Under the pieces are notes generated by a model that worked only from the letters and a program-made list of their open reading frames with translations, searched no databases and was not told the origin of the DNA. Source: an uncultured Bacteroidales bacterium (GTDB lineage Bacteria; Bacteroidota; Bacteroidia; Bacteroidales; FEN-979). Taken from it: 43,306 bases of DNA. The position numbers were made by a program, and so were the translations under genes. The stretch covers positions 1 through 43,306 of the forward strand of contig CAIYUC010000137.1 of the NCBI GenBank assembly GCA_903929315.1, written 5' to 3'. Below are positions 1-43,306 of the stretch, one piece after another (positions within the stretch are counted from its first letter, which is position 1; the number at the start of each line of letters is the position of its first letter).

Positions 1-1
1 C

Positions 2-2182
2 GGTGCAATCACAGTGACACCCGGCGGCGGTACACCTCCCTATACTTATCTTTGGAGCCCGGGCGGTATGACATCACAGAATCTGTCAGGTCTAACGGCC
101 AACGATTATATCCTGACCGTTACCGATGCACACGGATGTACCCGCGTGGGAGACAACTTTGTTACACAACCATCGCTGCCGCTTAATGTACAACTCACAG
201 TGACAAATATTCGCTGCTGGAATTACAATACAGGCGCCATCAATACTTCTGTAACAGGCGGTACCCCGGCATATACATACCATTGGGATAATGGCAACCT
301 CAATGCTAATCTCAGTAATCTTACTGCAGGTCAATACTGTGTTACCGTTACTGACGCTCATGGTTGCACCACCGTTAGCTGTGCCCAAATTACCCAGCCA
401 GATGAATGGCACCCATGCTTCAATAAATGTGCAGCGGTCTGCCAGGGTGATACGGTACAATACTGCGTTTGTAAAACCCTTGAAGGTGACTACCGCATTG
501 GTTACCGTAATGGTTATCTGAGTTCTTTCGAGTGGACCATTACAGGAGGAACACTCCTTTATGGATGTTGCGATACATGTATAACTGTTATCTGGAATCA
601 TTGCGCTACCGGTACGATCTGTGTTACAGAAATTCGTCATGATCCACCTTACGACGGATGTCGCTCCACTACCTGTTGTACCATTCAGCTCAATCCTGTT
701 CCGACACCTCTTATTACTGGTCCTCTTACGGTATGGGCCGATTCCACCAACACAACATATACCACGACATGGAGTTCATGTTACCTCTATTCCTGGAGTG
801 TTGTTGGCGGTACTGTAGTATCCGGACAAGGAACCAATTCAATAGAGGTACATTGGTCAGACTGCCAAAACTGCAGTTTAGGCACGGTTAAGGTTTGCGT
901 TACCGACGCTTGCCTACCGACACTTTGCTGCGGTTGTACATCTATCGATATAACCATTCTGGCTAAAAACAGTGCCAACCTGCAGGGTTATGTGACGTAT
1001 GCAAATGCAAATTCATCATATAACTTACCGCTGAATGGAGTGGTCATCCAATTGCTCAATTCCATGGGCAACGTTGTGGGTGTATCTACAACCGGTCCGA
1101 ATTTCGGAAATGGCTTGGGTACTCCTGGTTTCTACTCATTCTCCAATGTTCCGGCAGGTGCCTACACCATGCATATTACCTTCAATGGTACATGGGGTGG
1201 TGTCAATGCAACAGATGCTCTCCTCATTGAACTATATACAGTCAACCCAATTGGCCATCCGCTGGCCCCATTACCGCTCATGGCTGCTGATGTTACAGCA
1301 GATATGGTGGTGAATGCTACGGATGCTCTGTGGGTGAAACTGCGTACGGTTGGTATGCTTACTTACTTCCCGGCAGGTAACTGGGTGTTTAATAGTGGAA
1401 TCATTAACATCCCGTCCGTTGGAATCACTACCTACCCGATCGGAGCTCTTTGTTTCGGTGATGTAAATGCATCCTATATACCGCAAGGCATGAAGGAAGG
1501 TTCTTCCCTGAATGTCATCGACGATGGTATCATGAACATCCCTGTCAATGAATCATTCAACTATACTGTCAGGAGCAGCAAATCAGCTGAACTTGGCGCC
1601 ATGACCCTGTTCTTTGGTTATGACCAGAGCCGTTTCGAAGTTCAGAACGTAAGTACTTCGCTCGACGGTCTCAAGTATAAAGTTGATAATAGCCGGATCG
1701 CAGTGGCATGGTCTAACACCAAACCGCTTACTCTCAACAGTAACGATCCTATCCTTACCCTGCAACTGAAGGCCAAAGAAGCTATTTCTCAACCTTCACA
1801 GATATTCACGATCAATTCAGGCAGTGAAGTAGCTGATGCTACCGCAATGGTTCTGGATAACTTCGATCTGAAGATGTCAAGCGTTGTAACACTCAATGGC
1901 GGTAAGGAATTCTCAATATATAACTATCCGAACCCGTTCCAGAATACAACGGATATCGTGTACACAATACCCGAGCAGGGACATGTCAAATTGGTTGTTA
2001 CCAATATGTTTGGTACGGTTCTCAGTACCCTTGTCGATGCCGAACAGGTTGCCGGTTCTTACCAGGTGAAGGTAGATCCTTCCGTCATCAATCTGAATTC
2101 AGGTGTTTACCTGTACAAGATTGTCGTTGACGGCGTGACCACTTCATTCAATAAGACCAGCAAGATGTTGTTCACACGATAA
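2..2182 (+). CDS. SprB-repeat / dockerin-like / cohesin-like T9SS surface protein (5' partial)
   Basis: The reading frame is open from the left edge, so the N-terminus lies outside the window; the first in-window GTG is internal. Order of modules: two SprB-type repeats (about nt 2-390, each ending in VTDAHGC); a Cys-rich PKD-like region (about nt 410-960) with about 21 Cys; a carboxypeptidase-regulatory-like segment (about nt 970-1190); a dockerin-like pair of F-hand-type motifs (about nt 1196-1243 and 1283-1354, the second with a D-x-T-x-D...D calcium-loop pattern) followed by a GDVNAS motif; a cohesin-like domain (about nt 1557-1900); and a type A T9SS sorting domain (about nt 1910-2179, starting YNYPNPF). 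Such a protein would be exported by Sec, moved across the outer membrane by T9SS and anchored on the surface. An adhesin or scaffold role is inference. It is followed by a strong terminator. Confidence 0.85.
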   Translation, partial: GAITVTPGGGTPPYTYLWSPGGMTSQNLSGLTANDYILTVTDAHGCTRVGDNFVTQPSLPLNVQLTVTNIRCWNYNTGAINTSVTGGTPAYTYHWDNGNLNANLSNLTAGQYCVTVTDAHGCTTVSCAQITQPDEWHPCFNKCAAVCQGDTVQYCVCKTLEGDYRIGYRNGYLSSFEWTITGGTLLYGCCDTCITVIWNHCATGTICVTEIRHDPPYDGCRSTTCCTIQLNPVPTPLITGPLTVWADSTNTTYTTTWSSCYLYSWSVVGGTVVSGQGTNSIEVHWSDCQNCSLGTVKVCVTDACLPTLCCGCTSIDITILAKNSANLQGYVTYANANSSYNLPLNGVVIQLLNSMGNVVGVSTTGPNFGNGLGTPGFYSFSNVPAGAYTMHITFNGTWGGVNATDALLIELYTVNPIGHPLAPLPLMAADVTADMVVNATDALWVKLRTVGMLTYFPAGNWVFNSGIINIPSVGITTYPIGALCFGDVNASYIPQGMKEGSSLNVIDDGIMNIPVNESFNYTVRSSKSAELGAMTLFFGYDQSRFEVQNVSTSLDGLKYKVDNSRIAVAWSNTKPLTLNSNDPILTLQLKAKEAISQPSQIFTINSGSEVADATAMVLDNFDLKMSSVVTLNGGKEFSIYNYPNPFQNTTDIVYTIPEQGHVKLVVTNMFGTVLSTLVDAEQVAGSYQVKVDPSVINLNSGVYLYKIVVDGVTTSFNKTSKMLFTR

Positions 2183-2191
2183 ACTCGGACG

Positions 2192-2240
2192 ATGATAAGA
2201 AGGCGATAGTTTTCCTATCGCCTTCTTATCATTCTTTACT
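2192..2240 (+). terminator. Rho-independent terminator after the SprB-repeat gene
   Basis: A perfect 18-bp stem (2192-2209 with 2215-2232) encloses a 5-nt loop TTTTC and is followed by a short T-rich run. It begins 9 bases after the stop codon, so it separates this gene from the next secreted-protein gene. Confidence 0.85.
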
Positions 2241-2286
2241 AAAATCATTGAAAAAAAATCAAACCACTTCCACAATCATAAAAGAA

Positions 2287-3345
2287 ATGACCAGATTCTT
2301 CGTACTATTCTTCTTCATTCTCTTTTATACTGTTTCAATGTCGGCGCAGACAGCTACCCTTACCATCGGTACGGAACCTGTCTGCGCTGGACAGGAAGTG
2401 TTGATACCTGTAAATGCATTGAATTTAGGAAATGTTGGAGCGGTATCACTTCATATAAATTTTGATACCACTGCCCTTACTTATGTTTCTCTTGAAAACA
2501 TCAACCCGCAGCTTACAGGAATGAGCTATAACTATTCTTCAAATCCGCCGGAAATTTCTTTTGCCTGGAGTAATATCAATCCGGCTGATTTTCAACAGGC
2601 CAAATTTTTTGACATTCAATTTCACGTGATAACAATAAACACACCCATATTATTCAGGACCGGAAGCAACGGATGCGAGATCTCAAACGGATCCATTCCC
2701 CCACAGGTTATCACAACAAGTTTTGTGAACGGAGGGCTTTATCCCGGTATCCCCATGATAGTTTCTCAAACACAGGATACTACCGTGAAAGCAGGAATGA
2801 ACGCAATGTTTAATGTTATTTCGGATAATACAAATCAATATTATTGGAAGGAAAGCCACGATAACGGCATACACTGGACGGCTTTACAGGATGGCGGGAA
2901 ATATTCAGGAACACACAGCTACAGGCTGACCATTACACAAGTCCCCGCATCCTTTAATTTTTATAACTATGGTTGCACTCTGATACAATCACAATGCTCT
3001 ATACAATCGAATCCGTCGAAACTTACCATCGATTCCTTATTAGGCATTCAGGAGGTCATTCCACCGGATTTCACCCTGAATCAGAATCAACCCAATCCAT
3101 TTTCTGTTTCTACTTCAATTGAATATCGTTTACCCGAAATGGGAATTGTTAAAATAAAAATATTTGACAGTTTTGGAAAGCAGGTGTCAACCCTTGTAAA
3201 TGCTATACAATTCAAGGGTCGCCATAGCGTTGAACTGGATGCTGCAGAGTATCCTAATGGCCTGTATTTCTACGTTTTGGAATTTAAAAATAAAAATATT
3301 TTATACTATACGAGCTACAAGAAAATGGTCAAAACAAGTCTTTAA
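2287..3345 (+). CDS. Secreted cohesin-like domain protein with T9SS type A sorting domain
   Basis: 352 residues from the ATG at 2287, which directly precedes a good signal peptide (MTRFFVLFFF...SMSAQ). An in-frame TTG at 2248 would add 13 polar residues and is less likely. Residues about 22-150 form a cohesin-like beta-sandwich (alternating strands with an IPV start, FDTTALTYVS and FAWSN motifs, like its neighbours). Residues about 155-250 look Ig-like (W..S.D.GI.W.AL pattern). The last 92 residues are a type A sorting domain (NQPNPF, then a GLYFYVLE strand and a Lys-rich end). Family knowledge says such cargo is cleaved and attached on the cell surface. No enzyme domain is visible. Function unknown; surface assembly with the adjacent cohesin/dockerin proteins is inference. 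Confidence 0.8.
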   Translation: MTRFFVLFFFILFYTVSMSAQTATLTIGTEPVCAGQEVLIPVNALNLGNVGAVSLHINFDTTALTYVSLENINPQLTGMSYNYSSNPPEISFAWSNINPADFQQAKFFDIQFHVITINTPILFRTGSNGCEISNGSIPPQVITTSFVNGGLYPGIPMIVSQTQDTTVKAGMNAMFNVISDNTNQYYWKESHDNGIHWTALQDGGKYSGTHSYRLTITQVPASFNFYNYGCTLIQSQCSIQSNPSKLTIDSLLGIQEVIPPDFTLNQNQPNPFSVSTSIEYRLPEMGIVKIKIFDSFGKQVSTLVNAIQFKGRHSVELDAAEYPNGLYFYVLEFKNKNILYYTSYKKMVKTSL

Positions 3346-3412
3346 AATTGCAAATAAGTAAACAAACATATACGAAACATTAAAAATATTTATAACTTTA
3401 CACCAGAAAATC

Positions 3413-5563
3413 ATGAGAAAGCAATTTACTTTTATAACGATCTTGATATTGATCTGCGGATCAATGTCATTTGGACAACAAACAGGCTCACTTACTACGG
3501 TTATTGCCAGCCCGGGAGAATCTGTCAGTATTCCAATGACAGTCGGCGGCGGCTGGAATAGTATAAGTGCCATTAGTATGTACATTTCGTTTACAAAAAA
3601 TGTGCTTACATTTTCCGGAGTTAGCGGAGTTGTTCCTGCACTGAACGGTTATCTAGCTGATGTTGATACGGCGACGTCTACGGTACATTTCGTGTGGGAT
3701 AAAACAACAACCGCGAATTTATCCGGAATCATTTTCTATCTTAACTTTGTATATAATGGAGCAACTTCCAGTCCTTTGCATTTCCTTCCAACATGTGATA
3801 TTGAAACCGGTCTTCTCCCTCCAACACGTATTTATCCGACGTGGACAGATGGTGCCGTGAATCCTAAAACAAATAACGCTCAGACCGCCACTATCGGTGG
3901 TATTCTCACTGCATCAACAGGCTCCCCTGTTACAGTTCCGCTGATGTTTGGAGGGTTCGGCGCTTATGGAAGCAATGTCGGATCAATAACCCAAAAGATC
4001 CATTACGATGTTACGAAGCTTTCTTTTGCCGGTATCACAACCTCGGGTAACCTGAGCGGCGCTATGGCATATGCCAGCAACGGGCTGATTACGATCACAT
4101 GGACCAGCACAACCGGGAAAAATATAGACTTTCCTGCGAACCAGCTCAATTTGATTTTTGGTTATAACGGAATTACCGCTACTACTTTAGAGTTTTATCC
4201 ATACTGTATTATTACCACCAATCTCGGTGTAAATATCCCGGTTAGTTATGTTAACGGAACAATAAGCCCGGGACCATCGGTTGGCACTGCAGTGCTCGGA
4301 AATGTGACAGGCGCCCTTCAGGGACATGATTACCTGGTTCCCCTTACCCTCGCAACTCTTCCGGGTGTTTCATCCATGACACTGAATATTATTTACGACA
4401 ATCCCAGGTTGTCATTTATTAAAGATACAAACGAAATGAAACCTGGATCAACAGTTGTAAATGCACATGGTGATACTATTTCCATTCTTTATACTAATGG
4501 CAGTTCACTTCCCATAAACGGGATCTTCCTGAATCTGAAATTCCATTATGGCGGTATAGGAGTTGCAAATGTCATGTTCGGCCCCGGTTGCCTGTTTACG
4601 GATAATTCATTTAACCCCGTGCAGACTGCTTATACCAATGCGACAATTACTCCTGCAATAGTCACTCCCAATGCAAATATAGAATACGTTGAGACAACAC
4701 CCGGATCAGATATTCTGGTACCCATTGACTTTTCATTGCTTCCTACGAATATCGGAGCCGTTACAATGAATATCCTCTTTGACCAGAGCAAACTGAATTT
4801 CGTTGATGCCATCGGGGCGAATAATCCTTTCGGAGCTACCGTTTGGTCTCCTTCAGCGGGTAAGGTCAACGTCACATGGGCTTCTGTGACTGCAACAAAT
4901 ATCAACGGCACCTTCCTGAAACTTAGATTTCATTACCTTGGTGGCGGCGCTGCATCCGTAGCATTTACCGACGGCTGCGAAGTTGCAAATATAGCTGCAG
5001 TTATTGTCCCTGTGAACTGGATTAATGGGGGAGTGAATATTCATTTTAAACTCAGTGGGTTCCTTACCTATGACAGTTCTCCAAACCCGGTCTTAGCCCT
5101 GGGTGGTGTTACAGTTTATCTTAAAGATATCGCTGAACCACTTCCACCCGCAATTGGTCCTATACCAACCATACTTTATACTACTACGACAGATGTAACA
5201 GGTTATTTTGAATTTTTTGTTCCTAACGGTACTTATTATATATATGCAGCAAGCTCTGCTGCATGGGCTGGGGCTGATGGTGCTGATGTGACGAATATCA
5301 GGAGATATATTGCCTTATTATCCAATTCAATCGATTCTGATGTATTACGTCAGCATGCGGCAGATGTTAATCAGGATGGAAATATTGATGGAAGCGATGT
5401 TACAGTATTACGCCGTAGAATAGCAAATCTGACCCCTAATCCTAACTATTTGGCCCCTGACTGGTTGTTTGAGAATCCGGGCGTGACGATCAGCGCTGCT
5501 GATGCGACCCAGAATTTCATGGGAACTTGTTCGGGGGATGTTAATGGATCATACCCATTCTGA
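3413..5563 (+). CDS. Secreted protein with four cohesin-like repeats and a C-terminal dockerin-like module
   Basis: 716 residues. A signal peptide covers about 1-21. Four tandem cohesin-like repeats follow at roughly 22-150, 155-290, 292-420 and 425-545; each has a VP or IP strand, an M.I.FD/T..L.F strand and a W-containing strand. Residues about 550-630 are a carboxypeptidase-regulatory-like segment, then a dockerin-like pair: a first motif with a degenerate loop (GADVTNIRRYIALL) and a second canonical loop (DVNQDGNIDGSDVTVLRRR). The chain ends with GDVNGSYPF. The same C-terminal module is internal in the protein at 2-2182. There is no T9SS sorting domain, so surface retention may depend on partner binding. 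It resembles a small scaffoldin in layout, but binding between these modules is inference. No catalytic domain is seen. Confidence 0.8.
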   Translation: MRKQFTFITILILICGSMSFGQQTGSLTTVIASPGESVSIPMTVGGGWNSISAISMYISFTKNVLTFSGVSGVVPALNGYLADVDTATSTVHFVWDKTTTANLSGIIFYLNFVYNGATSSPLHFLPTCDIETGLLPPTRIYPTWTDGAVNPKTNNAQTATIGGILTASTGSPVTVPLMFGGFGAYGSNVGSITQKIHYDVTKLSFAGITTSGNLSGAMAYASNGLITITWTSTTGKNIDFPANQLNLIFGYNGITATTLEFYPYCIITTNLGVNIPVSYVNGTISPGPSVGTAVLGNVTGALQGHDYLVPLTLATLPGVSSMTLNIIYDNPRLSFIKDTNEMKPGSTVVNAHGDTISILYTNGSSLPINGIFLNLKFHYGGIGVANVMFGPGCLFTDNSFNPVQTAYTNATITPAIVTPNANIEYVETTPGSDILVPIDFSLLPTNIGAVTMNILFDQSKLNFVDAIGANNPFGATVWSPSAGKVNVTWASVTATNINGTFLKLRFHYLGGGAASVAFTDGCEVANIAAVIVPVNWINGGVNIHFKLSGFLTYDSSPNPVLALGGVTVYLKDIAEPLPPAIGPIPTILYTTTTDVTGYFEFFVPNGTYYIYAASSAAWAGADGADVTNIRRYIALLSNSIDSDVLRQHAADVNQDGNIDGSDVTVLRRRIANLTPNPNYLAPDWLFENPGVTISAADATQNFMGTCSGDVNGSYPF

Positions 5564-5618
5564 TTTTAATGACATATAATATAAATAAAATAACTTTTAA
5601 CAAATAAAAACAGTCAAT

Positions 5619-7670
5619 ATGAAAAGACGATATATCTCATTAGTCAAAGGATTGCTTGTATTATTTATAGGTATGAGCAGTGTTTTAGCATTTGCTGCCG
5701 GATCTTCAGCAACTTTACAACCCAATCGAACAGGGCTTAACGTGAATGATACGATCCATGTCCCTATTCATCTTACAGGGGTTGACATTTTTAATATGGC
5801 ATTTTATATCATCTATAATCATAACGTGCTTACCCCGATTACACCAGGATATACCTTAAACCCAGCTTACCTGGGAGTATTTTCCGTTACCGGGTATTCT
5901 GCAACCTATAATGATTCTACTCTGTTCATTGGAATTGATGCTGTTGGTTTTACAGGCACGGATTTTACAGGTCAAAAAATTGTCGATTTGCTTTTTACAT
6001 TTAAAGGGGGTCAGACAAACTTACACATCAGAAAATCTCCCGAACCTGGAACTCCTCCTTATTCCAACATTTGGGATGATCTTGCTGGCAAGATATTACC
6101 CTATACCTTTACTGACGCTTCAGTAGGCGGCGCTATTCATTCCGCCAATACAGGCGGCGCCTGGAATGCTACCGGTTCATGGGAAGTTGCCTGTGTGCCG
6201 AATAACCTCTGCGATGTTTATATCACCAGAACCAATCCTGTAACCATTACAGCGAATGCAACTGCCAAAACATTGACGATCAATTCCGGAGGCCAGCTTA
6301 CGTTGAATGCCAGCACTACTCTGAATGTTACCGGCAATTTCAGCATCCTCGATAACGGAACGAACGGTTCCGGCTCTTATGTTGATTTCGGTACAACAAC
6401 GATCGGGGGAACTTGTTCGGTACAAAGGTACATGAACGGTAACTGGATAAGTGGCAAACCTACAGGGTCCACAATATGGCATTATATTTCATCCCCGGTA
6501 GCATCAGGAACCATTAATACTTTCTTAGGTGATTTGCTGAATAAATGGAATGAACCCCTGGAACAATGGGACTCATTAGTTCTACCATTATCCATACCTT
6601 TAACGGTAGGTAAAGGATTTGCTGCCGCCCCCCGTACTCCCGGAGGCACCAAGACTTTTACAGGCGGCACCTTAAATACCGGTGATCTCACTGTTTCCGG
6701 CCTGACTTACACTGCAGGAACGTATGCAGGATATAACCTTATCGGGAATATTTATCCTTCAGCATTATTGTGGGATGGCTCATGGTCAAAAACAAATGTC
6801 GACGGCAGTGCCTGGGTGTGGGATAATACTGTTGGTCATTATTGGGTAAATAACGGAGGCACCGGTACCGGATCTTTTGGAACAAATGGTATCATCCCTC
6901 CGGAACAAGGGTTCTTTGTTCATGTTACTGCAGCCGGAACAGCTTCTATAACCATTCCCAACGCCAAACGCCAGCATTCGACACAAGATTTTTATAAACA
7001 GGATATTGCTGATTTTATCAACCTGAAACTGGAAGGCAATAATGGTTATGACGAAGCCGTGATCTATTTTGATCCCAATGCCACTACCGGTTATGACCCT
7101 GAACTTGACGCTTATAAATTATTTGGCGGGTCAAGTGCAACAGAAATTTATTCTGTGATCGTGGGTAATACGAATGCATCCATTAATGTGTTACCTGGTT
7201 ACCAGGGATCCACGGTGATTCCGGTTGGGATCAAGACAGGCGCAACAGGTACTTATACATTAACAGCTTCAAAACTGGAGAGTTTCGCCAGTGGAACTTC
7301 TGTTTACCTTGAAGATCTGCTGACCACTAATCATACTACTGTTAAGTTGAATGATAATCCTGTTTATACGTTCACATCGGATGCAGTGAATACTGTACGG
7401 TTCAACCTGCACTTTGCCCCGGTGGGAATTCCTGAAATTGGTTCAAATAAAATCAATATCTACTCAAACCTTAAGGATGTTTATGTGAATATACCGGTTT
7501 CAATGCATGGTAATATTTTTGTTTACAACCTTTTGGGAAGTGAAATTACAAATCAGGTTATCGAGGGGAATACCCTTAACAGGATCAGCCTGAACAGCCC
7601 CACCGGGTACTATATTGTAAAAGTCATCGGTGATAATGGAATAACGACGGGTAAAGTCTTTATTCAGTAA
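5619..7670 (+). CDS. Secreted cohesin-like protein with T9SS type A sorting domain
   Basis: 683 residues. A signal peptide (about 1-27) is followed by a cohesin-like domain (about 28-170, degenerate compared with its neighbours). Residues about 175-245 are Asn/Thr-rich beta repeats resembling the short beta-helical stretches of Bacteroidota surface proteins (VTITANATAKTLTINSGGQL). The middle has the SSP and YNLIGNIYPS-type motifs common in large T9SS cargo proteins. The last 70 or so residues form a type A sorting domain ending GITTGKVFIQ. It starts 55 nt after the preceding gene and 43 nt before the PID-CTERM-like gene, with no clear terminator until 7970, so it may belong to one transcript with them. 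Function unknown. Confidence 0.8.
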   Translation: MKRRYISLVKGLLVLFIGMSSVLAFAAGSSATLQPNRTGLNVNDTIHVPIHLTGVDIFNMAFYIIYNHNVLTPITPGYTLNPAYLGVFSVTGYSATYNDSTLFIGIDAVGFTGTDFTGQKIVDLLFTFKGGQTNLHIRKSPEPGTPPYSNIWDDLAGKILPYTFTDASVGGAIHSANTGGAWNATGSWEVACVPNNLCDVYITRTNPVTITANATAKTLTINSGGQLTLNASTTLNVTGNFSILDNGTNGSGSYVDFGTTTIGGTCSVQRYMNGNWISGKPTGSTIWHYISSPVASGTINTFLGDLLNKWNEPLEQWDSLVLPLSIPLTVGKGFAAAPRTPGGTKTFTGGTLNTGDLTVSGLTYTAGTYAGYNLIGNIYPSALLWDGSWSKTNVDGSAWVWDNTVGHYWVNNGGTGTGSFGTNGIIPPEQGFFVHVTAAGTASITIPNAKRQHSTQDFYKQDIADFINLKLEGNNGYDEAVIYFDPNATTGYDPELDAYKLFGGSSATEIYSVIVGNTNASINVLPGYQGSTVIPVGIKTGATGTYTLTASKLESFASGTSVYLEDLLTTNHTTVKLNDNPVYTFTSDAVNTVRFNLHFAPVGIPEIGSNKINIYSNLKDVYVNIPVSMHGNIFVYNLLGSEITNQVIEGNTLNRISLNSPTGYYIVKVIGDNGITTGKVFIQ

Positions 7671-7713
7671 AAAGGATTTCCAAACATTGTTGAATGAAAT
7701 TAAACGATACTAT

Positions 7714-7932
7714 ATGAAAAAAATAAGATCCGTTTTTCTTATCACAATGCTCCTGGGGCTGCCTCTTCTGAACTTTGCCCAACCTCTTCCCAGCCAGAAC
7801 GGGAATGGGTCACATGTCGGGCAAACTCCGGTCGGCGCTCCCATTGACGGCGGCCTGAGCATTCTTCTGCTCCTGGGTGCCGGATACGGCGTTAAGAAAA
7901 TTTATAATCTGAAGAAAGCAGAAAAGGAATAA
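7714..7932 (+). CDS. Small PID-CTERM-type sorting-signal protein
   Basis: 72 residues from the ATG at 7714 (MKKIRSVFLI...); an upstream in-frame TTG at 7687 would precede the signal peptide by 9 residues and is less likely. Layout: signal peptide (about 1-22), a short Asn/Gly/Pro spacer, then a C-terminal tripartite signal with the motif PIDGG, a short hydrophobic segment (LSILLLLGAGYGV) and a basic tail (KKIYNLKKAEKE). This matches the PID-CTERM class of predicted Bacteroidota protein-sorting signals. Almost nothing lies between the two signals, so the mature product would be a peptide of about 25-30 residues, or the protein acts as a membrane-tethered small protein. The processing enzyme is not in this window. 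The gene ends before a strong terminator. Confidence 0.75.
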   Translation: MKKIRSVFLITMLLGLPLLNFAQPLPSQNGNGSHVGQTPVGAPIDGGLSILLLLGAGYGVKKIYNLKKAEKE

Positions 7933-7969
7933 TACTTTTTAATGTCTTTCACTTAATAACGACCATTCA

Positions 7970-8007
7970 GACCTCAAAGGCGAGTGAACCCTTTGAGGTC
8001 TTTTTTT
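7970..8007 (+). terminator. Rho-independent terminator after the secreted-protein cluster
   Basis: A perfect 11-bp stem (GACCTCAAAGG, 7970-7980, with 7990-8000) encloses a 9-nt loop and is followed directly by seven T residues (8001-8007). It lies 38 nt after the PID-CTERM-like stop codon. Confidence 0.9.
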
Positions 8008-8030
8008 AAAATCAATTATATAAAAATAAA

Positions 8031-8483
8031 ATGAAAATGAAAAAATCAATTCTTATAGTAGCCATCTTGATCATGGCTGTAATTGTCAGTGCCCAGGAAA
8101 TACCCGCAAAATCCGTACCTGCGCAAGTACAGGGTGCAATTAAAAACGTCTTCCCTGAACTGATTAGTGGAAAAATACCGGTGAAATGGGAAAGAGACGG
8201 AATAAACTACAAAGCATCAATTTATATATCAACTCCTTCTGCCGCTTTTATAGTGCTGGATTCACTGGCACACGTTCTGCTGGTCGAAAGAAGAGTCAGT
8301 CCTGGTTCATTACCGCCGAAAGCTGTGGAATACTTGAAATCACAATACCATCAAATTGAAATGGAAATCTCAGAGGTTTATATGGTAACAACCAAAGATA
8401 AAAATTCCTACCGCACAAAATTAATAGTAAAACCAGTATACCTATTTGATTCCAAAGGAGAACTCATCAAACCTGGTAACTAA
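8031..8483 (+). CDS. Secreted PepSY-like domain protein
   Basis: 150 residues with an N-terminal signal peptide (about 1-22, ending VSAQ). The mature part resembles the PepSY-like / BLIP-like proteins common in Bacteroidota: an AVQ/AIKNVFPE-type helix, W.R.G..Y.A.. strand, then a second helix (PPKAVEYLKSQY) and beta strands. Start at 8031 (MKMKKS); the ATG at 8037 is an equally possible start. It sits just after a terminator and has an AT-rich upstream region, so it probably has its own promoter. Members of this family are small periplasmic or surface proteins of unknown exact role. The function here is not known. Confidence 0.65.
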   Translation: MKMKKSILIVAILIMAVIVSAQEIPAKSVPAQVQGAIKNVFPELISGKIPVKWERDGINYKASIYISTPSAAFIVLDSLAHVLLVERRVSPGSLPPKAVEYLKSQYHQIEMEISEVYMVTTKDKNSYRTKLIVKPVYLFDSKGELIKPGN

Positions 8484-8530
8484 ATAAAACCGAAATAATT
8501 TTTCCTTTTCAAAGTAAACAATTAAAAAGT

Positions 8531-8625
8531 CTTTGTGATCTTTGTATAACACATTGTGACCTTTGTGGTTAATTCCTAAAACACTGAACCACAATGAACA
8601 CTAAGAACCCACAAAGCACACAAAG
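8531..8625. repeat. Intergenic palindromic repeat (CACAAAG/CACAATG family, inside-out copy)
   Basis: Two halves of about 40 bases are imperfect inverted copies of each other: a left half rich in CTTTGTG and ending TTTGTGGTT, and a right half starting AACCACAATGA and ending CACACAAAG. The building blocks are those of the repeats at 10077, 23878 and 30711, but the GGTT/AACC ends lie at the centre instead of the outside. It lies in the gap between two convergent genes. Confidence 0.7.
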
Positions 8626-8629
8626 AAGG

Positions 8630-8655
8630 AAAAAGTATCATCCGTCATACTTTTT
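8630..8655. terminator. Possible bidirectional terminator hairpin
   Basis: A perfect 9-bp stem (AAAAAGTAT, 8630-8638, with ATACTTTTT, 8647-8655) has an 8-nt loop. The A run on one side and T run on the other would allow it to work in either direction between the convergent genes at 8031 and 8717. The stem is AT-rich, so it is weak. Confidence 0.4.
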
Positions 8656-8660
8656 AGTCA

Positions 8661-8695
8661 ACCCCACGCCTGCCGGCAGGCAGGGGGAGTGGGGT
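8661..8695. repeat. GC-rich intergenic hairpin
   Basis: ACCCCAC (8661-8667) pairs with GTGGGGT (8689-8695), and the inside holds the self-complementary CTGCCGGCAG. It is far more GC-rich than its surroundings and sits just before the stop codon of the peroxiredoxin gene on the opposite strand. It resembles the short GC-rich extragenic palindromes found in environmental Bacteroidota. Confidence 0.6.
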
Positions 8696-8716
8696 GATAA
8701 AACTAAAAAGGCTGTT

Positions 8717-9454
8717 TTATTTTTTCGATTTCCTGAACCACATATACCAGGTGACTGAATAAAGGTCAGGATCTGCTTTTCTTACCATTTTTTCTGCATC
8801 ACCGGTTGATTTTGGGCTTGGGATCATGACATCCTGTCCCGGCATCCAGTTAGCAGGAGTCAGAACCTTATTATCATCGGTGGTCTGAAGAGCAACCAGG
8901 GTTCTTTTTATTTCATCGAGATTCCGGCCAACATTAAATGGATAGAAAAATATCGCACGGATCCTGTCGCCCGGATCAATAATAAAAACGCCCCTGACAT
9001 CCCGTGTGGTACTTGCATAGGAATGGATCATTCCATATTTCCTGGAAATCTCAAGGGTATTATCGGAAACAATGGGGAATTTGATCTTTACAGGACCTCT
9101 GCCTTTGTAATTGATCGATTCCATTGATTTTACCCATTCCAGATGACTATTCAACCCATCCGTCGAAATTGCCACTAACCTGGTATTCAGCTTCTCAAAA
9201 TCTTCCTGCAATGCAGCTAATTCAAGAAATTCCGAACTGCAGACCGGGGTAAAGTCGCCCGGATGACTGAAAAGGATCTTCCATTTCATATAATAATCGG
9301 AAGGAAAATTTATTTTCCCCATGGTGGATTCAGCAGTAAACTCTGGCGCCATCTCCCCTATCAAGGGGATCCGCATATCCTTATTTTCCTGCGACCATAA
9401 CTGTGCAGAAGCAAACAGGAAAAAGATTGCAAAATAAATTTGTATTTTCATCAT
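8717..9454 (-). CDS. Exported 1-Cys peroxiredoxin (Prx6/AhpC-TSA family)
   Basis: 245 residues from the ATG at 9454 (MMKIQ; the next codon is also ATG). The open frame extends 20 codons further upstream but through AT-rich, unlikely coding sequence. The peroxidatic site is HPGDFTPVCSSEF with Cys72, the only Cys in the protein, so it is a 1-Cys type. The C-terminal dimerisation domain with NVGRNLDEI and TPANWMPGQDV motifs fits the Prx6 group, which reduces hydrogen peroxide and organic peroxides. An N-terminal signal peptide (about 1-22, ending WSQ) predicts export to the periplasm, whereas Prx6 proteins are usually cytosolic. With no resolving Cys, an external thiol partner is needed; none is encoded nearby. 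Confidence 0.85.
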   Translation of the reverse strand: MMKIQIYFAIFFLFASAQLWSQENKDMRIPLIGEMAPEFTAESTMGKINFPSDYYMKWKILFSHPGDFTPVCSSEFLELAALQEDFEKLNTRLVAISTDGLNSHLEWVKSMESINYKGRGPVKIKFPIVSDNTLEISRKYGMIHSYASTTRDVRGVFIIDPGDRIRAIFFYPFNVGRNLDEIKRTLVALQTTDDNKVLTPANWMPGQDVMIPSPKSTGDAEKMVRKADPDLYSVTWYMWFRKSKK

Positions 9455-9586
9455 GACTTTATTTTTATTTAGTTTAATTAAATGCAAATGTAAGACAATT
9501 TTATTTAATTGCAAATAAAAGTTTTTATTACAAAACGATATGCCGGCTATGGCTTTATTTGAGGTGCTGGAGCGATAAAAACTTTT

Positions 9587-9660
9587 ACCGCTAAGACGCC
9601 AGGACGTAAAAAAAATTCAAATTTTTTGTATTACCTTTTCAGTTCTGAACGGATTAATGA
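9587..9660 (+). repeat. Conserved leader repeat of the GxxExxY gene
   Basis: About 74 bases starting ACCGCTAAGACGCCAGGACG and ending CTGAACGGATTAATGA, overlapping the start codon of the GxxExxY gene. A second copy, with the same start and end blocks, is at 26823-26893 without an intact gene. The repeated unit therefore includes the translation start of the gene, which suggests that leader and gene move or duplicate together. Confidence 0.7.
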
Positions 9661-10070
9661 AAAGAGTTTATTCTGATAACTTTGGGAATATGACAGAAAA
9701 TGAAATTGCAAATAAAATAGTTGGATTCGCTCTTGAGGTGCATAGAGCCTTAGGCCTCGGATTATTGGAAAGTGCTTATAAAGAATGCCTTGCATTTAAA
9801 CTTAAACATTCCGGGTTAAATATTCAAAAGGAAAAACCAATGCCTTTGATTTTCGAAGAAGTTAAGCTTGAATGCGGTTACCGAATTGATATTTTAGTAG
9901 AAAGCAAAGTGGTTATAGAAATTAAAAGTGTTGAAGGATTGAATGATGTTCATCTTGCTCAAATCCTTACGTACATGAAACTAGGAAATTATAAACTTGG
10001 TTTACTTATTAATTTTAATGTATCCTTGCTAAAGAATGGGATTAAAAGAGTAATAAACGGATACTTATAA
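9657..10070 (+). CDS. GxxExxY family protein (PD-(D/E)XK superfamily)
   Basis: 137 residues. The family signature is clear: G35-LL-E38-SA-Y41 in a helix-rich N-terminal half, then a nuclease-type core with D78 (YRIDILV) and E88-I-K90 (VVIEIKS), the D...ExK arrangement of the PD-(D/E)XK fold. Start taken at 9657 (MKRVYSD); the ATG at 9690 (MTENEIA) is an alternative that many family members would support. The family is often multi-copy in Bacteroidota genomes and has no firmly established biological role; nuclease activity is predicted from the fold. It stands alone between a family leader repeat and a palindromic repeat, with no partner gene, which looks like a self-contained cassette. Confidence 0.85.
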   Translation: MKRVYSDNFGNMTENEIANKIVGFALEVHRALGLGLLESAYKECLAFKLKHSGLNIQKEKPMPLIFEEVKLECGYRIDILVESKVVIEIKSVEGLNDVHLAQILTYMKLGNYKLGLLINFNVSLLKNGIKRVINGYL

Positions 10071-10076
10071 AACAAA

Positions 10077-10167
10077 TAACCACAATGATCACAACGCTTT
10101 ACACCAAGTCCACAATGAATATTTTCTTAGTGACCATTGTGTAAACATGGTGAATTCATTGTGGTTA
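10077..10167. repeat. Palindromic intergenic repeat, copy A
   Basis: A 91-base unit with perfect 12-bp terminal inverted repeats, TAACCACAATGA (10077-10088) and its complement (10156-10167), and further internal CACAATG/CATTGTG pairs, so the whole unit can fold into a long imperfect hairpin. It begins 6 nt after the GxxExxY stop codon. The copy at 30711-30800 matches it over its full length at roughly 80 percent by eye. Confidence 0.8.
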
Positions 10168-10247
10168 AATAAATAGTTGACATTTTCAGCTTTTCTGCTA
10201 AGCTATTTTTCCTATAAGCACATCAAAATAAGATTTAGCCGAATAAC

Positions 10248-10277
10248 TTGCAGGTTCAATAAAAAGTATTATCTTTG
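10248..10277 (+). promoter_or_regulatory. Bacteroidota-type promoter of rimP-nusA-infB
   Basis: TTG at 10248-10250 is followed after 19 nt by TATCTTTG (10270-10277), matching the TTTG-N19-TAnnTTTG consensus of this phylum's primary sigma factor. Transcription would begin near 10283, giving a leader of about 80 nt before the rimP ATG. Confidence 0.7.
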
Positions 10278-10319
10278 CAACGCTAATTACACTCGTTACA
10301 TTACAGTTGAAGAAATTTT

Positions 10320-10347
10320 GAGGGGACCAGAAGTCCCCTCTTTTATT
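10320..10347 (+). terminator. Terminator-like leader hairpin upstream of rimP (possible attenuator)
   Basis: GAGGGGAC (10320-10327) pairs perfectly with GTCCCCTC (10333-10340) around the loop CAGAA, followed by TTTTATT. It lies downstream of the promoter at 10248 and only 16 nt upstream of the rimP ATG, so it sits inside the mRNA leader. It cannot serve an upstream gene, because the promoter lies between. A role in controlling read-through into the nusA operon is inference. Confidence 0.7.
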
Positions 10348-10362
10348 GATAACATCGGCGGA

Positions 10363-10818
10363 ATGACGGATAAAGAAAATATCAGGAAAATAATGGAGGA
10401 ACTATTGGTTAGCACTGATAAGTTCCTGGTTGATATTTTGATCCAGCCGGCAAACAGGATTTCTGTCTTCGTTGACGGCGACCATGGAGTAAGCATCGAC
10501 GATTGCCGGAAAATCAGTCGTTCCCTGGAAGAAAGGCTTAACGAGGAGATTGAGGATTTTGAGCTCAACGTTTCTTCACCCGGTCTCGACCGGCCATTAA
10601 AACTGTTACGACAATACAAAAAAAATATCGGAAGGGGAATGGAAATCATCACCGTCAGCGGAGAAAAGATTGAAGGAATCCTGTTAAGTGTTGTTGATTC
10701 AGGAGTGGAAATTATTTCCCCGGCGAAAGGAAAGAAAAAACAGGAAGAACAAAAAAATATTTCGCTTCTGTTCAAGGACATTAAAGTTGCGAAAATTAAA
10801 ATAGACTTTAGAAAATAA
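10363..10818 (+). CDS. rimP: Ribosome maturation factor RimP
   Basis: 151 residues from the ATG at 10363 (MTDKENIRKI), the usual RimP length. The frame stays open to 10177, but that extension covers the promoter and the leader hairpin and cannot be coding. The N-terminal domain has V.V..D...V..DDCRKISR..E..L motifs and the hallmark NVSSPGLDRPL; the C-terminal SH3-like domain follows, with a Lys-rich insert (KGKKKQEEQ). RimP assists late 30S subunit assembly in the cytoplasm. It is the first gene of the rimP-nusA-infB operon, 13 nt before nusA. Confidence 0.95.
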   Translation: MTDKENIRKIMEELLVSTDKFLVDILIQPANRISVFVDGDHGVSIDDCRKISRSLEERLNEEIEDFELNVSSPGLDRPLKLLRQYKKNIGRGMEIITVSGEKIEGILLSVVDSGVEIISPAKGKKKQEEQKNISLLFKDIKVAKIKIDFRK

Positions 10819-10831
10819 ATCCTACATAAAA

Positions 10832-12067
10832 ATGGAACACATCAATTTAGTTGAAACCTTTTCCGAATTCAAGGAATTCAAAAACATTGAACGGGAGACC
10901 ATGATGCGTATCCTCGAGGATGTCTTCAAACACATGCTTACGAAGAGGTATGGATCAGCGGATAATTTTGACATTATTGTCAACATTGACAAGGGTGATC
11001 TTGAAATATGGCGAAACCGTGTAATTGTTGACGATGGTGCAGTCGAAGATGAAAATGCCCAGATCGCGCTTTCGGATGCAATTAAAATTGAGCCGGATTT
11101 TGAGGTGGGAGAAGAGCTCTCTGAAGAAATCAAACTTGTTGACTTCGGCAGAAGGGAGATCCTCGCGATCCGTCAAAACCTGATCTCCAAGATCCAGGAA
11201 TTTGAGAAAGACAATATTTACAAGAAATACAAGGAAAAGATCGGAGAAATCGTCACTGGTGAGGTATACCAGGTCTGGAAGAAAGAGATCCTGGTGCTGG
11301 ATGATGAAGGCATCGAATTGTTGCTTCCGAAATCCGAGCAGATCCCTATAGATTTCTACCGGAAGGGAGACAATATAAGAGCGGTAGTATCCAAGGTTGA
11401 AATGAAGAACAATAATCCCGTGATCATTCTTTCACGCACTTCCCCGGTATTTCTCGAACGGCTTTTTGAATCCGAGGTACCGGAAGTATACGATGGGCTC
11501 ATCAGCATCAGGAACATCGTGAGGGTACCCGGTGAACGTGCCAAGATCGCCGTTGAATCATACGATGACCGGATAGATCCTGTAGGTGCTTGCGTCGGGA
11601 TGAAAGGATCGAGAATTCATGGGATCGTGAGAGAGTTGAAAAATGAGAACATCGACGTGATTAATTTTACAAATAATCCTTCTTTGTACATTCAGCGTGC
11701 ATTAAGTCCGGCAAAAGTATCCTCCATCATTATTGATGATGAAACAAAAAAAGCCGATGTTTATATGAAGCCTGACCAGGTCTCATTGGCCATTGGCAAA
11801 GGAGGGTTCAACATTAAGCTTGCGGGCAAGCTGACAGGGTTTGAGATCGATGTTTACCGTGATACGGATGTGGACAATGAAGATGTTGATCTTCAGGAAT
11901 TCTCTGATGAAATCGATCAGTGGATCATTGATGAAATGAAAGCCATTGGTTGTGATACGGCAAAAAGCATATTAAATATCGATATTAAAGAACTTGTAAA
12001 ACGAACAGACCTTGAAGAAGAGACTATCAATGAAGTGATTAGAATTTTAAAAGCAGAGTTTGAATAA
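10832..12067 (+). CDS. nusA: Transcription termination/antitermination factor NusA
   Basis: 411 residues. The N-terminal RNA-polymerase-binding domain (about 1-125) is followed by an S1 domain (about 130-200, GEIVTGEVYQVWKKEILV) and two KH domains (about 230-345) with the diagnostic DPVGACVGMKGSRI near residue 250 and SLAIGKGGFNIKLA in the second. The C-terminal 50 or so residues form a single helix-hairpin-helix-like segment; the longer C-terminal repeats of Escherichia coli NusA are absent, so the protein is shorter, as is usual in this phylum. NusA modulates pausing and termination. In several bacteria it controls its own operon, which is relevant to the terminator-like hairpin in the leader. 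Confidence 0.97.
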   Translation: MEHINLVETFSEFKEFKNIERETMMRILEDVFKHMLTKRYGSADNFDIIVNIDKGDLEIWRNRVIVDDGAVEDENAQIALSDAIKIEPDFEVGEELSEEIKLVDFGRREILAIRQNLISKIQEFEKDNIYKKYKEKIGEIVTGEVYQVWKKEILVLDDEGIELLLPKSEQIPIDFYRKGDNIRAVVSKVEMKNNNPVIILSRTSPVFLERLFESEVPEVYDGLISIRNIVRVPGERAKIAVESYDDRIDPVGACVGMKGSRIHGIVRELKNENIDVINFTNNPSLYIQRALSPAKVSSIIIDDETKKADVYMKPDQVSLAIGKGGFNIKLAGKLTGFEIDVYRDTDVDNEDVDLQEFSDEIDQWIIDEMKAIGCDTAKSILNIDIKELVKRTDLEEETINEVIRILKAEFE

Positions 12068-12118
12068 AAAATCCTAATTTTACCGTCCGCGATAAAAGAA
12101 GCGTCTGAGCCAACATCT

Positions 12119-15100
12119 ATGAGTGAAGCAACTGTAACAATACGGCTTAGTAAGGCAGCACGAGAATTTAACATTGGGGTTTCGACCATTGTGGACTTCC
12201 TCGAAAAAAGGGGATTTTCAGTAGGTAAAGACCCGAATACAAAATTATCACAGGAAATCTATGCCCTTCTGATGAAGGAATTTGCGACTGAAAAGCATGT
12301 TAAGGAAGAAGCTCAGAAAATCGGGTTGCAATTTACCCAGCATGAAACGATAACGATCGAAGACAAACGTATTGCGGTAAAAGACAGGGAAAAGGAACTG
12401 GATGAACTTTTCATTAAAAATGTCTCTATCGAGTATGATAAAAAACCATTTGAAACACCTAAGATCCCGAAAGAACCGGTAGTTAAAGAGGCACCCGGGG
12501 AGAAAAAGAAAACAGCAGAACAACAAGTTCCTGACAAACAACCTGAACTTGTTAAAAAAACTGAGAAGAAGGGCGTAAAGGAAGTAAAGGAAGAAAAAGC
12601 AACACAGAAAGTTGAAATCCATGAAGTTTCTGAAAAACAGAAAGAACCTGCAAAGACCAAATCCGGAAAAGCTACTAAAAAAGGTGATCTTGGTAAGGAA
12701 GAAGAAGCTGAGCATCCGTCTGCAGGGATTATAACAGAACCTGAAGGGAAAGAGGCCAGGCCTAAAGCGGATATTAAGATTGTCGGGAAGCTTGACCTCA
12801 AGTCGCTCGATAAAAAACCAAAAAAGAAAACCAGGGGCAAAGAAGCCGTTGAACAAATTGAAGAAAAGACAGAATCCTCTGAGGAATCAGGGATCCTCAT
12901 AGCAGAACCGGCGGAAATAGAAGAAATTCTTTCGGCTATTGAGCCTGAAGAGATCGTGGTCCTGCCTGAAGAATTACCGGAAGAGGATAACTTTATCAGA
13001 ACGCAGCGGATCATCCTGGAAGGACCAACAATTCTGGGGTCAATTAAACTTCCGGAGCCAAAAAAGTTTGAAAAGAAAAAACCTGTTGCCTCTTCCTCTG
13101 ATGAAACGCTCAAAGGGAAAAAGAAAAAGCGGAAAAGGATTAGAAAGCAACCGGGTACTGGTGAAGCTGGTACGGTGGAACCCCGGACTGAACATACACG
13201 GCCAAAATTCAGGGAAAAGAAAATTCATAGAGAGATACTTAAACCTGAACTTACAGCAGAAGATATCGCGCGTCAGATCAAGGAAACTTTGGCACGACTC
13301 GGTCCGGTTGGAAAATCAAAAGCTTCAAAATATCGTCGTCTGAAACGTGAACTGGTCAGCCAGCAGTTACTGCAGGAACAGGAGAAAATTGAAGAAGGTA
13401 AAAAAGTCATTCAGGTCACGGAATTCGTCACTGCAAATGAACTTGCTACCATGATGAACGTTCCTGTTACAGATATCATATCAACATGTATGTCACTTGG
13501 ACTTTTTGTATCGATCAATCAACGCCTTGATGCTGAAACTTTGACACTTGTTGCTGATGAATTCGGATACAAAGTTGAATTTGTAAGCGTAGAAGTACAG
13601 GAAGCTATCTCGATGCGTGAGGAAGAAGATAATCCGGAAGATCTCCTTTTTCGTGCACCGATTGTTACTGTGATGGGACATGTAGATCATGGTAAAACCA
13701 AATTACTGGATTATATCCGGAAAACCAACGTTGTAGCCGGGGAAGCCGGTGGTATCACCCAGCATATTGGTGCATACGAGGTACGACTGGAAAATGAAAA
13801 AACCATTACCTTCCTTGATACACCGGGTCACGAAGCTTTCACCGCAATGCGTGCCAGGGGCGCTAAAGTTACGGATGTAGCTATTATTGTCATTGCTGCC
13901 GATGACAGTGTTATGCCGCAAACCAGGGAAGCAATTAACCACGCTTTGGCTGCACAGGTACCCATCGTTTTTGCCATAAATAAAATTGATAAACCCAATT
14001 CAAACCCGGAAAAAGTTAAAGAAGAATTATCCAAGTTGAATATTCTTGTGGAAGACTGGGGCGGAAATTATCAATCGCAGGAAATATCAGCAAAAACCGG
14101 ATTAAATGTCAATGTTCTTCTCGATAAAGTACTTTTGGAAGCAGAAATGCTAAACCTTAAAGCCAATCCTGACCGTCCTGCCTTAGGAACGGTTATAGAA
14201 TCCTCTCTTGATAAAGGCCGGGGTTATGTAGCAAAACTTCTTGTGCAAAATGGCACGCTTCACATTGGAGATATCGTACTTGCAGGATCCACTTATGGAA
14301 GAGTAAAAGCCATGTACAATGAACGAAATCAACCGATCAAAGAAGCAGTGCCTTCTTCTCCCCTGTTGATGCTTGGTTTGAACGGAGCCCCACAGGCAGG
14401 TGATGTTTTCAATGTAATGATAGATGAAAAAGAAGTGAAGACCATTGCAAATAAACGTCTGCAATTGCAGCGTGAGCAAGGTATCCGTACCCAGAAGCAC
14501 ATCACATTGGATGAGATCGGACGACGTATTGCGATTGGAGATTTCAAGGAACTTAATATCATCGTTAAAGGGGATGTTGATGGTTCGGTCGAAGCTCTTT
14601 CTGATTCATTACTGAAATTATCCACTCAACAGGTGGTGGTAAATGTCATTCACAAATCCGTCGGACAAATAACCGAATCTGATGTGTTGCTTGCATCCGC
14701 TTCAAATGCTATCATTATCGGGTTCCAGGTACGTCCTTCCGTTAGTGCAAGGAAACTTGCAGAGCAGGAACAGATCGATATCCGGTTATATTCCATCATT
14801 TATAATGCAATTGAGGAAATCAAAGCTGCCATAGAAGGTATGTTATCACCCGAAATTGAAGAAAAAATCACCTGTAACCTCGAAGTCCGCGAAGTCTTTA
14901 AAATCACCAAGGTAGGAACTGTGGCCGGTTGTTATGTTCTGGACGGAAAAATTATAAGGAATACTAAAATCCGGTTAATCCGTGATGGTATAGTAGTTTA
15001 TACCGGCTCCCTGGGATCGCTTAAAAGATTTAAGGACGATGTGAAGGAAGTCCTGGTAGGCTATGAATGTGGCCTGAATATTGAGAATTTCAATGATATG

Positions 15101-15157
15101 AAGATTGGTGATATCATTGAGGGATACGAGCAAATAGAAGTAAAAAGAAAATTATAA
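12119..15157 (+). CDS. infB: Translation initiation factor IF-2
   Basis: 1012 residues. The N-terminal domain (about 1-60, a winged-helix-like IF2N) is followed by a long Lys/Glu/Pro-rich linker to about residue 400, a second IF2N-like segment, then the GTPase domain: G1 GHVDHGKT at 520-527, G3 DTPGHEAF at 567-574, G4 NKID at 621-624 and G5 SAKTG. Domains II to IV complete the usual C-terminus. IF-2 positions initiator tRNA on the 30S subunit and promotes subunit joining. It starts 51 nt after nusA. The charged linker makes long open frames on the opposite strand that are not genes. Its stop overlaps the stop of purA on the other strand. Confidence 0.97.
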
Positions 15158-16450
15158 AACCTGCTTTTTCAGGGTTTGAGTCCTGTCGGGTCCGATCGAG
15201 ACAATATCAATAGGCAGTCCCAGAGCATCTTCAATATAATTCAAATAGGTAGTTAATTCCTGTGGGATTTCAGTAAAAGATTCTATATCCCTGAGTGGCT
15301 TCTGCCACCCGTCCAGATTAGCGTAAACAGGTTCCAGCGTTTCAGAGGAGAGGTCAAAGGGGAAACTTGCCGTTATTTTATTTTTTTCCTTATAATGGGT
15401 GCAAATCTTTATTGTTTCAAAAGAGCTCAGGACATCTGCTTTCATCATGATCAAACTGTCCACGCCATTGAGCATGATCGAATATTTCAATGCAGGCAGA
15501 TCCAACCAACCGCAACGCCTGGGTCTCCCCGTGGTAGAACCAAATTCCCGTCCACTGTTCCGGATCGCTTCACCGGTTTCATCGCAAAGCTCGGTCGGAA
15601 AAGGACCTGCTCCTACACGGGTGCAGTAAGACTTGAATATCCCGAAGATTTTACCGATCCTGTGTGGTGAAATCCCCAGACCTGCACATACTCCTGCTGA
15701 AATTGTAGTCGACGAAGTTACATATGGATAGGAGCCAAAATCCACATCGAGCATTGATCCCTGGGCACCTTCGGCAAGTATTGATTTGCCTTCATCCAGA
15801 CTTTTGTTAAGGTATTCTTCACTGTCGATCAGTGCATAGCTTTTCAATTCATTGATTGAATCAAACCACTTTTGCTCATAAACATCGAACGGAAGCTCTT
15901 CAATACATTGTTCTGCAAGCTTGAAACCATAACAACCCAGAATTTCCCCGTGGCTTTTTTTTAATTGATGGTATTTCTCTGTAAAATCACCGGAGGCTAT
16001 AATACCCATCCGGAGACCATTCCTTCCTGCTTTATCCGTGTATGTCGGTCCGATTCCTTTCAAGGTTGAACCGATCTTGGTTTGACCCTTTAAGGATTCA
16101 TAGGCCATGTCTAAAACCCGGTGTGTCGGCAGAATGAGGTGCGCTCTTTTGGAAATCAAAAGATTTTCCTCCGGCCGGATGCCGGAATCCTTCAGTTGCT
16201 GAATTTCTTTCATCAGGTTGAACGGGTCAATGATAACCCCGTTCCCGATAACATTTATGGTCTTTGGATGAAAGATACCAGAGGGAATAGTGTGAAGAAT
16301 GAATTTTTTATTGTCGAATTCAACAGTATGTCCGGCGTTAGGACCTCCCTGAAATCGCGCTACAATATCATACTGAGGGGCGAAAACATCAACAATTTTA
16401 CCTTTCCCTTCATCTCCCCATTGCAATCCAAGAATGACATCAACCTTCAT
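15152..16450 (-). CDS. purA: Adenylosuccinate synthetase
   Basis: 432 residues, normal length. Signature motifs: GDEGKGK near residue 13, GGPNAGHT, the [10 protein letters not shown] block, [19 protein letters not shown], and [12 protein letters not shown]. It converts IMP, aspartate and GTP to adenylosuccinate, the first committed step to AMP. It lies 12 nt downstream of fur on the same strand, so the two are probably co-transcribed. It is convergent with infB and the stop codons overlap in the 6-base palindrome TTATAA (15152-15157); no terminator hairpin is visible between them. Confidence 0.97.
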
Positions 16451-16462
16451 GAAAAGAGGATT

Positions 16463-16912
16463 TTACTTCCGTTTCGAATTTCCATAGAAGGTAAGTGAAT
16501 AATGAGAGATATCTACATTAAATAAATTTTCAACATGGAGTCGGATGTCCTCAATCTTTGCGTCATAAAACTCAAGAGCTTCACCCGTATCTTCGAAAAT
16601 AAAATGATCGTGTTGCTTTAGAAGCATTGCCTTTTCAAACTGAGCATAGTTAGTACCAAACTGATGTTTTGTTACTAAACCACAATCCAGCAGCAACTCT
16701 ATCGTATTATATAAAGTAGCCCGGCTTACGCGGTACTTATGATTTTTCATTCTGATATAAAGTGTTTCTATATCAAAATGTCCATCCGTAGTAAAAATTT
16801 CCTTAAGAATCGTATACCTTTCCGGAGTTTTCCTATGAGCGTGTCTTTCGAGGTATTCTGTAAAGATTCTCTTGACATTTTCAAAAGTATCTTCTGCATT
16901 TTTCTTTGTCAT
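16463..16912 (-). CDS. Fur-family transcriptional regulator lacking the structural zinc cysteines
   Basis: 149 residues. The winged-helix half is typical (RKTPERYTILKEIF, TDGHFDIETLY, VSRATLYNTIELL). The dimerisation half keeps HDH (101-103) and E114, but the usual CxxC following it is replaced (HFIFEDTGEALEF) and the C-terminal CxxC pair is also absent; C77 is the only Cys. So the structural Zn(Cys)4 site of Fur, PerR and Zur is missing, though regulatory metal ligands (His and Glu) may remain. Metal specificity cannot be told from sequence. It lies between relA/spoT (70 nt upstream) and purA. An inverted repeat in the upstream gap is a candidate operator, suggesting autoregulation. Confidence 0.88.
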   Translation of the reverse strand: MTKKNAEDTFENVKRIFTEYLERHAHRKTPERYTILKEIFTTDGHFDIETLYIRMKNHKYRVSRATLYNTIELLLDCGLVTKHQFGTNYAQFEKAMLLKQHDHFIFEDTGEALEFYDAKIEDIRLHVENLFNVDISHYSLTFYGNSKRK

Positions 16913-16943
16913 GACGAAAAAATTTGCGTAAAGATAAGCATAT

Positions 16944-16970
16944 TATTTATATTTAGAACCGATATAAATA
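16944..16970. promoter_or_regulatory. Candidate Fur-family operator (9-9-9 inverted repeat)
   Basis: TATTTATAT (16944-16952) and its perfect complement ATATAAATA (16962-16970) are separated by TTAGAACCG. The repeat lies 32-58 nt upstream of the fur-family start codon on the - strand, where a promoter or operator would be. A - strand TATCTTTA box lies between it and the start codon. An AT-only stem without a T tract does not look like a terminator for relA/spoT. Confidence 0.45.
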
Positions 16971-16982
16971 GAATTTTTTAAA

Positions 16983-19211
16983 TTAATCAACCCTGTTTAC
17001 GTTTTTAACGCCTTCAATTTTCTTCAGATTATTAAGAAGCTGATTCAGGGTTTTTGAATCCTGCACATAAAGCATGATCTCGCCTTCTGTGAGCCCGGTT
17101 TTCGCTTCAAGGTGAAATGACTTTATATTCAGATTCAATTCTGATGAAATGATCTTTGTGATATCATTGATAAGTCCCACTTTATCGATCCCGGTAATTT
17201 TAATGCCTGCAAGGAAGGAGATTGATTCTTTGTTTGTCCAATGGATTTTCACGAAATGATTGCCAAAGCTTGAAATAAGTTCTATAGCTTTAAGACATTT
17301 TGTGCGGTGAATCTGGATCGGCAGATGGTCTGAAGCGATCACACCTATAATTTCATCACCAGGTATCGGATTACAACAAGTGGAAATCTCATATCCAAGC
17401 CGGCTTAGATTACCTTCGACAACCTTCTCCAGCCGGGGTGTCTCACGCCCCGTGGTAATTCCATTTTCGATTGATTCACCTTTTTTCTGATGATCTTTGT
17501 GACGGGATTTAATAACAAAATTCAGCCATCCGCTTTTCATGTTGGATGTGGCAAACAGTTTTACGTCCTTAACACCTATGGAATCTGTTCCACAAGCATA
17601 ATAAAGGTCGATCAGTGTGGAGAAGTTATTTGAGGTAAGGAACTTTCTGATATTTTCATGACTAAATTCAATAGTAAACTCGTCAAACCATTTTTCCAGT
17701 TTTTCTTTCCCTTGTTTGTAATACTTTTTCTTTTCGTTCTTTAAGCCAAGTTTGATGTTGGCTTTTGCCCTTGTAGTCACAGCATAATTCAACCATTCTT
17801 CCTTCGGGGACTGTTTTTTTGAAGTGATCACTTCGATTTGCTCCCCATTTTTAAGCTGGTAGTTTATTGGAACGAGTTTTTTATCCACTTTGGCGCCGAT
17901 ACAGGTATCGCCTATTTCAGAATGAATTGCGTAAGCAAAATCAAGAACAGTCGAATTGGCAGGAAGTGTTCGTAATTCTCCCTGTGGAGTGAAAATAGTA
18001 ATCTCATCGAGGAAAAAATATCCTTTAACATCATCAATGAATGATAGGGCATCAGCATCGGGGCTTTCAATCATTTCCCTGATCCGGTCAAGCCAGTTAT
18101 CGAGTTGGCTGTTCACATTCATCGATTCCTTGTACTTCCAATGGGCAGCATATCCTTTTTCTGCAATTTCGTCCATTCGTTTGGAACGGATCTGAATCTC
18201 GATCCATTGGCCCGTATGACTCATGACGGTAGTATGCAAAGCCTCATATCCATTTGCTTTTGGGATTGAAATCCAATCACGTAACCGGTCCATGTTGGGC
18301 CGGTAATGATCTGTAATAATGGAATAAACCCTCCAGCAATCGGATTTCTCCGATTCTACAGGTGTATCAATTATCACGCGGATCGCAAAAATATCATAGA
18401 TCTCTTCAAAGGGTACTTCTTTTTTCTGCATTTTCTCCCAGATGGAGTATATGGATTTTTCCCTTACTGTAATAGTGTGTTTGATATTATGAGAAGTCAA
18501 TGATTGTTTAATCGGAAAGAGGAACTTATTAATAAACCGGCTCCTTCCTTTCTCCGATTCCCTGAGTTTCTTTGAAATTGTAGCATATACCTCCGGTTCT
18601 GTATATTTTAGTGCAAGGTCCTGCAATTCACTTTTAATAGCATGTAGTCCCAAACGGTGAGCAAGGGGTGCATAAAAATAGATCGTTTCTGATGCCATCT
18701 TCAATTGTTTTTCATTGGAAACAGCATCAAGCGTTCTCATATTATGAAGACGGTCAGCAAGTTTTATCAGGATAACACGTACATCATCGGAAAGTGTGAG
18801 AAGTATCTTTTTAAAATTCTCCGCCTGGATGGATGATGTTTGTTGATCAAAGATACCCCTGATCTTCGTCAGACCATCAATGATCGATGCTACTTTTTCA
18901 CCGAAAAGTCCCCGTATATCATCGAGTGTGAATTCAGTATCTTCTACCACATCATGGAGCAATGCGCAGATGATGGAGGTAGCTCCAAGACCAATTTCTC
19001 CCACCGCGATAATTGCAACACTTAAAGGATGATAAATATACGGCTCTCCGCTTTCCCGGCGCATGTCTTTATGCGCCTCTACTGCCATATTAAAGGCTTT
19101 TCTGACTAACTTTTTATCTTCGGAGGATTTGGATTTCCAGGTTCTTAATAAATTCCCGTATCGTTTCAGGATTTCTTTTTTTTCGCCCTGGATATCATTT
19201 TGGAGCATCAA
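16983..19211 (-). CDS. Bifunctional (p)ppGpp synthetase/hydrolase (RelA/SpoT family, Rel)
   Basis: 742 residues with the full long-RSH order. The hydrolase HD domain has H61 (YIYHPLSVA) and the intact H86-D87..E90-D91 motif (LLHDVVEDT), so hydrolysis is likely retained. The synthetase domain (about 240-360) has YDIFAIRVI, IPKANGYEALHTTV and EIQIRSKRMDEIAEKGYAAHW. A TGS domain follows (about 400-460, AIHSEIGDTCIGAK), then a conserved middle region with a CCNPIPGD zinc-finger-like motif, and a C-terminal ACT domain. It makes and degrades the alarmone pppGpp/ppGpp under starvation. It is the first gene of the relA/spoT, fur, purA strand run and is divergent from the type B surface protein gene. 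Confidence 0.95.
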   Translation of the reverse strand: MMLQNDIQGEKKEILKRYGNLLRTWKSKSSEDKKLVRKAFNMAVEAHKDMRRESGEPYIYHPLSVAIIAVGEIGLGATSIICALLHDVVEDTEFTLDDIRGLFGEKVASIIDGLTKIRGIFDQQTSSIQAENFKKILLTLSDDVRVILIKLADRLHNMRTLDAVSNEKQLKMASETIYFYAPLAHRLGLHAIKSELQDLALKYTEPEVYATISKKLRESEKGRSRFINKFLFPIKQSLTSHNIKHTITVREKSIYSIWEKMQKKEVPFEEIYDIFAIRVIIDTPVESEKSDCWRVYSIITDHYRPNMDRLRDWISIPKANGYEALHTTVMSHTGQWIEIQIRSKRMDEIAEKGYAAHWKYKESMNVNSQLDNWLDRIREMIESPDADALSFIDDVKGYFFLDEITIFTPQGELRTLPANSTVLDFAYAIHSEIGDTCIGAKVDKKLVPINYQLKNGEQIEVITSKKQSPKEEWLNYAVTTRAKANIKLGLKNEKKKYYKQGKEKLEKWFDEFTIEFSHENIRKFLTSNNFSTLIDLYYACGTDSIGVKDVKLFATSNMKSGWLNFVIKSRHKDHQKKGESIENGITTGRETPRLEKVVEGNLSRLGYEISTCCNPIPGDEIIGVIASDHLPIQIHRTKCLKAIELISSFGNHFVKIHWTNKESISFLAGIKITGIDKVGLINDITKIISSELNLNIKSFHLEAKTGLTEGEIMLYVQDSKTLNQLLNNLKKIEGVKNVNRVD

Positions 19212-19234
19212 TACAACCTTTTACATAACCCTGG

Positions 19235-19242
19235 CAAAGTTA
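19235..19242 (-). promoter_or_regulatory. Candidate -7 box for relA/spoT
   Basis: Read on the - strand this is TAACTTTG, an exact TAnnTTTG match, 23 nt before the relA/spoT ATG. No clear -33 TTTG is seen at the proper distance. Confidence 0.45.
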
Positions 19243-19299
19243 CGTTAAAATTTAGAATGATTTGAAATAAGATCATGACTTCAATGCATTGAAAAGTAT

Positions 19300-19307
19300 T
19301 ACTTTTG
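19300..19307 (+). promoter_or_regulatory. Candidate -7 box for the type B surface protein gene
   Basis: TACTTTTG matches TAnnTTTG and lies 30 nt before the ATG at 19338. It contains the TTG that would be the start of the longest frame, which argues for the ATG at 19338. The -33 element is not clear. Confidence 0.45.
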
Positions 19308-19337
19308 ATAAGAATTTTGTTCAATACCCGGTTTTCT

Positions 19338-21968
19338 ATGTTGAACTGTTACACAAAAATAAAGATCCTACTGGTTTTGTTCGTTTTCACTTTTTTTTAT
19401 ACCCCATTTACTATATATGCCACCCATCAAAGAGCGGCAGAACTCACATACACACATATTTCAGGGCTAACATATGCAATCACTCTTGTAACATATACCA
19501 GGACAGGAATGCCTGCTAACTTGTTCAGAAATACTTTACCGGTTAACTGGGGAGATGGCACTGCCACTGATGTTCCAAGGGTTGATTCATTCCCTTTACC
19601 CAGCGACCCTCATTATGGGGTGACCTTTAACAAATATACCGGACAACATACCTATACGGGCCCAGCCACATATGTCATATCGATGGAAGATCCGAACAGG
19701 AATGCGGATATTTTGAATATTCCCAATTCAGTTAATATTCCACTTTATATCTATTCTGTACTTGTGATCAACCCTTTTCTCGGATATGCTGATTCCCCAC
19801 AGCTTTTAATACCACCGGTAGACAACGGTTGCGTGAATGAACCGTTTTTTCATAATCCGGGAGCCTATAGTCCCGATGGGGACAGTCTTTCTTACCGTTT
19901 AGTTACCTGCTTGGGAGAGGGAGGATTACCAATTCCAGGCTATACCCTGCCACCGACAACTTCACCCAATATTCTCAGGCTGGATTCGGTGACCGGTGAT
20001 TTTTCCTGGGAAAACCCACCCTACCAGGGACAATATAATATTGCAATCCTGATCGAAGAATGGAGGAATGGTACTATGATCGGAAGCGTTGAACGGGATA
20101 TGCAGATCATTATTGTAGCATGCAATGATCGGCCACCGGTCATTGACCCGATTGCCGATACATGTGTGGAAGCAGGAGATACGCTTATGTTCAATGTAAG
20201 AGCACACGACCCTGACGGAGGTATTGTTAAGCTGACCGGAACAGGAGGCCCGTTGGTAATGACCAATAGTCCTGCGTTCTTAAACCCGGATCCCGCTATT
20301 GGACAAGATTCTGTGACTACCACTTTTATCTGGCGAACGGTTTGCGAACATGTTCAACGCCTGCCTTACAGGGTATTTTTTAAAGCCAGCGATAATGCCA
20401 CTCCCGTAAACCTGGCAGACATAAAATCAATGCAAATCAAGGTTATCGGACCTCCACCAAAAAACCTTACTGCAACACCGCTTGGAACCTCCATAACTCT
20501 CAATTGGGATAATTATATCTGCCAAAATGCCAAAGGTTTTTATATTTTCCGGAAAGCTGATTCAACCGGTTTCATTCCTGGTTATTGCCAGACCGGTGTA
20601 CCATCTTATCTGGGTTTTGTTAAAATTGGTGAAATAACAGATATAACCAAAACTACTTATCTTGATGATAATTCAGGGGCAGGCTTAGACCTTGGCTCTA
20701 AATATTGTTATCTTATTGATGCTTATTACCCGGATAACGCTGAAAGCTACGCCTCGAATGAAGCCTGTACAAGTCTCCGGAAAGATATCCCGGTCCTTAC
20801 GAATGTCAGCGTAAATTCAACCAGTGAGACAAACGGGTCGATCTATATTGCCTGGTCCAAACCGACAGAAATCGATACTGTCCTGGCGCCGGGACCTTAC
20901 CGATATGTAATTGAACGCTTAAATCCCACCATTCCCGGTCAATTCATCCCGATTGATTCCCTGACAGATCTTAACGATACGATCCTTATTGATACATTTC
21001 TGAATACAAAATCGTTTCCTTATAAATACCGGATTGGTTTTAAAAATATCGCCCCTGGCCACTACTTCCTGATCGGATATTCTCAGGCTGCAAGCTCTAT
21101 CTATTTAACTATTACACCGACCGATAAAAAACTTAAATTAAGATGGTCTAATAATGTGCCATGGTCAAATTACCGCTATACCATTTATCGCCGCAATCTA
21201 CTAACTGCAATCTTCGATTCCATTGGCTCCAGTGACCAACCTGCATTTGATGATAAGGGCCTTAAGAATGGGATTGAATACTGCTATCATATTAAAAGTG
21301 TCGGGAAATATTCATCATCCGGGTTCATCGATCCCATTATCAATTTTTCACAGGACAATTGCAGCGTACCGGTTGATAACCTGCCACCTTGTCCGCCGGT
21401 ATTGCGGGTACGCGCTGATTGTCACAATAGTATCGATACGCTTAGCTGGATAAATCCATTTGATACCTGTTCCCTCGATATTGCCAAATATTACATTTAT
21501 TTTTCTCCCACATCCGGTGGTAACCTTGTCCTTATTGATTCCACCCTGAACCGCAATGATACTGTTTATATTTACAAACAAAATAACACGGTTGTCGGAT
21601 GTTACGGAATAATTGCCGTTGATTCCGCGGGAAACAGAAGTGGTTTCAGTAATATCGTCTGTATGGATAACATCTGTGGTTACAGGCTTCCAAATGTTTT
21701 TACTCCCAACGGAGATGGTCACAATGACTATTTCATACCATTCCCTGATTTTTCATCGGTCGGGAAGATCAACCTGACGATCTTTGATCGGTGGGGTAAG
21801 AAAGTATTTGAAACGAATGACCCTGCCATCAACTGGAATGGAAAAGACAGGACAACGAATCAGCCATGCAGTGATGGAGCATATTTCTATATATGTGATG
21901 TTTTCGAGATCACTTTGTCAGGAACAGTGAAACGAACGATCCGGGGCACAGTGACAATCCTTCGTTGA
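19338..21968 (+). CDS. Large surface protein with gliding-motility-associated C-terminal domain (T9SS type B)
   Basis: 876 residues from the ATG at 19338, which leads directly into a signal peptide ending near [10 protein letters not shown]. The N-terminal region has the [12 protein letters not shown] and NWGDGT motifs found in large Bacteroidota surface proteins, then a cadherin-like [11 protein letters not shown] block and several fibronectin III-like domains (about residues 380-780). The last 90 or so residues are a gliding-motility-associated domain ([16 protein letters not shown], then [10 protein letters not shown], then WNGKD, then DGAYFY), which is the type B T9SS signal. Type B cargo is exported by T9SS and usually assembled on the surface by a PorP/SprF-like partner, which is absent here. 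The name does not prove gliding. Confidence 0.88.
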
Positions 21969-21993
21969 CATTACATTTCATCGGCACAATTAC

Positions 21994-22001
21994 TATATTT
22001 G
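21994..22001 (+). promoter_or_regulatory. -7 box immediately upstream of lepA (leaderless start)
   Basis: TATATTTG fits TAnnTTTG exactly and ends only 4 nt before the GTG start of lepA at 22006, so transcription would begin at or next to the start codon. The -33 element is unclear; the nearest TTG (21965-21967) is 26 nt away, further than consensus. Confidence 0.5.
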
Positions 22002-22005
22002 CACC

Positions 22006-23796
22006 GTGAAGAATATACGGAATTTCTGCATTATTGCCCATATTGACCACGGCAAATCCACGCTCGCTGACCGGTTACTTGAGATGACCCATACCATTTC
22101 CGAAAGAGATTTCCAGGAGCAGGTCCTGGATGATATGGATCTGGAAAGGGAAAGAGGCATTACGATTAAAAGTCATGCCATCCGGATGGATTATTTTTTT
22201 CATGGACAGGATTATGTTCTCAATCTTATCGACACTCCCGGTCATGTGGATTTTTCTTATGAAGTATCACGGGCGATCGCAGCATGTGAAGGTGCGTTAC
22301 TGGTGATCGATGCGACACAGGGCATACAAGCGCAAACGATCTCGAATCTTTGGCTTGCCATTGAACATAACCTCACCATTATTCCGGTTCTCAATAAGAT
22401 TGACATGGCCAATGCCATGATCGAGGAAGTGAAGGATCAGATCATCGATTTGCTTGGATGTTCACGAGAAGTAATTATTGAAGCCAGCGCCAAGATGGGA
22501 TATGGAATAGAACGCATCCTGGAAGATATTGTCAACAAGATCCCTGCTCCTGAAGGAAGTGAGGAGGCGCCCTTACAGGCATTGATCTTTGATTCGGTCT
22601 TCAATTCTTATCGCGGGATCATCGCTTATTTCCGGATCATGAATGGCACGGTTAGAAAAGGCGATCATGTTAAATTCGTGAATACCGGATGGGAGTATCA
22701 TGCTGATGAGATTGGCGTATTACGGCTCAGGCCGGAACCCCGTGAAATTCTTAAAGCAGGAGATGTCGGCTATATCATTTCCGGTATAAAATCGAGCAAG
22801 GAAGTGCAGGTAGGTGATACCATCACCCAGGTGGACCGGCCTTGCGATAAAGCTATCGAAGGGTTTAAAGATGTGGTCCCGATGGTTTTTGCGGGAATTT
22901 ATCCGGTTGATGCCGACGACTATGAAGTGTTAAGGGATTCGATTGAAAAACTCAGATTAAATGATGCTTCTCTTTCCTTTGAACCGGAATCATCGGCAGC
23001 ACTGGGTTTTGGTTTCCGTTGTGGATTCCTGGGTTTACTTCATATGGAGATCGTACAGGAACGTCTCGACCGGGAATTTAATATGGACGTGATCACCACC
23101 GTTCCCAATGTTTCATATAAAGTCTATACCACAAAAGGGGAAATCGTTGAAGTTCATAATCCTTCGGGACTTCCAATACCAACAGTTATCGATCATATTG
23201 AGGAACCTTACATTACGGCCAATATCATCACAAGGACGGAATATGTGGGGGCAATTATGAAACTTTGCATAGATAAGCGCGGCGTTTTAAAAAACCAGGT
23301 TTATCTGACAACAGACCGGATTGAACTCACTGTCGAGCTCCCACTTGGTGAAATCGTATTTGATTTTTACGATAAACTGAAAAGCATCTCCAAAGGATAT
23401 GCGTCCTTTGATTATTATATTTCAGGCCATAAACCTGCTGATCTGGTAAAACTTGATATATTATTGAACGGAGATTCGGTAGATGCATTATCGACCCTTC
23501 TTCACAGGGATAATGCTTATGAATTTGGCCGTAAATTTTGTATCAAGCTGAAAGAATACATTCCCCGCCAGCAATATGAAGTTGCTATACAGGCAGCCAT
23601 CGGAGCTAAGATCATTGCACGGGAAACAGTAAAAGCAGTGAGAAAAGATGTTACCGCAAAATGTTATGGAGGCGACATTACCCGTAAGCGCAAACTGCTC
23701 GAAAAACAAAAAAAAGGGAAGAAACGGATGCGTCAGGTTGGAAATGTGGAGATTCCTCAAAAAGCTTTCCTTGCTGTCCTGAAACTGGATTCCTGA
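22006..23796 (+). CDS. lepA: Elongation factor 4 (LepA)
   Basis: 596 residues with a GTG start (reads [19 protein letters not shown]). G1 is AHIDHGKST (11-19), with G3 DTPGHVDF and G4 NKIDM; the C-terminus has the LepA-specific [14 protein letters not shown] tail. It is a ribosomal GTPase that remodels elongation complexes and 30S assembly. The GTG is supported because the family's N-terminus begins right there and a -7 box ends 4 nt upstream. Together these imply a leaderless mRNA with a GTG start. It lies 37 nt after the type B surface protein gene, but the promoter suggests independent transcription. It is followed by a palindromic MITE-like element. Confidence 0.97.
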
Positions 23797-23814
23797 TTTG
23801 CTGGTCAGTTGCTT

Positions 23815-23999
23815 AGAGACTGTTTAAAATTTTGTCATTTTCAGTGGAATGCTGCAGGAGCAATAAATATGGTTATTTTAACCACAAAGGTCACAATGAT
23901 TTACACAAAGGTCACAATGGCTCTCTTTGTGTACATTGTGCCTCCTTTGTGTCATTGTGGTTAAATATTTATTCAATTTTAGAAATTTAAACAGTCTCT
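23815..23999. mobile_element. MITE-like nested palindromic element
   Basis: Outer inverted repeats AGAGACTGTTTAAAATTT (23815-23832) and AAATTTAAACAGTCTCT (23983-23999) match in 17 positions with one base inserted. They enclose about 150 bases with no coding capacity. Within lies a member of the palindromic repeat family (23878-23964). Such ends resemble terminal repeats of Bacteroidota insertion sequences, so a non-autonomous transposon is a fair guess. No clear target duplication is visible and no transposase is present in the window. Confidence 0.55.
23878..23964. repeat. Palindromic intergenic repeat, copy C
   Basis: Ends TTAACCACAAAGG (left) and TCATTGTGGTTAA (right), with repeated CACAAAGGTCACAATG in the left half and CATTGTG/CTTTGTG in the right half. 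The unit is related to copies at 10077 and 30711 but carries more of the CACAAAG motif. It lies inside the MITE-like element at 23815-23999. Confidence 0.7.
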
Positions 24000-24074
24000 T
24001 ATTTTTTCCGGATATTGTAACACAATTGGTCTTGTGTCGTCTATTCTCCATTATTAACTTTTAACCTTAATCGC

Positions 24075-25028
24075 ATGAAAAAAATATTCGTATTGACCGG
24101 CATCATGCTGATGTCTGTTTTTATTCTTTTTACAGCCAATCCTGCTGCAGCAAATGATCCAGGGAATACATACGGGAATAAAGACTCCGGACATGATTCC
24201 ATTCACAGGATAATGCATGGTATGAAAATCCAGAAGATCGGAAATGACAGTATGATCATTTATATCAGGAAAAAGGATTTCCATCATTTTTGTAAATATG
24301 ATTTTCCTGGTTGCCACAAAGAAGGAGGATATTACGGTCATTGGGCAGGATTTGAAATAGGAATCGGCGGATATGTAAACTCCGGTTTCAATATGAATTT
24401 CCCGCAAACCGAAAGTTATCTGAATATCAACACGGCACGCTCAATAATGCTAAATTTCAATCCGTTTGAATTTAATCTGAATATCGCCAGAAATCATTTC
24501 GGACTCACTTCCGGATTGGGTTTGCAGGTGAATAATTATTATTTTACCGGTAATCAAATGATAATCGGCGATTCAAGCCAGCTGACAGCGTATAAAATCG
24601 TTGACAATAACGGGACATCCGTAACCCCCATGGTGAATAAACTATTTATAGCCTGGATAAATGTACCCGTTCTTATAGAGTACCAAACGAACCCTGGTTG
24701 CAGGTTTAACGGTTTTCATATTGCATTGGGTATTGTCGGCGGGGTCAGGATCGGATCTTATACAAAGCAAAGTTTTCATGAATCCGGTACAACCTATTAC
24801 CTTGAAGATATGAATGATAATGTTGTAGCCAGTATCAATCCTGACAACCATATCATCAGACAGCATGGGCCCTATCATCTGAATTCCTTCAAGGCAGATG
24901 CAACGGTAAGGATCGGCTGGTCATTCCTGAACCTGTTTGCTACCTATTCCATTACTCCCATGTTTGTGAATAACCAGGGCCCGGTAGTCTATCCCTGGAA
25001 TGTGGGGATAACACTGATGCCTTGGTAG
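24075..25028 (+). CDS. Outer-membrane beta-barrel family protein (predicted)
   Basis: 317 residues. Signal peptide about 1-26 (ending PAAAN). A His-rich, charged N-terminal part (about 30-95) is followed by alternating amphipathic strands typical of the PorT-like/OMP_b-brl family of small Bacteroidota barrels: GFEIGIGGYVNSG, FGLTSGLGLQVNNYYF, INVPVLIEYQTN, GFHIALGIVGGVRIGSYT, and a closing strand with an aromatic end (VGITLMPW). Barrel proteins of this type have no assigned substrate. It is convergent with the T9SS gene at 25087. The call is from strand pattern only. Confidence 0.7.
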   Translation: MKKIFVLTGIMLMSVFILFTANPAAANDPGNTYGNKDSGHDSIHRIMHGMKIQKIGNDSMIIYIRKKDFHHFCKYDFPGCHKEGGYYGHWAGFEIGIGGYVNSGFNMNFPQTESYLNINTARSIMLNFNPFEFNLNIARNHFGLTSGLGLQVNNYYFTGNQMIIGDSSQLTAYKIVDNNGTSVTPMVNKLFIAWINVPVLIEYQTNPGCRFNGFHIALGIVGGVRIGSYTKQSFHESGTTYYLEDMNDNVVASINPDNHIIRQHGPYHLNSFKADATVRIGWSFLNLFATYSITPMFVNNQGPVVYPWNVGITLMPW

Positions 25029-25086
25029 CCGTTGAGTAGCTAAAGAAAAGAGATGGTATCAAAATTTTCCTGGACAGTTCCGTTTT

Positions 25087-26691
25087 TTATTTTAATATTA
25101 TCAGTTTATAATGATATGAATCCCTTGCACCCTGCAGGGTAATCAGGTATGTACCATTGTTTAGAAAACTGAAGTCGTAGGAACCAGTATGGATATCCGT
25201 TGAATAAAGAACTCTGCCATCCGGCGAATATATTTTTAAAATCCCGTCCGATCCTTCCGGAATACCTGATATCTTGATGATACCTTCAGAAGGATTCGGA
25301 TAAAATTCGAACTGTTTATTTTGTAAAGGATCAGGGATCCCTACATAACAACTGGTACTTATTGTGTCAGTTGCCAGGGATTCACAGTTATTATAGACGG
25401 ATGTCAAATAATAATACGCCTCGCAATTAATCATATCTGCAAATGAAGTATCTCCAGCCGGATTTGTATTTATGAGTGTAAATGAGGAACCATCGGTACT
25501 TCTGTAAATATTATATCCAATCAATTCTGTGCTGTCATTCTGTGCTGCAACTTTTGTTTCATTTCTCATCAAAACATACGCCCTCGCTAAAAAGTTTGTG
25601 TTCAACCCGCAATACATAGTGGATGCAAGTAAAATCCATTGGTTATCCCACACAATATATGCATTATCACTGTAATTGCCGCAATCGCAGTTAAAGCCCA
25701 GGTAATTGGTCGGACCTGTATTAAGCCATTTTACCATTCCATAAAATACATCATTGAATGGAATATCGGGAACATTCACTGTGATCCATCCGTCATCAGG
25801 GGGAGTAAAAGGGTCGGATGAACCTATTAAATTGTGTGACTGATCAAATACATCCAGTGTTAATTGATCTGTTCCGTGGTTCGGGTTGTACCAGAAATAA
25901 AGATCAAAAGACTTGACAATCCCTGAGTAACCATAAACCGGAAATTCATTCCCGGCCCAGCCTGAAGTCCACATTCCGACCCCATCTTCCGCCCACCCCG
26001 GATCATAAATCAATTCCGTTAATTCAGTAAATGACGGACATACCGGCGCCTGCCAGGTTAAATAAACTTGGCAGTTTGATTTTCCGCAACTTCCATTGAC
26101 TGCCGTTGTTAAATTTTTCGGGGGTTTGCATTCACGGGAAACCTTAATATTATCTATCATCCATTCATCTATATAACTTGAATTTGTTCCTGAAGCAACA
26201 AACATGATCGTGAAAAGCTTTGATTCTGCCATCGCCAGATGGATCCTGAAATGTTGCCAATCGTAATCCCCGGTATTGGTAAGTGTTAAGTAAGTGTACC
26301 TGTTTGTATCCACATTGAGGAAAATCCTGAACCATTCGGTGCCGGTACTGGTTATGCAGTGGAATTTAAGATCAAAATCAAGATAGATCTTGTCACAAAC
26401 CAGGGAACGTGCATCAAGATAAGGAGTCTGAAGTGCATAAATGTAATTTGTTTGTATCGGGATCCCGGGAAAAATTGCACAGGGAGAGGGATCCCCGTCT
26501 GAAGTCAGGATCGTCCAATTTCCCTGCATCCAGGGAAATGACCAGTTGTTGGTGGTAAATGATGCTGATTCCCAGTTTTCAGTAAAAGGTAACAGTTGTA
26601 TCGTGTCCGTAAGGTTGGAAGAAAAAGCAGAGGAAGAAAGAAGAAGGAAAACAACCACCATCAAACCAAATCTGAGGGTTATGGTTTTCAT
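25087..26691 (-). CDS. Secreted T9SS type A cargo protein with a MAM-like N-terminal domain
   Basis: 534 residues from the ATG at 26691 (MKTITLRFGL), which begins a good signal peptide (about 1-25, ending SSAFSS). A TTG start 8 codons upstream lies within a promoter box and is rejected. The N-terminal half looks like a MAM/choice-of-anchor-J beta-sandwich: FTENWES, then PYLDARSL, DWQHFRIHLA and SYIDEWMIDNIKV. A fibronectin III-like domain follows (GYNIYRSTDGSSFTLIN near the C-terminus), then a type A sorting domain (FEFYPNPSEG...YHYKLIILK). Function unknown; no catalytic motif is evident. It has its own promoter candidate. Confidence 0.8.
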   Translation of the reverse strand: MKTITLRFGLMVVVFLLLSSSAFSSNLTDTIQLLPFTENWESASFTTNNWSFPWMQGNWTILTSDGDPSPCAIFPGIPIQTNYIYALQTPYLDARSLVCDKIYLDFDLKFHCITSTGTEWFRIFLNVDTNRYTYLTLTNTGDYDWQHFRIHLAMAESKLFTIMFVASGTNSSYIDEWMIDNIKVSRECKPPKNLTTAVNGSCGKSNCQVYLTWQAPVCPSFTELTELIYDPGWAEDGVGMWTSGWAGNEFPVYGYSGIVKSFDLYFWYNPNHGTDQLTLDVFDQSHNLIGSSDPFTPPDDGWITVNVPDIPFNDVFYGMVKWLNTGPTNYLGFNCDCGNYSDNAYIVWDNQWILLASTMYCGLNTNFLARAYVLMRNETKVAAQNDSTELIGYNIYRSTDGSSFTLINTNPAGDTSFADMINCEAYYYLTSVYNNCESLATDTISTSCYVGIPDPLQNKQFEFYPNPSEGIIKISGIPEGSDGILKIYSPDGRVLYSTDIHTGSYDFSFLNNGTYLITLQGARDSYHYKLIILK

Positions 26692-26694
26692 GAT

Positions 26695-26720
26695 GAAGCG
26701 TTTAAGACGCTTCAAATATA
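26695..26720 (-). promoter_or_regulatory. Promoter box and leader hairpin of the T9SS cargo gene
   Basis: On the - strand, TATATTTG (26713-26720) is an exact TAnnTTTG match. It is followed directly by a 7-bp hairpin (GAAGCGT with ACGCTTC, 26695-26713) just before the ATG at 26691. The short hairpin would lie in or near the transcript's 5' end. Confidence 0.45.
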
Positions 26721-26822
26721 CGAAGAAATTTCTAATTTCGATATTATCTAGTCAATATATTTTTTGCTATGCCGGATTAATCTTCATAAATATTTCAATA
26801 AGATGGTTTGAAATAATTCTTC

Positions 26823-26893
26823 ACCGCAAAGACGCGAGGGCGCAAAAAATCAAATTCATTATCTACGCTTTTCATACCTGAACGGATTAATGA
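26823..26893 (+). pseudogene. Orphan leader of a lost GxxExxY gene
   Basis: About 71 bases starting ACCGCAAAGACGCGAGGGCG and ending CTGAACGGATTAATGA, matching the leader of the intact GxxExxY gene at 9587-9660 from end to end. The ATG at its end runs into a stop after 7 codons and no family sequence follows. The remaining part of the 240-nt gap (26721-26956) holds only AT-rich sequence. It reads as the residue of a second cassette copy. Confidence 0.6.
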
Positions 26894-26956
26894 GAAACAC
26901 GTGTCCTTGCTGATTAACAGGATAAATAATGGAGAAGTATTAAAAAAAAACCAACA

Positions 26957-27739
26957 TCATCCCAGAATTTCAATCAGGATCGGCTGATCCATTTTAAGCC
27001 CCAGAAGGCTGGAGGCTTTCCCCTGGTTAATGGCGATCTCGAGATGACCGCTGGTGCTGAATAATGCAAGCATCTCCCCTTCCACAACATCTTTGTAAGA
27101 TTTGCTGATCGCGGTAATACGATAGGATGCAGACCGGAACATGATAGCGAATTTTTGCCCTTTTACAACGGATTTAAAGAAAGCTTCTGTAATATTGGTA
27201 AAGACATTTTCATAGTTGTCTATATAAATGACTTTGCCTTTGATCAGGTTCCCGTCAATTGCCGGTTTAAATGACATCTTTTGCAATATCGAGTTTTTTG
27301 GAGAACCAAGCTGTTCAACGGGTTTGCCTTCCGCGATATGGCATGCAACTTTTACAAAAACGTCACGTGCGGAAAAAGTGAAATAATCGGAATCCTGCAA
27401 TACACCGAGCTCAAAGATGGAATCAGGTTTTTCATCGAAGATGAGTGAAAAAATACCGTTGTCGGCTCCAATGAAATAATGGCCATCATGGATTACCAAT
27501 GTATGCGGAGTTTCAATGGAGGCTTCGGTATTAATACCAAGGATATGAATGGTTCCTTCAGGGAAATTCTTATAAAAATTGCGGATGATAAAGGCGGCCT
27601 GATTCAGGTCAAATGGAGGAATGGCATGTGAAATATCAACGATCGTGACCCCTGGCAACCTGTTGTATATTGCACCTTTTACAGCTCCCAGGTAATGGTC
27701 CCTCAGCCCCCAGTCGCTTGTCAAAGTAATGATTGGCAT
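26957..27739 (-). CDS. S-adenosyl-L-methionine hydroxide adenosyltransferase (DUF62 family)
   Basis: 260 residues. The N-terminus TSDWGLRDHYLGAVKG and the later FTFSARDVFVKVACHIAEG are the family motifs; the core is followed by a C-terminal beta-barrel part (GKVIYIDNYENVFTNIT). Related enzymes include the SAM-dependent chlorinase and fluorinase, but bacterial and archaeal members of this length hydrolyse SAM to adenosine and methionine with water. Halide specificity cannot be ruled out from sequence, yet hydroxide is the likelier nucleophile. It is divergent from phoH with a 56-nt gap holding promoter boxes for both. Confidence 0.88.
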   Translation of the reverse strand: MPIITLTSDWGLRDHYLGAVKGAIYNRLPGVTIVDISHAIPPFDLNQAAFIIRNFYKNFPEGTIHILGINTEASIETPHTLVIHDGHYFIGADNGIFSLIFDEKPDSIFELGVLQDSDYFTFSARDVFVKVACHIAEGKPVEQLGSPKNSILQKMSFKPAIDGNLIKGKVIYIDNYENVFTNITEAFFKSVVKGQKFAIMFRSASYRITAISKSYKDVVEGEMLALFSTSGHLEIAINQGKASSLLGLKMDQPILIEILG

Positions 27740-27759
27740 GAATGAAAAATTGCAGTACT

Positions 27760-27791
27760 TTTGTACTTTTCAAAGTTAGCAATTATATTTA
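27760..27791 (+). promoter_or_regulatory. Promoter of phoH-purC (leaderless)
   Basis: TTTG (27760-27763), 20 nt spacer, then TATATTTA (27784-27791, one base off TAnnTTTG). Transcription would begin at about 27795, next to the phoH ATG at 27796, so the mRNA may have almost no leader. Confidence 0.5.
27771..27778 (-). promoter_or_regulatory. Candidate -7 box for the SAM hydroxide adenosyltransferase gene
   Basis: Read on the - strand, TAACTTTG is an exact match to TAnnTTTG, 31 nt upstream of the ATG. It falls in the spacer of the oppositely directed phoH promoter, so the two promoters overlap and probably compete. A short palindrome AGTACTTTTGTACT lies beside it. Confidence 0.45.
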
Positions 27792-27795
27792 CCGG

Positions 27796-28743
27796 ATGAG
27801 TGAAAAAATTATAAGCATCGAATCCCACCATCCTCTCGATATTTTCGGTGCAAATGATCAGAATCTGGATCTGATGCGCCAATTTTTCCCGAAGCTGAAG
27901 ATATTTTCCCGTGATAATTATGTAAAAGCAATGGGTGAGGAAACAGAGCTGTTATCCTTTGAGGGAAAATTTTCATTGTTGCTGCTTCACCTTGAAAAGT
28001 TTGGTAAATTAACCCGAAACGATATTTCAAGTTTACTTGAAGCAGAGGTTTCCCAACTACCTGAAACTGCAGGAATTTTGTCCGATATCCTTGTTCATGG
28101 AAAGAACGGCATGTTGATCCGTGCCAGGACTGTCAATCAGAGGAAGCTGGTAAAGAGTGTGGATGAAAACGACCTGGTATTCGCCATTGGTCCTGCCGGT
28201 ACAGGTAAAACCTATACGGCGGTCGCTCTTGCAGTGAGAGCTTTGAAAAATAAAGAGATCCAGCGTATTATCCTGACCCGTCCGGCAGTCGAAGCAGGAG
28301 AAAATCTGGGGTTTCTTCCCGGTGATCTTAAAGAAAAGCTTGACCCCTATCTGCAACCTTTATATGACGCTTTAAAGGATATGCTTCCTCCGCAAAAACT
28401 CCTTGCCTATATCGAAGATGGTACGATCGAAATTGCGCCGCTTGCTTTTATGCGTGGCCGGACACTCAATAATGCTTTTGCTATTCTTGATGAAGCACAA
28501 AATACCAGCCCGAACCAGCTCAAGATGTTTCTCACACGAATGGGAACATCAGCAAAATTCATCGTTACGGGAGATATCACACAGGTGGATCTCCCAAAAC
28601 ATCAAATCTCAGGTTTGATCCATGTACAAACGATCCTGAATGATATCCCGGGAATCCATTTTGTTTATCTCGATCACAACGACATCATCCGTCATAAGTT
28701 GGTGATTAAGATCATCAATGCTTATGGAAATTCATCACAATAA
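27796..28743 (+). CDS. PhoH family protein (P-loop ATPase)
   Basis: 315 residues from the ATG at 27796 (MSEKIISIE). The frame is open further upstream to 27742, but that extension overlaps the promoter. The Walker A motif GPAGTGKT is at 132-139, Walker B is [10 protein letters not shown], and the PhoH signature [20 protein letters not shown] follows. PhoH-type ATPases are linked to RNA processing, often near ybeY and other RNA genes, although biochemical roles vary by member. Here it is 17 nt before purC and probably co-transcribed with it. Confidence 0.92.
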
Positions 28744-28760
28744 CTTCCAATCTCAAGGCT

Positions 28761-29714
28761 ATGCAAAATGTAATTATGGTAACCGATTTCCATTTTCCGG
28801 GACAAAAAAGCAAGTACACAGGCAAGGTCCGGGATGTATACAATATTGACGATAAATACCTGGTCATGATTGCCAGTGATCGTATTTCAGCATTCGATGT
28901 GGTATTACCGAAAGGAATTCCATATAAAGGGCAGGTGCTGAACCAGATCGCTTCCAGGTTCCTGGATGCTACCGCCGATATCTGTCCGAACTGGAAGATC
29001 TCAAGTCCTGATCCGGTTGTAACCATTGGCCGTTTCTGCAAACCATTCCCGGTTGAAATGATCGTTCGCGGTTATCTGACAGGAAGTTCATGGCGAACTT
29101 ATAAAAGTGGAAAACGTGAAATTTGCGGAGTCCCCATCCCTGATGGAATGAGAGAACATCAACGGTTCCCGGAACCAATTCTCACGCCTACTACCAAAGC
29201 TGTTGTAGGTCACGACGAAGATATCACCAGGGAAGAGATCATTCAACAAGGGTTGATTGCAAAAGAAGATTACGAGATCATGGAAAAATATGCAATTGCT
29301 CTTTTCCGAAAAGGAACCGAAATGTCTGCAACAAAAGGATTGATCCTGGTCGATACCAAGTACGAGTTTGGAAAAGGACAGGACGGAAAGATCTGTCTCA
29401 TTGATGAAATTCATACACCGGATTCTTCAAGATACTTTTATCTGGAAGGTTATGAAGAACGGCAAGCGAAAGGTGAACAACAGCGGCAGCTTTCCAAGGA
29501 ATTCGTTAGGGAATGGCTAATGGATAATGGTTTTCAGGGAAAGGAAGGACAAAAAGTACCGGAGATGAGCGATTCGTTCGTGAATCAAATCTCAGACCGT
29601 TATATTGAACTCTACGAACGTATCATTGGTGAAAAGTTTGTCAGGACAGCTGCCTCCGATGCTCTGAAACGTGTGGAGAAAAACTGTAATGATTGGCTGC
29701 TTGCTCACCGTTAA
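28761..29714 (+). CDS. purC: Phosphoribosylaminoimidazole-succinocarboxamide synthase
   Basis: 317 residues of the SAICAR synthetase family: [11 protein letters not shown] near residue 20, then [32 protein letters not shown] and [11 protein letters not shown]. It couples CAIR with aspartate and ATP in purine biosynthesis. Codon 6 (MVTDFHF) is a possible alternative start. It is the second gene of a phoH-purC pair and the second purine gene in the window besides purA, though on a separate transcript. It ends 58 nt before the convergent transglutaminase-like gene; the gap contains a 14-base direct repeat but no terminator hairpin. Confidence 0.96.
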
Positions 29715-29772
29715 TAAATGCCGTCCAATTCATCTTTCATAATTCATCTTTCATAATTATTTCAAGCTGATT

Positions 29773-30648
29773 TTATAACGGTTCGATGATTTTTAATAAA
29801 TTCTCGAGATCTTCGATTTTGTCAGGATATCCAAGTTGATTATAAGAATATATCAAATTGGTGATCAGTCTTTTAATGATATCGATGTTGGTACAAGGTT
29901 CAAAATAGGACAAATCTACCTGGATTTTTAACTGACGAATAAAGAGTTCTATCTCTTTTTTCGTGAAGACAGCCCCTTTATTAAAAGGATTGATATAAAA
30001 CAAAACATCGTTTTCTGTTGGGTTGGTAATACTCATTTCCGTGAGGTATGCAAGGATAAAATGCTGGGGAAGATTTACCCCATATACAGGGATCTTCAAT
30101 TTCTGAGCAAGGATCATATATAGCATCCCCAGGGTGAGGGGGCTTCCTTTTCTTGTTTCAAGCAGGGTGTTTATATAATAATTCTGCGGAGCATGGGGAT
30201 TGATTTTATTACCATCGAAATGCTGAACCCCGAAAAAAATATGGTTGAGTACTTTTACATTCTCAAGTGCTGTCATGCTATCATTTAATTCCAGCCAGAT
30301 GTCCATTTTCATCTGTTCGACACTTATTGTCAGGGCTTCTCCGTCCAGGTCAGGATATTGTGTCTTTGAAATGAGAATAAAACCTTTTAGTAAGTCGGAG
30401 GATCCTAATTGCAGCCAATTTGTAAATTCAAATTCAAGATCCGTCAGATGAATCTTTTTAACGATATCTTCAATACGTTCCTGCACAAGATTGTTGAATG
30501 AATTTTCCCAGGCTTTTTCCAGAGAAGGTATGGCTTTCTTGCCAAATGAAAAAATTTTTTCCCTGATAGCGCCAAAGGCTGAAGTATCAGGTTCATCCAG
30601 TAGGTTAATCAATGCAGTAAGCTCTTTATTTCCATAGATATCACTCAT
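29773..30648 (-). CDS. SirB1-like transglutaminase-core family protein
   Basis: 291 residues, no signal peptide. The N-terminal half is helical and tetratricopeptide-like. The central NYYINTLLETRKGSPLTLG and the LKIPVYGVNLPQHFILAY motif identify the SirB1/Transglut_core2 family. The transglutaminase-like Cys is not obvious in the expected place and only one Cys is present near the C-terminus (FEPC), so catalytic activity is doubtful. The family's function is not well established. It is convergent with purC and on the opposite strand from cinA. Confidence 0.75.
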   Translation of the reverse strand: MSDIYGNKELTALINLLDEPDTSAFGAIREKIFSFGKKAIPSLEKAWENSFNNLVQERIEDIVKKIHLTDLEFEFTNWLQLGSSDLLKGFILISKTQYPDLDGEALTISVEQMKMDIWLELNDSMTALENVKVLNHIFFGVQHFDGNKINPHAPQNYYINTLLETRKGSPLTLGMLYMILAQKLKIPVYGVNLPQHFILAYLTEMSITNPTENDVLFYINPFNKGAVFTKKEIELFIRQLKIQVDLSYFEPCTNIDIIKRLITNLIYSYNQLGYPDKIEDLENLLKIIEPL

Positions 30649-30710
30649 CGATACCGGTTTTTTGCAAAATTACGAATTTTAAAAGAGTATAAACGCTGGT
30701 TTAAAACAAA

Positions 30711-30800
30711 TAACCACAATGATTCACAATGCTTTAAACAATGTCTACAAAGAATATTTTCATCGTGACCATTGTGCTTGCTTTGTGCTCATTGTGGTTA
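30711..30800. repeat. Palindromic intergenic repeat, copy B
   Basis: The 90-base unit has the same perfect 12-bp terminal inverted repeats (TAACCACAATGA at 30711-30722, complement at 30789-30800) as copy A at 10077. Its flanks also match: the AAAACAAA on the left side of both. Identity with copy A is roughly 80 percent by eye. It lies in the 247-nt gap between two divergent genes. Confidence 0.8.
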
Positions 30801-30895
30801 AAATAAGTAGATAGTATCTGTGGGGTTTCTGTTAATATCAAACAGATGAGTTTGAACCGAAAATCAAAACCAGTATTTATGAGTATTTTTGTGCT

Positions 30896-32155
30896 GTGAA
30901 AGTTGAAATCATTAATGTTGGTGATGAATTGCTGATCGGCCAGGTAATCAATACTAACGCCGCATGGATGGCAGAGCAATTAAACCTGGCAGGATTTATG
31001 GTTAATCAGTTCACGGTTATTGGAGATAACAGGCAGGAAATCCTTGAATCATTGGAAAATGCTCATTTACGTTCGGATATTATCCTGATGACAGGAGGCA
31101 TAGGTCCGACTAAAGATGATATAACAAAAGACGCTCTTTGCCAGTTCTTTCGCACCCGACTGGTTTTCAACCAGGAAGCATATGAGAATATTGAAAGATT
31201 TTTTATACTTAGAGGAATACCGGTAACCAATCTTAACCGCAAACAGGCTGAGATACCTGAAATTTGTAATCCAATAGCGAATAAGAATGGTACGGCATCA
31301 GGAATGTGGTTTGAAACGGAGATGGCTGAACGTGAAGGTAAAGTTATTTTTATTTCTATGCCCGGAGTACCTTTTGAAATGAAAGCCATGCTTACAGACC
31401 CGGTAATTCCATTATTGAAAAAGTCTTTCCAATCCCAGGCGATCGTCCACAGAACGATCATGACCCAGGGCATAGGTGAATCTTTTTTATCGGATATCAT
31501 TGAAAGTTGGGAAAAGCAATTACCGGGCAATATCTCACTGGCATACTTACCACAACCCGGGATTGTAAGGCTCAGGCTTACCGGGACAGGACCCACGGAA
31601 GAACCGGTAAGAAACCAGATTGCTGAAGAAATTGTAAAATTGAAAAAAATCATCCCGGAGTATATTTACGGTTTCGATGATGAAAGCCTCGAAGAAATCG
31701 TCGGTGGTTTGCTGACTGCAATGGGTTCTACACTTGCTACCGCAGAAAGCTGCACAGGGGGTTATATTGCTCATCTTATAACCAGTATTCCCGGAAGCTC
31801 CGGATATTTCAAAGGCAGTGTTGTTGCATATTCCAATGAAGTCAAAGAAAATGAATTAGATGTAAATCCTGAATCCTTACTAAAGTTTGGGGCAGTAAGT
31901 GAGCCTGTTGTCAGGGAAATGGCAACCAATATCCGGCGAAGATTCAACGTTGATTTTGCTATAGCAACCTCAGGAATAGCCGGGCCGGCTGGAGGAACAG
32001 CCGAAAAACCCGTGGGAACTGTCTGGATTGCGATTGCAACACCAACAAAAGTCATAGCAGGAAAATACCTTTTCGGCGAAAACCGTGAGAGGAATATCCG
32101 AAGGACTGCCTTACAGGCATTGAATTTACTGAGGAAGGCCATCATCTATGGGTGA
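30896..32155 (+). CDS. cinA: CinA-family protein with nicotinamide-nucleotide amidase domain
   Basis: 419 residues with a GTG start (reads MKVEIINVGDELLIGQ). The N-terminal MoCF-like domain has GDELLIGQVINTNAAWMAE and TGGIGPTKDDITKDAL. The C-terminal PncC-like domain (about 260-419) has ESCTGGYIAHLIT, GSSGYFKGSVVAYSNEVK and ATSGIAGPAGGT. The family recycles NMN to nicotinic acid mononucleotide, and the N-terminal part can be an ADP-ribose pyrophosphatase. A T-rich -7-like box (TATTTT...G) lies within about 10 nt of the GTG, again suggesting a very short leader. The name comes from competence-linked genes, but no competence gene is present. Confidence 0.92.
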   Translation: MKVEIINVGDELLIGQVINTNAAWMAEQLNLAGFMVNQFTVIGDNRQEILESLENAHLRSDIILMTGGIGPTKDDITKDALCQFFRTRLVFNQEAYENIERFFILRGIPVTNLNRKQAEIPEICNPIANKNGTASGMWFETEMAEREGKVIFISMPGVPFEMKAMLTDPVIPLLKKSFQSQAIVHRTIMTQGIGESFLSDIIESWEKQLPGNISLAYLPQPGIVRLRLTGTGPTEEPVRNQIAEEIVKLKKIIPEYIYGFDDESLEEIVGGLLTAMGSTLATAESCTGGYIAHLITSIPGSSGYFKGSVVAYSNEVKENELDVNPESLLKFGAVSEPVVREMATNIRRRFNVDFAIATSGIAGPAGGTAEKPVGTVWIAIATPTKVIAGKYLFGENRERNIRRTALQALNLLRKAIIYG

Positions 32156-32218
32156 CAGCTAATTCTGATATCTGTTGGAATGCAGAACAGTCCTTGAATA
32201 AATTAAATGCAGTTTTTC

Positions 32219-32249
32219 TTGGGTAATTGAAAAATTTTTCGGAAATTTG
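32219..32249 (+). promoter_or_regulatory. Candidate promoter of rpmB
   Basis: TTG (32219-32221), 20-nt spacer and GAAATTTG (32242-32249, near TAnnTTTG). It is 37 nt upstream of the rpmB ATG and inside the 131-nt gap after cinA. Confidence 0.45.
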
Positions 32250-32286
32250 CGCTCCGTTTTGGAAAATCGGATAAAAAACTATTACA

Positions 32287-32526
32287 ATGTCCAGAATTTG
32301 TGAAATAACAGGTAAAAAGGTGATTGTCGGGAATAAAGTTTCTCACTCCAACATCAAGACCAAAAGAACGTTTATTCCTAATCTTCAAACCAAAAGGTTC
32401 TTCATCCCTGAAGAAAACCGTTATATAACATTAAAAGTGAGCGCCCAGGGCTTGAGAACAATCAATAAAAAAGGTATCCTTGCCTGCATCAAAGAAGCCC
32501 GTGAAAAAGGATATTTAAAAAAGTAA
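32287..32526 (+). CDS. rpmB: 50S ribosomal protein L28 (bL28)
   Basis: 79 residues, full length. The N-terminus MSRICEITGKKVIVGNKVSH and the later KRTFIPNLQTKRFF and LRTINKKGI blocks are L28. Only one Cys is present, so this is the zinc-free form. A strong terminator follows 20 nt after the stop. In many Bacteroidota L28 is followed by rpmG (L33); here it is not. Confidence 0.97.
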   Translation: MSRICEITGKKVIVGNKVSHSNIKTKRTFIPNLQTKRFFIPEENRYITLKVSAQGLRTINKKGILACIKEAREKGYLKK

Positions 32527-32546
32527 GTTTTTTTCTTTTACCATAA

Positions 32547-32580
32547 ATGCTGTTACCTGCGGTGTAACAGCATTTTTTTT
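32547..32580 (+). terminator. Rho-independent terminator after rpmB
   Basis: A perfect 10-bp stem (ATGCTGTTAC 32547-32556 with GTAACAGCAT 32564-32573), 7-nt loop CTGCGGT, and a run of eight T (32573-32580). Confidence 0.9.
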
Positions 32581-32650
32581 ACCCTCCGGAAAAGAAATAA
32601 AAATATGCTAATTTCGTTTTTTATTTTTAGTTAAAAATCGCACAGCGTAA

Positions 32651-33343
32651 ATGAAAAGCCTGATCAAGATCACTTTCTTTCTGATTTTCTACCAACTTTT
32701 TAACTACACACTGGCTCAGGAAACGGGTAATGATCTTATTCAATTCTCGGGTATCACAATTACTTCTGACAGTTTAAATCCTGTCCCTTTTACAAAGATT
32801 TTTATAAAGAATACTAAAAAAGGCACAACAAGCGATGTTTATGGATATTTTTCTTTCGTTGCCCTTAAGAATGATACGATATTATTTAATGCCCTGGGAT
32901 TTAAACCTGAAAAATTTGTGATCCCGGATACAATCACAAAAAACAGGTACTCTCTTATCCAACTGATGACTGGTGACACCATCACGCTTTCTCCAGCTTA
33001 TATTTTTCCCTGGCCGACCCTGGAAGATTTCAAACGGGCATTTGTCAATACTGACATTCCTGATGACGACCTGGCACGAGCGAAAAAAAACCTTGACCCT
33101 GAGGAGATGAGGATGCGTGTTGAAAATTATCCGATGAACGGTAGGATGAATTATAATAATTACATTGAAACGCAGACAAGTAAATTATACTATTTCGGAC
33201 AACAGCAGCCATTTGAAATCTTCAACCCCTTTGCATGGGCAAAATTTATCCAGGCCTGGAAAGAAGGGAAATTCAAACGAAAGAACAACTACAATAACAA
33301 CAATACCAATAACGATACCATTAACCATAACAATAACGAGTGA
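32651..33343 (+). CDS. Secreted carboxypeptidase-regulatory-like domain protein, Asn-rich tail
   Basis: 230 residues with a signal peptide (about 1-22). Residues about 28-110 are a carboxypeptidase-regulatory-like beta-sandwich (ITSDSLNPVPFTKIFIKNTKKGTT, then GYFSFVALKNDTILFNALGF), of the kind usually at the front of TonB-dependent receptors. The rest is predicted helical (LARAKKNLDPEEMRMRVENYP, then FNPFAWAKFIQAWKEGKFKRK). It ends in an Asn-rich tail of about 20 residues. The stop (TGA) overlaps the GTG start of the downstream receptor (33340), a GTGA overlap that usually means translational coupling. It may act as a periplasmic partner of that receptor; this is inference. Confidence 0.75.
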   Translation: MKSLIKITFFLIFYQLFNYTLAQETGNDLIQFSGITITSDSLNPVPFTKIFIKNTKKGTTSDVYGYFSFVALKNDTILFNALGFKPEKFVIPDTITKNRYSLIQLMTGDTITLSPAYIFPWPTLEDFKRAFVNTDIPDDDLARAKKNLDPEEMRMRVENYPMNGRMNYNNYIETQTSKLYYFGQQQPFEIFNPFAWAKFIQAWKEGKFKRKNNYNNNNTNNDTINHNNNE

Positions 33344-35796
33344 TCCTTTCTGTTAACCGTTTTCTCCTGATCCTTTTATGCATTTTCTTCGTTGCAACGC
33401 TGCAATGCTTTGCCCAGCAAGAGGGTACGGTCTTTGGGAAAATGATTGATGCAGATCAACATCCTATTATTAATGTGAACATTAAAATCCTCGGAAACCC
33501 CGGGGGAACCAATACAAATACAGAGGGTTTTTTTCAACTCAATGTCCCTTCCGGGAATAAAATAACACTCCTGATCTCACATATCAGTTATGAAACCGAT
33601 TCATTGGAGATTCAGCTCAAACCGGGTGAAAGGAAAGAGATCAGTAAAACACTGAAAAAATCCAGAACTGAACTTCAATCCGTCGAAGTCAAAGATAAAC
33701 AACGTCAGACCAACAGCTTCAACAGGCTTGACCCTAAAACCGTGACGTTTATCCCTACTCTGAGTTCCGGTATTGAAGATCTTATTAAAACCATGCCGGG
33801 TGTGGCTTCAAGAAATGAATTAAGTTCACAATATTCAGTACGCGGTGGCAATTATGATGAAAATCTGGTTTTTGTGAATGACATTGAAGTTTACAGGCCG
33901 TTTCTGATCCGGTCGGGCCAGCAGGAAGGATTGAGTTTCCTGAATCCGGATCTTGTTTCAACAATTTCTTTTTCCGCAGGAGGATTTGATGCTAAATATG
34001 GCGATAAGATGTCATCAGTATTAGATATCAGATACAAAAGACCCACTTCTTTTGCCGGGTCTTTTGATATCAGTCTGCTGGGTTCAAATGCACATGTGGA
34101 AGGGATGATCGGACATAAACTTTCTTACCTCATTGGTGCAAGATATAAATCCAATTCCTATTTTCTGAAAGGGTTGGATGTTAAAGGAGATTACAAAACC
34201 CGTTTTGTTGATGTCCAGGGACTGCTTAATTATGAATTCAATAATAAATGGGAACTCTCGGTGATGGGAACTTTTTCTGATAATTCATATAATCTCATTC
34301 CACAAACCCAGACTACTACTTTCGGAACCCTTGGTGAAGCTTATCAAATTATGATCTATTTTGATGGTCGTGAAGTGGACCATTATCAAAATTGGCTGAG
34401 TGCCGCCACTCTCACTTATAAACCCAATCAAAATCTGCGTTTAAAATTGATCTCCTCTATTTACCAGGCTTCTGAAAGTGAAACATATGATATTTCAGGT
34501 GAATACTGGATCGGAGCACTGGAAACTCCGACCCCGACTTCAAATACAGGAACCGGCAACTATGGAAATATCACGGAAGTGCTTGGTGTGGGCGCTTACC
34601 TGAACCATGCGAGAAATTACCTTGATGGTACGGTATTCCATCTGGAACACCGGGGAAGCTATGAAAAAAACAATAGCTTCCTTCAATATGGTATCAAATA
34701 CCAGCATGAATTCTTCACAAATATTATGAATGAATGGGAGTTACAGGATTCAGCAGGGTATTCCCAGCCCCGTCCTCCCGATTCTTTGGGTTCACAAAAA
34801 CCGCCCCAAACTCTCCTTGAATTATCAAATGTCGTTAAAACCAATAAAACGATTGGTGATGACAGGTACTCCGGATTCCTTCAAAATACCTGGACTTTCA
34901 GGAACCCTGGTAACGATATTTCATTAACTGCCGGTATCAGAGCGCTGTATAATGATCTTAACAACCAGTTCCTTTTAGATCCAAGGGTGAACATCTCATT
35001 CAGTCCCCATTGGAAAAAAGACGTAGTATTCAGGCTTTCAGGAGGATATTATTCACAGCCTCCGACATTCAGGGAGTTAATCGACCTGCAGGGAAATATT
35101 ATCACCAGTCTTAAAGCGCAGACTGCCATTCATGTTGTAGCAGGAAGTGACCTGTTCTTCAACTGGTGGGGTCGTCCGTTTAAATTTGTTTCCGAGGCTT
35201 ATTATAAATACATAACAAACCTGATCCCATATGAGATCGATAACCTGAAGATCAGGTATTATGGTACAAATGATGCTTTCGGATATGCTACCGGCATTGA
35301 TTTCAGGATCAACGGTGAGTTTGTAAAAGGCGCCGAATCGTGGGCCAGTCTGTCTGTAATGAAAACAATGGAAAATATTAATGGAGATTGGATCCCACGA
35401 CCAACTGATGAACGGGTGAACCTGAGTATTTTTTTCCAGGATTATATTCCTGATTTTCCGACCTGGAGAGTTAACCTGACATTATTCTATGGTACAGGAC
35501 TTCCCTTTGGTGCCCCAAATGCGCCAAAGAATAAGCAAACATTGAGAATCCCTGCTTACAAGAGAGTGGATTTAGGTTTATCCAAGCAGCTTATCAGCGA
35601 AACGACAAAACATCCTGCCAAGAGTCTGTGGGGTGTATTCAAATCCATGTGGCTATCCCTGGAAGTTTTCAATTTGCTCCAGATCACCAATACTGTTTCT
35701 TATCTCTGGATAACAGATGTCAGCGGTCATGAATGGGCCGTCCCGAATTATCTGACACCAAGAGAGTTTAATTTAAAATTAATCGCAAATTTTTAA
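33340..35796 (+). CDS. TonB-dependent receptor (translationally coupled)
   Basis: 818 residues with a GTG start overlapping the upstream stop. Signal peptide about 1-24 (ending CFAQQ). Residues about 28-110 are a carboxypeptidase-regulatory-like domain (GTVFGKMIDADQHPIINVNI), followed by the plug domain (GVASRNELSSQYSVRGGNYD, then FNPDLVSTISFSAGGFDAKYGD) and a beta-barrel ending in an aromatic strand (LKLIANF). Such receptors import substrates across the outer membrane using TonB energy. There is no SusD-like partner, so a polysaccharide-utilisation role is not supported. The substrate is unknown. Confidence 0.88.
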   Translation: MILSVNRFLLILLCIFFVATLQCFAQQEGTVFGKMIDADQHPIINVNIKILGNPGGTNTNTEGFFQLNVPSGNKITLLISHISYETDSLEIQLKPGERKEISKTLKKSRTELQSVEVKDKQRQTNSFNRLDPKTVTFIPTLSSGIEDLIKTMPGVASRNELSSQYSVRGGNYDENLVFVNDIEVYRPFLIRSGQQEGLSFLNPDLVSTISFSAGGFDAKYGDKMSSVLDIRYKRPTSFAGSFDISLLGSNAHVEGMIGHKLSYLIGARYKSNSYFLKGLDVKGDYKTRFVDVQGLLNYEFNNKWELSVMGTFSDNSYNLIPQTQTTTFGTLGEAYQIMIYFDGREVDHYQNWLSAATLTYKPNQNLRLKLISSIYQASESETYDISGEYWIGALETPTPTSNTGTGNYGNITEVLGVGAYLNHARNYLDGTVFHLEHRGSYEKNNSFLQYGIKYQHEFFTNIMNEWELQDSAGYSQPRPPDSLGSQKPPQTLLELSNVVKTNKTIGDDRYSGFLQNTWTFRNPGNDISLTAGIRALYNDLNNQFLLDPRVNISFSPHWKKDVVFRLSGGYYSQPPTFRELIDLQGNIITSLKAQTAIHVVAGSDLFFNWWGRPFKFVSEAYYKYITNLIPYEIDNLKIRYYGTNDAFGYATGIDFRINGEFVKGAESWASLSVMKTMENINGDWIPRPTDERVNLSIFFQDYIPDFPTWRVNLTLFYGTGLPFGAPNAPKNKQTLRIPAYKRVDLGLSKQLISETTKHPAKSLWGVFKSMWLSLEVFNLLQITNTVSYLWITDVSGHEWAVPNYLTPREFNLKLIANF

Positions 35797-35862
35797 CTCT
35801 CTGATCCTCCCCCGAAGAAAGGAATTTAATCCCAAAAACTTACCCCTTTAATGAGGATGAGT

Positions 35863-37086
35863 TCATTCAAAAGCCTTAAGTGAAACCTTTATGATCTCCA
35901 CTGATTCACGTATCTGTGCTTCATTGATGATCAATGGCGGCGCAAAACGAATGATATGATCATGCGTTGGTTTTGCCAGTAAACCGTTGTCACGCATTTT
36001 CAGGCAAACGTCCCAGGCCGTTTTTCCATTCATAGGTTTTATAACAGCTGCGTTAAGCAGGCCTTTTCCCCGAACAAGTTCAATCATTGGAGAGTTGATA
36101 TTCTTTAATTCCTCCCTGAAGATCAATCCCATATTATATGCGTTCTCCGCCAATTTTTCTTCTTTTATGACTTCCAATGCAGCAATAGCTACTTTTCCGG
36201 CAATCGGGTTACCGCCAAAAGTGGATCCATGTTCGCCCGGTTTTATCGTCAGCATAACCGGATCGTCAGCCAATACGGCAGAAACAGGATAAACACCCCC
36301 TGACAAAGCTTTCCCGAGGATGAGAATATCCGGTTTAATGTTTTCCCAGTTGCATGCCAGTAATTTACCGGTCCTGCCGATTCCTGTCTGCACTTCATCG
36401 GCGATGAAAAGAACATTTTTTGATTTACATAAGTCAAACGCTTTTTTAAGATAACCCTCGTCCGGAACCATGACACCTGCTTCACCCTGGATCGGTTCAA
36501 CAAGAAAACCGGCAATTTCCGGATCATTTAATGCTTTTTCCAGTGCTTTCAGGTCATTGTAAGGAATGATCACAAAACCCGGTGTAAAGGGTCCGAATTC
36601 ATTACGGGCAACGGGATCTGTTGACATCGAAATGACAGAAATGGTGCGTCCGTGAAAATTATTCTCACAACATATGATCTTTGCCCTGTTTTCCGGGATA
36701 CCTTTTACTTTGTAAGCCCATTTACGGCAAAGTTTGAGTGCGGTTTCATCACCTTCAGCGCCCGTATTCATGGGAAGGACTTTGTCAAATCCGAAATATT
36801 CTGTCACAAATTTTTCATAAGTACCTAAAACATCATTATAAAAGGCCCGTGAGGTCAATTCAAGTATTCCAGCCTGCTGAACCAGGGCATTTACGATTTT
36901 CGGATGACAATGCCCCTGGTTGACTGCAGAATAGGCAGAAAGAAAATCATAATACCTTTTACCTTCTACATCCCACATAAAAACACCCTGCCCTTTTGCC
37001 AATACAACAGGCAGTGGATGATAGTTATGGGCTCCGTACCTGTCTTCGAGCTCTATCGCCATTTTTGAGGTCATTTTTTTTATCAT
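35863..37086 (-). CDS. rocD: Ornithine aminotransferase
   Basis: 407 residues of class-III PLP aminotransferase. The N-terminus [20 protein letters not shown] fits ornithine--oxo-acid transaminase. The PLP lysine is K259 ([10 protein letters not shown]), with D230-E-V-Q (FIADEVQTG), GEAG (201-204) and HGSTFGGNP later. At 109-118 the sequence is [10 protein letters not shown] where many family members have GAEAVETA. It converts ornithine and 2-oxoglutarate to glutamate semialdehyde and glutamate. Start taken at 37086; the ATG at codon 5 is an alternative. It lies 19 nt after a secreted-protein gene, so the two may share a transcript despite unrelated roles. Confidence 0.92.
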
Positions 37087-37105
37087 TTTTAAATCCTTTT
37101 AATTG

Positions 37106-38062
37106 TTATCTTTTGATTACGAAGGATCCCGTATTAATAACATCGATCCCGTTAGTCAATTTATAATAGTAGGTTCCTGATACAATATGGCTTACAGAAA
37201 CAGTGGTTTTTTTATCAGAAAGACTTAGTTTATCCATCATTTTTCCCTGAAGGTTATATACTTCAAGAATCCCATTATTTACTTTCCTGCTTAATTCAAT
37301 GGTCAGATTATCCACAGCCGGATCAGGATACATGTTGACTGTAACCTCCGGCATCAGCATCTGCTGAATACCCTCAGGATAAACCACCGATAGGTCATCG
37401 ATGTATAAAGTGCTTCCTGGCTGACCATGGCATCCGGTAAAGTTGGGGATACTGACTGCAGCACTTGATACTGTTAAAATCGTAAGGGAATCCGGTGACA
37501 GGTATAAATTGACAGGCCTGACGGGAATATCAAATTGGGTATAGCTTGTAACAGTCGCCTTGATAAGAGTATCTCCATATGCAATGGTATCCCTGTGATG
37601 AGTTGCTGTATTATAATGTGATACCAGGGCAGCAAATTTACATGAATCACCGTTCACCGGATAATATTTAAACCACCCTGTGAAATATTTCGGATCACAT
37701 CCGTACGGGCATGGTTTTCCCAGTTTAATTGTACTTTGGGTAATTAACAATTTTGTGTCTCCCATCATTCCGGGGATAAAAATGGGAAGGCTTGGGTAAT
37801 TCTTTGAAACCAACCTGATAGCATATGTGCCGCTATGGTTGTCGGTAGTTCTGTATGCAGTGATAGGTCCTGGATTCTGAGGGACCCAGGCAAGTTCATT
37901 AAGTGTGGCAAAAAAATCACCCCCAGGTATCCAATAAGTTGAATCAGGTCCACTACCCTGAACCTCCACCCAATTTTCAAAATCACCATTAGGAAGAACC
38001 ACCTGGCTGAATGCTGGTCTTACTAAAAGTAGCAAAAAAATAAAAAGTAGTTGTTTTTTCAT
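37106..38062 (-). CDS. Secreted T9SS type A protein with a PCMD-like domain
   Basis: 318 residues. Signal peptide about 1-19 (ending AFSQ). The N-terminal part resembles the PCMD / carbohydrate-associated beta-sandwich of Bacteroidota surface proteins: LPNGDFENWVEVQG, then YWIPGGDFFATLNEL, GTYAIRLVSKN, and FTGWFKYYPVNGDSC. The second half ends in a type A sorting domain (VTVNMYPDPAVDNL...VINTGSFVIKR). PCMD means a putative carbohydrate domain; binding to a sugar is not shown. It starts 27 nt after the TonB receptor and ends 19 nt before rocD on the same strand. Confidence 0.75.
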   Translation of the reverse strand: MKKQLLFIFLLLLVRPAFSQVVLPNGDFENWVEVQGSGPDSTYWIPGGDFFATLNELAWVPQNPGPITAYRTTDNHSGTYAIRLVSKNYPSLPIFIPGMMGDTKLLITQSTIKLGKPCPYGCDPKYFTGWFKYYPVNGDSCKFAALVSHYNTATHHRDTIAYGDTLIKATVTSYTQFDIPVRPVNLYLSPDSLTILTVSSAAVSIPNFTGCHGQPGSTLYIDDLSVVYPEGIQQMLMPEVTVNMYPDPAVDNLTIELSRKVNNGILEVYNLQGKMMDKLSLSDKKTTVSVSHIVSGTYYYKLTNGIDVINTGSFVIKR

Positions 38063-38089
38063 TATGAATGGTATTTAGCGTTTTAAATA

Positions 38090-40495
38090 TTAGATTTTAT
38101 AAACTATCTGTATTGAAGTTGACCTGGGCGATTCCATAGTTAAAGGACGAAGTGAATATTCCGTATTCAGCAGATTATTGACGACCAGAGAAAATTTGAA
38201 ATCTTTTAAAAGATAGCTGATCCTGCAATCATATACTGTTGTGCCCGTGTGATGATCCTCCCTGTATTTTGTAATTCCTGTGGCGAAAAAGGTTGGTTTA
38301 TCATAATCAAGAAAGAATTGATCAATATTCTTCATGAAACCATAATAACGGATACTAAACCCGGTAGAAAATCTTTTATAGGTTAATTCTGCATTGGCTT
38401 TCACCAAACTCTGGATCCTGTATTTAAGAATGTGCCCGTTTGTATCGGAGGATGATTTAAGATAGGTGTTGTAATCGTTTGGATTGTTTGATTTATAGAA
38501 TTGATAGTTAGGATCAGTGGATTGTGGTACAGAATAGGAATATCCAAATAGCAGATTTAATCCGAGATTATGAGCAATTTCTCCTTCTCCTGCTAAAGTC
38601 AGCTCTACTCCATATATCCGGGCCGGTCCTGTATTGAAGAATTTAAAACCTGCATTTTTTGTAAAATCAGGACTATGTCCCCACAATCCAAAATTGAATT
38701 CCACATAATTATCATAATCCTCCAGGAAACCGGCCACATCGGCAATACCCACAAAATTACCAATCTTATATACCTGTTTGAAACCTACTTCACTGTTCAG
38801 ACAGGTTTCCGATTTCAGATCAGGATTCGGATAAAAACCATACTGTCCGGAACCTGTCGTAATGTACCGTTCACCTATGCTGGGAAACCGGTAACCTTGG
38901 CCCAGGGATGCCCTGAAAAAGCTACTCCTTCCAACCTGAAGGTTAGCGCCAGCCCGGAATACAGGTTTGCTGTCATAATAATGTGCAACATTAAAATATT
39001 CCCATCTTCCACCTACAAGCACTGTTAGTCTTTGAAAAAATTTCTTTTCGAATTGTGCATAGACCGCAAAGTTTTCCGAACTGAATTTTCCGGTTTGACC
39101 CGTATTTGAAGTACTGTCCGGTGAAAGAACACCACTGAATACCTGGCCATGTGACCATACATAAGAATTCATAACCCCTAAAACCAGAATCAGATTCTCC
39201 ATCTTCCTGAATTTCTTCTGATACTGGTATTCATCATACAATGTAGAACTAAAAGAAGATTGATTATTTGTTGCATTAGAGTTATCATAAAAAAATCTGT
39301 TCTTGAAGGTATGAATGCTCCCTTCTTTACCATAATAAGTGACAAAGGGGTCAATATAAAAAGAATAGTCCTTGAAGTTTGTTATTGCCCCCGGATAGGG
39401 CCGGTAGATATTTGTATCCGCGTTATACCAGAAATAGGTATCTGCACTTTTTTCATACATCAGATTACCGTTAATCCCATAGCTAAGACCTTCGATATTT
39501 CTTGACCGGACCCTTGTGTTGAAATTAACTTTTACCCGTTGATCGAAATTCCCGGTATTTATCACACTATCGGGTAATTTTGCCTGTTGAGGAACAGGGC
39601 CTATATATCCCTGATCGTTAAAATAATTGGCTCCAATACAAAAATCAAAATTCTCTATTTTCTGGGAATGTGAAAAACTTACTCCATATTGCAAGGGATT
39701 CGAACCGGTCCAGGGAGTATCATATTTTCGATTGGGTTTGCTGTACATGCCCGAAAAAATAGTCACATTTGTCATCGGCTCTTCCTTGGGCCATGCAGTA
39801 CGTACATTGATTGCTCCATTCAATGCCGAAGAACCATAGAGCACGGAGGATGCTCCTTTTACCACTTCGATCTGGTCTATATCATTGATTGGCAGGAAGC
39901 TCCAAACCGGCCTGCCGGCATCGCCCCGGAGGATGGGTATCCCGTCTACCAGGACCATAACCCTGCTTCCAAGACCTGAACTAAAGCCGCTTCCTGCACG
40001 AATTTGCGGTTCATTATCAATCACTGCAACACCCGGAACCTGCTCAATGGCTTTATCTACCGTCTGAATATTGGCATCCTGGACCAGGTTAGGTTTAAGA
40101 ACTTCGATGGAAGAAATCGATTCCTGAATTCTTTGTGCATATTTAGAGGCCGAAACGACTACGGTATTCAATTCTTTTGACGAACTTTTGAGTGAAACAT
40201 CCATGACATGGATATTCTTGTCAGTTATGGTTACCAGCTTCTCGAGTTTTTCATACCCTATGGAGGAAAATACCAATGTATACTGCCCCGGATGAAATTC
40301 AAGCTGAAATCTGCCGGCACTATCGGTGAATGTTCCTATATTCTGGTTCTTCACCCCAATATTTACATATGGTAAAGGTTCTTGTGTCCTTTCAGCTGTC
40401 ACCTTTCCCCTGATCACTGCAACCTGCGCAAAATTAATTGAGGAAATGCAAAGAAATAGACTGAAAAGAGCAACTTTTCTCACAAAAAAATCCAT
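38090..40495 (-). CDS. TonB-dependent receptor
   Basis: 801 residues from the ATG at 40495 (MDFFVRKVALF), which opens a signal peptide (about 1-23). The frame extends 15 codons upstream but through a promoter box. A carboxypeptidase-regulatory-like domain (about 25-105, VIRGKVTAERTQEPLPYVNI) precedes the plug (VDKAIEQVPGVAV, then INDIDQIEVVKGASSVLYGS, then LNGAINVRT), and a beta-barrel with GVELTLAGEG and LNTEYSLRP motifs. This arrangement resembles vitamin-B12/siderophore-type receptors of the phylum more than SusC, but the substrate is unknown. It is 42 nt downstream of ubiD on the same strand and has its own promoter candidate. Confidence 0.88.
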   Translation of the reverse strand: MDFFVRKVALFSLFLCISSINFAQVAVIRGKVTAERTQEPLPYVNIGVKNQNIGTFTDSAGRFQLEFHPGQYTLVFSSIGYEKLEKLVTITDKNIHVMDVSLKSSSKELNTVVVSASKYAQRIQESISSIEVLKPNLVQDANIQTVDKAIEQVPGVAVIDNEPQIRAGSGFSSGLGSRVMVLVDGIPILRGDAGRPVWSFLPINDIDQIEVVKGASSVLYGSSALNGAINVRTAWPKEEPMTNVTIFSGMYSKPNRKYDTPWTGSNPLQYGVSFSHSQKIENFDFCIGANYFNDQGYIGPVPQQAKLPDSVINTGNFDQRVKVNFNTRVRSRNIEGLSYGINGNLMYEKSADTYFWYNADTNIYRPYPGAITNFKDYSFYIDPFVTYYGKEGSIHTFKNRFFYDNSNATNNQSSFSSTLYDEYQYQKKFRKMENLILVLGVMNSYVWSHGQVFSGVLSPDSTSNTGQTGKFSSENFAVYAQFEKKFFQRLTVLVGGRWEYFNVAHYYDSKPVFRAGANLQVGRSSFFRASLGQGYRFPSIGERYITTGSGQYGFYPNPDLKSETCLNSEVGFKQVYKIGNFVGIADVAGFLEDYDNYVEFNFGLWGHSPDFTKNAGFKFFNTGPARIYGVELTLAGEGEIAHNLGLNLLFGYSYSVPQSTDPNYQFYKSNNPNDYNTYLKSSSDTNGHILKYRIQSLVKANAELTYKRFSTGFSIRYYGFMKNIDQFFLDYDKPTFFATGITKYREDHHTGTTVYDCRISYLLKDFKFSLVVNNLLNTEYSLRPLTMESPRSTSIQIVYKI

Positions 40496-40516
40496 ATGAC
40501 GGTGGGTAAATTTTAG

Positions 40517-40524
40517 CAAAATTA
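40517..40524 (-). promoter_or_regulatory. Candidate -7 box for the TonB-dependent receptor
   Basis: On the - strand, TAATTTTG matches TAnnTTTG, 21 nt upstream of the ATG at 40495. It falls between the ubiD stop and this gene, so it could give independent expression. Confidence 0.45.
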
Positions 40525-40536
40525 AGTAATAATTTA

Positions 40537-42447
40537 TCAAATTACTTCATTTTGTTTTGTAACGGACCCATTATTGATCACCAATGATCTGTATTTCAAT
40601 GATGGAGAAGGGATAAAATCGCCGAGTCCCAGAACCGGCCATTTTTCATTTACTTTATTTATTGTCTCATCATCCATAATGATGACATTTGGCCATTCCC
40701 GTTCAAATTGATCAACCTTCAGGTTTTTTTTTGTCCCGTCAATAAACAAAGTTGGATAAACTATTTCATTCACCTTGACGAAGAAACAATCACGCATCGG
40801 ATCGATGTTGTTGCCACAAACCCAAACTACATCATGGATATTGAAAATATCGACATTGGAATCCAGGAACAGGATGAATTTAAATCCTTTTATTCCATTT
40901 TGCTGAACAGACTTTCTGCTTATTTCGTTTATTTGTCCGGGACGGGATTTGTTCACGGCAATTATTAGAACAGAAATTCCTTGTGATGCAAGAGAATCAT
41001 TTATTTTATCAATCTCAGGAAATTCCTTTTTCAGGTATGAAATATCAACTAATGGTTTTTCATTATTTTGCTGACTTTTTTGCACTTCAGAAAAAAGTTT
41101 TTTGGTGGCATCGATCCCCATTTTACTCCCAAAAGCATACTGCCGGCTGGAATGATCCAGGATATCTACAACTCCTTTGATAAAATGAATATCCTGAGCA
41201 GGATCAACATTCCCGCATACAACTTTTGCTACTTCAGCATAATTATGGACATTTATATCTTTGTCCAGGATAATCATCACCTTGTTGAACATCATTTGTC
41301 CTGCCCCCCATAATGTATTCATCACTTTTAGTCCTTGACCCGGAAAGGATTTTTCCATACTGATCAGGGCGAGGTTATGAAAAACACCTTCGACGGGCAT
41401 ATCCATGTCAACCAGTTCCTGCATCAGAGTATTTCTCAGAAGTAAAAGAAAAATTCGTTCGGTGGCTTTTCCAATCCAGCCGTCTTCCATCGGCGGGATC
41501 CCTACAATGGTTGCGGGGTAGATAGCATTTCTGCGGTGTGTAATACAGGTTATATGAAACCTGGGGAAATAGTCAGCAAGGGAATAAAATCCTGTATGAT
41601 CCCCAAAAGGTCCTTCACGAAAAAGGTTCTCTCCGGGGTCAATATAACCTTCCAATACAAAATCCGCATCTGCCGGTATTGCAAGGTTGTTTGTCAGACA
41701 TTTTACAAGTTCCACTTTTTTCTTACGTAGAAAACCAGCAAAGAGATATTCATCCAGGTTTTCAGGAAGTGGCGCCGTGGCAACATACGTATATATTGGA
41801 TCTCCTCCCAAAGTAACAGCTATTGGCATCCGCTCATTACGATCCTTATATTTTAAAAAATGATGGGCTGATCCTTTGTGAAGATGCCAATGCATACCTG
41901 TTGATTCAGAATCAAATACCTGCATCCGGTACATTCCAACATTCCGGATGCCTGTTTCAGGATCTTTTGTATGTACTACAGGTAAAGTAATAAACGGACC
42001 ACCATCTCCAGGCCAGCAAGTCAGGACAGGTAGTTTTGAAAGATCAGGATTTGTCATGACGACTTCCTGGCAACTTCCTTTACCACGAATGACTCTTGGC
42101 ATCCAGGATGATAATTTTTGAAGGGTTGGAAGGATTTTTAATTTGTCAACAAAACGTTTCTCGGATGATAATAATTTCTTCAGAAGAGAATCGATTTCTG
42201 CACCGCCTTCATCCAGGTTCTTCAATCCCAATGCCATGCTCATGCGTTTCTCTGAACCGAATGCATTGATCAGCACGGGGAATGCAGTACCATTATTCTC
42301 AAATAGCAAGGCTTTTCCATTATTTTTAACAATACGATCCGTGATTTCGGTCATCTCAAGTCTCGGTGAAACAAATTCTTTCACACGTGTGAGTTCACCC
42401 GCTGATTCCAATCTGGAAACAAAATGGGCAAGGGTGTTGTTTGACAT
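40537..42447 (-). CDS. UbiD-family decarboxylase (menaquinone-type)
   Basis: 636 residues. The catalytic triad of the UbiD fold is present: R174 (VGMYRMQVFD), E278 (FREGPFGDHTG) and D283, the last conservative for the usual Glu. Further motifs: PVLTCWPGDGGPF, HWHLHKGSAHH, GIPPMEDGWIGKATE and GQGLKVMNTLWGAG. The enzyme uses prenylated FMN made by UbiX to decarboxylate aromatic acids. The long form fits the menaquinone biosynthesis decarboxylases of Bacteroidota, but other aromatic substrates are possible. No ubiX or mqn gene is nearby. It follows ccmE on the same strand, where ccmF would be expected. Confidence 0.85.
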   Translation of the reverse strand: MSNNTLAHFVSRLESAGELTRVKEFVSPRLEMTEITDRIVKNNGKALLFENNGTAFPVLINAFGSEKRMSMALGLKNLDEGGAEIDSLLKKLLSSEKRFVDKLKILPTLQKLSSWMPRVIRGKGSCQEVVMTNPDLSKLPVLTCWPGDGGPFITLPVVHTKDPETGIRNVGMYRMQVFDSESTGMHWHLHKGSAHHFLKYKDRNERMPIAVTLGGDPIYTYVATAPLPENLDEYLFAGFLRKKKVELVKCLTNNLAIPADADFVLEGYIDPGENLFREGPFGDHTGFYSLADYFPRFHITCITHRRNAIYPATIVGIPPMEDGWIGKATERIFLLLLRNTLMQELVDMDMPVEGVFHNLALISMEKSFPGQGLKVMNTLWGAGQMMFNKVMIILDKDINVHNYAEVAKVVCGNVDPAQDIHFIKGVVDILDHSSRQYAFGSKMGIDATKKLFSEVQKSQQNNEKPLVDISYLKKEFPEIDKINDSLASQGISVLIIAVNKSRPGQINEISRKSVQQNGIKGFKFILFLDSNVDIFNIHDVVWVCGNNIDPMRDCFFVKVNEIVYPTLFIDGTKKNLKVDQFEREWPNVIIMDDETINKVNEKWPVLGLGDFIPSPSLKYRSLVINNGSVTKQNEVI

Positions 42448-42493
42448 ATACTTAACCTGGCTGAACTCAACAAGTTATTCGTCTAACCTACAC

Positions 42494-42542
42494 CTCATCC
42501 CCTTCGCCCCCTCTCCTGGAGGAGAGGGGGACGGGGGGTGAG
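42494..42542. repeat. GC-rich intergenic hairpin between ubiD and ccmE
   Basis: A perfect 10-bp inner stem (CCCCCTCTCC 42507-42516 with GGAGAGGGGG 42521-42530), loop TGGA, with outer arms CTCATCCCC and GGGGTGAG. Far more GC-rich than the surroundings. It lies in the 100-nt gap on the common strand of ccmE and ubiD and may be a mobile-type extragenic palindrome or a terminator-like stop for the ccm transcript, though no T tract follows. Confidence 0.65.
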
Positions 42543-42547
42543 GCTGA

Positions 42548-42952
42548 TTAAAACTTCTTCGTCCCAAACTTTGACGGGGTTTTGTCGGCATTATATTTGG
42601 ACGGGCATTTCAGTAATAAACCCGTTGCTTTGAATTCTTCCCCTTTCATTGTCCCGATGACTACAACTTTCTCTGATTTTTCAAAATCCTGCGGCTTTGA
42701 ATTATTGTAGATTACTTTTCTTTCTATTCCTTTATCATCGATAAGGAAAAAGGTGAATTGATTTGCATTTTTTTGTGCATCATATTCAACGGGTTTATTC
42801 TTATCCAGTTTACCTATGATATGAAATTCCTTGTCCGGTTTTTTACCGGCTTCCTTGAAATCGGAATAGGTGCTTGCATCTGATAATGTTGTAATAATTA
42901 TGCCAACAGCGATAACCAGCACAAGAATTATAATGATATGTATTGTTTTCAT
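42548..42952 (-). CDS. ccmE: Cytochrome c maturation protein CcmE, Cys-type variant
   Basis: 134 residues. One N-terminal membrane anchor (about 5-22) precedes an OB-fold periplasmic domain (FHIIGKLDKNKPVEY, then FTFFLIDDKG, then VVVIGTMKGEEFKATGLLLKCPSKY). CcmE is the heme chaperone that takes heme from CcmC and passes it to CcmF. The heme-binding residue is usually His in HxxxY; here it is C116 in CPSKY (CxxxY), as in the known Cys variants of system I in archaea and some bacteria. The ATG overlaps the ccmD stop (ATGA). Confidence 0.88.
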   Translation of the reverse strand: MKTIHIIIILVLVIAVGIIITTLSDASTYSDFKEAGKKPDKEFHIIGKLDKNKPVEYDAQKNANQFTFFLIDDKGIERKVIYNNSKPQDFEKSEKVVVIGTMKGEEFKATGLLLKCPSKYNADKTPSKFGTKKF

Positions 42953-43089
42953 TCAGGTTGATTCTTTTCTTTTAATTGCTTTTCAATTTTCCTGATTTTA
43001 CGGTCAAGAATAAAAAGATAAATATATATGCCAAACATAATCACTGCAAGGATAGTGATGACGATAAACATTTTTTCATTTGATTCCAT
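42949..43089 (-). CDS. ccmD: CcmD-like small membrane protein
   Basis: A 46-residue frame between ccmC and ccmE. One hydrophobic segment (MFIVITILAVIMFGIYIYLF) is followed by a basic, charged C-terminal helix (LDRKIRKIEKQLKEKNQPE). This size, topology and place match CcmD, the small protein that helps release holo-CcmE. The start overlaps the end of ccmC by 14 nt and the stop overlaps the ccmE start in ATGA, supporting tight coupling. Confidence 0.8.
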   Translation of the reverse strand: MESNEKMFIVITILAVIMFGIYIYLFILDRKIRKIEKQLKEKNQPE

Positions 43090-43306
43090 TTTCTCTGCTT
43101 TCGATTTTTATTTTTAGTTCATGGATTTTTACTTTGATCTGCCAGATCCAACATCCCAGGAGGATCCAACCGATCATCGCAGGGTAGAAAACCACTCTCA
43201 TCATCGGATCCAATTCCATCGGAAGAACGGGATTTCCTTTCCCTTTGCCTGCAGGGTGCACTGATTCCTGTAATCTCGGGAGTATCAGCAGAAATATGAT
43301 CAGCAA
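43076..43306 (-). CDS. ccmC: Heme exporter/cytochrome c maturation protein CcmC (partial)
   Basis: Only the last 76 residues are in the window; the frame runs open through the right edge, so no start is present. The visible part includes a transmembrane end, a periplasmic loop (LQESVHPAGKGKGNPVLP), a segment (LDPMMRVVFYPAMIGWILLGCWIW) matching the last CcmC transmembrane helix, and a basic cytoplasmic tail. CcmC places heme on CcmE. It is the first ccm gene seen of the ccmC-D-E run. Confidence 0.75.
   Translation of the reverse strand: MLIIFLLILPRLQESVHPAGKGKGNPVLPMELDPMMRVVFYPAMIGWILLGCWIWQIKVKIHELKIKIESRENGIK

Follow-up and report, generated by a model that had tools for sequence, protein, structure and literature searches.

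A putative T9SS-anchored cohesin–dockerin assembly with a split-loop dockerin in an uncultured Bacteroidales bacterium

Four neighbouring genes of an uncultured Bacteroidales bacterium encode proteins, here called P1 to P4, that combine cohesin domains with a dockerin of apparently permuted form, in which calcium loop 1 would be assembled from both ends of the module. The four proteins probably belong to a surface assembly held together by cohesin–dockerin contacts, with P3 as adaptor scaffold and P1, P2 and P4 anchored via T9SS. The cluster is best read as a non-cellulosomal surface assembly, because cohesins and the dockerin-containing module (X-Doc, an X-like domain plus dockerin) co-occur among genomes and share a conserved cluster.

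Organization of the gene cluster

The window spans contig C137 in full (43,306 nucleotides), part of a 4.3-Mb draft genome. Its features are listed in Table 1; the coordinates of the four genes are those of an earlier note on this DNA and proved correct. P1 is open at the contig edge and thus truncated, and an in-frame TTG at 2248 is a possible alternative start of P2. The hairpin downstream of P1 probably marks the end of a transcript; as it separates P1 from P2, P1 may be transcribed separately. No cluster component was detected between 7670 and 7932. The PepSY-like protein encoded beyond this interval is a doubtful member of the system. A 144-aa open reading frame occupies the position of its gene in three related loci (L020, L022 and L023).

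Table 1. Features of the P1–P4 cluster and its downstream neighbour
Feature	Position	Strand	Description	Basis
P1	2..2182	+	SprB repeats – X-like domain – putative split-loop dockerin – cohesin-like domain – T9SS type A sorting domain	Pfam, TIGR04183
P1 X-Doc	977..1483	+	carboxypeptidase-regulatory/CnaB-like domain and dockerin	
P1 putative calcium loop 1, second half, and helix 1	1196..1234	+	GGVNATDALLIEL	
P1 putative calcium loop 2, continuous	1286..1342	+	ADVTADMVVNATDALWVKL	
P1 putative calcium loop 1, first half	1454..1474	+	FGDVNAS	
P1 cohesin-like domain	1544..1855	+	between dockerin and sorting domain	structure search, hhalign
P1 sorting domain	1922..2167	+	T9SS type A	
Hairpin	2191..2233	+	19 bp, between P1 and P2	z -7.2; absent from terminator scan list
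P2	2287..3345	+	signal peptide – cohesin – Ig-like – T9SS sorting domain	Pfam, TIGR04183
P2 cohesin	2362..2736	+		Pfam
P3	3413..5563	+	signal peptide – four cohesins – terminal X-Doc, no T9SS sorting domain	
P3 cohesins	3491..5035	+	four in tandem (3491-3859, 3905-4264, 4295-4648, 4679-5035)	Pfam; fourth also structure comparison
P3 X-Doc	5048..5560	+	terminal	
P3 putative calcium loop 1, second half, and helix 1	5267..5305	+	AGADGADVTNIRR	
P3 putative calcium loop 2, continuous	5360..5416	+	ADVNQDGNIDGSDVTVLRR	
P3 putative calcium loop 1, first half	5531..5551	+	SGDVNGS	
P4	5619..7670	+	signal peptide – divergent cohesin-like domain – long middle – T9SS sorting domain	hhalign, TIGR04183
P4 cohesin-like domain	5739..6125	+	divergent, N-terminal	hhalign to cohesin profile 97.9%, E 4.5e-13
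PepSY-like protein	8031..8483	+	small, secreted, after P4	Pfam

Cohesins and sorting domains

The Pfam cohesin family (PF00963, cut-off 24.1 bits) is found in P2 (28.3 bits) and over four stretches of P3 (84.5 bits), and Dockerin_1 (type I, PF00404, cut-off 22.9 bits) in P1 (25.1 bits) and P3 (26.9 bits). The cohesin-like domains of P1 and P4 lie below Pfam cohesin detection. The modelled P1 domain resembles known cohesin structures (best Foldseek E 5e-5; VIA Z 10.7 with 113 aligned and rmsd 2.7), and hhalign links the domain to the cluster's own cohesins (95%). The fourth cohesin of P3 shows the jelly-roll cohesin fold (Z 10.9, 122 aligned, rmsd 2.8), also by Foldseek. With five domains from Pfam (one in P2, four in P3) and those of P1 and P4 from structure and profile comparison, the count of at least seven cohesin-like domains made in the earlier note holds at seven. 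The Pfam search that it had proposed thus places both families above their cut-offs, and the lack of a cohesin fold that would have spoken against it was not found in P1 or in the fourth domain of P3. Its statement that no glycoside hydrolase domain is visible agrees with Pfam, by which neither glycoside hydrolase nor CBM families were found in P1–P4. A cellulosome was rejected as the identity of the cluster for this reason.

The T9SS type A sorting domain (TIGR04183, cut-off 23 bits) is present in P1 (32.0 bits), P2 (26.9 bits) and P4 (23.5 bits). The genome also encodes the T9SS pore SprA (SprA_N, E 3e-166), the T9SS component that was searched. TIGR04183 has no match in P3, and the P3 orthologues in L020, L022 and L023 likewise end at the X-Doc. 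The earlier suggestion of delivery by T9SS is therefore supported for P1, P2 and P4, but not for P3.

Conservation and co-occurrence in related genomes

A search with P3 identified relatives among metagenome-assembled Bacteroidales/Bacteroidetes genomes, one of which comes from Lake Pavin. The order P1-P2-P3-P4 is conserved in L020, in L022 (with two extra genes) and in L023 (with one), and recurs in other families, in full in L067 and L068, where the X-Doc of the first protein of L067 is not recognised, and partially in L059, L066 and L072. The regions with recurrence were picked for holding both modules, so they show that the order recurs and not at what rate. Conservation in relatives, which had been proposed as a check on the surface-assembly reading, is thus found, also in other families of the order.

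A survey of 295 genomes of the order showed that many Bacteroidales carry cohesin and dockerin modules, and not as cellulosomes. X-Docs occur in 80 genomes, cohesins in 73 and both in 51 (p 1e-19); by family (approximately 120 families), the counts are 51 with X-Docs, 50 with cohesins and 37 with both (p 3e-9). Strong X-Docs are accompanied by Pfam cohesins in 34 of 35 genomes. Kinship between genomes inflates these figures, among which the family count is the safer. The genome of the window itself has six X-Docs, three strong and three weak, and about 20 cohesins in total, so most of its cohesin sockets would have no partner of the X-Doc kind, which counts against the assembly proposed below.

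Architecture of X-Doc proteins

The 4.1-Mb genome of the relative G094 contains 99 X-Doc matches, corresponding to about 96 modules, and 30 Pfam cohesin matches. In this genome, 35 modules are located at the extreme C terminus of proteins without a sorting domain, most of which start with an apparent signal peptide, as judged by eye. About 45 other modules are followed by approximately 230 residues, comprising a cohesin-like domain and the sorting domain, so that their distance to the protein end is near-constant. For 17 G094 proteins the profile detects no cohesin in the stretch that separates X-Doc from sorting domain; hhalign of a joint alignment (98.7%) identifies this stretch as a divergent cohesin, with the exception of one fragment that has only 42 residues there. 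In a smaller set, the X-Doc is near the N terminus and another domain follows. Seven G094 loci (L136, L109, L130, L122, L142, L126 and L167) encode proteins of this shape with a C-terminal domain that ends in SVRC(V/I/L) and presumably resembles the FISUMP paralogous domain. Two small G094 proteins (L123:2323-2940, 205 aa; L123:3040-3597, 185 aa) consist of little beyond a signal peptide and an X-Doc, and are possible free plugs or caps.

The adjacency of X-Doc and cohesin at this near-constant distance from the protein end, in about 45 proteins of G094, would suit an intramolecular arrangement, in which the dockerin packs on the adjacent cohesin of its own chain to form a rigid stalk by the sorting domain, the tandem cohesins are mere spacers and no network exists. 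The same can be said of three minimal proteins of about 400 aa (L095:955-2184, L096:1202-2440 and L097:1297-2490), which consist of signal peptide, X-Doc, cohesin-like domain and T9SS sorting domain; the profile recognises the cohesin-like domain only in L095. Two of them come from genomes in which Pfam finds no cohesin at the threshold used (L095, genome G231; L097, genome G134), and so would fit either an internal pair or self-assembling head-to-tail fibres. However, 31 of the 35 proteins with a terminal module in G094 have no recognised cohesin of their own, the dockerin of P3 sits after four cohesins and lacks a sorting domain behind it, and Pfam cohesins are present in nearly all genomes with strong modules. 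The terminal modules in cohesin-free proteins and the dockerin of P3 therefore need a partner elsewhere, and an exclusively intramolecular role is unlikely.

Cohesin-fold domains are common as spacer-like repeats of surface proteins, and the fold search with the P3 cohesin model also returns integrin, pilin and adhesin domains. Cohesin- and dockerin-like domains might accordingly be stable building blocks of adhesins, like Ig, PKD and SprB repeats, with calcium loops that stabilise the X domain and no cohesin binding. The 29 genomes that have an X-Doc but no Pfam cohesin above the chosen threshold, and the 22 with the reverse, are compatible with such independent use, but it leaves unexplained why strong X-Docs are nearly always accompanied by cohesins and why both families share one conserved cluster. 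Moreover, many otherwise unrelated proteins, enzymes among them, end in an X-Doc, which matches the expectation for a plug: examples in G094 are a C25 peptidase, two heparinase-like proteins, a purple acid phosphatase and laminin-G and kelch proteins. A purely structural role is thus quite improbable. M14 carboxypeptidases with an X-Doc occur in G094, where approximately 40 residues lie beyond the module, and in G116. The dockerin proteins scanned in G094 include heparinase-like families and peptidases and are not a cellulase set.

The apparent split-loop dockerin

The earlier note had recognised a shared carboxypeptidase-regulatory-like and dockerin module in two of the proteins; it indeed ends in GDVNAS in P1 and in GDVNGS in P3, where the last residues of the protein are GDVNGSYPF. 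The second half of loop 1, GGVNATD, comes after the carboxypeptidase-regulatory-like domain, and the first half, GDVNGS, follows approximately 85 residues on, at the end of the module. Pfam alignments to full X-Docs begin no earlier than profile position 8, so that the initial half of loop 1 is absent from them. Set in front, the hexapeptide gives GDVNGS-GG-VNATDAL, which resembles loop 2 where it is intact in many sister modules, such as ADVNAS-GT-VNATDAL in L031. As a point against the proposed reading, loop 2 of P1 has T for the usual N at ligand position 3 and M for the usual G. Two continuous tandem calcium loops, as in type I dockerins (PF00404), were not found, since only loop 2 is continuous; with loop 1 split between the module ends, the module is classed as a permuted variant and not as a standard type I dockerin.

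In a rotation test, the C-terminal hexapeptide was moved to the front of the module, which was then rescored with the Pfam dockerin profile. The score rose by 9–18 bits in nine of nine modules, and coverage started at profile position 1–2 instead of 8–13. P1 rose from 29.4 to 42.8 bits (30.6 with a scrambled hexapeptide) and P3 from 29.9 to 38.9 bits (32.2 when scrambled), so that the scrambled controls, tried on these two modules, gained 1.2 and 2.3 bits. Similar gains were seen for a module of G110 (31.8 to 45.8 bits), one on contig C201 (30.1 to 43.8) and five from other genomes (37.5 to 55.5, 17.3 to 27.4, 28.9 to 42.1, 20.5 to 35.4 and 31.6 to 43.3 bits).

Among 139 modules, which are mainly from the single genome G094 and hence not independent, conservation is highest at the C-terminal G and D (99% each), at D12 in the N-terminal half (99%) and in loop 2 (99%), and at a tryptophan (96%). 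The loss of the calcium-loop pattern in relatives, which would have counted against the earlier note, is thus not seen. D12 of the N-terminal half is lost in only two modules, both of which also lack a ligand of the C-terminal half and keep loop 2 intact (chance 0.001, on small numbers). Distantly related families of the phylum show the same split arrangement. The alternative of a conventional dockerin whose divergent first half-loop lies immediately upstream was rejected, because the residues ahead of the half-loop, commonly T-K-P-W at the end of the X domain, contain no D-x-N-x-D/S, whereas the C-terminal GD is nearly invariant.

Two AlphaFold models were obtained from alignments of 8 and 7 rows, with pLDDT 57 and 53; owing to their modest confidence, neither closure of the loop nor a contact between cohesin and dockerin is visible in three dimensions. 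In the P3 model (pLDDT 57), CnaB-type structures align over residues 129–299 with 82–90 residues matched. A match of this span indicates that the X domain is made of strands before and after the dockerin helices, so that its C-terminal strand would return beside the start of the dockerin. A CnaB-like wrap by this strand, whose residues are modelled at low confidence, is consistent with loop closure and does not prove it.

From sequence, the dockerin therefore appears to be a permuted form whose calcium loop 1 is assembled from both module ends: the C-terminal GDVN(G/A)S would join the N-terminal (GG)VNATD and close the loop, with the dockerin embedded in the CnaB-like domain. That it is instead an ordinary dockerin with a degenerate first half-loop and an unrelated C-terminal GDVNGS motif is very improbable: this would explain why the first half of loop 1 is missing at its usual place and why no confident structure has the halves together, but not why the far-end GD is as conserved as the other loop ligands, why rotation raises every score, why the two halves are lost jointly or why distant families share the arrangement. 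Searches of the open-access literature turned up no description of a dockerin that is permuted or has a split loop, and by that literature the form is apparently unreported.

Proposed assembly

In the proposed assembly, P1, P2 and P4 would be exported and anchored via T9SS, exposing cohesin sockets at the cell surface. P3 would attach through its dockerin to a cohesin on one of the anchored proteins, and its four cohesins would capture dockerins on further surface proteins, for example P1 and the 2684-aa SprB protein encoded on contig C201. Giant adhesins would in this way be cross-linked to form a coat or fibre. P3 is the only clear plug without a sorting domain in its genome and has four sockets of its own, and thus looks like an adaptor linking giant SprB-type proteins. 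The modules presumably bind calcium, and cohesin–dockerin pairing and its specificity are likewise predicted, as are the crossing of the outer membrane by P3 and a function as coat or fibre. The earlier note had proposed a non-cellulosomal surface assembly of mutually binding modules; co-occurrence and the conserved cluster make this the best reading, while pairing keeps the inferred status that it had there, and the split loop had escaped that note.

More speculatively, dockerin-tagged proteins without a sorting domain (P3 and the 35 of G094) might bind carriers with a cohesin and a sorting domain in the periplasm and cross the T9SS pore together with them, so that such carriers and the X-Doc would form a two-part sorting system replacing a sorting domain on each cargo. 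We regard this as rather unlikely; no paper on such hitchhiking through T9SS was found in the open-access literature.

If the proposed assembly is correct, Bacteroidota possess a family of cohesin–dockerin surface assemblies with a permuted dockerin and T9SS anchoring, with about 96 dockerins in one species. This would explain the possible surface attachment of proteins without a sorting domain and add a new class of protein pairs, possibly switchable by calcium. It would also show that a well-known binding module can accommodate an interruption of its first calcium loop.

Relation to known systems

Cohesin- and dockerin-like modules reportedly occur outside cellulosomes in all three domains of life, according to the title of a 2009 paper by Peer et al. 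to which the Cloacimonadota and planctosome papers refer. The cluster shares with the clostridial cellulosome the tandem cohesins in a non-catalytic protein ending in an X-dockerin, the separate cohesin-bearing anchoring proteins and the two calcium loops per dockerin. In contrast to it, P1–P4 contain no glycoside hydrolase and carry T9SS sorting domains, loop 1 of the dockerin is split and permuted, and the X domain is CnaB/carboxypeptidase-regulatory-like. P1 resembles SprB and other T9SS adhesins in its SprB repeats and sorting domain, but has an X-Doc and a cohesin-like domain ahead of the latter.

The closest system in idea is the cellulosome-like complex proposed for Candidatus Stygibacter (Cloacimonadota), in which cohesin–dockerin contacts are combined with T9SS anchoring (PMC8542988). 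It likewise has dockerin-tagged enzymes with signal peptides, including a C25 gingipain-like peptidase, and a cohesin scaffold with a C-terminal surface-attachment domain; it differs in phylum and in a scaffold with CBM2/CBM3 (PMC8542988). The passages of that paper considered here make no mention of a split-loop dockerin, an X-Doc–cohesin–sorting-domain unit or a conserved four-gene cluster (PMC8542988). Cohesin–dockerin complexes with T9SS anchoring had thus, by that description, already been proposed, and the present system is a variant with a permuted dockerin.

The planctosome, a peptidase-bearing complex proposed for freshwater Planctomycetes, is similar in its non-cellulosomal cohesin–dockerin adaptor, its dockerin-bearing M14 peptidases and its occurrence in lake bacteria (PMC6461901). 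It differs in being anchored by lamin-tail domains instead of T9SS, in comprising few proteins and in that no SprB proteins are described (PMC6461901).

Further cohesin-like proteins

A second cohesin cluster of the same genome lies on contig C101 (L013, L014). It encodes two similar four-cohesin PKD proteins of 834 and 839 aa and three similar cohesin proteins of 662–663 aa with sorting domains, PKD_6 being shown in two of these. One X-Doc of the C101 cluster keeps both halves of loop 1 and has lost loop 2. Among structures matching the P3 cohesin model is the "CLIPPER" domain of a Gram-negative fibrillar adhesin (PDB 9ifr, Z 9.2), which, from this match, may be cohesin-like.
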